This document shows positions 1-64,000 of a stretch of 64,000 bases of DNA, one piece after another. The DNA is from Dichotomocladium elegans (Eukaryota; Mucoromycota; Mucoromycetes; Mucorales; Lichtheimiaceae): NCBI GenBank assembly GCA_025716815.1, contig JAIXMN010000006.1, positions 1,240,001-1,304,000 of the forward strand, written 5' to 3'. The notes beneath the pieces are model-generated. The model worked only from the letters and a program-made list of their open reading frames with translations. It was not told where the DNA came from and did not search any database. How positions within the stretch are numbered: the stretch's first letter is position 1; each line of letters opens with the position of its first letter. Position numbers and translations under genes: made by a program.

Positions 1-393
1 TCTTGGGGTCACTTGAAAGACCTGTGAACAAATATCTGGTCAATCATAGGCCTTTTGTCCAAGAAGTTCAGCAACAGTCCCGGGTCCTTTGCGGTTGCGA
101 GTAAATGCGATAAACCAGCGTGGAAGATCCCCCCTGTGGTGAACAATGGCAATGCAGGCTTTTGGCATCTGCTTCATACAATTGGTTCGCGGGCGGAACG
201 ACGAAGGTAAGAGAACGGCCCGACCAACTTGGTGTGGATGGACGCCATCGTGGGACACCACTGTATATTTCCGAACGTAAACCCTATTGATGTATGGCGA
301 CGAAATGGGAGGCGAGAATTTTCGATTCATGCATAGCTGTCGACTACGGACTGCTGGTAAAGTCGACCGTAATGATGGGGGAACACATTTCAT
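1..393 (-). mobile_element. Helitron Rep/helicase-like relic, copy 1
   Basis: The minus strand encodes a decayed piece of the Helitron_like_N region that precedes the Rep/helicase. The stretch GRAVLLPSSF, then CMKQMPKACIAIVHHRG, then RWFIAFTRN and GQKAYD, follows the order of the family signature (G+R+ILPSSF, an M..+QDA+AI.. block, LFITFTCNP, then P..RPD). A TGA replaces the codon expected before PDICSQVF, so the frame is broken at about position 39. The HUH catalytic region and helicase motifs are not in the window. The same relic, with the same stop, lies at the left end of the second copy of this segment. Seen: the motifs and the stop. Inferred: assignment to Helitron rather than another PIF1-linked element. 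Confidence 0.62.
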
Positions 394-970
394 GGGTATA
401 TACTACGATCATCTCATTATTGACACATTACTCCTACACCATCCATGACCATCATGAGGGTACAATGGACATAGTGAAGCTGAATTAAGGGAGATTATCT
501 GAAGAAGGCAATGCGCATAAGCGGGAATGACAAAATTATGCGGCGCAGCTGTCTCATCTGCGTACGACTGTTTGTCACTTGTGGCTCGATGGCGGAACGG
601 GGGAGGGGGAAAGGGACAAGCGAATCTTCCCATGAGAGCGGTACAAAGAAAAGCTTGGGATGGACAAACTCCAGTCAGTGATACATTCAGATATCACATT
701 TTCGACAGCCCGGAAAGAAAACAGGCGCAACGTCTTCATTTACAGCAACAATGTTTGCCGAGCAATATAATCCACCGGCTCACTACCTTCAGCCGTATAT
801 TCAGAGGCATCATCTTGTGCAGTATGCTCTTCTTCAGAACGACATATGGTATAGAGGAATACACGCATTCCATTGAATACCTGAGTAACCATCCTACGTT
901 CCGCAAAACCTACGACTTCATCCGAAGTCACGGAAAATACAGTATATATTGTTGATGTTTGTCACGGGCG

Positions 971-2110
971 ATGGAAAGTATGCACAGGTTACCGTTAGAG
1001 CTCCTGAATAAGATTGCCTCTCTAGTCGCTGACGAGGATATCCTTCCGGTGGCCATTCTTGGCTTTCCACTCTCTCGAGAAGAGTTGATTGAGTTCGGTG
1101 GTCCGGGGAGGGTCATGGACAACTTTTTGGACCGTGGGGTGCGTGATCCAGTTACCCTCTCGGCTCTTGTCCCGCACATTCCTGCTGAGTGTGCCATCGT
1201 CAAAGGCGTGACAAGGATGGACCGTATGCTCGTCGAGGAGATTGGCAGGGTGTGGTCGATGGATTCTATCTTTTCCACCGGCGGATACATCATGGCCCTA
1301 AAACTCGGGTGGACATGGGGGTTCGAGAACATTGGTCACGATCTGGTTCCGAACCACGATATACTTCTCATGGAATATTACGTCAAGACCAAACAATGGG
1401 AGAAACTGGACAACGACAAGATAGGAAAAATGTCTCTGGAAACCATGATTATGCTTCCCACCGATCTGAGAGAACATCTGCGTGAGTATGACAGGCTTTT
1501 TCTAGCCATTCGAGAATGTCCCGAAGAGCAACTGGATGACCTAATCAGGGAACTCAAGGAGTTAAGCAATTGCTTCGACTATATGATGATGAGTCTAATG
1601 AAATACGGCACTCCCGAGAGGGCCATCGACTTTGCTCGTCGGGTGAAGTTGTGTGAATATACGATGAGGGAACAATTTCTTGAAAACCAGTGCATGGACG
1701 GGTTCCGCCTCCTCGGTACATTGTCTGGCGACGAACTGGATGCGTACGAGATGGCTATGGATCCGGAAGAGAATCTCATTGACGACGTAAGCCCCGAGGC
1801 ATATAATATATTCATGGATTTATGGCTCCCAGGCTATGGCGACTTTCGATTTCCGTGGCATTTGCCTGGAAGTGAGCTCTGGGGCGACTACTATACCGAA
1901 GAGGCCCTCCTCAACAAACTATGCCGTTTCATAAAGAGCGAATGGCACAAGTTGATCTTTGATGATCGAGTGACTTGGATGCAAATGTGCATGCACAACA
2001 AGGATGTATCCTATCCCCATCCGAGGAAGTTCATCGGGGATGCGAAGGATATGAATGCCATTCTGCTCGTCTGGTGCGCATGTGGATACCCTGAGGCGGA
2101 CTCGACCTAG
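971..2110 (+). CDS. F-box-like protein, duplicated (copy 1)
   Basis: A single open frame of 379 aa from the ATG at 971; the codon at 959 is TTG and was not used. The N-terminus (MHRLPLELLNKIASLV, then a short DILPVAILGF stretch) resembles an F-box helix, which in known families binds Skp1. The rest is helical and acidic, with no repeat I recognise, and ends WCACGYPEADST. The paralogue at 23,199-24,329 is near identical to about residue 125, then differs in patches: VPNHD against SWDYD, residues of the SNCFDYMMMSLM block, and most of a 60-residue region before the conserved tail. The 5' and 3' non-coding flanks are much more alike than this region. The function is unknown; an adaptor role in ubiquitination is only an inference from the N-terminus. 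Confidence 0.72.
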   Translation: MESMHRLPLELLNKIASLVADEDILPVAILGFPLSREELIEFGGPGRVMDNFLDRGVRDPVTLSALVPHIPAECAIVKGVTRMDRMLVEEIGRVWSMDSIFSTGGYIMALKLGWTWGFENIGHDLVPNHDILLMEYYVKTKQWEKLDNDKIGKMSLETMIMLPTDLREHLREYDRLFLAIRECPEEQLDDLIRELKELSNCFDYMMMSLMKYGTPERAIDFARRVKLCEYTMREQFLENQCMDGFRLLGTLSGDELDAYEMAMDPEENLIDDVSPEAYNIFMDLWLPGYGDFRFPWHLPGSELWGDYYTEEALLNKLCRFIKSEWHKLIFDDRVTWMQMCMHNKDVSYPHPRKFIGDAKDMNAILLVWCACGYPEADST

Positions 2111-2345
2111 GATGTACCGGATGGAAAAATAATAATGATATGGATACGTTTAGTTTGCTAATGTTCCTTAAGAAGCAACTGCATCGATCTGGCACATAAA
2201 AATAGATACGATATGTTCACGCAATTGATATTGTCTAGCATCGATTAATCCTGATGAAGGCTTTTGATAACCGGCTTCTTGCGTTTGGGTAAGCCTCTGC
2301 CTGGCTGATTCCAAGATAAGTAATTCGGGTCCCCTGGTGATCTAT

Positions 2346-3233
2346 TTATATAGCGAAAGCAGCAGAAGTCAGCAAGGGTCGGACATCAAGATTTGACAGA
2401 GTGTTCAATATATACCGGGGCTTGAGGCATTGCTTAATTGTGAATATAAGGCCGAGAAGGAGGCAGATACCGCCAATGGCCATATATGTAATGTCAAGGT
2501 AAGGATTACGACCACCCAGAGGTGAGGTTGTTGACAAGACCAACCATTCGTGCCACCGTAGAGGGTTGTATCAAAATCTACAGCATGCATATCGATAAAT
2601 TTTCCATCAACATCTTCTGAAGGGAGAAAATACATACTCATATCGATCATGATGCGCCACCGTCCAGCTTCGAGAACCTGGGCATCGTTGCGGCCCCACA
2701 TCTTACGGAAGTCAGGCAATGCAGCCACGCGCATCCATACCATGAAGGATTCGTCCTTTGACAGGTCCGGAGGAAGATACTGGTCAGTGTATGTTCCGTT
2801 AGGATATCGCAAAGCCCAGTAGGGCGGAGGGACCACACTCGAGGGCGAGTACTGAGTTGCACCGTGCTTGTCCTTATCAGTCGGCCAAGAGATGCCCGTC
2901 GTATTTATCTCATATGTTGAAGGCGAGACGGCATTAACGGACATGAGGTTCGACCTGGTATTTGCGATATACCGACCGCGCCGCAGCGGTTAAAGCAATC
3001 TTCGCACCAACACATACATACACAAAAGCCTCTTACCGTTAAACATGGAATTTGCGATCATGCCGCATGGGTATACAGGTGTGCCAGCGTCCGTTGTTCG
3101 TATCGGTCCACAGTTCCCGCGCCGGGCGATGCGACGGCTTTTCCGAGAAGTTGATCGGTATCAAAGCTGCTGATGTATTGTTGATGGATTTGGTAAAAGC
3201 TGGTGAGACGGTAATACATGAAGACAGGCGGCA
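2346..3233 (-). pseudogene. Cdc50/Lem3-family 3' half, copy 1
   Basis: Cdc50 proteins are two-pass membrane partners of P4-ATPase lipid flippases. This fragment carries the C-terminal two thirds: LPPVFMYYRLTSFYQ, the YPCGMIANSMFN block, FMVWMRVAALPDFRKMWGR, GGRNPYL, and the second membrane span [20 protein letters not shown]. It begins abruptly at a junction with a mariner at 3231-3233; the N-terminal half lies at 18,602-19,051. It is broken three times relative to copy 2: a 2-bp insertion (GCGC near 3120) shifts the first exon, the acceptor AG of the following intron is AA, and a single-base loss before WLVLSTTSP shifts the last exon. It is clearly non-functional as it stands. Confidence 0.9.
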
Positions 3234-4338
3234 GAAACAATTCTGAACTTACTACCACACACATTCCCAAGCGAAAGAATACAGACATTTGGACGAAAGA
3301 AGCGGGGATCAAGCGCAATTACACAGCGTACAATGACCAGGGCAAGGTCAGGTTCTTTTTAAACGGATATGAGAAGGACTTGAATGCACCGGTTGCTAGG
3401 AATCCATGTTTGTTCAGCCCAGAGATGGGAGAATACAACACGAGAAAGACCGCGAGAGCATCTTTAAGAAACCTAACGCGAGGGGTCGTTCGCGTATTCT
3501 TAATGAAGAGCATAAAAGCGTTATCTTAGAATGCATTGATGAGGATCCATCTACTGTCCTAGACTAGCTGATGGAGCAGCTGCTCCAAAGATTTGAGGGT
3601 CTCAAAAGTATCTAAAATGACGCTTCAACGATTTATGAAAAATGAATGCAACTTGCCATTGAAAATGGCTCGGTTTCAGCCTGTGGACAGGAATCGTGCT
3701 GCAAAGATCCAAGAGTACCTTGACTTGGTGCGTAAATAGGACAGGACCGCCATTGGCTTTAGAAAAAACTGCGTTTTCCTTGATGAGTCTGGATTCCATA
3801 TTAATATGAAACGCAGCATGGCATGGTCCAAGAAAAGAGACTCCTGCAGGCGTCAAAATACCAAGGACAATAGCAAAGACAACCACAATCTTGGGAGAAA
3901 AATCTCAGCATCAGACGTCATTAAATGTAGCTTGAGACTCCCACAACCACCAACCAAGAGAAGAAAGAGGGCAGGTCAATCTGAACTTGCGAGTAAAGGA
4001 CATTGTCTCAGCTTCCTTAAGGCTACGATGGACGAGATGGATAATGCACCTATCCATAAGGCTGAGGATATCGCTAACTGTATCGAGCGTTGAGGATATC
4101 CATGTGCTTATCTTCCCATCTTACTCGCCTCAGCTCAATGCGATTGAGCAGTTTGTCAGGAGCAAAGTAAAACGCAATAGGTCACCCCTGTTTCCATTCT
4201 GCAATCTACCGCCATTCTTACGGCAATGGCACACTTGGCTACCTTCGGGCTAAGTTAAAGAGTAAGAAGGGGGCTGATGCTTTTTGTTGACTAACAGGTA
4301 TGCCTCCGGCCTTCTTTATGCATGCGACATTTCATTTT
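3231..4338 (+). mobile_element. Decayed Tc1/mariner transposase body, copy 1
   Basis: The plus strand encodes fragments of a Tc1/mariner-type DDE transposase: THIPKRKNTDIW, then MKNECNLPLKMARFQPV, then the first catalytic block FLDESGFHINMKRSMAWSKK, then a degenerate third block around SYSPQLNAIEQF. Several frameshifts and stops interrupt it (for instance CTAGCTGATGG near 3564 and AAATAGG near 3735), so it cannot be active. The N-terminal part begins at the Cdc50 junction. The element's own 5' end is missing here and a matching 5' end is found at 18,350-18,604. A third relative lies at 59,569-60,676. Confidence 0.85.
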
Positions 4339-5040
4339 ACTTTATATGCGTCCTCATTGTCCTCCCTTGCGAAATTTATTTTTGAAAATGTGGACCATAG
4401 TGCTTTCTCCCTGGTGAATAAGATCACACAAACTGATGCCCACTTGAGTCACAGGGGGGCGAAGTACGTCATGGCAGCATCACTCGGCTTTCGCGTCGAT
4501 GGTGTGTTATAATGCTGCTGCCTAGTGCTCGGTTGCAGCCATCATCGATTACGCATCAACTGATATCATGCTGATAGAACTCTCGAAGCCATTGTGTGTA
4601 GTCAAAACGCGCGTGATCGATCCATTCAAGAGGCGTTCCGCATAATGCTTCCAGCATTTGCCAAGTTCTTTTAACCTGGGGGTTGCATTGCCTTGAGTGC
4701 AAACCTCACGCCGGATTACCTCGCTTCTTACTGTTTCTGATATCCTCATCATATTGCAAAGCCCTACCCAATGGAATGATTCTAACGCTTTTCGCAGAGT
4801 TCGCTGCCCGGTCTTAAGAAATTGGGCTGTCCTTCCAAGCTTTTTTTTTTATTCGCCTGAAAAGGTTGCGTATATTGTGTGTGTGTGTGCACTGCGAGTG
4901 TGTGGCTGAGTGAGTGAGTGAGTGAGAGTGAATGTCTTAGAAACGAGTTGTGCGCGTGTGTGTGTGTGCGAGCGAGGTGAGGGGATTATAGACCCCGTAG
5001 AAACAAGGGAAACCACGTTGAACAAGCTCTAAGCTGTGTG
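4339..5040. other. Intergenic stretch without a gene
   Basis: No ORF here has a recognisable product. It holds poly-T and GT/GAGT-rich low-complexity sequence at 4840-4970. Position 4339 is where similarity to the second copy of the duplication ends. Confidence 0.5.
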
Positions 5041-5504
5041 TTATTGTTGCATCTCCGTATCTTCCTCCGCAGCACGAAGATAAAGCACATTGTTACATCT
5101 ATCCGAAAAAGTGTGATCAGTCACTATCCCTCAATACCCGTCCATTTACTACCATCGCCCATTGACAGTTTACCTGATCAAAACTTCGCCCAAGGTGCCA
5201 ACGGACACGCCATCCTGAAACTCTTCCGTGTTCGCAAGCTATAGAAGAGCCAACATTGAAGAGGGAGCGTCAGATCGGCACGGCATGATTATGAAATGAT
5301 CGTTCCCCTTACCTGAAGATTCATATAACCGTCGACGGACATGAGGTAGCCCTTATATTCGCCGCCCCATTTGAGCTTGACAATGACAGGCTTTCCAGTA
5401 AGCTCGTTAAGGAATGGCTTCGGATTGGTGGGTACAAACTAATGTTGCTCATAATGAGTCGATTCGAAGACGGATGACAATGGCTGGTCACTTACAGAGG
5501 CCAT
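5041..5504 (-). CDS. SNRPF: Small nuclear ribonucleoprotein F (SmF)
   Basis: Four exons (5504-5496, 5438-5313, 5238-5174, 5098-5041) with GT-AG introns join to an 85-aa protein, close to the usual 86 aa for SmF. The joined protein opens [18 protein letters not shown], continues [20 protein letters not shown] and DGYMNLQ (Sm1 motif), then [10 protein letters not shown], and [15 protein letters not shown] (Sm2 motif). SmF is one of seven proteins forming the Sm ring on U1, U2, U4 and U5 snRNAs, in the cytoplasm during assembly and then in the nucleus. The three-residue first exon (ATGGCCTCT) is typical of a small gene with an early intron. All exon phases close. It is divergent from the MIC12-like gene. 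Confidence 0.95.
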
Positions 5505-5923
5505 GATGGTTGAACGCGTTTCGAAGTAGTAAAAACGTCCACCTAAAAAAATTGCCGCAATCCATATTTTTTTTTTTACAAAGTCCCTTCGTCCTGTGCA
5601 ATTGATTGGATATCAATCGTTTACATGAAGGGATCTATTTTCTTTATCGTATTACCCATCCCGTCGCCATTTCTCATCTAGAGGATTGGCGTTTTATTTC
5701 GGAATCATCTTGTTCCATGACCCTGAGCCGAAGGCTTGTTTGAACAAGAGGCCATTGTAGGGAGATGGTTCAGTAGAAGAATACAGCTGAAATGAGTTGA
5801 TTGGCTGAAAGGATCTACCCTAGCGGGAGCGTTTTGTTTGCGGGGCCGTCGTAACACATACACCTGAGCCTGGGTCAGCCAAGGAAATATTTTTTTTCGA
5901 CATTTCAATCTTTTCTGCCCATC
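5505..5923. promoter_or_regulatory. Shared divergent promoter region, SmF / MIC12-like gene
   Basis: These 419 bp separate two divergent start codons, so both promoters must lie here or overlap. I see AT-rich tracts (poly-T at 5568-5578) but no motif I can name. ORFs inside it look like chance. Confidence 0.45.
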
Positions 5924-6408
5924 ATGCCCAGGACAGTCTCTTTATTAGCAGGACTTTTGGCCGTGGCCGCGGTGACGTACAAGTTCCGCCTCGATGTGAC
6001 CAACAACACGACCGACATTCGCCGCCGCCTTGAAGATGCGAAGTCAACACTCGATCATGTCGCGGCTGGTACCGCAAGCAAATACCCCGTTGGCGGCCAG
6101 CGTGAACCTCCAGCCTTGTCTCTGCTGGGAGAGTCAAAGCGATACGTGTCAACTCGACTTGTTCCTTCGGGTAAGTTCCTGGTGTGGACCGCTAGCTTGA
6201 GGTCTGTCTGGTTTGCTGACCATTAAATAATATGTGTGTGCCGTACGTCCTCGTCGCTTTTATATATATATATATATATATTATATCTACAGTGAAAAGC
6301 GAATGGAACGCACACATTGCTAGCGCTGCCACATCGATCATTCACGCTGATATCCCCGGACACGCCAAGAAGATTTGGGACGAAAAAGTGGCTCCCAGCT
6401 TCAAATAA
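5924..6408 (+). CDS. Probable MICOS subunit, MIC12/Aim5-like
   Basis: Two exons (5924-6170, 6293-6408) close to a 120-aa protein. It begins MPRTVSLLAGLLAVAAVTYK, one short membrane segment, and ends with SVKSEWNAHIASA...GHAKKIWDEKVAPSFK. A small single-pass protein with an N-terminal span, an R-x-V-P linker and a C-terminal amphipathic segment containing W-N motifs fits the Mic12/Aim5 (Mic13/QIL1-like) subunits, which act at cristae junctions of the inner mitochondrial membrane. Similarity in this family is weak, so the name is tentative. The intron ends in a long TA run (6261-6280) before its acceptor. It is a real gene with good confidence; its identity is moderate. Confidence 0.6.
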
Positions 6409-6529
6409 AGCTAGAACTCAACACGCACCGTCTTGCATTTTATTTTATTTTTTCTATCTCTCTCTTTACTCGTTTTCCATTCTTTGTCCTTTTCATTTCT
6501 TCCAACGACTTTGCAAGATTTCATCCCAC

Positions 6530-8387
6530 ATGGACGAACAGAACCATCTGCGAATGCGCGCAAAAGCATTAAGACAAACACCAATGTCTGACATTTGGAG
6601 CGACGATTATTCAAGCGAGCGATCACCTTACGCAAAGACAGAAAACTCCTCAGGCACGGCAACGTGGTCTGTTAGGGACGATAGTAATGCAGAGCTTATC
6701 GTACCTCAAGTGATGATCCATCCAGACACCTCTCCTGCTGCTGCTGCTGCCGCCGGCAGAGGCAGCCATAACGACGGTCATAACGGTAGCAATGACGATG
6801 GGGTGCGTGGCACGTCTCGAAACGACATTGGTCATATTCGTTTAATTGTCTGTGGTGACTCTGGTATTGTGAGAGATGATTTCATTGGGATGAAGCCGAC
6901 TGAATTTTTTTGATTTGGTGGGTGGGTGGTTTTGATTTTGCGAAATGTAAAAAGGCATAGGAAAGACTGCCTTGATCCAGTCCTTGACAATGTTGCCCGA
7001 GATAACTGCATGCGAAGTGGCGGTGGATGCCGACTATAGCCCGCCATCTGTGATGACGAGCTTTTTAGAGACGGGTCAGGAACTCGAGGAAGAATTTGGA
7101 GATGATCAAGGGTTGTCAGCCAACGAGGGCGAACTAGCTCTACAGGAGACGTATGCGAGCACAATGACTTTACCCGCCTGGAGTAGAGATCAAGAGGCAG
7201 GAGAAAGCGAGATTTTTGTCAAGAACCTGTGTCTTGTTGATACCCCAGGTTACGGTACATGCTTAGATGTAAAGACAAGTGGAAACGCTTTTGCAGTGTG
7301 ATGTGGAGTGAGACCTTCCGGTCTGACCAGTCCATGTGTTTATATATGGTGTACGTGCGCGTGCGCGTGCGCGTGTGTGTGCCCGCCTTCGACATGCGGA
7401 TTATTTCTGTAGGCTCAGAGGGTTATTACATCGGTCAGCTCGTATATTGAATGGCAGTTCCAAAAGACAAGCAGCATGCTCAACAATATGCACCCTAACA
7501 CCCAAGAGATCACTCGTCTTGTACACAACCCTTATGGAGCTCACACGCACATGGATGCTTGTCTCTATATGATCTTGGATCGCGTCAAACGGGTTGATAT
7601 CGAGTACATGCGCACGATACATCACCTATGCAACATCATTCCTGTGGTTGTCAAGCATGAAGAATTGACGGCCGATCAGGAAAAGGAGCTGCGACGAGAC
7701 ATGCTTAGAGAACTGAGGGAGAACGATGTTGAAGTCTTTGACCTCCAGGAAGCGCCATTCGTCATATCCGACTTCAAGAAGGATGGTGCGCTCAACCACT
7801 TGAAGGAAGCCGTATTTTACACACACATTGAGCGCCTTCGCCGGTCCACTGCACACAAATTTGTCGCCTGGCGTGCCTCTCAGATTTTGGTGTCGTCGTC
7901 CAACATGTCATCCACCCTTACTGCCTCTACTCTCACTGCCGCCGAGACGGTCGACCGGATCCATGCGCTCCGGACCCGCCATGAGCAAAATATTAATCTT
8001 TTTATCTCACGCTATGTCAGCGAAAAACGCAAAGCAATGGAGCGGGCCATGTTTGAACGTGAACGGGCCCTCAAGAGCGAACTCGCATCAGTAGAACGCC
8101 GCAAGCGTGCTGAGCTTCTTGTCTCTGAGCTCCACCATCTTTTGCAGCATGGCAGCATGGACGATCTCAAATCAGTCAACTTGCCAGTGCCAGCAAGGGA
8201 TGCCGGCGGCGGCAGTAATAGCGAGAGAGAACAACAGCCTGGCGAAGCTATCTGGGCATCCGGACAGTCGACAAATCTGTTAGCCGCGCGAGGAGGATCT
8301 ATGATCGTGCTAGAGCAAGGAATTCTACTTGTTATTTGCCTGCATTTCCTTCTTGATGTCTTGTCTATCATTTACTCCCATGACTAA
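6530..8387 (+). CDS. Septin-like GTPase with degenerate GTP motifs and hydrophobic C-tail
   Basis: Three exons (6530 to about 6869, 6961-7268, 7413-8387) give about 540 aa. The N-terminus is low-complexity (poly-Ala near 65). Septin features follow: a P-loop at the first splice junction (CGDSGI + GKTALIQ), G3 LVDTPGYG, SYIEWQF, HMDACLYMI, and NIIPVVVKHEE where septins have the G4 AKAD. A long charged coiled coil (RTRHEQNINLF to VSELHHLLQH) precedes a final hydrophobic run GILLVICLHFLLDVLSIIY that could anchor in or bind membrane. The first intron needs one extra G at 6869 to keep both frame and a GT donor: the sequence reads GGTATTGTGAG. A GT at 6864 keeps frame but shortens the P-loop by two residues. 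Septins form membrane-associated filaments; this one looks divergent. Confidence 0.75.
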
Positions 8388-8665
8388 TAAACAGAAACAG
8401 AATGGGGGTGGATATATATATATAATATATATATGCGCCGTAGGCTTGTGGCCAGATATTCTCGATGAAGAGCATACGGATAGTGACTAGTAAAACGATG
8501 CTCCAATGGTGGATGAACTTGACTTTACAGCAGCGTGTACCCTAAATCCGAATCCGACTCACTTTATCTGATGTTAGTCCGTTTTTTATGGGTGGTCTTT
8601 CCGGGGATCATATATGATCGAGAGCCATGCCACTTTATTGATATCCCCAATGTATTATGCAATAA

Positions 8666-11600
8666 TTACACATCGTGATGGCCCAGTTCTGAAAGTAGGG
8701 TATCCACTTCCTTTGCCATATCCTCATCTGATTTTTTCGGCTGGAGTGATGGTGATGATGATGATGATGAATCACCGAGGGGAGGTGTCCTATGATGCTG
8801 CATCGGAGAATTGGTGCTGCTGGAGGCGGACGGTGAAGGTGCAGGCGATGAGGAGGGAGACCGTCGATGGCGGTGGCTGCTCGAGGAGATTGCATTCGTT
8901 GCCAGTTTTCTGCCCTCGTCGAATAGGTTCTCAAAGATCTCGCGACCCAAGCTCTTTTGCTGTTCACTAGCCAGCTGGATGAGCTGGAAGCTTTGCGAGA
9001 ACTTGTGGTCAAAGAACATTTCAAGACATTCGTTTGTCAAGACAGCCATGCGGAACGAGGGCAGTCCGATTTCAATGGAGGGACAGGTGTCACCTGTTAT
9101 TAAGAAGACTTCCACGCGATCCATCCGTTTTTCTATTGGAAGTGCATCATCAAGACGACCAAGGCCAATCAGCATCGCAAGCTGCTCAGCACACGAAAGT
9201 TCGTCGGGTTGATTTCCTCGGAGAATCTCGGACTGTTCACAGCTGTGGATGATAAGGTTGCAGATGGCATCCCATGCGAGGAATTCGTCATTTTGGATTT
9301 GTACAAGAAGCCAATATATCTCCTTCGCCATGTCCAGGATGTTCGCGTTAGTAAGCACGTTGTCGTGATCATCGTCGAATATCTTGAAAAAGAGACCAAT
9401 CTGGGACATAACATCCTGGAACCAGCCTTGATGAATATAACTCTTATCATCAAATATATCATCTCATTACCCCGTGAAGAATCTCGCTTAATCCTAGCAC
9501 AGCATCTTGGAACGTAATACCCTGGTGACCATCGCTTTTAAAGTAGGTGTATAGGCGATTGATAAAACTGTCTCCCAGACTGCGCAGATAGGGCGATTTG
9601 TTATCGTTAGGCACGGATTTCGACCATGTGGTGGTGGTATCGAGCATTTTATGGAAGGTATCTAAATCCATGGACTTGATTTTCTCTGATCTTTCCCCGT
9701 TTTGCTTGGCATAATACAGTGCACCAAAATACTTGTCGTATATAATGCCAACTTCCTCCTTTTCGAAACCGCCGATATCTTTGAGATGTCGAATTGTTGA
9801 TCGTTTGGTGAACGACTCAATGCCTGCTACAACCTTGAGCTGATTTTTCCGGCGCATCTCTGTGACCACCTCGTCTGTAACCATCGCAAACTCCCGGTAC
9901 TAAACCTTGTTATTAGTCCATTCCGTCAAACCCCCCGCATACTCATCCTTATCATATTCCTTACAGCCGTTAGCATGACTTCGTTAAATTTCTATTATAT
10001 GTAAATTGAGCCTGACTATATTCTAACGACCAAAAGATAAGCATCTTACTGTGATCCTTCGCGCTTTGTGGTTACGAGAGTTGGGCTGAATAGGTACGTC
10101 AAGGGAATTGAAGAAGTTCTTGAGAATTCCCAAGAACACTCCATCGTCCTTTGCGTTCAGCAAGTCATCACCGTTCAACTTGAGGATGGCTAAGTTGAAA
10201 ATTTGAGGTGCTCAATAACTCCATATGACCATGCCTATATTCCATTTACCTAGCCTATCTTCAGTGTGAGTTTACATGTTCTTTTTCATACATGGTAGAT
10301 TTCGCGCTTACCCAATTTGAAAAAGAATCCTTGGCCCTTCCATAAACAGAGAGTCGAGGACTCGGAATGCAAAGAGAAGTGGCATCGAGTTTACGTATAA
10401 GCTAAGGAACCATGGCAGACATGCTACGGATAGCTGAACATCGGTCTTCTGAAAGTGGTTCCAGAGCATTGGCATGGTTTTCTCGACGAGTTGTTCAAAA
10501 ACAATTTGATCAAGCAATGCGCCATACATAGAAGTGCTTTTTGGTTGCCCGCGGTAGGATCAGCCGGAAAAGTCTCTACATATAGAAAACGAAGCTCTTA
10601 CCTGTAATATCCGGGGCACATTCGATCTACGAGCACATTCAAGGTCCAAAACGCTTGTTCCTCAGTCATATAGCTTTGCAAGAGACAGTGAGTGACGCTA
10701 TTTGCTTTGGCAGGATTCGATTACCATCCATTGCTCACATTAATAATGCTGAAGTGACTATATTCATAGCCTGACAATACCCTAATTCAGGGTTCCTCCA
10801 CGCATATGCCGTCAGCACGCGCCGAAGGCTATCAATGCCCTCTGGGGTTTGATAGGCGGCGTATTCCGGAAGTGATCTAGCAATCATGGTCCTCAGTTAA
10901 CGCAAACATGTATGTGCGCTGCATGTCGATGCCTTACCTATTCAAGTCCTTCTCGATTTCTTCTGTGGACAATGACTCCTGTCCCGCATATGTTTTCAGG
11001 ATCTCATGGTAAACACCCTGGTTGGCAAGCCGGAGATAGATTGATCCAGAACAGACTTCCCATATTTCGCCTCGCAGCGAATTGGGCAACCCCACCCGAA
11101 CAAGTTTACCAAATGTCGGCTGTTTGACTATAGTCATATTCCTGCCATTTTCTGTAATATACATGGTCATCAACATGATAAACCTAAAACCGTATCAATC
11201 ACTTGCCTAAAAAGTATTTGGACCAAAGATAAACTTTGCTCTTGTCCTTTGATTTCTTGGAATCACCAGGATATCCAAATCGCATGCCCAGTCCACCAGT
11301 AGGATCCGACACGTCGATTAATTTGACGTCGTTGCTCAGCAAATGTTCCGATTCGCATGTCTGCAGAAAGTTCTTGAAGATTTTCATGGTGGCCTTCTGC
11401 TGCACCAGTCGTTTGCTCAGCACTGTGCAGAACTCTTCCGATATCGTCTTATGCACCTACAGGATATTGTCCTTTAGAGTTCAGCTCTTAGCTTTCTTTA
11501 CTGTAAATAACCCCCCTACGTGCAGTTGGAAAATGTGCTCCATATCGTGCCATGTAGTAACTGATAATGATGTGGCATATGAGCCCGTGTTTAAGCGCTC

Positions 11601-13080
11601 GACCCGTTTGATGGTATAAAGCGGAAGCACAAACGAGCACAGAGGCTGATGTTGTTGAGGAGGTGCCTGGCGGTTTACAGATTCGAAACACAGAAACGTC
11701 TCCGTAAGATATAAATGACCAGGGAAATATCTGCTCTCAGTTGTCTTGGAGCCTTCTGACTTTGTATAGCCCACTCGTAAGCCATCCATCAAGAGCCTTT
11801 CAGTGAGAGGCAATCGAAACTGGAGACACAAATCTGTATTTCGTTTTTGCTCAGCAAGGTCATGTTTCAACGGGTTTATAAGCGGGCTTCCTGTAGCGGA
11901 ATGTTCATGGCTGCGGATACTCGTACGGTCACCGTCCGATGACGGTGATGCGGTGGTGGATGATCCGGGAGCATCGCCGCCCGCATTGCGCAGCAGTCTG
12001 ATCATGGCCTGCCCGGTCAGCTGAACCAGTAGATCATATACCTATTTCAAAGAAAAGATCAGCTTAGTGAACCCAAGTCTGCCAAAAACTACATTATTTG
12101 CAATATATACCTCGTCGCGTTTAAACATGTTACTAAAGAAATATTGCTAAGATCATGTATGTGTTAGCTCCTGCAAGCCAATTCTAACTAGGGTTCTTCT
12201 TCCTCACCTCCTCCTTATCTTTTGTCGTTATCCGTAGACTGTCTGCGAACATATTTCGCTTTGAGTTCTCTTTAGTGATATCTTTGATATTCTTGAGCTC
12301 GATCAGCTTTTTGGTTTCGACGCTCAGCAAAAAGGAATAGAATCCGAGAAAATTCTCGCTGATGTACAGCCATCCTTGCCGCCCGTTGAGTGAACAAGAG
12401 TAGTCTAGAGTTAAACCACAATTAAGCCTATATATCTCCCGAGTCGGATATGTCTCGTTACTCACAGCTTACGAGTCTTTCCGAGGGAGGAACGTCAAAC
12501 AATTGTCGGAATGTTCTCGATGCACTTCTCACTTTTTCATCCGTGGAGAGATCATCCGTACCGGTATCTTTTTTATGAGGAGTGTATTTAGTAAGGTAAC
12601 AACAGTGTGGTCTAGAGAGAGTAAAGATTATGCTTTTACCGATAGCTGTGACAATCATGCTGATCTTCTCGATGACCCAGCGTTCTTTTTCGAATGGATC
12701 ATCGATAGAGTCAACCTCGGGAATTATGTTGTGTTCAATCCATACCCAGGCAGCATTGATACTCGCTTCTGTCTCGCCCACAGCGATTTGAAGGCACGTT
12801 GTATTGACTTCCCTCTGGAAGAGGATGCGATAGGGGGATTGCTTTGTATCCATACTTGAGGCCGCAGGCTGTCAGTGTATATTCCCTTTTCGATCTTCCG
12901 CTCTTCCATTCGTACTTTAAAGTCTCACCGCACTTACACATTAGCAATGGTGCTCAGGAGGCTCTTGAAGATGGGAATACCCGGAGAATGTGATTTCTGT
13001 AAAAGAAAATTGTCGACTTGGCGGATCGTTGCCCAGAATGGTGTCAGACCAATGTCGGTTGGCGATGGTAGAGTGAATAC
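8666..13080 (-). CDS. GRAM-TBC Rab GTPase-activating protein (Gyp2/Mdr1, TBC1D8/9 type)
   Basis: A multi-exon gene whose exons read, from 13,080 down: [20 protein letters not shown]; an [15 protein letters not shown] helix; a first GRAM domain ([18 protein letters not shown]); a Ser-rich linker; a second GRAM domain ([16 protein letters not shown]); then the TBC domain. The TBC arginine finger is IEKDLNR, split by an intron from [13 protein letters not shown], and the glutamine finger is GYCQAMN. An EF-hand-like loop ([14 protein letters not shown]) and a Ser/Pro-rich tail follow. This order is that of TBC1D8/9 and yeast Gyp2/Mdr1, which stimulate GTP hydrolysis by Rabs in endocytic and Golgi traffic. 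The stop is at 8666. The initiator ATG lies upstream of 13,080 in an exon I could not fix, so the 5' end is open. Confidence 0.88.
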
Positions 13081-13489
13081 CTATGGATGGATTCAGTACG
13101 ACGTGGCGGTATATGTAAAGCAGGGCTACAAACATTGCGTGGAATGGACAGGGCATGGTTTACTTCGGATTGTGACATGGCCTTTGCATGCGAAACTCTC
13201 GGGGGTGGGGGACGGGAAACAGTAAAGTGCAACATCTTCAGATCCCGGACTCCGAATATAGTTAGGCAGCTTAGTGTTGCACACGCATACGCACCACACG
13301 CATTCGAGACACACGCGATATCGGGGAGCTGATGTCGACCAGCAGACACAGGCAAAATAGATTTGCTCCAGTCATGATGATGCTACCTATGATAGGCAGA
13401 CTCTTAAATACTACTCCACTAGCAACCCCAACCCTCCACCTTCCTCCTCCTGTGTTAGATCCGGTTTTACTTGGCCGCCGCACGTACCA

Positions 13490-14350
13490 CTACAAGTCAA
13501 ACAAACAGCTGATAAAGAATGATTGCAAACATTCAGAGATTAAGAAGTAGATCCCATTATGCTGTGAGATAACAGATTCGACGCTCCAGAAACGAGATAT
13601 AACGGAACATATTCTATACTTTACATCGTTGCAGCGACCATCTTTGTGGCGCATGAATGTAAAAAACAGAGAAGAAGTCCAAGGAGATGCGTCTATAAGT
13701 TTTACCATCGGCGAAAGGAAGGCAGAAAATTCATGCGCAATATCATTTGCCAGTACATTCCAGAAGAGAGGCGCGAACATCGCCGAGACACTGGTGCAAT
13801 TCGCTCTAGCGCAATTGTATGGGTGGTTTGGGGATCTATGATTATATGCAACAACTCCCCAAGCCTATTGAAGCAACCTTATCAATACCAACACTTTCTC
13901 GCATGATGCATCGTGCCGTTGAGGACGTGTTTATCAGATTCGGCTCTCATGGAAAATAAATTTTGTGTAACGTGAGAAGTTTCCCACGTGTATTCTAAAG
14001 CAAACCGTTTCGCCACTGATATCAACAACGTTGAGATGAATACATTCGCATTGGACAAGATATTGCGTCAAGCAACATTGTCCTAAGAGCCCTTCCTTCG
14101 TTAGCACTCCTTCTGCTGTAGTCCTCTGTCTATGACGCAATAAGAGCCGCGATGTTTTGGCATCCAGTCTAAAAGTAGTGTCCTGATAGTAAATGTCAGA
14201 CAAGCGAAAGTGTAATAGCGTGTATCTTGGGCTGTTTTGTGGTTGATAGATGTTGGCAATCTGATAACCGAAGCGTGCAGGGCCTGTGATCAGATTAAAG
14301 TCATTTGATTCTGATTGGCGGAAAAAGGGACATGCAGCATTGTAAACCAT
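13490..14350 (-). other. Unassigned region with a possible small gene
   Basis: Between the Rab-GAP and the PPR gene the minus strand has an open frame at 13,934-14,350 (about 138 aa, containing LITGPARFGYQIANIYQP and TFRLDAKTSRLLLRHRQR) and a second at 13,490-13,780. Composition is protein-like but I recognise no family and see no clear splice pair joining them. They may be exons of one gene or chance. Confidence 0.25.
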
Positions 14351-14468
14351 TCTTCATCAGATAAAACTAAGGTATAAAGTCCCATTTGCCGCGTCAGCCG
14401 AAATTAATTAATCCTCTTTCTCTTTCTCTCTCAACCCCCCCCCCACTCTCTTCATCTTCCTCGTCACT

Positions 14469-17400
14469 ATGGGCAGCACTCGCTCTCGACATAACACAGC
14501 ATACATCAACAGCAACAACACGAAGAAGACTAATTCCCATCGGCGCTTGCATTGCCGACAGCCGAAAAGTCCATCAAAAAAGCTCCGACAAGATAGCGAC
14601 GAAAATGACTCTCAGGCGAAGATATCTTCGTCCAGAACACACCACACAACTGACAAAGACAAAGATGCAGCACTCCTACCGACACCCCCACCATCGCCTG
14701 TTGCATCCCCTCAGCCATTGCCTCCAAAGGACGAATCTCGAATTGCAGAGGAACGACTGTTGGCTGCAAAACGCCAAGGACAACTCAAGGCAGTGATGAA
14801 CGAGTTTGCGACCCTTAAGCGTCAGGGGTACCACTTGACCGAGCAGTCATATATGATCGTCTTAGATGCTCACGTCGCACTCAGGCGAGAGGGATCACCC
14901 GTGACACAGATGCTTCAAAGTACAATCAAAAAAAACACTGCATAGCTTTTCGCTGGTTGCTCACTCATTTCTTTTCGTTCCTTTTACAGTCTTTGACGAA
15001 TTGTCGGCTCAGGTCAACATGCGTCCCGGTGCTAGCATCCTGTCCCTGATGATCCGTTCTCTTTGCAAGCGTGACATTGAGGTGCAGAAGACAATTGCGA
15101 TGCTGAAGCGTCAGGCAGATCGTGCAGGCGAGTTTTCTGTGGGAACCAGATACCGGAACGACATTTCACAGCTCCAGGAGGAGGGCAATGTGGATAAAGC
15201 ACTCGCACTCTTTGATGTTTCTATTCAGGAAGGCTGTGTCGGTGATCTTCAAGTTGACGTCTTCAACCAGCTCCTTCGCGTCTTGTCACACCATGGCCGC
15301 ACAAACAGTGCTCTTCACGTTTACAGTCACATGATGGGAATGCCCAAAACCAGCGCAACATATGCGGCGATGATCAACCTCTTTGGACGCGTAGGTGACG
15401 TTCAATCTGCCCTATCCTACTTTGCTGAATTCAAGGCTTCCACCAGCGATCCATGCTGCCACGTCTACACTGCGCTCGTCGACGCTTATCTAAAGTGTGA
15501 CCAGGTCGACAACGCCCTTACGACAGTAAAGCATATGATGCCCTCAGACGGTGTCAAAATCACCACCATCCCGTATAACGCAATCATCCGCTACTACTGT
15601 GCCAACGGTCAGATGGACTCTGCAGAGGATCTCATCAAGTGTATGGCTGTTGAACCCGATTCTAGCAGTTACGGTCCGATCCTTTCAGCATACTGCCAAA
15701 TGAATGCGCTGGTCAAGTCAGGCGCAGTGTATACGTCACTCTTGAAGACAGATATTTCCAAAGCATACGGTAATCTCGCCAACTATGCGGTGCTTTGCCT
15801 GAAGAATGGGCGGCCGCGAACGGCCCTCCAAGTGGTGGATGACATGAAGAGGGCCGGTCTAGAACCGGACGCAGTCCTTTCGGAGCAGATTGTTGTATGT
15901 TACGTGCAAAATGGCCTGGCGGTCGAGGCTGTTGCTGCACTCGGCAAGATTGTGGATGCTGTATCGTCCCGATCACTCAGCAAGTCCACACCACGTCTCG
16001 TCCACGCAGCAACATGCATTATGGAGGCCCTCGACTGTGCTGAGCATTTTGTGCATGTACTGGCGGTGGCTCGAACAATGACCCGATGCGTTCCTGCAGA
16101 AAACATGCCTTGCGCTATTGCAGATATCCTTGTCATGCGCAGTCGTCAGATCGAACGTGATGCATTGAACTTGAAGGATTTTCCTATTCTTTTTTGGGCG
16201 TATCTTCGGGCGACTCCTGGAGTCCTGGACGAGTCTGCCTTTGCATCGAACTGCCTGGAGCTTGTCGATGCAATGCGTCGACAGGATGTTGGTCTGGCAG
16301 CGTTTCCCGAGGACATTGTGATTCGTGTACTCGCGCGATTTCAGGAGACTGCGAATGAAGCGGCCGCCATGGCATGGCATGCGGCTTTTGATATCCAATC
16401 CGACGCTAGTCTCCTTACAACAGAGCGCGCGTCCAAGGAAATCTTGCGGGCGGTGTCCCAAGGCACGGCGGCCGAGGCGATCAGGATCATGCAGGACGAA
16501 ATCATCAACAAGGGCCTCGCTCCTTTGCCCGAGCCGCTGCGAGACGCCATCGCTCTCGCAGGCAAACAGGGCCATTTGACGGTTGCTCAGGAGCTGTATG
16601 AGATGAGCAAGGCTGCATACCGGACGTGTTTGGATCAAGGACGGGCGGATCATGCCATTTACATAGCAACAAACAGCATCTTAATCGGGTACGCCCAACA
16701 AGGCAATCTTGCGCAGGCGAAGGTGTACTATGATCAGATCAAGCACATGGGTCAATACCCGGATGGCAATGCCTATGCCAGTCTTCTGCTTGGAATGGCA
16801 CAATGTGCTAGTACGACCGATGAAGCTACTGATGCGCTCGTTGTCTACGACGAAGCCAAGCGCCATCAGGTCCGCCCGACGACTTTCTTCTACAACGTTA
16901 TCATCTCCAAGTTGGCGAAGGCTCGCAAGCTGGAGCCTGCGCTGCGGCTATTCGCTGAGATGCAACATTTCAAGCTAACGCCCAACATGGTCACCTACAG
17001 TGCTGTAATTTCGGCCTGTGTACGCGCTGGATCCGAGGCAAACGCATGTCGTCTGTTTGATGAGATGCTCACTCTCGGTCAGGAGCTACGTATCGGTCCA
17101 TTCAACAACATGATTCAGTTTTACATACGGCAGAAACCCAATCGAGAGCGTGCACTTGCTTACTTTAATGAGCTCCGGCGCCACCAGATCGCACCGTCGG
17201 CCTATACCTACAAGCTTCTCATGGAGGCTTACTGTCTTGTTGCGCCGTACGATATCGGCACTGCACATCAGTTGCTCAACGACATGCAGCACATTGACGG
17301 GATACAGCCCCAACCCACGCATTATGCGACTCTCATCTATGGTCATGGCATCATCCGCAATGACGTTGAGGCGGCCCAGAAGGTATTTGACGAGGCTCGA

Positions 17401-17787
17401 CAAGGCGAGAGTATGGAGCTTGTCTACCAAGCCATGATGGACACGCTTATATCGAACGATTTGCTCGAGCGAGCCGAAGAAGTTTATAAACAGATGTGTT
17501 CCTCGATGAAGAAGAGCTCCTCGTCGCCCTATATCGAGAACCTTTTGCTGCGCGGATATGGGCAAAAGGGATTGATTGCCAAGGCCGAGCGGCTCTTTCG
17601 GGGGATGTCAGATGACAAGTCCAAGCCGAACGCGGTTGTGCGCGAACCAAGCACTTACGAAGCCATGATACGGGCTTACATGGACAATAACATGGTTTCG
17701 AAGGCCAGATCTGTCCTTGACCAGATGGCACAACGCCAATTTCCCGACAAAGTGGTTGCATCCATTGCATCCCTCGTCATTGTGTAA
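14469..17787 (+). CDS. Large pentatricopeptide-repeat (PPR) protein
   Basis: Two exons (14,469-14,919 and 14,990-17,787) with a GT-AG intron join as MLQ-I-FDELSAQ and give 1,082 aa. The N-terminal 100 residues are basic and Ser/Thr/Pro-rich, consistent with a mitochondrial presequence followed by a linker. The rest is tandem PPR units: VFNQLLRVLSHHGRTNSALH, TYAAMINLFGRVGDVQSALS, YNAIIRYYCANGQMDSAEDL, FYNVIISKLAKARKLEPALR, TYSAVISACVRAGSEANACR, TYEAMIRAYMDNNMVSKARS. PPR proteins bind organellar RNA through paired helices, in fungi mainly in mitochondrial mRNA stability and translation. I cannot assign an orthologue. The long antisense ORFs over this gene are shadows. Confidence 0.93.
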
Positions 17788-18349
17788 ATACCACTCTCCC
17801 GCAGCACACACCACCCTTGCTGTGTAGCACATACCACTTTTTCTGTAAAATTCCTTGTTTCTATTTAACCAACCATGTATCTGTATATAAATCGAAATCA
17901 TATCTCGACCACATATTGTTCTTTTAGGAAGGGGAGGCGCGCATTGTCATTGCTTTTATCGATCATGGCTTGGAAACCATCTATGGATGCTATGAGGAAG
18001 GAAGCTCCGCCCCCTCCCAAATACTACGTACGTTCTTGTTTACGCTTTGCTATGTATCCGATCACTAATAACAAGCCTTCACCTCAAGTTCAACTGCGAT
18101 TGGTGAGGTACAAGGGAACATTCCCGGGTGCCGGCAGCGTCAACAAACAGATCTTCTGGGTCATGTCTATCTTTTCGAGAGCAACTGCTTCAATGCATTA
18201 AAATGGAATGAGGATAACAGAGACAATGAGCTACATATCGTACTTAAGCCCTCTACAGTTTCATAGTTTCGCACATGCACACACAGAGTGTCTGGTGTGT
18301 CTGCATAGAGCGAATGTCATGTTCATGCTCAGTGTCTGTTATTACATAC
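17788..18349. other. Intergenic, no convincing gene
   Basis: It contains a short ORF (ATG at 17,967, MAWKPSMDAMRKEAPPPPKY) that runs into a possible donor but has no acceptable continuation. Nothing else was recognised. Confidence 0.4.
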
Positions 18350-18604
18350 GTTGCAACCTATCTGCTTCCAACATCAAAGTCGCAGGATCACAAAATAAAA
18401 TCGTGCTTTGCCCAGAATACGCTTGAATGTCACGTGCATCCATCGAACAATGTCGCTTCCATCTCTTTTATACACTTTTACATTCTGAAATGAAGCAATC
18501 TATGTTCTACAAAGGTGGCCAAGGTCATGTCGTTGATGAACAAACGTACTCACTTCAATCCGTTTTTTCTCCCATTGAATATCTGCGTAACCTATCTTGC
18601 TGCA
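18350..18604 (+). mobile_element. Tc1/mariner 5' end, detached from its transposase
   Basis: This stretch aligns with the region upstream of, and including the first codons of, the mariner at 60.4-60.66 kb: AAGTCGCAGGATCACAAAAT, TTTGCCCAGAA, TTTACATTCTGAAATGA, and CATGTCGTTGATGA. It stops at GCA (18,602-18,604), where Cdc50 coding sequence begins. The transposase body that should follow is absent here. A body that starts at exactly the complementary point lies at 3231. The element's outer terminus was not found here. Confidence 0.78.
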
Positions 18605-19051
18605 TGTCCTCCGGTACGGTGAAGTCTATGATGCACTGGCGGATGATAAAGCCGTTGGGATTCTGCCAATCCGCATTCAGGAATGAACTACTATTTTCAT
18701 AGTGATATGCCGGCGGTTCCATTAAAGCCGAGATCTCTTTTGGTGCCAGTACCGAGTATTGTTGTGGTGCCAGGTAGACCGGATCTGCGTAGCGTTTGCA
18801 ATGTGTATAGTCAATTTTGATTTCGACAATCCATGCATATCGGTTGGGGGGAAGGAAAGGAAAGGTGTTCAGTTGGAATCGAGCTGTTGTAAAACAACAA
18901 GGCAGAGAGATCGTACTTTGTTATTGGACCAATACAAAAGACCACCAGTGGGCATGAAGAGGATGCCGATGACAAAAAACGTTGGGAGAGCCGTGCGAGG
19001 GGCTCAGTACGGGCTGCCAAGCAGGAAGTCGTTGTTGTCGAAACGCGCCAT
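18602..19051 (-). pseudogene. Cdc50/Lem3-family 5' half
   Basis: On the minus strand a long frame reads IDYTHCKRYADPVYLAPQQY, VLAPKEISALMEPPAYHYEN, FLNADWQNPNGFIIRQCIID and FTVPEDM, which matches the N-terminal ectodomain of Cdc50 proteins. Before it lies the first membrane span, LPTFFVIGILFMPTGGLLYW, preceded by RFDNNDFLLGSPY and an in-frame TGA. An intron should join SNNK to VEIKIDYTHC; its donor (GTACGA) is visible but no AG sits at the expected acceptor. The fragment ends at a GCA shared with a mariner. Its missing 3' half is at 2346-3233, and rejoining at GCA gives in-frame VPEDMPPVFMYY. It is a split and decayed gene, not a partial sequence at a contig end. Confidence 0.88.
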
Positions 19052-19059
19052 CTAAAAGT

Positions 19060-21926
19060 GGGATTGATATGACACCTTTTTAGCTCGCATAGCATTGACG
19101 GCTGAGCTTGCTAACGGTACCGGTAGGCCTTTTTGACTTCTTTGTATCATTCTCTCCAAAATCGGATATTAAGAATTTCACCAGGTGCTAAAAACAAGCG
19201 GAAAGAGAGACCGGGCGCTGCAAGGTAAAAAAATAAAAGCGCTGAGCCGTGAGCTTGTAACCTTTATCTAGTCTTGATCACGTGGTTACAATTGGCAAAT
19301 GCCGCAGGATCAATAGACTCCTGAGAAGCAATCATAATCGGTCTTTAGCCTTGGCATTTTCTCCCAAGCTTAGGGCATTATTGGTTGAGCACCCCAAAAT
19401 CCTTCGCCCATACGTATACTAGAATAGCTTAGTATACATCTTCTTCTGGGATAATACTGTCTGCTTTAGACAGAGAAAAGTATGTACTGCAGCGATCATC
19501 GCAGCTTTCTCTCAAATAAATATGGTCAATTGGGTCAAAATCACAAATTTGCGCAAGATGAAAAAGATGATCACTGCACGCCAAGAGTACTGTGTACTGT
19601 ATATATATCTGTGCGCCCAGGAGAACCATACGAAACGATAAGCATGCGATGAGACGATTGTACAACCGGCTGGAGAACGCCTAGGCTGGGAGGGTTGTTG
19701 TTGAGCGTTTTGGTACACTTTTTCCGGAATTAATTATATTGGCCTTCTATTCAAGCAATCATCAGACTTCGCAAGTAGAATATTTACATAATCCACGGAG
19801 ATCGCCAATAAGAATCTGATTACAAGCCATTGGAATCCTGCCTGTTAAGGTCTCCTCGTCCAATAGCTTTTCGCTTCGTCTCGCGCCATCCCCGGTAGTC
19901 TGCCCGTTGGGCGTTCTCTCCCCATACTCTCAGTAGGGGTTGTTAGTTAAATAACCCAGCAAACAACAGTCAGCCTCTATTAGATACGTGCACATATGGA
20001 GAGATATGCGTATACATAGTGTATTTAGAAAAGACCACACAGAGAAGGTCTACTTTGACAGGCGAAATTGCGATGCCCGTATTCTATATGACATTGCCAT
20101 CTAGGTCTGGGGAAGGATGGCTATAAGACGATGGAGGAAATCCTCCGCTTCCATACTGGCATCTTACTAATTGCTAAGAGTGCGGGTGTATTAGCGTCAA
20201 CATCTATGCAAAGTGGTTCATCGGTTTACCGACCTGGATCCCTTGCAGATGACATATGAATCGATGCAGGTCCTCCATTACGGATAAGCACAGTGTGTCT
20301 TTTAATATGCGTTAGTTAACTGGTCTTGTCGGCTACTTCTTGCTAGGCAAGTTTAACAATATTGCCCATACCTAGTGTTTTACAAGCACGCCTTATATGT
20401 GCCAAACGCGGTCAACGGCTGCCACTTTGCCAAATCGCCTATATCCTGCGGAATGAAGATAAGTTATATATGCAATTTATGATGCTGCTTTGATCATTTA
20501 CCTAAAACCATACTTGGATTCCATGGATGGACAAAGCAGAGCTATGCTCGATCCAGTGGGATCGACAGGAGGGCTCCAGGTTCCATGGAAGATAGCCTCG
20601 ACTAAGATTTGGGCAGAACAAACTGATGTTAACAGCGAGACCAAGTCAATACACATATAACAGCATTTCTACTTGCCAAGTGTAGCAGGAAAAATCGGGA
20701 GATCAGGCTATCCGGATTACTGCTGTCCCTGCTGATCGCAAGCACCTATTCAAAAAAAAGCGGGAAGCCACGCATTTGTGGATCTGAATTGGCGAAACAC
20801 ACAACCAAATCCAGACACCCCTGCTTGGCACTCTGGGGAAAGTGCGATTCACTTCTTTAAAGCCTCGGAAGCGTCCACCCCAGGGCTTTTCAATCGAGGT
20901 GGATGACAAAGAAGGCTGCGGCCTTTGCCCGGCTCTTACAAGACCTGCCCGTAGAAACAGGGTACGTGGCGGCCTACTCACCACACGGACATGACCTTGG
21001 TTCATCAAGTTTCCATGTTAGTCATTCCAGTCTAAATGTCTCTCCCCGTCTTCAATCACCTGGAAATACCTTCCCAGAGAGCCGCAGGACTGGAGAGATC
21101 AATGAAATGACAAGTCATCTCTGTGATCACCCACTGTCTGCAACTCTAGGCCAAGGAGTATTTTACCTGCCGACACAAGCGCGTTACGGTGGCAGTTGAG
21201 AGGCCGGAGCATCAACACATTCCATCGTAACGACCCAAGTCCGGTTGGGCTAGCCGGCGCAAGTGCCCGCAACGCGGTACGACCCTCGCGGACGGGTCTA
21301 TCTCGAAGACCAACCGGGACTTAACGTCTTCCGAGTAGCGACGGGCAGGGTTCTAGGCCCCCATGCCAGGGACCAAAGGGAACATGAGTTGAGGGGGCGA
21401 GACGAGATTTTATACGAAACTGTTCAATTTTCCCATTGGTGAAAATATAAACCAATGGCGAGCTCCATGACGTCTTCACTACTTTAGCCTCGATACAAAA
21501 GCAAAAAGTAAACACTGCCTAGTCCGCAAAGCCCCCTAGTGCTCCTAACGCCATTTTTCACGCCGTTTCTAAACCCTTGCAAAAAAAAGGTATGCAGCCA
21601 AAGAGCAATGCAGTCTGTAGAGAAAACCATTTTTTGACTAGCTGCCCCGTGGTCGGGGCCCACGAAGATGGCATGTGATAAAAAATACGAATGGTTACAC
21701 AAGAAAGCCCATTTCGAGTAGGCGGGAACTCTCCTGTTTCATGTCTACTTTTCCAATGTGATTGTTTGTTCATCGGCTGATGAGCCTCTCTGCTTCATCA
21801 CCAACAGCCTGTCTGCTGGGAATCTCCCGTCAGTCTCTACTAGACACGTGCATATAGGAATATAGAAAAAGTTGACAGAAGGCTTTGAAAAATATGGACT
21901 CTATACCCTTCGACTCGAACCAACGA
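19060..21926. other. Gene-poor, repeat-like region
   Basis: I find no intact gene in this 2.9-kb stretch. A short motif recurs at about 19,966-20,005 and 21,828-21,865 (CAGTCAGCCTCTATTAGATA against CCGTCAGTCTCTACTAGACA, each followed by CGTGCATAT-like sequence). The minus strand at 20,430-20,710 has protein-like pieces (HGTWSPPVDPTGSSIALLCP; YRRFGKVAAVDRVWHI) with stops between them. A GC-rich patch lies at 21,230-21,370. All look like decayed repeats or pseudogenes. Confidence 0.45.
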
Positions 21927-22319
21927 TCTTGGGGTCACTTGAAAGACCTGTGAACAAATATCTGGTCAATCATAGGCCTTTTGTCCAAGAAGTTCAGCAG
22001 CAGTCCCGGGTCCTTTCCAATTGCGAGTAAATGCGATAAACCAGCGTGGAAGATACCCCCTGTGGTGAACAATGGCAATGCAGGCTTTTGGCATCTGCTT
22101 CATACAAGTGGTTCGCGGGCGGAACGACGAAGGTAAGAGAACGGCCCGACCAACTTGGTGTGGATGGACGCCATCGTGGGACACCACTGTATATTTCCGA
22201 ACGTAAACCCTATTGATGTATGGCGACGAAATGGGAGGCGAGAATTTTCGATTCATGCATAGCTGTCGACTACGGACTGCTGGTAAAGTCGACCGTAATG
22301 ATGGGGGAACACGTTTCAT
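21900..22319 (-). mobile_element. Helitron Rep/helicase-like relic, copy 2
   Basis: Same decayed Helitron N-terminal region as at position 1: GRAVLLPSSFRPRTTCMKQM, RWFIAFTRNWKGPG, GQKAYD, stop, PDICSQVFQVTPRSLV. The extra sequence to the left of 21,927 (RVEGYRVHIFQSLLSTFSIF in the same frame) shows the relic runs on beyond the part seen in copy 1. Confidence 0.6.
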
Positions 22320-23198
22320 GGGTATATACTACGATCATCTCATTATTGACACATTACTCCTACACCATCCATGACCATCATGAGGGTACAATGGACATAG
22401 TGAAGCTGAATTAAGGGAGATTATCTGAAGAAGGCAATGCGCATAAGCGGGAATGACAAAGTTATGCGGCGCAGCTGTCTCATCTGCGTACGACGCTTTC
22501 AACAGACGGGGTAGCAGCTTCATGTGTAACCACGCTAAGGATACCTGATGGGGTTCTCTCCATCTTTCCCCTACCCACCCATGAAATCTTTATTAAAACC
22601 AGAAAGTAGCATGGTTCTTTGTGCCAAGTGCCATTTACATACGGAATGTTGGCTCGCTGTTGGTACCGTTGACCAAAATCCGATTATAGTTTGTGTGACT
22701 TGAGGCAATGCAAACACGTTATTGTACGCATGAACGTCGGTACAGAAGTCCTGGGACGCTGAATCACTGTTTGTCACTTGTGGCTCGATGGCGTAACGGG
22801 GGAGGGGGAAAGGGACAAGCGAATCTTCCCATGAGAGCGGTACAAAGAAAAGCTTGGGATGGACAAACTCCAGTCAGTGATACATTCAGATATCACATCT
22901 TAGCATGCGCAGTATTCGCAGGCACATTTTCGACAGTCCGGAAAGAAAACAGGCGCAACTTCTTCATTTACAGCAGCAATGTTTGCCGAGCAATATAATC
23001 CACCGGCTCACTACCTTCAGCCGTATATTCAGAGGCATCATCTTGTGCAGTATGCTCTTCTTCAGAACGACATATGGTATAGAGGAATACACGCATTCCA
23101 TTGAATACCTGAGTAACCATCCTACGTTCCGCAAAACCTACGACTTCATCCGAAGTCACGGAAAATACAGTATATATTGTTGATGTTTGTCACGGGCG

Positions 23199-24329
23199 AT
23201 GGAAAGTATGCACAGGCTACCGTTAGAGCTCCTGAATAAGATTGCCTCTCTAGTCGCTGACGAGGATATCCTTCCGGTGGCCATTCTTGGCTTTCCACTC
23301 TCTCGAGAAGAGTTGATTGAGTTCGGTGGTCCGGGGAGGGCCATGGACAACTTTTTGGACCGTGGGGTGCGTGATCCAGTTACCCTCTCGGCTCTTGTCC
23401 CGCACATTCCTGCTGAGTGTGCCATCGTCAAAGGCGTGACAAGGATGGACCGTATGCTCGTCGAGGAGATTGGCAGGGTGTGGTCGATGGATTCTATCTT
23501 TTCCACCGGCGGATACATCATGGCCCTAGAACTCGGGTGGACATGGGGGTTTGAGAACATTGGTCACGATCTGAGTTGGGACTACGATATACTTCTCATG
23601 GAATACTACGTCAAGACCAAACAATGGGAGAAACTGGACAACGACAAGATAGGAAAAATGTCTCTGGAAACCAAGATTATGCTTCCCACCGATCTGAGAG
23701 AATATCTAGATGAGTATGACAGGCTTTTTCTAGCCATTCGAGAATGTCCCGAAGAGCAACTGGATGACCTAATCAGGGAATTCGAGGAGTTACGCGATTG
23801 CTTCAGATATATGATGATGGATCTAACGAAATACGACACTCCCGAGAGGGCCATCAACTTTGCTCGTCGGGCAAAGTTATGTGAAGATGCGATGAAGGAG
23901 GCATTCCTTGAAACCCGGTGCATGGACGGGTGCCGCCTCCTCGGTACATTGTCTGTCGACGAACTGGATGCGTACGAGATGGCTATGGATCCGGACCGGA
24001 ATCTCATTGACGACGTAAGCCCCGAGGCACGTAATATTTACAACGATTTATGCACGCAATTCTATGACTGCTCTATATTTCCGGCGTGGGATGATGATAC
24101 GCTCAGGGGCGACTACTATACCGAAGAGGCCCTCCTCAACAAACTATACCGTTTCATAAAGAGTGAAAAGTACGAGTGGTTCACTCATTGGGATTGTATA
24201 GAATTGATCCCTGACTGCGAGTATGTATGTTATCCCCATCCGAGGAAGTACATCGCGGAGGCGAAGGATATGAATGCCATTCTGCTCATCTGGTGTGCAT
24301 GTGGATACCCTGAGGCGGACTCGACCTAG
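23199..24329 (+). CDS. F-box-like protein, duplicated (copy 2)
   Basis: An intact 376-aa open frame from the ATG at 23,199, paralogue of the gene at 971-2110. The first 125 residues, including the F-box-like LPLELLNKIASLVADEDILP, are almost unchanged. The C-terminal half differs in clusters: RDCFRYMMMDLTKYDTPERA, KLCEDAMKEAFLETRCMDGC, and a replaced, shorter region around NDLCTQFYDCSIFPAWDDDT. The final WCACGYPEADST is conserved. Both copies keep full-length frames while their Cdc50 and mariner neighbours have decayed, which suggests selection on the protein. Function is unknown. Confidence 0.72.
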   Translation: MESMHRLPLELLNKIASLVADEDILPVAILGFPLSREELIEFGGPGRAMDNFLDRGVRDPVTLSALVPHIPAECAIVKGVTRMDRMLVEEIGRVWSMDSIFSTGGYIMALELGWTWGFENIGHDLSWDYDILLMEYYVKTKQWEKLDNDKIGKMSLETKIMLPTDLREYLDEYDRLFLAIRECPEEQLDDLIREFEELRDCFRYMMMDLTKYDTPERAINFARRAKLCEDAMKEAFLETRCMDGCRLLGTLSVDELDAYEMAMDPDRNLIDDVSPEARNIYNDLCTQFYDCSIFPAWDDDTLRGDYYTEEALLNKLYRFIKSEKYEWFTHWDCIELIPDCEYVCYPHPRKYIAEAKDMNAILLIWCACGYPEADST

Positions 24330-24564
24330 GATGTACCGGATGGAAAAATAATAATGATATGGATACGTTTAGTTTGCTAATGTTCCTTAAGAACCAACTG
24401 CATCGATCTGGCACATAAAAATAGATACGATATGTTCACGCAATTGATATTGTCTAGCATCGATTAATCCTGATGAAGGCTTTTGATAACCGGCTTCTTG
24501 CGTTTGGGTAAGCCTCTGCCTGGCTGATTCCAAGATAAGTAATTCGGGTCCCCTGGTGATCTAT

Positions 24565-25451
24565 TTATATAGCGAAAGCAGCAGAAGTCAGCAAGGGTCG
24601 GACATCAAGATTTGACAGAGTATTCAATATATACCGGGGCTTGAGGCATTGTTTAATCGTGAATATAAGGCCGAGAAGGAGGCAGATACCGCCAATGGCC
24701 ATATAGGTAATGCCAAGGTAAGGATTACGACCACCCAGAGGTGAGGTTGTTGACAAGATCAATCATTTCGTGCCACCGTAGAGGGTTGTATCAAAATCTA
24801 CAGCATGCGTATCGATAAATTTTCCATCAACATCTTCTGAAGGGAAAAAATACATACTCATATCGATCATGATGCGCCACCGTCCAGCTTCGAGAACCTG
24901 GGCATCGTTGCGGCCCCACATCTTACGGAAGTCAGGCAATGCAGCCACGCGCATCCATACCATGAAGGATTCGTCCTTTGACAGGTCCGGAGGAAGATAC
25001 TGGTCAGTGTATGTTCCGTTAGGATATCGCAAAGCCCAGTAGGGCGGAGGGACCACACTCGAGGGCGAGTACTGAGTTGCACCGTGCTTGTCCTTATCAG
25101 TCGGCCAAGAGATGCCCGTCGTATTTATCTCATATGTTGAAGGCGAGACGGCATTAACGGACATGAGGTTCGACCTGGTATCTGCGATATACCGACCGCG
25201 CCGCAGCGGTTAAAGCAATCTTCGCACCAACACATACATACACAAAAGCCTCTTACCGTTAAACATGGAATTTGCGATCATGCCGCATGGGTATACAGGT
25301 GTGCCAGCGTCCGTTGTTCGTATCGGTCCACAGTTCCCGCCGGGCGATGCGACGGCTTTTCCGAGAAGTTGACCGGTATCAAAGCTGCTGATGTATTGTT
25401 GATGGATTTGGTAAAAGCTGGTGAGACGGTAATACATGAAGACAGGCGGCA
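24565..25451 (-). pseudogene. Cdc50/Lem3-family 3' half, copy 2
   Basis: Same C-terminal fragment as at 2346-3233. Here the first exon is intact through PGGNCGPIRTTDAGTPVYPC and GMIANSMFN. The intron acceptor is present (CGCAG), joining as NSMFND-TRSNLMSVNA. The next exon stays open to YGGTK, and then TGG has become TGA just before [11 protein letters not shown]. So this copy carries a nonsense change, while copy 1 carries frameshifts and a lost acceptor. It has no N-terminal half and starts at the same GCA junction with a mariner (25,449-25,451). Confidence 0.9.
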
Positions 25452-26751
25452 GAAATAATTCTGAACTTACTACCACACACATTCCCAAGCGAAAGAATAC
25501 AGACATTTGGACGAAAGAAGCGGGGATCAAGCGCAATTACACAGCGTACAATGACCAGGGCAAGGTCAGGTTCTTTTTAAACGGATATGAGAAGGACTTG
25601 AATGCATCGGTTGCTAGGAATCCATGTTTGTTCAGCCCTGGGATGGGAGAATAAAACACGAGAAAGACCGCGAGAGCATCTTTAAGAAACCTAACGCGAG
25701 GGGTCGTTCGCGTATTCTTAATGAAGAGCATAAAAGCGTTATCTTAGAATGCATTGATGAGGATCCATCTACTGTCCTAGAATAGCTGATGGAGCAGCTG
25801 CTCCAAAGATTTGAGGGTCTCAAAAGTATCTAAAATGACGCTTCAACGATTTATGAAAAACGAAGGCAACTTGCCATTGAAAATGGCTCGGTTTCAGCCT
25901 GTGGACAGGAATCGTGCTGCAAAGATCCAACAGCGCCATGACTGGGTGCGCAAATGGGACAATACCGACATTGACTTTAGAAAAAACTGCGTTTTCCTTG
26001 ATGAGTCTGGATTCCATATTAATATGAAACGCAGCATGGTATGGTCCAAGAAAGAGACTCCTGCAGTGGTCACAATACCAAAGACAAGAGCAAAGACAAC
26101 CACAATCTTGGAAGAAATCTCAGCATCAGGCGTCATTAAATGTAGCTTGAGACTCCCACAACCACCAGTCAAGAGAAGAAAGAGGTCAGGTCGATCTGAA
26201 CTTGCGAGTAAAGGACATTGTCTTAGCTTCCTTAAGGCTACGATGGACGAGATGAATAATGCAGCTATCCATAAGGCTGAGGATATCGATGTGTTTATCT
26301 TCCACCCTACTTGCCTGAACTCGATCCAACTGAGCAGGCTTGGTCAGCTGTCAAGAGCAAAGTAAAAGGCAATAAGTTACCCTATCATACCGACTTGTTT
26401 TCTTCTGCAATCTTCTTATATTCTAGATCCTCTGTAACTAATCATATCAGCCTAACTGAATGCCTCGAGAGGAAAGGATATGGGGTTTGGGTGGGACCAT
26501 GGTTTGGCTGCACCCGCGCAGGTCCCCCCCCATGACTTCGTCGAGGTGCGTTTGCCTTCATCTGCTTTCTCCGTTGCTTCTGCCGCTGGTTGTTGTCGTT
26601 GGTTCGTCGTCGTCCCTCCTCGTTTCTTTTGTCCCTCTTCCGCCATTGTTACTGCAATGGTACACTTTGCTACCTTCGAGGTACGTTGAAGAGTAAATAA
26701 GAGGGCTGATTTTTTTCCTGTTGACTAACGGCCTTCTTTACGCATGCGACA
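25449..26751 (+). mobile_element. Decayed Tc1/mariner transposase body, copy 2
   Basis: It begins at the Cdc50 junction and reads THIPKRKNTDIWTKEAGIKR, then after stops MKNEGNLPLKMARFQPVDRN, WVRKWDNTDIDFRKNCVFLD and ESGFHINMKRSMVWSKKETP, with the first catalytic Asp present. An open frame of 184 aa (25,811-26,365) covers the middle of the protein. The C-terminal catalytic block is shifted (HPTCLNSIQLSRL where SPQLNPIEQ is expected). A pyrimidine-rich, expanded region at 26,510-26,680 is absent from copy 1. Not functional. Confidence 0.83.
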
Positions 26752-26920
26752 AATTTTATGAAAATAAAGTATCTGTTGCAAGCCAAGTAGGGGGTGGGTG
26801 GGCGGCGTTTACTTCTTTTGCACGAACAAATTTAGAAACCCAGTCACTTGCACGCCAACCCTTTTCTGTTCGGGCTTAACGTGTCGAAGCTTTTTTTTTG
26901 ATCGGCTTCCGTAGGATACA

Positions 26921-28078
<1,158 letters not shown>

Positions 28079-28231
28079 AAGATGCGAAACAAGTAATATG
28101 TATATAACGAAATTGAGATTTGTATCCCGCGAATTGATTCGATGCGGTAAATGTCTTTTGATATTTTTTTGGTTGAGCTATTCGAGCCATGGGGGGGTGG
28201 GAGGAGTAAGTACGCGCTGTGATTGTAAGAT

Positions 28232-29552
28232 TTACTCTGAGAGCTTCGACAAGGCCATTGCACTATAATCCTGGTGGCCAGGATCACGTTCGATAAATTT
28301 GCGCATCACTTTTGCGGAGCACTAAGTAATGAAGAGGTGTTGAGTTTGGCGGTCGGGCCTAACGTTGTTTGCAATAACTAACCTCGACGAGATCCGTGCA
28401 TTTGCCGTGGTTGATTGGAAAAGGCTTACGGCCGTCCAACTCGTACAGATGGCTATCCACATCGACGAAGCAAACAAAGTGAAGGCTCACCTCCTCCTCG
28501 AGGCTTGGAGGCTGGTGGGGAGGGGAATGAGTCAGAATGGCGGGTGTGTGGAGAAACGACGATGGGGGTTAGGGACACCACCCAACGTCCCCCCACCCTT
28601 TTTTTTTCTGTCGACTTGCCTTCGTTTGACCTTCCTGTGCGCCCGATTCGTGCACGTTAGCAAGCGCTTCGCAACCCTCCAGTAGCTCCGCCCGCTCTTC
28701 TGGCGACAATCGCTTTGCTTTTTTTATGATGTCATTGAATAGCCCAGGCCCTATTTTCCGAGTCAAGTCGCCGAATGAAGAAGTCTCATCCCCTCCTGGA
28801 AATGGTGGCAGTCATTGGAACGTACGTACCCAGAAGGCCCTTGTTGTTGGCAAGTGAGTGGATTAATGCCATCATGCCGCACGCATTCGAAATGGTTTGC
28901 TTGAAGAACATCACCTGCGGGCTGATATCTTGCTCGCGCTTTGTGAGTCTCGCCTCTTCTTCGTGCCTCTGCTTCTCAGACTCTTCTGTGATGGGATATA
29001 GAAAGATGATAGCCGCCACCGGTCGCGGGACAAAGGCAAGAAGCTCAGGATCGAATCCTTACATAGGGAAAGGAAGAATGAGGAGCGGAGATGAATGGCA
29101 TGAGTAATAACGTTCGGCATTATGGATCGCATTTCTCTCTTTCTCCCAAGCTCATCGGTGTGTACCAAAGATATCTGTAAACCCCCAATGGGTATCCATG
29201 CCATGTTTATGAGCAATCTAAATCACAGCAGATATAAGTATATGCACTTCAGTGAGCCGTGTTCTCGTGCGAGCTTGGTCTTCTCCACAAAGATCGGTTC
29301 TTACCGTGTTCCACACCTAGCACCAACCGATGTTGGGGGTTCGTATGTATGCATGTGTAAGTGTGTGTGTGTGTGTGTGTGCGCAGGTGTAACAGAGGGG
29401 GCGAAAAGCAAGTGAGTCGCAGGCATGTTACAAAGTAAGCCGCAGCAGCAATTGCTATGAAAACTCGAGCTTACATCAGGATTGCCTTCTAGAGGAAGCC
29501 ATTTGATCTTGGGTTTCTGTGTAGAAGCTTCCTGTGGAGACGGTTCTTGCAT
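28232..29552 (-). CDS. Ubiquitin C-terminal hydrolase, UCH-L3/Yuh1 family
   Basis: A multi-exon minus-strand gene. Exon 1 is [28 protein letters not shown] central exon holds [20 protein letters not shown] and [20 protein letters not shown], where Gln and Cys are the oxyanion and nucleophile residues. [20 protein letters not shown] follows, then [20 protein letters not shown] with the catalytic His and Asp, and the last exon ends [21 protein letters not shown]. The full catalytic set is present. The family releases small adducts and peptides from the ubiquitin C-terminus. The exact ends of one or two middle exons (29,050-29,450) were not fixed. Confidence 0.92.
29361..29380 (+). repeat. (GT)10 microsatellite
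   Basis: Ten perfect GT units inside a UCH intron. Confidence 0.9.
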
Positions 29553-30050
29553 TAGGGCTGAACGTGGATGAGGAAAAGAAAAAAGAGACAGACAGAGAGA
29601 GAAAGAGAAAAAAAAAAGCGGCGTGTGCCTTTCTTTACTTCAGCTGAGATCGTGACGCGCTCAGCATTTAGTTTCATCGTTGGCATAACTCTCTCCCCCC
29701 AACTACAACTCGGTGTTGCCGTGATGGAAACATGGGATGCAGACCTTCCTCCCTTCCCCCCGTCCGGGCTGACCTTTCAAGCAATGAATGAGCGTTTGAG
29801 ATCCAAGTTGGCTATATGCTCGCTACATAGAAAAGATTGCATATGTCCTTTTGTCACGCCGGGCCCCAATGAGTCAGAGACATTTGTTGCAGTTAGGCGC
29901 GGAGGTGCACTCTGTTCTCTTTTTTCACCTCCCCGCCCCTCCACCCTCCACCCCCGCCAACCTACTGACCTTTTCCCCACTCACCAACCTACCAGTACCC
30001 GTTCTCTTCCTCCACCCCCCCAAAAAAAACACAATATCCTCTCCGTGGTC

Positions 30051-30981
30051 ATGAGCCATGCCAATATGCAACAGCTACTGACACCTCCGGAGCAGTTTGG
30101 CATTGTCGAGCCAGGGATATATCGCTCAGACATGCTGCAGCCATTGCATTTCCCTTTCATAAAACAGATCAACTGCAAGACAGTGGTCATGCTCAGTCCT
30201 GAGATGCCCAATCGCGTTACTTCAAACTTGATGGATGAATGCGGAATGGAATTGGTAAAAAAAAAAAAACCACTCGTCCGCCATGTTTTTCTCCAAAGAA
30301 AACGAACGACTGATGGTGAAATGCTTAAGGTTCATTTGGGTATGGCGACCTGGAAGCCAACACAGCCGTCCACATGGCGACCCGTTTCGGAAGAGCTGAT
30401 CAAGGAAGGTCTTGAGCTGATCCTTGATCGCGAAACGCATCCTGTACTGATTATGTGCACGTAAGTGAGAACGATCTCACGCCCTTCATTACCAAGAGTC
30501 AGAGATATAAGAAATAGCCAATAAAAAAAAAAGCTAAAGCGCAAAACATCGTTTTCCACCCCCCCAAAAAAAAAGATCTGGCATACACGAAACCGGAACA
30601 CTCGTGGGTTGTTTACGGAAACTGGAAGGCTGGAACTTCAGTTCCATCATCAACGAGGTGAGTGTTTGCTTTCTTGGCAGTCCGGCTCCCGCATTTACCA
30701 AGATGGCAGAATCAAATCTTCTAAATACACGTTTTCGTTAGTATCGTGCTTACGCAGGCACCAAAGCACGCTATGTAAACGAACAATTTATCGAACTCTT
30801 TGACCTCGACCTTGTCACACTTCCTGCTAATCTCCCCGGCTGGCTGATTGATCAGCAGCAGATGTTGGCAAGTACTTACTTTCAAATACATGATTATACG
30901 TATTCATGACCTAGTGGAACGTTTTTCATTTAGGATGAGGAACGAAGAGAAAAGGAAGAAAGGAACACGAATGTAAAATAA
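30051..30981 (+). CDS. Oca/Siw14-family atypical phosphatase, probable pseudophosphatase
   Basis: Five exons (30,051-30,254; 30,330-30,460; 30,576-30,657; 30,742-30,867; 30,934-30,981) close to 196 aa. It reads PPEQFGIVEPGIYRSDMLQP, FPFIKQINCKTVVMLSPEMP, WRPVSEELIKEGLELILD, then HPVLIMC-TSGIHETGTLVGC and YVNEQFIELFDLDLV. This is the plant and fungi atypical dual-specificity phosphatase fold. The CX5R signature would need Arg where Glu stands (C-T-S-G-I-H-E), so catalysis is unlikely; related yeast Oca proteins also include inactive members. The last intron uses a GC donor (TTG/GCAAGT). A long upstream in-frame extension starting at 29,568 is low-complexity and was not used. Confidence 0.88.
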
Positions 30982-31007
30982 GTTAGGGGGGGACGCTTTT
31001 AATGTCT

Positions 31008-33501
31008 TTACTTGATTAAATATTTTTCTGCCACTTCACCAAATTCGTCCAGGACATCCCGAATAGTTTCCCTGAACTCATTGGAATCCGTATCTTTGCA
31101 GGATACCCAGGATGAGATGCTCATGCGCACCTTGTCCTTGTCAATCGAATAGGCAATGCCATAACCCTCAGGAACAACCGCACCGAAACCGCCCCAGGAC
31201 CGGTCGCCAGGAGACACATTTGAGGTTGACAACATCCAGTTTTGGGACCCGTAATAGGAGGGGTCTTGGAACATGGCAGCGGCTTCCGATCCAGCTTCTT
31301 CAGGTGTCATTTGGCACTTTAGACCCAAGAGGTGGCGGTCGACACCTAGGCCTGCGTTTCCCGATGGTACGGTGAGCATCCGCTGTTGGAATCGTAATAA
31401 AAAACCGTCCATGATTAAATGACGTACCGTTGGTTGCCGCCTTCATGTACTCGAGATGACTTGCAATTGCCAATTCACGCAGCTCCAGTTTCTTTGCCAT
31501 CTTTGAAAAAGCGGTTAAGCATAACAGTTCCTTTTTCCTTCCCACCCCTACCCCGGGCGAGTTGATTTACCTTGACATCCTTGTCCTCCCATGCCTTAGT
31601 GAATGCAACCGATTCTGCAGAACATGAACGCACTGTTTCGGTGCGTCCTGTCAAAAACTTGCGGGTTGACGCAGATTCGTAAGTAGGACATGGCTTGCCG
31701 TACTGGCGGTAGTAGGCCAGCTGGAAGACCATCTGCATCCAACCGTCGGGGCTGACCTTGGAGTTCTTCATAAAGCTCGACCCGTAACCGGCATAGTGCA
31801 GCACCAGGCTGTCGCAATCGTTGATCAGGTCAGCAGCGTGTTTCTCTGCATTGCGAAGCGCGCTGCCCGTTTCGGGGTCAATGTCCCATTTTAGCCACGT
31901 GGGAGGAACGGCTGCAGAACTGCCCTGGTCTCCAGCAGTTTCTGTAGAACCCTCCCTGCGCAAAAACGTTACGTCAGACAAGAGGCGAGTATATATGCCG
32001 GACGCCCCTATCACTTACTCTTTCAGCATTCCGCTAAACATGTTAAAAGGAACGATAGCATCCACAGGTGAATGCTGTGTGCATACATGAGAAAATGTTT
32101 CCAGAATGAGATACTTGCGGGAGTATAGGATCGGGTTGCACGGGCCTTACCTCACCATTGACACCTGCACGGCCGTTGTTTTCGACGATCACCTGCAAAG
32201 CCTTATCAAACCAGCGGTTGTGAGCATTTCTGCCATGGAAGATGTTGCGGTGGGAGATGCTGTAGTCCAGTGGTGAATGGTAATCATCCAAGCAGAGCAC
32301 AAAGAGTGAGTCATCGAGCTCCTTGAGCGTGTTAGCGTTAGTCGGGTTTGACTCGAGTCTCCCGCGTACTGCGGCCCACGTATCTCGATGCTCGGAGGTC
32401 ATCAAGCCCACTGCCGGTTGGAGCTGGTCTATGGAAGCCTGGTCGACTTGATTCACCAACTGCAGGAGTTGACTATGCAGCGCGCACGCGTGCGTGTGTG
32501 ATGAGCTGTTGAACATCATTCATACCTTCCATCTCTCTCGCTCGCTCGCTCACCTCGCAATAGCCTGCTGGCCCAAAGCCGCGCCTTTGGCATCAAAGAC
32601 GGGCAACGAAAAGAATTGGTCCTTGTAAATGACAGTAATATGTTTTGCTGTCGCAGGCCAGGTCGAGATCACCTTGTCGCGAGGCGATGCAGCAATGCGG
32701 CTTGTGCCAAACATGCCCTTGAGCTGATGCATGCAGAACGGGCCTGACCGTGTCACATCAGGAGGGATTTCTTCGCTGTAAAAAAAAAATAAACAACATC
32801 GATCAATTTCACCCCTTTTTTGCTTTCAACCCCTCCGCCAGCATGTCCTAAAATACTTGCTTGTTAATCTTGTTCGAGTACTGGACCATCAACGACACCA
32901 TGTTGGCTGCTCGCTTCAATTGCGTGGGAGTGATTGAGCCAGGAACGGCGTTTTCAGAATCCAGACCACCGGGGGGATCTTGAAACTGATTCCACCAATT
33001 GACATTGATAAGCGTCGGGGCCCGGTACTCGAGGTAGGCCTTGTCGAGCCAGAGCTTGTCGAGCCACGAGACGCCGAGGGCGGCTTCTTGCTTTTCTAGG
33101 GCATAAAGTCGCTCCTGGAGCGTTGGACCAAGCCCGCGCACAAAGGCATCCACCTTTTTGCTGGCACGTTCATAGTCAGACTGAGTCAAGAGCGGCACCA
33201 AGCTGCGTTTGTATCGCTGGGCAGTTTGCTCGAGACTTGGAATCGGTAGCCGCGGCAGAGCCTTCTGGTTGTCAAAGGTCTTTTGGGTGCTCAGACTGCG
33301 ACGTGATGTTACCGCGCGCAGGCTATAGTTTTTTTTTTTTTTTTAAAAAAAAAAAACCAAGGCATGTATGTGTGTTTGGTGGAGTCGAGTCGATGACCCA
33401 AACCAAATACAAGTCAATCATTTCTGTCTTTGCTAAAAATAGAGAACTTGCCTGTGGATAGCTTGCACCGTTTGCCTTCCCGAACGAGTGACGCGAATCA
33501 T
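31008..33501 (-). CDS. Carnitine O-acetyltransferase, probably mitochondrial/peroxisomal
   Basis: A multi-exon minus-strand gene. Exon 1 (33,501-33,452) starts MIRVTRSGRQTVQAIH and joins, through a GC donor (CACAG/GCAAGT), to SLRAVTSRRSLSTQKTF, a basic presequence. Then come LPRLPIPSLEQTAQRYKRSL, WWNQFQDPPGGL, DQFFSLPVFD, and the catalytic histidine block NNGRAGVNGE-HSPVDA. Downstream are TETVRSCSAESVAF, LGLKCQMTPEEAG and SWGGFGAVVPEGYGIAYSI. The enzyme moves acetyl groups between CoA and carnitine, linking peroxisomal or cytosolic acetyl-CoA to mitochondria. No AKL-type tail is seen; it ends VAEKYLIK. The stop lies 26 bp from that of the convergent Oca-like gene. Confidence 0.94.
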
Positions 33502-33954
33502 GAGGTGAGAAAGAAGAAAGAGAGGGATGGAGAAAGAAAAGGGACGAGACAGGTGCCTGAAGTAAATTCTCACACTTTCATGTGACATTCTACGGGAGGA
33601 TGTTCGGAAATACCGGCTGGGTATGGCTGCCGCTGCTACTTCACAAGTTCAAGTCTGCTTAGTAAAGCCAATTGTTCATCCACGACAATGTCCACAACTC
33701 GCTTCGAGAAACTATCATGGAGCTCATGAACGAAGGCTACGTGTTTTCTTATCTTTCTCTGTTTCCCTTTAATTGGAATCCAATCGTATATGACCAAGCA
33801 GAAGTGTCGCCGCTTGCAATTTGCATCTGCTATCTGGATGCGGGGGTGTGGGGTGGTCACACCAAGAAAAGGATGCATCATGTCCTACTCCAATGAACAA
33901 TCTCCGATAGAGTTAAAACAATTTACCTAGTCGCTATTCAGCCAGTGGAACCTT

Positions 33955-34565
33955 TTTGTTCGCGGAATATGATTTTGCATTGGGCCTTGCCACCTGGTTT
34001 GTTTGCTTGCTACCAGCCGCTGCTGGCTACGTCGTTGTTTATCCTGGCACCAAGAGAGGCGCCGAAACCACTCCGTGCCTCAAAACGCGTCATTATCAGC
34101 AGCGAGAGCAGTGTTTCTTTGTGCTTCATTGACGTCTTGATCCGAGTCATATGCTGCTCAGCTTGTTGCTTGATGAAGGCGGGAACTACAGGTGGAATTT
34201 TCTCGCTGGCAGGGGAAGTGGATTTAAACACTAGTCCAAGAAAATCGCAGTATGACGGCTCATGTTAATAATAAGCCCATAGGAATGCCTGATTCCTGCA
34301 ATCTCCCCTCCTAAAGAACTTTCCGGCCCTGTTATCGCAGGATTCAGATGCAATAAGCAAGATACTCGGGACACCCCATAGGCGAGCCGGGTGGCAAGAG
34401 AGCAATACAGCCTGCTGCAAGACAACAAATAGGCTAGACCTGCTATCATCATCATTTCATCGGCGCACACGCAAACCCGCTCGGTTTATTACACGCATCC
34501 ATTGCCGCTATTGAACCGCAAAAACTACCTACTGATGGGCGTGATATCCATGATCGCATGCCGCA
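33955..34565 (+). repeat. Dispersed repeat, copy A
   Basis: Starts TGTTCGCGGAATATG and shares several blocks, in order, with 36,957-37,400: CAGCCGCTGCTGGCTAC, AAGAGAGGCG, CAGCAGCGAG, AGTGTTTCT, CTACTGATGG and GCGTGATATCCA. It is diverged and longer than copy B. No coding potential seen. Confidence 0.65.
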
Positions 34566-34765
34566 AACGTGATTGAAAATAAAAAGTATGAAGCAATGTG
34601 GTACACACATGTACACCAACAGCCTGACCTTGTCAATTGTTTTAATGATGGTGTATGTCACCATCATGTGCGAACTTTCTTTGTCTCTCAAGTTACCTGC
34701 AATTCCTCCAACCGGAAAAAGCGCGACATTTGTTAATTTGCAGAAAAGAATGTATTAGCAAAAAT

Positions 34766-36754
34766 TTACATATATTTCATAGCACGTTGCAGCAGCTTCT
34801 TTTCGAGGTCGGCAAGTGCATTGTCTAAAACGAGGGGACACTGTTCGATCCGCACGGATCGCAGGCTTGAGCATGCGTCGACAAAGCGGTGCACGCCTTG
34901 GTTTGTGATTCGTGGCAAGTTCGTCAGAACGACCTCGATCAGGCCCTCGGCTTCTCCCAACTTCAGTAAACCTGTGTCCGTGACGATATTTAATGAAGTC
35001 AAGGTCACGCTCTCTAAAGCGCATGCATTCTTGCTCAGGCGCGTGAGGAATTGATCCATTTCCGCCACCGAGACGCGCTGATCTTTGCCTTGGATTCCCA
35101 GACCAAGCCGGCGGAGAGTGAGCACCGTTGACAGAGCACTGAGGGTATCGGGCACCAAAACGGATGAACACCCTACCAGTTCGAATTCATTGAGCGGCGA
35201 CGCATGCATGAGCTCGCCGTGTGCCAAGAAGAACCGAGCGAGATGGGTATGATCGATATCAGTGGCCCGGATAATAGCCAATTTCTCTAGCCTTTTCAGA
35301 CCAGAAAGCGCAGAGAGCATCTCAGCATCCACCACCTCGCAATCCTGCAGTGTCAGTTCCTCCAGACAGGGGCTCTCCCGGATCACAACCGCCACCGCAA
35401 ATCCTAGTGAGGGTGTGATTCCGCCCCAGAAGAGGGTACGGAGTGCACCAAAATGAACCGAGTTGATCCCCGGAAATGCCGCATGTGCTGCTGGTATGGT
35501 AGTGATGTGTAGGTGCTGCAACGATGATTGCGCACGGTTAACAAGCATGGCGATAAGTTTATCAAGCGCGTGCGTATCCATCTTATTCGCAATGACAGTG
35601 CTGAGTCCTCCTCCGCCACGTACAGTGTATTCCACGTCCACAAATGGTGGGAAAATGCAGTCCAGATTGGGATTGATATGTAGATATTCCAAATCTGGTC
35701 CTGCATATTGGTTGAGCGCATCCATCACGTCGGGCTCACATTCGCACAAGACAAGCATTTGGATTTGGGTTGCGTACCGGAGCCTCGAGGCAAAGTTGTC
35801 GAAAGAGATCGAAGATGTGATGAGCTGGAGCGATATCAATTTGGAGGTGCCGCTTATACAAGAGGCGCTGTCGATCTCGATGTTCTTGAGGTCAGGGGCA
35901 CAGTAGCGCAGATGGGTGAGATTTGTGCATTGAGATAGGATTGCGGTGAGATCGATGCCATCGTCGGCAACACACATCAGGGTGAGATGGGAGAGGGTAT
36001 CTTTAACTCGGGTGAGTAGCTTGAAAATGAGCTCTGACTTTGTAACCATGCAGCCTGAGAGATACGGACACGTCAAAAAAAATATCCTACTCTCACCTCT
36101 TTTACAGGTAGTTCTCCTTCTCTTACCTAGATCAAGCAACCGGAGATTCTGAAAACGAAGTTGAGTGAGACTTTGGATCAACGCATCCATGGGTTCATTG
36201 GTGTTAAGAAACTGGATCGACAAGGAACAGATATACGGACTGACGCTAATGACATTCTCGTACGCGGTGTGCACCCGACTGTCATTGTCTGAAAGCTCAA
36301 TGTGGCTCCATTTTGTAACGAATTCGGAAATTCGTTTGTACCAGTCGTTCGACACAAGCGACGCCTCAGCGAGGGCGACCGGATCGAGGCGACATAAGAC
36401 TTCGTGCAGAGCAGGGCGGGGAAGCCGAGTGATAAAATCGACGCCAGCGCTGCTGTCACCCGATTGCTTATCAGCACCGCAGTCGTGCGATATTTCTTCC
36501 CAGGTGAATGTGACGTCACTCAATGTAGAACAATTGATGAGATCTGGCTCGTAGTCGACTAGATTGGAGAACACTGGTTTGGCGGAATCGGAACCATTGT
36601 ACATAACACTATCGAAATCCTCGATCAGCTTGTCGACAGGGGATTGTGCCTTCCCTTTGTCCCTCCAACAGTGATGTGTAGAATCGGGAAAGTGTTCGTG
36701 TGCCGAAGATGATTCTGCATCACTGTGAAGAACTGCGTTGGATTTATCGGCCAT
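34766..36754 (-). CDS. F-box and leucine-rich-repeat protein
   Basis: Two exons (36,754-36,127 and 36,054-34,766) give 638 aa. The 72-bp intron is itself in frame, so an unspliced 662-aa reading also exists. Its ends (CTAG/GTAAGA and CTCAG/GC), and the LRR frame that resumes as LLDL-GCMVTKSELIF, show that it is an intron. After an acidic N-terminus comes an F-box, ITRLPRPALHEVLCRLDPVA with LAEASLVSNDWYKRI. About a dozen LRRs follow (for example PCLEELTLQDCEVVDAEMLS, LIEVVLTNLPRITNQGVHRF, SLRSVRIEQCPLVLD). Such proteins are substrate receptors of SCF ubiquitin ligases. A diverged repeat flanks it on both sides. Confidence 0.9.
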   Translation of the reverse strand: MADKSNAVLHSDAESSSAHEHFPDSTHHCWRDKGKAQSPVDKLIEDFDSVMYNGSDSAKPVFSNLVDYEPDLINCSTLSDVTFTWEEISHDCGADKQSGDSSAGVDFITRLPRPALHEVLCRLDPVALAEASLVSNDWYKRISEFVTKWSHIELSDNDSRVHTAYENVISVSPYICSLSIQFLNTNEPMDALIQSLTQLRFQNLRLLDLGKRRRTTCKRGESRIFFLTCPYLSGCMVTKSELIFKLLTRVKDTLSHLTLMCVADDGIDLTAILSQCTNLTHLRYCAPDLKNIEIDSASCISGTSKLISLQLITSSISFDNFASRLRYATQIQMLVLCECEPDVMDALNQYAGPDLEYLHINPNLDCIFPPFVDVEYTVRGGGGLSTVIANKMDTHALDKLIAMLVNRAQSSLQHLHITTIPAAHAAFPGINSVHFGALRTLFWGGITPSLGFAVAVVIRESPCLEELTLQDCEVVDAEMLSALSGLKRLEKLAIIRATDIDHTHLARFFLAHGELMHASPLNEFELVGCSSVLVPDTLSALSTVLTLRRLGLGIQGKDQRVSVAEMDQFLTRLSKNACALESVTLTSLNIVTDTGLLKLGEAEGLIEVVLTNLPRITNQGVHRFVDACSSLRSVRIEQCPLVLDNALADLEKKLLQRAMKYM

Positions 36755-36956
36755 CGCAGATGCTACAACAGGTGGTCGTTACCATATAGTTGAATGGTTT
36801 TTCATATGGTTCTTTATTTCAACCTATCTGTTTGCGGGTGGGTTGGGACGTGCGGCACTCTTTGATAACTTGTGAAGTAGAAATCGAGGCGACTGCTGAC
36901 TTCATCCGTCTCCTTTAAAGAGGTTACTCTGATGCTTGTGACACGCTTCTATTTAT

Positions 36957-37400
36957 TGTTCGCGGAATATGGTTTCGCATTGTGCCTTTCATCATATTTG
37001 CTTCCTTGCTGCCAGCCGCTGCTGGCTACATCGTCGTTATCCGGACATCAAGAGAGGCGTCAAATCACTGCATGTCTCAGAACGCATCGTGTCAGCAGCG
37101 AGGACAGTGTTTCTCTGTGCTGCAATGACTTCTCAACACGCGCTTTATTAATAGGAATATCGACAGCCACTATGTTTGCACCCCACAACCAAGGGCTTTT
37201 CTCCATGGATGATGATATACGAGAGTTCCGACGCAAAAGGTCTTGATTGTGTAACACTATGTTATACTGTACTTGGGATGGTACAGGACTTTTACTCATC
37301 AGTCCCATATGCTTGATATTGATACAAATCATAGGCTGCTCAACTTATAAATTGGCTCTATTGAATTGCAAATACTATTCTACTGATGGCGTGATATCCA
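36957..37400 (+). repeat. Dispersed repeat, copy B
   Basis: Same family and orientation as 33,955-34,565, about 170 bp shorter. It begins TGTTCGCGGAATATGG and ends ATGGCGTGATATCCA. The pair brackets the F-box/LRR gene. Confidence 0.65.
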
Positions 37401-38490
37401 TTGAAAACCAAAGTAGCACAGGGTAAGACTATAGATCTTATTGTTACGATTTCGTGATACCCGTCTGCGCGTAATTTACTGCGGCCACCTGCCTTCGAAT
37501 TCCTTTATATTGATAGAGCAAGATGATTACTGTATTAAGCTAACTCCGAGTTGGGAACAGTACTTATGCGTGGGAACGGTGAACGTATTCATACAGGAAA
37601 TTCGCAGGGTTGAAGCAAAGATATGCCCGGGAGACTGGAACGTTGGCAAGTAAGACGCCGTCTATCTTTCTCTCTCTATACGCGTTCAGCAACCCCCTTT
37701 TTTTTTACGAGGAAGGCCGGGCTCATGTGCGTGATTGCTCTGTGTTTATACATATATCTGGGGAACTAGGTATATGGAGTGTGGACGTAAATGCACTGTA
37801 CACTTTTGGATCTGTTTGTTTCCTCAACACAGGGTATCTGCGCGCTATATCTTGCACAGATCCAAGAGCGCCGTGATGGAATACGTGTAAAAAAGACCGA
37901 GGGTGTTCCCTTGAAAAGCCAGGGCTCCATATGAACATGTAGTAAAAAAAAAAAAAAGACTGCGCGCGAATCCAGAGGAGTATCTAGACGACGGGCGCAA
38001 TACATTCCTTAGTTTTATCTTCAGGCCGTAATGGACGTGATGGAGCAGTATGGACATAGAAAAGGTCCCATTGATATGACCGGGGATATGTATAAGCATA
38101 AGCCGACTCACGAGGTACCACGGAAAAAGATCCAACGCGACCATGTAATCATAGCCTATAGGCTATCATGCTCAGAAACCTTCTCTTTGGATGCAAGAGT
38201 AGCCGATCACAATTCTGTTTTTTACCGTTGTATCCTTCGGCTGATCTCTGTCCCGGTCGTACCGACTGATGCACCTTTCGCACAGCCTTTATCTTCCATG
38301 TAGCTTCCACACGGTATGGAACGGAATCTCCGAGGGGATTGATCTGCAGGCGCCAGATCCATGGATGCGAAACCCTATGAATATGTGCCAGCCTCATGGC
38401 ATTTTATTCGTACTTTCTACGATATTATTCCTCTTGCACACGAAATTTATCTTTCAAAAGTAGAGTATTATTTATGTACAACGCAGATAA
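37401..38490. other. Intergenic, no assignable gene
   Basis: Two plus-strand open stretches, 37,441-37,653 (ending EAKICPGDWNVGK before a GTAAGA) and one from 38,031 (MDVMEQYGHRKGPIDMTGD), could be exons of a small gene, but no family is recognised and no clean splice links them. Confidence 0.3.
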
Positions 38491-39872
38491 TTAAACCGAT
38501 TCCCTGGGGTCCTTGATGCTAAAGATTCGAAGATTGCCGAGATACTTGCCATCAGAGCCCATTTCATCACCCGCAAATGCAAGGTAGTAGTCGCGCGGAT
38601 GCCATGCTACAGTATTCATGGCGGCTGTGCAAGCAATATTGTGCACCGATTCCCCGCTTTCAACATGTGACTAAGCGAGAAGTCTGTTCAGCGCATCTTC
38701 CTCTCCGTATCATTGATAATAGAATCACTTACGATATCAATGAAGTTATCCTCAGATGCAGAGGCAATGAACTGGCCATCGTAACTGAAGCTCAGAGTGC
38801 GCACAGGCCACCTATACCAAACCCATCCTGAGCAATATGCCCAAGAGCTTGTTTCTTCAAAATTGTTAACTCACGTGAGCTCCGAGAAAGAGCGAATGCA
38901 AGTGAAAGTGTTCATATCCCAGAGCGAGACAAGCGCATCGGCTGATCCTGCAGCGAGATAACGGCTGGTGGGGTCCGCCTCGACACAGTAGCAATTCGCA
39001 GTATGGCCCCGTAGAGAATGAATAAGCTTGAGGCTGGGGTATTCGTAAGCACGGATGGTGCCTTGGCCGGTCGTCACGAAAAACATGTCGTTTGCATTGT
39101 TCCACGCGATCTCGTTGACTTCGACGCTATGTTTCTGTGTCTTGATGATTTGGTTGTTGCGCGTGTCGATAAAACTAATGGTGTCACTCTTGTCGCCCAC
39201 CGCAATATGATTGCCATCAGGGCTCCAGCATATGTTGATATTCTCACCGCCCGTCTGGACAACAGCCGTACATTTGCCAGCTATCGTAGGGGCAAGTTGA
39301 AGTAGTGTAAGCATTAAACAAATATTCATCATCCTTGACAGATATTAAATGAGCATACATCGTTGATCCCAAATGCGGGCGGTTTTGTCGCAAGAAGCCG
39401 TTGCAAGTCTGTCGGGATGTGTTGGATCCCAGTCGAGTTGATCTACGCTGTCGGTATGACCTTTAAGTTCCATGGAGTAACGAATGTCTGTCTATAGGTT
39501 GGTGAGTAGCAATGATCTTTGCATAGCCTGAGTTGCTCGGTGAAATTACCCCTCGATGTGGTGTCCAGACACGCGCTGTTTTATCTACGGATCCCGACGC
39601 CAGCCGTCGACCGTCGCAATTCCATGCCACCGTGTGCACCTTTTCTTTATGGCCTTTATATTCTCGCAATCTGTGCCGTTCAAACATGGATCGCATCTAC
39701 CGTTTGGATCAGCAATTTTTGTCTACCGAGTTCCAATTGTCGTGTTCAATCGAACCTGGTCGCCGGTTATAGGTGAGCCATTGTAGTAGTAATTTTGGAG
39801 AATGCCGGTTGGTGGACTCCAGTCATAAATGATTTTACCGTTGTCCGTCAACTTCTCTTCTACTTCGGCCAT
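38491..39872 (-). CDS. THOC3: THO complex subunit 3 (THOC3/Tex1), WD40 protein
   Basis: Exons on the minus strand encode WD40 blades in family order: REYKGHKEKVHTVAWNCDGR, RLASGSVDKTARVWTPHRG, MELKGHTDSVDQLDWDPTHP, ENINICWSPDGNHIAVGDKS, VEVNEIAWNNANDMFFVTTG, and AGSADALVSLWDMNTFTCIR. A final block ends LRIFSIKDPRESV. THOC3 belongs to the THO/TREX complex, which couples transcription to mRNA export in the nucleus. I place the start at 39,872 (MAEVEEKLTDNGKIIYDW). A 56-bp intron then joins GT-R to LREYKGH. A downstream ATG at 39,696 would give a shorter protein. Confidence 0.9.
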
Positions 39873-40251
39873 CGTTTGATTAATTGATCGGTTTGGTGGA
39901 CAAAGGAAAAAAAAGGGAAGGAAGAGAGCGAGTTTTCGGTTCAAATAGCGACCGTTTGACATACACGGCCCCTCCCCCCTCCTGTCTGTAAAAAAATAAT
40001 CGTGCCAATCACAAATGAAAGGACGCCGGATCGGATTCATACCTTTGCAATTTACTGAAGAGGATTTAATCTGCAACATGCGCTTGATTCTGTCATTCTC
40101 TGTCGAATAGAACTACTTCAGATATATTATCGATTGTTTTATTCATAAACATCGTCGTGCGCAAGGTGCCGGTGTCCTTCGGACTGTGTACATTGACGCA
40201 GCCATAACCAGACAGGCTGTATTTCTTTTTGGTGGTATCTGCGTGCGCAAT

Positions 40252-43200
40252 TTATTTCACGTAGAATCCCTGGCTCTCATTGACAGCCATATGGAGCATC
40301 TGTTCTAGTTTTTCTTTTGAACTGTATCTATATAGCACAAGCTGGTTGAAACATGTGTGAGCGGATGGTAGTCTATTGCTGTCTTCTCCTCCACAAGCAA
40401 TCTTGAGGTGCAGCTGCGTAGATCCTGTGGCTGGTATACGATCACTCCCGGTGACGAACATAAGTAACTTGCGTTGCATAGAGGGCTCCATGGCCTTCAT
40501 AATGTCCCAGAAATGACTACAAGAAAAAAGGCCATCATCAGCATGACCTTCAACTATATCTCAAATTCTGGATCCACTTACGTTATGGTATCTTCATCTT
40601 CATCAAAACCTTGGTATTCTGTCTGTCCTCGAAGGTCGTCGATTTCCAGTGGCTCCTCGCTTCCGCGAACAAGCAATTCGATCTCTTGCGGCCGGAAAAG
40701 CTAACAATAAAAAACAAAAACAAAAAAAAGTGTCAAGACGGGTAGCACTTAGTACATGCGGTTATATATATATATATATATATATATATCTATGGACATA
40801 CCGAGAGCGCGTTACCGCCACAGACGTGATAAAAACCACGCCGGAAAGCACCGAACTGACGCTCAACACTCGTATTTAATACGAAATCGACATAGAGATT
40901 TACAAACTCTTGTCGGTTTTCGTTTGTGACCATCTTGTTCGCCCCTCCCGGCACAAGCGGGATCCATTTGCGCTGGCCAAATGCATCAACTTCGGCCACA
41001 AAAGGTCGACAGAATGTGTTTTCAACATCGCCTTCGAACGCCAGCAATTGTTCAAGCCCCCGTGCCAGCGCGGGACGAATGGATGCCAGATCCATCAGGT
41101 CGACTGGATGCTTTAGCAGTTTCTTGTAACATGCAGTTGGCAGATGAACGTCGAGAATGGTTGAATTATATATTGCCAGGCCAAGTACGATACCAACTAG
41201 AAAATATTGATCCTCGTTTTCAAAACTGGCCGAATTGAACCAGCAAAGGTTGGAATCCTCGTCATATGTAAACATGCCGTACTGAGGGTCAAGGAGAGAG
41301 CGAACAAGAAGCAGAAACCACTCTTTTCGCAGCCCGCCTGCATCGACGCCCTCCTCGCCTACGAATTCTATCCGAAGCGATTTTTTGAGATCGAGTTCGT
41401 TCTGCGCGAGCTACATATTATAGGGTATAGCATTATTGATAGGACGGATAACAAAGGATAGCGACGAGATATATGCTGTACCTGCAACAATGAATCCTCA
41501 ATAAGATATTCCCGCCTGACACGGAGTACCAAATAAGGCATGGATGCCTTCTGATGGAAAAGCATGTTGAAAAAAGCTTCACGCCATTTTGTTTCCATTT
41601 GCCGCTTAGCGTCTGATTCGAGAATCTGCATTTTCGCACCCATGCTTATCAAGAATGGATACTGGCAAAACGTAAACTTCCTACAACGAAAGGAAGGTGT
41701 CTGACTGCGTTAGTAATTCTCAGCCTTCTATTCCCAGCATAGTTATTTCACCGTATATACCCTGACCGAGATTGCCATGATTCGAAGTCACCCATTAAAT
41801 TAATATAGTCGATCATTGCATTATAGAAATCCGAAAGCGGCAACTTCTGGGTCTGCTGGTTAGTAGCAACTGGATGAAGCAGACAAAGTCAGCCGCCCAT
41901 CTGCATATCAATCATCATCCTTTCCCTTACAAAGAAGTGCCATGGTGCGTGCCGCACTCATTATCCTCCAATCAGATTCGTATGCGGCAGGCATTCCCAG
42001 CTTGCTTCGCTGCGCTCGATTAATTCGATAGGTAGTAAATGCATGAACAAGATGGACCTTGTTTCTGAAACCTTCAAGGGTATATCTGATTGATTCCATC
42101 AAAAGACGGCTCAACACATCGCTGTTTTTTCCCTTACTTGGAAAACCAATTAACGAGACCTCGGTGGCATTCGTTATTCAGGCAGCTCAGCATGCCGAAG
42201 ACTCGTTTTAAAAGGCTGTGATGGTATTTTCTTTCTGCATAAAAATTGTGCTGTGCGAGTAGTGGATTCTATATCATCGCGATAATAAGGATTTTTAAGT
42301 TGATAAACTGTGAATATTTGTGCCTTTGTACAAACCTCTAAAATAATGAGAAGGAATCGAATATCTCTCATTCGCCTTAGCGGCACTGCTGGCCTTTTTA
42401 GCAGCCGGTCGGTCGCAGACATCATTGCACGGATCACATTCACAGGCTAATTTGGAGACATCATCAATCATCGTACTATTTGGATTTTCTTATCCACTTT
42501 ACCATGCCGAGTAGAATATTGTAAGCATCGATGATATCGTTCATATTCAGGCCACTGTCATCGAGCGATGCCTCAATACCCTATATATCCAAAGAAATCA
42601 ATGAGATGTGCCGTTATGGTTTTTTTTGGCTGTTCTTTACATTAGAAAAACTGTGGTTTAGGCAAACCCAGCTGCTGAATGAAGAATCAACTAGTTTTTC
42701 CAATGGTTCATAGAACTTTTCGCGATCCTTTTCCGCAAATGGTTCGTCCCCATGTATTGCTTGTCGTTCTTTCCAAGCAGCCTTTTCCTTGTACGAACAT
42801 TTGACGGCGCAGCGCTTGAGCCGTTTCAAAGTGAGCGGTTCAATACCTTGCTGTTGTCGAATATGGGGCTTCAGATCATTTACAGTGTCGCAAACAGGGC
42901 ATCGGAACCGGGAAGAACTCTCGACATAGCGTAACTCCCTAACGTAAAAGTGTGTCACCTGTGCCGTTCCTTACTCACTAGATATCCATTGTGTATTTTT
43001 TGTACCTGCTGCAGCACATGCATTTTCCATAAGCAGTCTAGCTCGTTCCAATATAAGAAAGAAAGTAAAAGAAAGAATCAATGACATGGCCACCTCATGA
43101 TACAAAAGCTTGAGTTGATCCCGTTTGCGTACCAACTCTACTGATGCTGCCTGAGCCGTTGAGGTTCTGGATTCCAAATGATTTACGGCGTCCATTGTCG

Positions 43201-43357
43201 GTGACATGGCCTCGACAGGCGAAGGCACACATCTAGCTGCATCGGTATCGCCCATTGTCAGCGGTACAGCAGCCGATGCAGAAGCGCCTGGCTCATTCAT
43301 GATGGTATGCAGAGCCTGGCGCCAGGGCCCAAAACTGTGAGCACTGGATTGCGCCAT
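40252..43357 (-). CDS. HECT-type E3 ubiquitin ligase (Hul4/HECTD2-like)
   Basis: A multi-exon gene from the ATG at 43,357 (MAQSSAHSFGPWRQALHTIM) to the stop at 40,252. The N-terminal half has a Cys-containing block (FRCPVCDTVNDLKPHIRQQ) and helices without a clear domain. The HECT domain follows: LRVRREYLIEDSLLQ, VGEEGVDAGGLRKEWF, YGMFTYDEDSNLCWF, GIVLGLAIYNSTILDVHLP, LIPLVPGGANK-type sequence (WIPLVPGGANKMVTNENRQ), and the catalytic Cys in RLPSAHTCFNQL near the end. HECT ligases take ubiquitin onto this Cys before transfer. The GGLRKEWF and SAHTCF details fit the Hul4/UBE3-like group. An intron contains a (TA)n run at 40,763-40,789. Confidence 0.92.
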
Positions 43358-43903
43358 GATGTCCGTTTCTGAGAGGGAGAATGGGGTTAAGCGTAAAAAT
43401 ACAAAAAAAAAGGTTGATGCGAAAGCAGGTAAAATAATTGCTACCGGCTCTTTTCATCCCCCCTACAACCCCCATTGGTCACGTTGCTAAGAACCGGTGG
43501 TGATATCAAGAACTAGTTTTTGCCATTCTTCTCGTTTATGGACCGAGAGTAATAAGGTCGCAAATACCCCCATCCATGGGAAGGATATACAACTGCAGAT
43601 GAATGCCCATAAATGAATTTCAGCAATTGCACAGTTATATCTATCTGCAATTCCAGCGGATCAGATGTACGGCATCCTTAACTGACCAATATCTCAGCAT
43701 GGGGCGATTCAATGATGGATACTAATCCATCGCTCAATCACTCTAGGCCCTCCTTCACCCGCCTTATCTAGCGTCCCACTTGAGGAATCAGCGGGGTTTT
43801 TGGATTTCCGCATGGGACTGCTACCAACAATACTGTTGTTAAATTTTTGGTCTGTTTCAACTCGGATCAAAGCGTGCCCGAAGACAGACCACCAACATAT
43901 ACA
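43358..43903. promoter_or_regulatory. Divergent promoter region, HECT ligase / eIF3e
   Basis: These 546 bp lie between divergent start codons. No ORF here has a recognisable product and no motif was identified. Confidence 0.4.
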
Positions 43904-45572
43904 ATGGCTACCCAACATGACTTGACGATGCGTATGATTCCTTTCTTGGATCGCCACCTTGTGCTTCCGCTCTTGCAGTTTTTGGAAATAAAAGAGGTAG
44001 CAATTTATTTCATCGCATTATCCAACATAATTTTTTAACGCCTCGATGCAGCTCTACGCGGCCAACGACCTCCTGAAGGCGAAGTATGACCTGTTCCGCA
44101 ACTCTAACATGGCCGACTTCATCCTCGAGTTGCATCAAAAGATTCACAACACCTCGGATGTTCCCAAAGGTAAATCGATTTGGAAAGTATGTTTTGTCGA
44201 CGTATAAATTTACATTGCATTGTTGGAAAAAAAAAGATATCGCAGAAAAGCGACAACAAGTGCTTTCCAAGATGGAGCAGCTTCAGGCCGAGGTTCAGAA
44301 GGTTATGGAAGTGTTTGAGAAACCTGAGGTGATTTCGACTTTGCGCCAAGACAAAGCACAGAGTCTGCAGGAACTCAAGGAGAACTACAATGTACGTGAG
44401 CAAGCTTAAGAATCATGACACAGTGACTTTTTTCCTAACTAAACGACATCCAGTTGACTGAAGATAAGATCGACTTGCTCTATGAGTTTGGTCAATTCGA
44501 GTACGACTGTGGTAGTTACGGTGGTGCTGCTGATATGCTCTACCACTTCCGCGTGCTGGTAAGCAGCTAACTTGTATGCAGAAACTGGAAAGGTACTGAT
44601 TAGGGTTGTACAACTAGACGACGAACGATGATCGCGCGTTCTCTGCCCTTTGGGGCAAGATGGCTGCTGAGATCTTGACAGGTAACTGGGAGGTTGCTGT
44701 CGAGGAGATGCAAAAGTTGCGCGAGGCGATTGATCACAAGGTAAGAATGAATGTTTTCGATTAGGGGGTGGGTATCTAAAACATCCTCTTTTTACTGGTA
44801 GAGCACTGCGACTCCCCTCCAACAACTCCAGCAGCGCACCTGGCTTATCCACTGGTCGCTCTTCATCATCTTCAACCATCCTCGAGGCCGCGACAGCATC
44901 ATTGACATGTTCTTTGCTCCCCAGTACATCAATACCATTCAGACATCATGCCCTTGGGTTTTAAGATATCTTGCTGCGGCGGTGGTGACTAGCAAACGCA
45001 GAAAGAACCAGATGAAGGAATTAGTCAAAGTGATTGAGCAGGAATCGTATGAATACCGAGACCCTGTGACTGAGTTCGTTGAGGCGCTCTTTATCCGCTT
45101 TGATTTTGATGGCGCACAAAAGAAGCTCAAGGAGTGTGAGGAAGTTCTGACCAATGATTTCTTCCTGGGCCCTATTCAGGATGACTTTATCGAGAGCGCC
45201 AGACAGTATATTTCAGAGACATACTGCCGAATCCACCAGAAGATCAATATCAAGGAAATGACTCAGACCCTTAACCTTGGTCAGGAGGAGGGCGAAAAAT
45301 GGATTGCCAACTTGATCCGCGACACTCGCGTAGACGCCAAAATTGATTTTGAAGAGGTATGATCATGAGATGCTTCAAAATGAGGCGCTGGGACTGATGA
45401 CTCCATGCTATTATGATAACAGAATACGGTGGTCATGAACACGCCCGTCACTTCCATATATCAGCAAGTGATTGAGCGCTCGAAGGGTCTCAACTTCCGA
45501 TCGGGTGTGATGGCAACTGCAATTAAGCGACGTGAAGGTCAGGGTGCTTCGAAGGAGGTATCTGCCCAATAA
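43904..45572 (+). CDS. Translation initiation factor 3 subunit E (eIF3e/Int6)
   Basis: Exons join as [51 protein letters not shown], a helical linker, [60 protein letters not shown], then a long exon with [20 protein letters not shown] and [20 protein letters not shown]. The PCI domain ends with [17 protein letters not shown] and the last exon with [15 protein letters not shown]. This follows eIF3e from end to end. eIF3e is part of the eIF3 PCI scaffold that recruits the 40S subunit to mRNA. The gene is lost in budding yeast but kept in most fungi. Confidence 0.96.
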
Positions 45573-46178
45573 GGGGCATTGGTTTTGCATAGTTTTTCTC
45601 TCTCTCTCAAAAAGTCCTTTGTAATCCTATTCCTTGTCCATTTTCTACTCGAGACGAATTAAACAAGAAAACACAAAAATTCAGTAGTCTTTTTGTCGAT
45701 TGACATGGGCGATAATGATGATGTAAACAAATTATTCCTGCTGGCGAACGACGGCGTGGGGGCGGGAGCATCCGTCATCTGGGGGATGAGTGAAACAGAG
45801 TTTGTTTTGGTGTTCTTGCTTGCGGGGTCCAGCAGCAACAGTCAAATCTCTCCAGTCCGTATGCTCTTGCGGAAGAAAGCTGGTGTGATCTAGCAGTGTG
45901 AGTAGGCGTTCCCCTCGTATGGGTTACATTAAGCTGCTGCTTTGGAGAAAGTCCACGGGTCGCGCACCAAGACATTGATACACCGCACCCTCCACCTGAA
46001 ACCATATAAAAACGGCCAATGTCTTTCTCCAAGCTTTCCATTTTCTTTATCTCTTTCTCCCTGCAAAAGCGTTGGTACGCAAAGAGCATCCTTTTTATTT
46101 CCTCAAGCCCGCACCCAAACCTTGTTTTAATGCGATCGGGCCAATGACGGCCCTTCTCTGCTTCAAAACTCGAGTTTC
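45573..46178. other. Intergenic, nothing recognised
   Basis: The 3' flank of eIF3e and 5' flank of the methyltransferase gene. Short ORFs on both strands look like chance. Confidence 0.4.
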
Positions 46179-47609
46179 ATGAATTTTTTTACACCAAGTC
46201 GATCCAAATCGCGATTCCGTTCGCGATCGCTTGACATGACTGCTGCCAATGACGATGGAACGCATACCTCACATGCGCGTCACCCTAGTCTCCACAGTCA
46301 TAGCTACCTCAGCAGCGGCGATGGTAGCAGGAGCAGGAGTAGTAGTACCAGCAGCAGCAGCAACATGAACAGCGATACACATCCTCCGGCACATACGACG
46401 CCCCCTGCTTCAAGCATAGGCGTCAAAAAACCAACGTCATCCATTGCAACCATTGTATCGAAGGCGAAGCGACGTGGTCTGAAACGCTTCGCAACATCCA
46501 TCGATTTGCAAGGTCTTCAGGAGGATTTGAAGCATAAGGACACAATGATATCATCCCCTGTGACGAATACCATCTCTCCCCATGACACGAGTGACGCCAA
46601 TGCGCAAGATTCCTATTTTCTCACGTACAACGAGGAGGAGACTGACCGACAACAGCACAAGAATGATCTGATCAAGCTCGCGTTCGAGAGGCAAGCAGGC
46701 AAGCAAAAACCAGCTCTGCTTGGCAAAGCTAAAAAAAAAAGGAAATGGTTCACATACCTTATGTAGTGAGTTCTCGTTACCTGTTCCGTACGATACAATG
46801 CGAGGCGGGAAGGTGCTGGACATTGGCTGCGGTTCAGGTAGCTGGTGTTTGGATCTTGCAAAGCGGTTCCCGGAGATCCATGTGATCGGCGTTGATAGCA
46901 TGAGTTCTGTTCTTCCTTCACCAAGTCCAAGCAATTGCGAGTTTCGGACAATGGATGTCCTCCGCGATGATCTGCTGGATCATTTCACTCGCGAGAGCTT
47001 TGATATGATCCACATGCGGTTCATGAATCTCTCATTCACACAAAACCAGTATAGACGCGTGGCTCAAGAAGCTTGGGAGATCTTAAAACCCGGTGGTTAC
47101 CTTGAAATCATGGAGATGGACATGCTGATTTATTCCCCTGGTCCAGTAACGAAAAGGATAAATGAAGATAGCAAAGTATTCGAACAAGCCAGCTTATTGG
47201 CTTACTGCTATTAATATCAAGGGGTTGTTTACGTGCTGACTCGTTTTTTTTTTCTCTTGCTATAGTTCTTGAGACAGCCCGAGCGAGGGGGCTCAAGCCA
47301 AGGATGGCCGAGGGATTGCGAATCCTCCTCCCTAGGAATAACGTCGAGAATTCCGAAAAGTATCGGTCGCTTCCGATCGGCTATTGGGGAGGCCGCCTAG
47401 GCGTGATGTTTCAAGAGGATATACTCCATCTTTTCCGTCATAGTTACAGGACCGTAAGCGCGTACATGGCCAAGAAATACCAACGAGAGCACTGGTACAG
47501 CCAAAAGGACTTTGAGCTCCAACTGGACACAATGTCACTCGAATTCGAGAAATATCACAGCTATAGCAACTTCCATTTCGTTGTCGGACGGAAATCACCT
47601 CGCGTATAA
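46179..47609 (+). CDS. LaeA/UMTA-like SAM-dependent methyltransferase
   Basis: Three exons (46,179-46,690; 46,767-47,170; 47,266-47,609) close to 419 aa, but only if both introns use GC donors (GAGAG/GCAAGC and GATA/GCAAAG). The first 145 residues are Ser-rich and disordered. Then come SYFLTYNEEETDRQQHKNDL, the SAM motif GGKVLDIGCGSGSWCLDLAK, VIGVDSMSS, FDMIHMRFMN and WEILKPGGYLEIMEMDM, with a C-terminal ARARGLKPRMAEGLRILLPR and WGGRLGVMFQEDI. LaeA-like proteins regulate secondary metabolism and development in ascomycetes; the substrate is unknown. No biosynthetic cluster surrounds this gene, so a general regulatory or other methyltransferase role is equally possible. Confidence 0.85.
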
Positions 47610-49238
47610 TGTTTAAATAGCAATATTATTTCATCATCCCACACTTTGCTTTTCGATTATAGACCTTACTGATCCCCAACTGCCACATTTTGGTATGACC
47701 AATAGTCTATGACATTTGACTCTAGTCTTTGCCATCATCCCATATTCCCATTGATCGAAGCTCAAGAGAGTAAATAGGAAGATACATTCCTCCTAGTACA
47801 CCTCGTACAGTAACAATGACATGTGCACCTCTTTGAACAAAGCTTCTGAAACATTTTACACTGCTACATAGCAAATACAGATTCATGTTCCTGTTCTTCC
47901 ATTTATAAATTCAATCGTGTCGTTCCTCAGTATATACCGAGCTGTTTCTCTCAATAGAATGCAAATCTGCTTTTACATTCGCATCCCAGAGAATTATCGA
48001 ATGCGGTTGTTATTTTAGGGTGCTTTTATTAACTGTCGCAGAGATAACAGTTGTTCATGTTATTTCACTAAGATGCTATGCTATTCAAATGGGATATACA
48101 CCACACTTACTTCACTGCAACCGACTGCATTCAAGCACCGCTAAATCTTCAGATCCCAAAGCTGTAGCTCTATAATTTCGTCTCGGATGTCCCTTGCTCT
48201 ATATGGATATCGTTACTATGTCTTTTGTATCCACATGGAAGCAAGTCAAAAATGTTTAACCGGGGGCAGCAGCTACCAAGTACTCATTATGTGTTTCTAT
48301 GATGTCGGCAATAAATTGATCATACCCATCTTCAGATAGATAGTAAAAGTGTTCAAAACGTGGGAGTTCTAAGCAGGCATGGTAATTTCTAAAAATACCA
48401 ATTCCCTATTTCCGAAACTATGAAGTTAATTTTGATTGGACTGACCGATCGAAATTAATTGGCTGCAACGGCGCGAGTTGGAAGGTATCCAATCGCGAGT
48501 AGTGCAGCGTGAAACGGAGCGAACGAAGAGTGGATGGCGCATTTTAGGGGGGGGGCGACGGAGAGTCTCCATGACAGCAGCACGGTAACGATAGACAAGG
48601 CAGCAGAAACTCGTGTCTCCTGATATTGAACGCTATCTTCTTTCCCTCATTAGCATTGTCCCCTGCTCTTCTTCATTCGAAAACCCCATCCCCTATAGGA
48701 TATACCAATATAGGACAGGATAGCTTCAAATACTGTGCAATGGTCAGTTTTGTCACAAGATATTTTGTCCCACCTGTCGTAGGCTTGTCAAAAAGAGCAC
48801 ATAGCCAACAAGTCCGATTAGCACCACTTGCGCAACCTCGGCGTACACACCAACACCCAACTCCCACACGGGGGCTGTTGGAGGAAGGGGGGAAGGTTGA
48901 GTATCCTATTGACCAATGTGAGAGAGAAGAATAGACGTAACAAAATGATGGGCTTAGTCCATCTAGACTGGCAGAGAATTTACCCCCTGGACAAAGTTGA
49001 ATTGAACGGGTACAAACAGGTTCCCTAAAGGATCACAGCCCCACTTTGCGGAACTTGAAGGGCCTCTTTGTATCGTATTTAGTACGATGTGAATACTCTT
49101 ATCACCCTCCCCTTTTTATTTTACCTTCCCTCTTGCTCTTCGCTTGCTACTCGGAGCGCGACCCTCTGTAACACCAGCCGCTTTACGTCCCTTGCCTTTG
49201 TTTTCCCTTCTCTTTGTCGACATTGTGCTTCTCTGATC
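47610..49238. other. Intergenic, 1.6 kb without an assignable gene
   Basis: 47,640-48,500 is AT-rich with no long frame. At 48,626-48,934 there is a plus-strand ORF (GYTNIGQDSFKYCAMVSFVT) that could contain an upstream exon of the phosphodiesterase gene, but no splice was established. A run of eight G lies at about 48,548. Confidence 0.35.
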
Positions 49239-51033
49239 ATGCTCATTCTTAAATTCAATACACTTTCAGCGGACGATCTCTTCGCGGTGGAAAGGGTAAC
49301 TACCTTGCGATAGACGAAAGTAGCACCAACATACGATCCTAAAGGATCCCATTTAGCGACTTCTACGATGGTTAGACGACAAAGGCAGACCGAGCATAGA
49401 TCCTGCGTTCAACTTGCTTGATTATGGCCGAACCGAGGTATACGGTCATCTTCTCGGTATATTCTCAAAATTACATGTCCTCGATGCTCTCAAGATCAGT
49501 CCATCCGATATGCTTGACTTTCTGATTGATGTCGACGCGACTTATCTTGACGCTCCCTACCATTCGTTCTATCATGCTGTGGACATTGTCACCGTCTTAT
49601 ATTTCATTCTCACCGATTTGGAAGCCGATCAATACTTGTGTGCACTGGATATTGCGGCGCTCTTGATCGCCGCTCTTTGCCACGACGCAGGTCATGTATG
49701 TACCATAGTCTCAAAATCACATTCTTCTGCATCTGATATAGAGAGGGAGAGGATCCAATTTACATGGTATTGCTCAAGGAAAAAAAGGAGATCTCTATCT
49801 TACCATGGGCTTCCCTCTCCCCCTCTTCCTCAAAGGAGAATGTAGACCGTTCTCCACTTTTGATTGCCACTCTGTCAGCACATTAATTGATTGCTGCTTT
49901 ATTTGTAAACATAGCCCGGGTACAATAACATCTATCAAGTCAACTTCAAGACAGAACTTGCGACTCGCTACAACAACACATCCGTTCTCGAGGCCCACTC
50001 GGTCACCATCACACACAACCTGTTGCACAAGCACAAGTTACTAAAGAACCTGAGCACGGGCCAATGGTCGGAGGAGGAATTCATGGGTGCTGTTGAACAC
50101 CTCATCCTCTCGACGGATATGATTTATCATTATGAGCTCCAGGAACAGGTCGGGCTGCTAGAGGAACTTCTGACGCCGGACGAGGACGACGATGACAACA
50201 GCTGGTCGACGAGTGATTCGGACAGTATGGCATTCTCAGCCTCGTCGTTCTGCGACGACGAGGATATGCTGCTGTTAAACCGCGATCAGCGGAGGAGCCT
50301 ATGTGGGATATTATTACATGCAGCAGATATTAGCAACACCGTCCGCCCATGGCCCATTTCAAAGCAGTGGTCTGATCTGATTGTGCAAGAGTTTTTTCGT
50401 CAGGGCGATGCAGAGAGACGAGCTGGCCTCGATGTGTCCCCGGGGATGGATCGCGACAGATCCACGCAGCCCGAGATCAGTCTCAAGTTTGGAGACTATC
50501 TTGTCAAGCCTTACTTTGAAGCCCTTGCGGGCTTTCTCCCGTCCGCGCGGGTCTTCCTTGATACCCTTTGCGAAAATAGGTCCGAGTGGGAGAGACTGAA
50601 GGAGTGCCCCGAATCCCAGTTTCCGCCGCCGGTCACGATTGGGCTCGAGCGCCAGTTTCCGTCGAGCCTTCTGCCCGCACAGCCAGTCCTGAACCCATCC
50701 GGGCGCCGGATCAGCGTTGCTGCCGGAACAGTTATCATTCCTGACAAGGAGATTGTAGTCCGCCGCCGGCAACGAAGCACCATGGTTCTCAGCGGCCGGC
50801 ACCATCACCGTCGGCCTCTGGGCCTTCGCTCAGCCAGCCACACTGGTTTGCCGCGCATTGCGCTTCCGGTTCTCGACCAGCGTCGGCAAAGCGAGCAAGT
50901 CTTCACCACGCCCGGTGGCGATCCGTGGCTCTCACCAAGCCTCTTCAAAACTACGAGCATGCTTGAATCACCCATCGGTCTTTATCATCCTCAAGATCCG
51001 TTCCCATCACGTCTGTCAAAACATGTATCTTAG
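49239..51033 (+). CDS. Class I 3',5'-cyclic-nucleotide phosphodiesterase
   Basis: Exons join MLILKFNTLSADDLFAVER to RLLRWLDDKGRPSIDPAFN, then LDYGRTEVYGHLLGIF, the first HD block APYHSFYHAVDIVTVLYFI, ALLIAALCHDAGH (exon end 49,695), and PGYNNIYQVNFKTELATRYN (from 49,915). Then come EAHSVTITHNLLH, MIYHYELQEQ, an acidic insert of about 45 residues (DEDDDDNSWSTSDSDS), and GILLHAADISNTVRPWPISK with the fourth metal ligand. The metal-binding His and Asp residues of the PDE catalytic domain are all present. It hydrolyses cAMP and/or cGMP, terminating PKA signalling. After the domain comes about 130 residues of Arg/Pro-rich tail. The start is the first in-frame ATG joined to the domain; further upstream exons are possible. 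Confidence 0.9.
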
Positions 51034-52249
51034 CGTGTCCCGTCTTTTCCACATTGTATTTGCTGTACTCTGTTTTTTTTTTCTTACCCCTCTTGTAGAT
51101 TATCTATTTATTGATTTCCTTGTTACTCTTGTACGATATACGAAACCTTGCTTTTTTTTCGCTTCCTCCTGACTTATTGTTAACATCTAAGGAAATGGTC
51201 TCCAGTTTGTAACCTTTACTTGGCTTTAGCTTCACAATATGACCTTCATAAAATGGCCAATGGACAAGTTCTTCATGTGCGGCTAAGGGGGAACGGCGAT
51301 GAGTCCATATCGAGAGTTGCTCTGACCATGCTTGAAACACCATCATTATCATCTCCCCCAAGCCTGGTAGGCGCCGACGTGGAGAGCAGCTACTTTTTTA
51401 ATAAACGGATCTCGCTGTTCAAATGGACACACACACAGTATCTCGCCAAACTTGATCCTTTTCCTTCTCTGGGTTGCACAAAAGTCGCGCCTCTCGAGGC
51501 CCACTGAAATCCTGTGATTTCAGCACATATCACAAGCAGAACACCTCGGACCAGCAGCCTTTTAAGTTTAGACAGCAGGAGATGCTCATTGAAAAGGTGC
51601 TCATTATGTTAGTTTTGCACATTGCCGTTCTGAAAGACGTGAGGCATTGTCAAAAGCACCGGATTCACGCTCCAGTGCGTACGTAAATAAAGGCAAGTAT
51701 GCCTAGTTGTCTGTCTGTGCATGTTTATTGGATGGTTGCCCGAAGGAGCATTCATTCTTTTTTTTTTCTCCTCCTCGTCCTCCTTCGCCTACTCCTCCTC
51801 CCATCCCATGCTGGTAGATCTTGCATCAGATACAAAACGTCCTGATTAATTATTTTTGTTGGAAATTACATCTTTTAAATCAAAGCTGTAAAAGTAAGGA
51901 GTTCTCGTCGCAGTTTGGAACAGCAAACAAGGGCATACCATTTCTTCCTCCTTCTTAAGGATGCACCAACTTTTTCTAATTTTCGGATGCTGGCAAAGAG
52001 AGCACCCCCTTTCGATGGTAAACAGCCAGTCAGCCAGAACTTCGTTACGCGATCCACAACGGCGTCCACAAGAATAATTCTTTTATCCAGATCATATATT
52101 TTCTCCTTGATCATCATCGAGTCCATTTGAACTTGGAGGAGCGGGGGACAACAATAGATAATATCCCGTTCTCTCTTTCTCTCTCTTTCGCTCTTTCTCT
52201 CCCTTCTCTTTTATCATCTTGCTAATTTTGTGTACGAAAACCGCATGAA
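51034..52249. other. Intergenic, 1.2 kb without an assignable gene
   Basis: Several ORFs of 70-95 aa occur on both strands (51,220-51,507 plus; 51,104-51,361 minus, containing EELVHWPFYEGHIVKLKPSK; 51,875-52,126 minus) but none matches a family I know and none shows clear splice signals. Confidence 0.35.
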
Positions 52250-55200
52250 ATGATTACTACAGCTGGTCAGACCGCACCTCCGGCGACGGCGCCACCTGTC
52301 AACCATGTGTACCATACAACAATAAAACCGAGGCTCTTGGAAGATCTATACGAAGAAGAGCAGCAATTTATCGTTGACTATTTGAACCGGACGGTATTTG
52401 CCCAAGATCAACGCTCGATCACGTTTGATGATCTCAGCCATGAACTCAAGGACGGTATTGCCCTGTGCAAGTATGTAGAACACCACACGCACATGAGAAA
52501 CCTTTCTTTTGCGCTAACCATTGTGAAATGCAGGCTGGTTAACAGCATCCGACCAGGGACCATCAAAAATATCAAACAAAAGGATTTATCATTTGTCAAG
52601 ATGGATAATATTGTACGCTTCTTGCAAGGGGCTCGCCAGGTAATGATAAATAACAAATATCTCATCCCCTCGACCATCGAGGGAGTGGGCCGAAAGAAGC
52701 GCTGGGGTGTTTCTGAGCACAGACGTTCTTATGCAACATTAGCTCGGATTGGACAATGATCGCTTATTCGAGACTGCAGATCTGTTTGAGGGCAAGAATA
52801 TGACAGCAGTAAGTAAGGGAAAAAAAAAAGAATTACCTCTACCGCAGATGCTCATATCCGCACGTATCATAACAAGGTTCTCCGAACCATTCTGGAGCTT
52901 GCGAAACTGGGTTGCCCTGACAATGCAGCATCCCCGCTGGGCTTTATACCTTCCTCTTTGGACAAGGAGCACTCGGCAATATTCAAGGAGGAGAAGGAGC
53001 TTACTCATCAGGGGCAAGACGAGGCTGTGAGTGATACACATCCTCATTCTGAAGTCCTCGACAACTTCGGCCATCCGCCGCCCCAATTCTCCTCATCCCC
53101 GCCGTCACCATCCTTTCGATTTCCGCAACCGTCCCTATCGACGGGTTCGAGCCGACCTCCACGTTCACCCTTGCGACACAACAGGCAGAGTCATCATAAT
53201 AACAAATCCTCGGCAACCATTCCAGAAGAATCTATATCGATCGATGAACAGGCCAGGCTTTTCTATAACTTTGATCGGCGGCGGCCCTCTGCACCCACTA
53301 TCAGCCTGAGCCAGCGCTATACCGACGTCGAGACCCATCGACCGGGTGCAACCACCATGTCACGGACAGCATCGGTGGACTCGCTGCGATCGGACATGAA
53401 CGATAGTGTGCGTGAGACACTCTCCTTGGAAAACAAAGACGGTACGCCGAGCACACAATATGTAAGTCAGTCCCCTCCCTTCCCATTTGACCCCTATCTT
53501 TCCTTTATGCCAAGCGATCTATACTTAAATTCTATCTTTTTTTTTAAAAAAAAAAAAAAATAGCAACTTGGCAACTGCATTGGGAAGGGTCAATTTGGTT
53601 CTGTTTACAAGTAAGTTTTCCATTTCCTATCCCTCGTCCACATCACACACACATACACACAACCTCCATGAGACATACTTAACCCCTTGCGACGCATAGA
53701 GCGCTAGATCTGGCTACGGGCGAAATTGTTGCGGTAAAGCGGCTGCAGCTCAATGAAGACGGTGGCGCATTGGATGAAGAGATCATGGTAAGTTTTTGTC
53801 GCTGAACGATCCATGAAACCGATGGTTTGACTTGCTGGAAATTGCCTGCCTGTAGAAAGAGGTTTCTCTCCTTCAGACTCTCTCCCATACCAACGTCATC
53901 AGTTATCTCGGCTTTGTGCGTAGCAAGAACCACATCAACATCATTCTTGAGTAAATATCGACATATAGAGCACGGGAGGCGAGTCGCATTAACCATCTTT
54001 CCTCCCTTCCTTTTCGTATGGAAAGATTTGCTGAGAATGGCTCGCTGATGTCCACTCTCAAGGCGTTTGGGGCGTTCCCAGAAAAACTTGTCGCATCCTT
54101 TTGTGTAAAAATCCTGAATGGACTCGAATACCTGCATGCTAATTCGGTAAGTTATTCATATAAAAGTCAATAAAAGAAGGAATTCGCACCAGTTGATGAA
54201 CAAAATTCTGAAACATTCTCCATAAAAGGTTGTCCATTGCGATCTCAAGGCCGCCAATATCCTAACCACAAAGACTGGGGATGTGAAACTCACTGATTTC
54301 GGAGTCTCGCTCAATATGAAGCTCAAGGAAAACAGCGATGATGGAGTCGTGTCAGGCACCCCCAATTGGAGTGAGTCTTCAACGTCTGCCGCATTGCATT
54401 GCAAATATTTTTTTTTTACTCAACTATCTGATATGATCGCGTATCTGCAGTGGCTCCCGAAGTAATTGAGCTCAAGGGTGCCACACCAAAGTCCGACATA
54501 TGGTCTCTTGGATGCACGATCCATGAGCTGGCTACAGGAAAACCGCCCTATGCAAATTTGATTGCCATGTCGGCCATGTTCCGAATCGTGGAAGATGATG
54601 CCCCGCCGCTTCCAGATGACATATCCTCGGCAAGTAGCATTTGCCATCTCTTACCGCCTCCAAGCCCCACCTCTTCTACACATCCTATCGTCGCGGTCTA
54701 ATGGTGTATCTATCCACTATAGGACATGAAAGATTTTCTGCTCAGTTGTTTCCAGAAGGACCCAGAGAAGCGCCCCAGTGCAGCAGAACTGAAGTCCCAT
54801 CCTTGGATACTTAAACACATGAGTTCCGCTGCAACGCCACAAAAGAAATCCAGAGAGCCTTCAATCGGTATTACACTCAGCTGATATGCATGCGTGCGCA
54901 CATAGGCAACCTTGGTCTTAGCTGACGCTCTTGAACTTTCCTTTTAGCATCAGAGGAGCAAATTCCATCGGGTGTGCCGGTGACTGAAAATGATCGAAAC
55001 CTGCAGTATCCACGGATATATTACAATATTATGCCAGATGAACGCTCTCCACAGCACGGCGAATTCAAGATTGGTACTGCAACTCACAACCTGGGTGGAG
55101 CCGATGAGTCAGGATGGGATGAAGCGGCGTCAGGTGCATCCGGTTCCCACCGATTCACATCGACTCATTTTGGCAAAGGTATTTTAGTTTTTCTTCTATT

Positions 55201-55947
55201 TTCCCGATGGCCACGTTCTTGGGGAAATGACGCTATTGACTTTGGCTTTCTCGTTCCACCTTCCCCCCCCTCGGTTATGTAGTCATGGTTTGCAAAGTGT
55301 GTGACGAGAAACTGGCAAGTGATAAGGCAATTTTTTGCGAAGGTAAAAGGGATTATTTAACGCGATAAGGCAAACCAATTTACGTACCCTCTCATTTTTT
55401 ATTTAGTATGCTCGCTTGTTTGCCACGATGAATGCAAGCAACAGGCGTTTTCATGCCCGCCAAAGGTGAACAATCAGCAACCTTCCTATGATGTAAGTTC
55501 AATGTGTGTGTGGTTGTCTTTGAGGGGCTCCTTCTGGGCCCTTTTTTGCTGAACAAGATGGGCTTCTAGTGGGTATTTTCAGCAAAGATTTATAATCATC
55601 GCCGACGGCAAGACTCGAGTGGGTCCAAGTCTTTGATTTCCATGGAGCCTGAATTTGCGCGGATCCAGTGTAACTCCGAGTCCAAAGATTTTCTCAAAAG
55701 TCATCCTCAGGCAGCAAGCATTCGCAAGTATGCACAGGCGTTGGGCCTCACCCCGCACGAGATCAAGGCACTCTCCGAGAACCCGGCCCTACTATCGCAT
55801 ACCATCGCACTGAACGAAAACCCCTTGCCGTCGCCCAGGTCCGATGAGCATCCGCACCACAGCAAGTCCATGTCAGGTAGAATCAGGAGTAGGAAGAATA
55901 GCTCGGTGGCCGTCGGATCCTCAGACGACCAATGCATAATAAGCTGA
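52250..55947 (+). CDS. Calponin-homology / STE-type kinase / C1-domain protein
   Basis: About 15 exons give roughly 850 aa. Residues 25-150 form a calponin-homology domain: [70 protein letters not shown] 170-residue Ser/Pro-rich linker follows. The kinase reads [57 protein letters not shown] and [16 protein letters not shown], closest in style to the Cdc7/Ste11 group. The usual HRD is HCD. A C1-type zinc finger follows, [22 protein letters not shown] with [19 protein letters not shown], then a basic tail. CH domains bind actin or signalling partners and C1 domains bind lipid. A role in septation or polarity signalling is inference. Confidence 0.88.
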
Positions 55948-56766
55948 TAGTATGGGAGGAATGATAAAGCAACCGTGGGTAGACAGACAGACGTGCTTAC
56001 CCTACGCTCAAACACCACCCCTTCTAACTTGCTTTCCGAGAAGTGATTTGTAACAAAGAATAAAAAAAAAAAGAAAATGTTCCATTTTCAGAGAAATAAC
56101 GAGGATGCAATGTGTATTTGCAGATGAGTAGTAAAGGGGAGGGGGAGAATGCGTGCCGAGATAGATAGATTATCGTTTCAAGAATGGGGCGGTTGTGGGA
56201 GATTCTCGAGCTTTTCTCTCACCCACGCTCCCCTTCCCAATAAAAAAAATCCAGCATTATTGCGACCCACCCTCCCCCATCTTTCGTCTTCTTGTAAGTT
56301 GAAAGAAGATAGGATTCGGGGACGAAAACGTTTTTCCCGCCCGACCAAAACACATCCATTCACAATAACCCTATGACAGCAGATCGAAAAAAAGAGCTAC
56401 TCGGCAATCAAAAATGTCAAAGGGACCAAGTTTATATGTGTTGTAGATGACGAGACAGCAAATATTCTTGTTAACAAGAAAAAAGTCTATTTGTTTGTCC
56501 AGGTCCCTTTTGTGGCCGTTAGTACATCGAAATACCGGACCAAGTCAAGAAATTGGCCTGTTATACTTTATTTTCAAAAATAAATTTCGCAGGTGGGGAA
56601 AAATTATGTCGCATGAAAATAAAATAAAATGGCGTATCAAGATGAAAAGGATTTCACATCGATTGGTTGAGAGATTTTAGTCACCAGAAAATATTATCCC
56701 TTCCCCAACACTTTAACTTACCCCGAAGGTATCCAGATGTGTGCCGGCGATAACCGACACGGAAAA
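55948..56766. other. 3' flank of Fanzor; intergenic
   Basis: No assignable gene. On the plus strand a frame stays open from about 56,371, after a possible acceptor (ATGACAG), to a TAA at 56,581 (contains TKFICVVDDETANILVNKKK), without a start codon or known family. The stretch 56,400-56,766 lies just downstream of the Fanzor stop, where the guide-encoding end of such elements is usually found. Confidence 0.35.
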
Positions 56767-58955
56767 TCATCGCTGTTGGCGACCTCGTCCTGGTCCTCTT
56801 CGTCTCACTCTTCGCTCGTCGGGCTCTGGTGATCTAGCCCTTCTTGCTAGGCGCCTGTCACCACCCGCAGGTGCTCGCCGAAACCTTTCCGGGACCATGC
56901 CATCGGCCCGAAAACTCCTGAGAATATGTATCATATTCAGACAGGCCGCCATATCACGGTTCCACAATCGCTGCCGAGGAGCGCCCTCTGCCATGCCTGC
57001 TGTACAGTTTTGATTTGAGCATCTGCACAAAATAAGCGACATCAGATTAACATTATTGTTTCAAACTCCTCCGCGAATAAGGCTTCATACCGTAGCAGGC
57101 CATGACAGATAACGTTTGGATTCTCGGCTCTTCGATAGGGGCGTGGGTTGGGTACCCTCCGGAAAGTAGAAAGGCTCTCGGTCTCGCACGCGGGGCAACA
57201 TCTGCTGGTCTTGAATTCGTCGATCAAGTATACATCAAAGCGACGTTCGCCTTGCTTGAGAAGTCGCCGGAATCCAACACCGCGGATTGGCTCGTGGTAT
57301 CGAGTGTTCGGGGCAGACCAATTACCCATCACAAATACCGCGTTGGGGCCAAACTTGTTGATCAGACCGTCCCTCAGCTTCTCATCTGCTCGTTGTTTGT
57401 TGATGTACGACGACAGACGGAGCTTTCGGAAAAGAGGTTGGGGATCAGCATTATGGGTGGCAGTATTCGCATAGAAGTCCTCGAGAACTTGGGACACCTG
57501 GGACCGGACAAGCAGGAAGCGGTCATAATCGGCACGATCCAAGCTGCGGGAATGCTCGCCAGCCATGCGTGCCTCGGCATGCACGACTTCAGGTTCCTCA
57601 TTCTTGAGCCTCTGCAATAACCTGCGGTACTTCTTGGTCTTGCGCACCTTGTCCTGACAAGGTTTGGAGTATCGGAACGTCAGACGGGCACCTCGCTCCG
57701 GCCTGGAATTCTCTGAGACGCAGAAAAGGAGGTCCCTCCTCCCAGGGTCGACGGTGACGCACCTACCAGCAATATTCTGGTGTTCCTGTGATGTCAGCAT
57801 GCTGACATAATTGGTCTCCTCCTCGACTCCTCGGTACTTTGCTCCGTATGATGGTCGTTGGTTGTTCGTCCTCTTAAAAACAGTGACGCCTACTCCATCA
57901 GTATGGATTGTGCCATGGAACTCGATCGTTCCGCCTTCCTGGGGTCTGAAAGCACGAGAGTCGAGGTCCACAACCTCTCCCCACAGAGCCAACTTCTGGC
58001 TGATGTCGTGTCTTGGCCTCTTTAGAATATGCTGGACAAGAATCGTGGTGTCGATCTGCATATAGCAAGGGGCCCAGGATCGGCGAAGCGGAAAACATTG
58101 GAAGCTGCGAAGACCATTGCGTTGGAAAACATAGGCAAGCTCTATGAACGGCCGGAAGTGGTTGGCTGAACGCGCCTTGGCGTCGTAGTAGATGCTTTGT
58201 TTTTGGAACTGGTACCCTTGGGGATAAGCATCCAAGACCGGTTGGATCTGGTCGAACGCTTGTCTGAGGAAAGCTGGTTCCGCCGGAATGTCATCCCTCC
58301 GCACACCTCGGCGGGCAATGGCGAGCTTGAAGCCTGTGGCATGGCGAGTGATGGTGTCGTAAATATCCTGGCGGATTTGCTCCTCGGTCCAGCCGAGTGC
58401 GTCCAGTTCACGTCTCCTCGCCGCTTTCCGCTCTCGAATGTTCAGGAGAGCATTCACCGCGCGCCGAAGGTGCTGCCCGAACCGCATGTTGATATTGTTG
58501 CAGTATGCAACAAACATCTTCTTACCTTCGAACGCAGAGCATTGCTGGGAATTCTTGAGTTGTGGCCGTTGGTACTGGGTGGCCTCGAGGTAATCCTCCA
58601 AAAACTCGCCGATCAGAGCTCGGCACTCGCCGGAAAACCCCCGGGTTGGACGAACTCGCTTGTCGAGCATGGAGAGCCACACCTCAGAGAAGAACTTTTC
58701 GTGCAGGAACTGTTGGAGGTTGAAGTCCGGCTCGCGTTCGCGCTTACGTAGGAAGATGTACTTGGCGAAGCTGTACGCATGGGTTGTTGTCGCATGGACA
58801 ACAGCGACCAAGTCCATCAACGGTTGGCGGTAGGCGGGGTTCCAGCGGATGCCTCGTATAGAGGTCTTGACACCTAACATACGGTCAGGGGGCCTGAGGT
58901 TGGGTTGGGCAGGGTTTACGCCCCTCCTCCTGGTGGGGTCGACAGGTTGTTCCAT
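56767..58955 (-). CDS. Fanzor: eukaryotic TnpB-like RNA-guided nuclease
   Basis: Two exons (58,955-57,091 and 57,022-56,767) with a 68-bp GT-AG intron close to 706 aa. The intron splits the zinc finger, and splicing restores CHGLL-R-CSNQNC. Visible residues: RuvC-I Asp403 in RCVTVDPGRRDLLFCV; at the canonical RuvC-II position Asn545 (FVMGNWSAP) instead of Glu; the alternative Glu580 in YLIDEFKTS, as reported for Fanzors; zinc ligands Cys587, Cys590, Cys623 and Cys628; RuvC-III Asp645 in RLWNRDMAACLNM. Known Fanzors use a guide RNA made from the element end to cut DNA. A possible 58-bp 5'UTR intron (59,031-58,974) precedes the ATG. No stops or shifts were seen. It looks richer in G+C than its neighbours by eye. 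The Arg-rich C-terminus may be nuclear targeting. Confidence 0.94.
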
Positions 58956-59264
58956 GTCTTCACCAGTAGAGGGCTGTGATATTATCTCTTAGCACAAATC
59001 TTCTAGTCATGTCTTATTCCAGAAGCCTTACCGTATAATGTCGGAATGTGCTTTTGTGTTCTTCGCCTTGGGTTGTATGAGTTGTGTAAGGTGAGAGAGA
59101 TGTGTAATACGAGTGTGTTTGTAACGGGTTTTAGAATACGCAAGTGGTAAAGAAAAACGGCTTGGTCGAACCTCATTATTTTATAGTAAATTAAGGTCCC
59201 CGTTCCAACCTGCGTGGATGGGGTACTATGAAGTGCATATCATATGATAAGCAAAAATACTCAC

Positions 59265-59565
59265 TACAACGAAATGTGTTTAAACTCCTTTATTTCCTTA
59301 TATAGGTTATCGATTTCAGCCTGTTGGAGGGGTAGGCACTGCTCAGGGCCTCCTGGTTCATCCGCTGCAACCGGCCCTCTAATTGGTGGATGAGTTCAAG
59401 GTCACCCGCCTCTTCAATGTCAAGCATTCATAGCAATGAATGCACTGTATCCATGTTCCTTTTTAGGGAAACATTCTACTACTGCATTTTTTCATCCTTG
59501 TTTCCTTTATACATCAACTTTTTTGATGGAACAATTGTGCTCATCACAATGTAGCCACGCGGATA
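59265..59565 (-). pseudogene. Decayed coding fragment, coiled-coil type, unknown family
   Basis: The minus strand reads LHCDEHNCSIKKVDV, then after a +1 shift YKGNKDEKMQ, two stops, RNMDTVHSLL, a stop, MLDIEEAGDLELIHQLEGRL, QRMNQEAL, and after another shift QQAEIDNLYKEIKEFKHISL. The pieces follow each other in order, so this is one degraded gene lying between Fanzor and a truncated mariner. I do not recognise the family. It abuts the mariner exactly where the transposase C-terminus is lost. Confidence 0.5.
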
Positions 59566-60676
59566 CCTTCAGATGTTCATGCTTATCCATTTCATCCATG
59601 GTAGCCTTAAGGAAGCTGAGATAATAATGTCCAGTGATAGTTTCCTTGCTTGCAGCTGCGGGCTGCCCCGCTCTGTTTCTTCTTTGGCTAGTGGTCGTAG
59701 GAGTCTCAAGCTACATTTAATGATGCCTGATGCCGAGATTGCTCCCAAGATGGTAGCTGTTTTTACTCTTGCATTCGGCACTGTAACTACTGCACAAGTC
59801 CCTTTCTTGGACCATGCCATGCTGCGCTTCATGTTAATATGGAATCCAGACTCATCAAGAAAAACGCAGTTTTCTCTAAGGTCGATGTCGGTCGTGTCCC
59901 ATCTGCGCACCCAGTCAAGGTGTTCTTGGACCTTTGCATCGCTATTCCTGTCTACAGGCTGAAACCGAGCCATTTTCAATGACAAATTGCATTCGGTTTT
60001 CATAAATCGATGGAGCGTCGTTTTGGATACTTTGAGACTCTTAAATCTCTGGAGCAGTTGTTCCATCAGCTGCTCTAGGACAATTGACGGATTCTCAACA
60101 ACCCATTCTAAAATAACACTCTTATCCTCTTCGTTGAGAATACATGAACGACCTCTGCCTCTACGTTTCTTAAAAATGCTGTCAGGGTCCTTTCCGTACT
60201 GTGATGTCCGTCGCTGAGCTGAACGAACATGGTTTCCTAGCAGCTGATGCACTCAATACCTTCTCAAACATCAGCTTGAAAAATCTGATCTTGTCTTGGT
60301 CAGTGTACGCTGTGTAACTGCGCTTGATCCCCGCTTTTTTCATCCGAATGTCTGTATCCTTTCTCTTGGGAATGTGCGTGGCAATAAGCTCAAAGTTATC
60401 TTTGCAAGATATGCTAAGCAGATATTCTGTATGAGAACAAACGGATTGCAGAGTACATTTCTTCATCAACGACATGGCCTTGACCATCGTAAAAAAAATA
60501 GATTGCTCATTTCAGAATGTAAATGGGTAGAGATGAATTTGCCAAGTTTCGCCGTGTATTGCGACATTTGCTTTGTCATCATGCGCAAAGATTTCTGGGC
60601 AAAACACGACTTCTATTTTTGTAATCCTGCGACTTCAGAACTGGCTGGGGTACGACTTTAATTTCTGAAAACACTG
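59566..60676 (-). mobile_element. Truncated Tc1/mariner element
   Basis: Transposase pieces on the minus strand: LLSISCKDNFELIATHIPKR, YTDQDKIRFFKLMFEKVLSA, KKRRGRGRSCILNEEDKSVI, FLDESGFHINMKRSMAWSKK, then it ends after SLRLPWMKWI. The C-terminal third with the last catalytic Asp/Glu is missing. A frameshift near 60,185 separates the N-terminal part. At the 5' side the element ends ...GAAAACACTG followed by TA (60,677-60,678), that is, CAGTG next to TA, as expected for a Tc1/mariner terminus and target site. It is the least decayed relative of the copies at 3.2 and 25.4 kb, and it supplies the reference for the 5' end at 18.35 kb. Confidence 0.82.
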
Positions 60677-60908
60677 TATGTACACGACCCTCATGCAAAG
60701 CCATCGGGGCACAGCGAGCTCCGAAAAAAGACTCGTAGTCCATTATTCTTTGAATCCAGATTCAGTGTATCGCTTCCCACCGAAACACTCCTTTTTTTGG
60801 TCCACAACCATGTCTATACACTGAAGCAGGGCCCATCCTGCGAAGCTAATCCTATCCAATATAATAAAACAATATTATGAACAGACAAACAAGTCTGGGT
60901 GTTATCCT

Positions 60909-62192
60909 TCACATATCCACCTCGACAACCATGACACCCTGTTCGCTCTCGCCCATGTATCGAATCGTTTCAATCTCCTGGTCTCGAATGTCGACCACGC
61001 AACTCCCTCCAGCAAAGGTGTCTCCTCGCTCTGTTCCTGTTCGATTGCAAGCTACAAAGCGAAACTCCGAGCCGTTCTCGATAAGTGGGAACAATCGCTG
61101 TAACCAATATCGTATTGTAGAGGTCACATCGTCATTCTTGAGCCATGCCATGCAACAAATAATCAGCTGGGTTTGATGTCCTACGTGAAATCGAGCAAAC
61201 TCGTACGCTTCAAATTCGCTCTTGAACTGATAGGGATTGAGGTCCATGCAGATTCCAAAGCCAACCTATTATGGGAAGAGAACAAGTAGGAAAGAGATTC
61301 GGTATAGGTGGACCGCAGTGTGAGTCGATGTTTATACATACACCAGCGGATGTCTTGTTAGCCGTACCTTTCCGAGTCCGTCGATGGCCATCGATATGAA
61401 ACCAGGCCCCTCACATGCCCAGTTCTCGTCGACCGTGTACAAGAACGTCTTTCTGTAGGTGGCAATCCGTGTCCCTTGAGGGTCGACGCAGCAGAGACTG
61501 TTGTAGTATTTATCGTCTACTTCGATTCTCAGCTAGCTGTTCTGCAGCTCCGGTATGGGGGTGCAATGTCTTTACCTGGTGTGCATTCTGGATAACCAAC
61601 GACCACAAAGCATTGAAGCCGGCGCGCTTTTTAACCCCGTCCGAGTAAAACAGAATAGTGAGCTGGGTAGTGATTAAACAAAAGAAAGATGGCCCATCTG
61701 GCTTACCCTGATCTTTTGCCCACTGAACGGTCGGTCCCGTGTCTTCGTCTTCGACAAACGGCTCGATTTCTTGCGGATTATGAAACACATAACCTAATAC
61801 AGGCTTAATTACTTCAGTTGCTCGAGTGTCACCTTTCCTCCTTCTTTTTCTCCCTTGATCTACCTGTAAATGCCAGTTCAGGCAGTACTAAAAGATCAAT
61901 GTCACCAGCTTTGAATCTAGACAATTACGCATTAAGCCTTTTTTCTTAAAGGATCATGGCAACACACGGTGATCATGATAGTAGTTGCAGGTGGGTGGGG
62001 GAATGACCGAAACAAGATGCACGTACTCCTTTAGCATGGCTGTCGCTTTTGTCATGTTGACATGCCGTTCGCCCCAGACAGGCATGAACTGACAACAGCC
62101 TGCGAATGCATACATGAGCACGCGTGTTTCATCTCGGGGAGGAAAGGAGAGACAGATAACAAGGTGTGGGTGGTTCTCTTGCCTATTTTCAT
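60909..62192 (-). CDS. NTA1: Protein N-terminal amidase (Nta1-like nitrilase)
   Basis: A multi-exon minus-strand gene. A 10-bp first exon (ATGAAAATAG, 62,192-62,183) joins through a GC donor (GCAAGA) to CCQFMPVWGERHVNMTKATA. Then come FKAGDIDLLVLPELAFTG with the catalytic Glu, YVFHNPQEIEPF, YRKTFLYTVDENWACEGPGF with the catalytic Lys, and GFGICMDLNPYQFKSEFEAY with the catalytic Cys. The end reads FAGGSCVVDIRDQEIETIRY. The C-M-D-L-N-P-Y context and E-F-A-R features fit Nta1, which deamidates N-terminal Asn and Gln so that proteins enter the Arg/N-degron pathway. The triad Glu-Lys-Cys is complete. The last exon contains about 110 residues. Confidence 0.9.
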
Positions 62193-64000
62193 GCTATAAC
62201 CAGCAGAGGAGGGAAAAATTAGAGAGAGAGAGATGAACCGGGTCCCGACACTCCCAAAATAAGGATACTTGCGTACGTTATTTGCTCTAAGCAATAAAGA
62301 GCCGTGTAGTCCGATCGGTTGTTGCAGCCCATTCTCCACCGTTAAGACAGGGTTATTGATGTTCTGAGGACGTTGTCTATGTTTAAATGATAACAACGTA
62401 AGACTATCCGACCCCCTTCGACGGGTTGAGGATAGGTATATAAAAAATCTCTTGCATATCTTGCGTGCGTAATAAGGAATTCGACAGAGCAATGTACCAG
62501 GAACGAATGGCTTCCAAGATAGCAATCAAATCAAAGCCAAATCTAAGTCTTATGTCGTAGCGAGAGAGTGGAGTCTCCGACAGGGTTTCTCCTTGGAAGC
62601 GATCGATCGCCATTTGATCTCATCGCATAACACAGGTCAAGTCATCGGGGCCAGGCGATTTCCTTCTTCTACCTTCCCGTCATGTTTCAGAGACTACCAG
62701 CGATGATTGAAAGTAATGATTTTTATTTCTTCGTGGTTATTACCCAGTTGCTCTTCGTCAAGGAATGGATTTCGGGCTTTTTATCCCCTTCCAGCATTTG
62801 CTTGAAGATATTATTAGGGTCCAATGTTTAACATCCTATGACGCACACATCAATGCGACTTAACTTGCCTTGTATATATTGAAGCACCTTACATTGCCTT
62901 GCTCACTATACATATACCTTGGGCTCACTTCTTCCGTCGGAATGTATATGTAGTCTTTCGTTTAAGGAGGTATATATTATATAGCTCGACCCTTCTCCAT
63001 GAGAACGGATTGATCAAAAAGGACATGATCGACATGAATCTTCCACCATCCTTGACTAAAGGCATAGTTTTTCCCCAGCCTCCCCCCTTTCTCGGCGCAT
63101 GGTGTGGCATGAAGAAACCGTATGCGGGCTTTGAAAATGGGAAACAGAGTGACAGGATGGCCCCCTTTCTTTGAGTCAGGTATCGGGGGCGTGCAGTTGA
63201 CCCTGAGCCGCGCTGTGCTCTTTCCGGTCCTGCTTGATTTTTATTATGGTTTCAAACACTGCCACCTTGCTTGCCGTTGCTTTAAAGTTGGTATCCTTGA
63301 TGCTGAATAGAAAAGGTTATGCATGGTAACCTCCCCGGGCTATTGTTTGATCTTGAACCAACCCTGTTATGCGATAGCTCGTCTGGTTTTTTTTTTGATG
63401 TACTAGATAAAGTTCGATGATGTAAGCTTCACAAAATGGTTCGGACAAATCTTCTTCAATCCTTCTCTTGCGAACGCTTGTATCTCTCCATTTGGAATGC
63501 ATCCACTTCAAGCGATGGGATGTATATCTTTTGCATCCGAAGCCATCCATGGCTGGCAAAGATGACCGGTAAAGATTGCCGGACGACTGCGTGTGTGTGC
63601 ACGCCTGGGTTGTTTCAGGCGTGCATCGCAGACCCTAAGTATTTTCAGCATCGGCCGTACCATTGTTTTATCACGAGAGATTGGATAGGGGAAGAAAAAC
63701 CTGGTAATGGGTTGCTTTCTGAGTTACAAAGAGGATGCAGTACGTAAATATGATCTCTGCTCCAAGAGTGATCATTGCAACAATCCTTATCACCGCCATT
63801 GGAGATGAACTGGCAGCCAGGCATTATGTAGAAGAGAAGTCGCTTATTGTTACTTGCTTCATCCCCCATTGTCAGGCTACAGAAGGGGCGTGTGTGTGTC
63901 CTATTTTAGCCTACCCGAAAACAAAACCATCAGAGTTTTTAGTGCCGTCTTTTTTTTTTTTTACAGAATATTTCGGCGGGATTTGGATTCGTCGTAGATC
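62193..64000. other. Unassigned right end of window
   Basis: Several ORFs of 60-100 aa on both strands (for example 63,436-63,747 plus, 63,317-63,559 minus with HRLKWMHSKWRDTSVRKRRI). They match no family I recognise, and I could not connect them by splicing. A gene continuing past the window edge is possible. Confidence 0.3.

Follow-up and report, generated by a model that had tools for sequence, protein, structure and literature searches.

A window of 64,000 nucleotides from Dichotomocladium elegans (the whole stretch that was analysed; contig JAIXMN010000006.1, positions 1,240,001 to 1,304,000) contains an intact gene for a Fanzor1 protein. Fanzors are eukaryotic RNA-guided DNA-cutting enzymes, and the biochemistry and structure of Fanzor1 have already been characterized. 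We consider it probable, at roughly four chances in five, that the window protein is the cargo of a Tc1/mariner-type element that lacks a working transposase of its own, that an RNA from the right end of the element guides it to cut DNA next to CATA, and that repair of such cuts retains the element. This account builds on what we observed here: the gene, the comparison across its splice junction, its catalytic residues, the ends of the element, its copies, and the motif on its left flank.

The window gene encodes a spliced Fanzor1 protein

The gene occupies three segments of the window.

57091..58955, minus strand: Fanzor1 exon 1, Met1 to the split codon 622, with D403, N545, E580, C587, and C590
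57023..57090, minus strand: Fanzor1 intron, 68 bp, GT-AG, placed by alignment across the junction
56767..57022, minus strand: Fanzor1 exon 2 and stop codon, with C623, C628, and D645

The spliced CDS comprises 2121 nt and encodes 706 aa with a single, terminal stop, in agreement with a sequence-only reading that had described a Fanzor gene free of stops and frameshifts. The residues named in that reading (D403, N545, E580, D645, and a four-Cys zinc finger formed by C587/C590 and C623/C628) all lie at the positions it gave. Two motifs that separate Fanzor from TnpB each occur once in the protein: DPG at RuvC-I, at position 403, and ExxxxxxCxxC, which starts at E580 and places the alternative Glu six residues ahead of the zinc-finger CxxC. 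Splicing of the 68-bp intron (GTATGA...GTGCAG), also proposed in the sequence-only reading, is supported by comparison: the spliced protein aligns unbroken over the junction (HGLLR-CSNQNC against HGLLRCKNMSC in PpFz1 and HGLLGCTNPNC in SpuFz1), and the aligned intron has GT...AG borders in 14 of the 14 near-full-length copies listed, with a length of 57 to 69 bp, but 390 bp in L015. Read without splicing, the frame meets a stop 15 residues beyond the donor, ahead of C623, C628, and D645.

Searches against PDB chains gave PpFz1 (2e-128, in two stretches), SpuFz1 (1.1e-55), and GtFz1 (0.11) as the best matches; together with the DPG motif and the alternative Glu, the first two bear out the original Fanzor call. 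Judged by these alignments, the window gene is a Fanzor1, closest to the solved Fanzor1 proteins. D383, E541, and D606 of SpuFz1 (PDB 8gkh) fall on window D403, E580, and D645 in a 12-sequence MAFFT alignment, by which Glu580 is the equivalent of E541, described as metal-coordinating in the solved structure (PMC10432273), and the Asp-Glu-Asp triad of RuvC is D403/E580/D645. Glu580 had been singled out as relocated; it does align with E541, but its position is ordinary, because the alternative Glu is a published signature and hallmark of the Fanzor family (Yoon 2023, PMC10711439). The nearest solved relative, Parasitella parasitica PpFz1 (PDB 9cf0-9cf3), shows the DPG motif, the alternative Glu, and the zinc finger in the alignment, and differs from the window protein by about 110 additional residues between the positions aligned to window 500 and 509. 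We infer that this insert is the cyclophilin-binding FRI domain described in PMC11423790.

Among 8000 candidates scored, a protein search returned 20 matches, the best by E-value coming from Mucor mucedo (46% identity), Mucor saturninus (44%), and Rhizopus microsporus (47%), which points to a probable Mucoromycete host. Pfam gave no domain above its curated cut-off for the Fanzor protein; below it were Cas12f1-like_TNB (E 0.038 with exon 1, 0.12 with the whole protein) and SAM_SMF (E 0.032 and 0.039, respectively). It has been on record since 2013 that Fanzor1 genes occur in Mucorales, and also in Mariner elements that have TA duplications (PMC3627910), and the window protein is an additional member of this known group.

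A Tc1/mariner-type element with a broken transposase carries the gene

The coordinates first assigned to the locus were right for the gene; the mobile element around it is larger, at 56566-60676. Its parts are as follows.

56566..60676, minus strand: Tc1/mariner-type element with Fanzor, TA duplications excluded; boundary common to homologous copies with intact ends
60655..60676, minus strand: left terminal inverted repeat (CAGTGTTTTC...), from direct comparison with the right end
56566..56590, minus strand: right terminal inverted repeat (...GAAAATAAAG)
56564..56565, minus strand: right TA duplication; where copies keep an intact right end, the DNA beyond it varies
60677..60680, minus strand: left CATA on the element strand, the proposed TAM; TA duplication at 60677-60678, preceded by CA at 60679-60680
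60182..60511, minus strand: N-terminal part of the transposase remnant, in a different frame from the next part
59569..60252, minus strand: transposase remnant, HTH_32 and first Asp of DDE_3, ending ahead of the second Asp
59560..59570, minus strand: site of a transposase deletion of about 220 bp, also found in the C112 copy (L011)

Twenty loci around Fanzor copies have a common block, and those with intact ends stop at identical bases on each side, TA-CAGTGTTTTC on the left and GAAAATAAAG-TA on the right. The terminal inverted repeats and TA duplications, which are consistent across the intact-ended copies, are those of a Tc1/mariner element; within its 4.1 kb, the transposase remnant and Fanzor lie on one strand. 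Both Pfam matches of the remnant, HTH_32 and DDE_3, are under the curated cut-off. The Spu-1 element likewise has TA duplications and short inverted repeats, but is about 2.1 kb long with Fanzor as its single ORF, unlike the window element with its transposase remnant and one intron. The closer likeness is to the Fanzor1-bearing Mariner elements in Bao and Jurka 2013, in which transposase and Fanzor1 lie between terminal inverted repeats with TA duplications; PGv-1 and PUl-1 are described there as carrying both genes. Mucorales elements named in that study are given as MuDr or unclassified, in contrast to the Tc1/mariner-type element here.

In the window copy, as in eight other loci read, the transposase is either split or truncated. 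No open frame runs through it in the nine loci read (seven of the window's family, hereafter family 1, and two of a second family), the longest being 227 codons. Since no intact DDE/D transposase lies within it, the Fanzor element is non-autonomous, and would therefore move in trans, with the help of an intact relative. A 474-codon transposase frame on contig C44, open at the edge of the stretch examined and 86% identical in DNA over 924 bp, keeps FLDESGFH, VMDNAPIH, and SPELNPIE; D, D, and E are present, with 34 residues from the second Asp to the Glu. By its sequence, therefore, an intact transposase is apparently available in trans. A further fragment of the same kind of transposase lies in the window at 25814-26218 on the plus strand (66% identity, open frame of 191 aa).

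Searches for an empty site, with at most 40 candidates scored in each, returned none for nine joined sites or for 26 further left flanks; it is therefore comparison among copies that supports the TA duplication and the assignment of CA to the target DNA. Of the 26 flanks, the one with many genomic matches (L047) turned out to be where another repeat, adjoining the insertion, ends. At that place, C112:221516 (L047, L069), the element lies directly beside the end of a repeat family (...AAAAATCCAGTA) found at many genomic places.

Fanzor copies fall into two families

The earlier suggestion to establish copy number led to dozens of Fanzor loci in this genome, with at least 64 matches in the DNA search (best 40 of 147 candidates scored) and at least 81 in a protein search with exon 1 (71 candidates scored of 847). 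The 14 near-full-length copies listed are 65 to 100% identical, and only the window copy is fully open when read with its own exon structure; in the C40 copy, exon 1 is open and exon 2 contains a stop. Besides these two, at least 20 paralogues with 53 to 58% identity are free of stops from residue 23 or earlier to residue 621, and the exon-1 proteins of two that were read differ by one residue. These paralogues rule out the idea that the window gene is intact because it is unique. A second Fanzor1 family (family 2; L049, L050, and others) is about 54% identical, with many open exons 1; the transposase is decayed in both of its loci read (L049 and L050).

Shortened copies also occur (C44:427516-428694 and others on C70, C39, C35, C29, C90, and C34; L029-L035). 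In all seven read, a single junction joins element position ~882 to ~3780 and right-end sequence is retained in part or whole; four align over at least the terminal 22 nt, and the other three partly lack the right end. Their appearance is that of a non-autonomous subfamily that multiplied separately, and they resemble the Spu-1 "ghost" elements, which are likewise shortened with the right-end sequence kept.

The left flank carries a family-specific motif

With an alignment query that starts at TA, CA precedes the left TA (CATA) in 30 of 33 family-1 left ends, a set made up of 26 loci, many of them picked by a query starting with ACA that leans toward CA, and seven added loci; CA is present in 25/26 of the former and 5/7 of the latter. 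The exceptions are L044 (TA), L077 (TT), and L079 (CC). Matches that began more than 3 nt inside the element, at truncated or diverged left ends (L015, L017, L024, L028, L034, L035, L047, L048, and L078), were left out, although extrapolation to the left end finds CA in L015, L047, and L048; the count also excludes four matches starting 21 or more nt inside and six loci in which no left end was found (L018, L019, L022, L023, L025, and L026). A pattern leaving both bases free gave CATA in 9/9 family-1 left ends. In a similar count for family 2, TA precedes the left TA (TATA) in 25/25 left ends. Among TA sites of the window, 8.2% are preceded by CA and 8.6% by TA. L079 (C47:210440-210600), whose left end has CC before TACTTTATTTTC, unlike the flanks of both families, may belong to a third related family.

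The family-1 motif is one-sided: the mirrored TG follows the right TA in only 2 of the 14 right ends counted, all of them untruncated (left versus right, Fisher p = 7e-7). The family-2 right flank has TA after TA (TATA) in 6/7, which may reflect a symmetrical site or a longer duplication; this two-sided TATA is therefore weaker evidence for a TAM than the CATA of family 1.

A candidate ωRNA and guide at the right end

Two further features are proposed at the right end.

56566..56663, minus strand: candidate omegaRNA scaffold in the conserved right end; z -2.8 against shuffles for the fold of the last 100 nt
56544..56563, minus strand: predicted guide in the host DNA that adjoins the right TA, by analogy with SpuFz1 as described in PMC10432273

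We regard the right end as a candidate source of an omegaRNA scaffold, which would take its guide from the flank. The last 100 nt fold better than shuffled sequences (z -2.8), and the 203-nt region no better than shuffles (z -0.84). A consensus RNA fold has a stem in family 1 that is not common to family 2, and Rfam gave no match.

Does the flank motif report Fanzor recognition?

The TAM measured for SpuFz1 is CATA, and SpuFz1 elements are described as carrying CA ahead of the left repeat (PMC10432273), which is also where family 1 carries it. This likeness supports CATA as the proposed TAM of the window protein. We also put forward a tentative reading, held at somewhat under even odds, in which two co-resident Fanzor1 families differ by one base in recognition, CATA for family 1 and TATA for family 2, after loss of an Arg in the WED domain. 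In SpuFz1, R96 contacts C(-4) and R291 its partner G (PMC10432273). R291 aligns with window R313 (MAFFT) or R315 (phmmer), positions at which family 2, whose protein entered the alignment as residues 1-616 only, has Cys and Met (stretch GCKMESH), and Q129/Q130 of SpuFz1 align with window Q137/Q138. The contacts N133 and R96 are replaced by A141 and T104 in the window protein, which counts against its use of CATA. The Arg match is suggestive only, because the helix with R291 is described as poorly conserved in PMC11423790, a source that also gives PpFz1 a looser TAM, ATN. If the reading is true, a TAM that changed naturally between paralogues is preserved in this genome, with a one-sided footprint in family 1. 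A literature search, with most subscription papers beyond its scope, found no report of co-resident Fanzor1 families with differing flank motifs.

It is also possible, at about one chance in three, that CATA and TATA are set by the transposase or belong to the mobile unit, and so say nothing about Fanzor recognition. In favor of this, shortened copies that lack most of the Fanzor gene still show a strong motif. Tc1-type transposases prefer palindromic, YATATR-like targets, and the right flanks fit this loosely: the first base after the right TA is T or C in 14/14 family-1 ends, and TATA predominates in family 2. However, given the similarity of the two inverted repeats, a preference of the transposase would be expected on both sides, and the family-1 bias lies mainly on the left; moreover, CATA equals the measured SpuFz1 TAM exactly. 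CA carried within the element would leave no other target duplication visible in the copies read.

Age and selection of the window copy

Compared among eight close copies, the window copy has ten private substitutions, none in the CDS (2121 nt) and two in the 68-bp intron, and three private indels, again none in the CDS, including a 1-bp insertion in the transposase. In a pool of six comparison copies, 112 private substitutions lie within the CDS and 123 elsewhere (Fisher p = 0.002 against 0/10 in the window copy). L015 was left out of this pool because its 5′ part is divergent; with L015 the pool becomes 146/230 and p rises to 0.016. The C112 copy has 12 in the CDS and 11 outside (p = 0.005). 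Under a looser rule, in which one other copy may share the base, the window CDS has six synonymous differences and one nonsynonymous, compared with 7 and 14 in the C112 copy.

We read the window copy as coming from a still-functional lineage. A gene that is intact yet silent, an unexpressed relic left open by chance, seems unlikely: 13 of the 14 copies of its family are broken and no continuous open transposase frame was found in the nine loci read, as a relic would have it, but ten changes in the rest of the element beside none in the CDS speak against it. Still less probable, in our estimate, is early domestication, in which selection at the level of the host, rather than its status as transposon cargo, retains the gene. 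The same 0/10 split with the private transposase insertion, the contrast with the six pooled copies, and the sole open frame among the 14 copies listed would all suit it. Against it, the contrast weakens once L015 is pooled, the numbers are small, and the copy was picked for being intact; private synonymous changes are also zero, which amino-acid selection alone does not explain, and the six-to-one ratio under the looser rule fits selection at the level of the element in an active lineage. The sequence-only description of a recent or selected copy thus stands in part: of the 14 copies, none but the window copy is fully open, and it lacks private CDS changes, but intactness as such is ordinary, because at least 20 other paralogues have an open exon 1.

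Proposed cycle and implications

In the explanation we favor, that of a Fanzor1 retained as cargo, the spliced mRNA would be expressed to yield the 706-aa protein with REC, WED, RuvC, and TNB parts, and a noncoding right-end RNA, reading through the inverted repeat into host DNA, would supply scaffold and guide. The complex would recognize CATA, formed by the left CA together with the TA duplication, beside a sequence matching the guide, its target being the empty site after excision or an unoccupied allele. Cutting at the empty site, followed by repair from the occupied copy, would restore the element in a homing-like form of retention.

The biology of Fanzors in their native hosts is little understood. 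This genome provides copies by the dozen, two families with open genes, and a broken resident alongside an open distant transposase, and the shortened copies that retain right-end sequence add to its value for Fanzor biology. If the flank motif is the TAM, TAMs would be readable from genome sequence, and the two families would represent a one-base switch in recognition with a candidate residue, testable in vitro.
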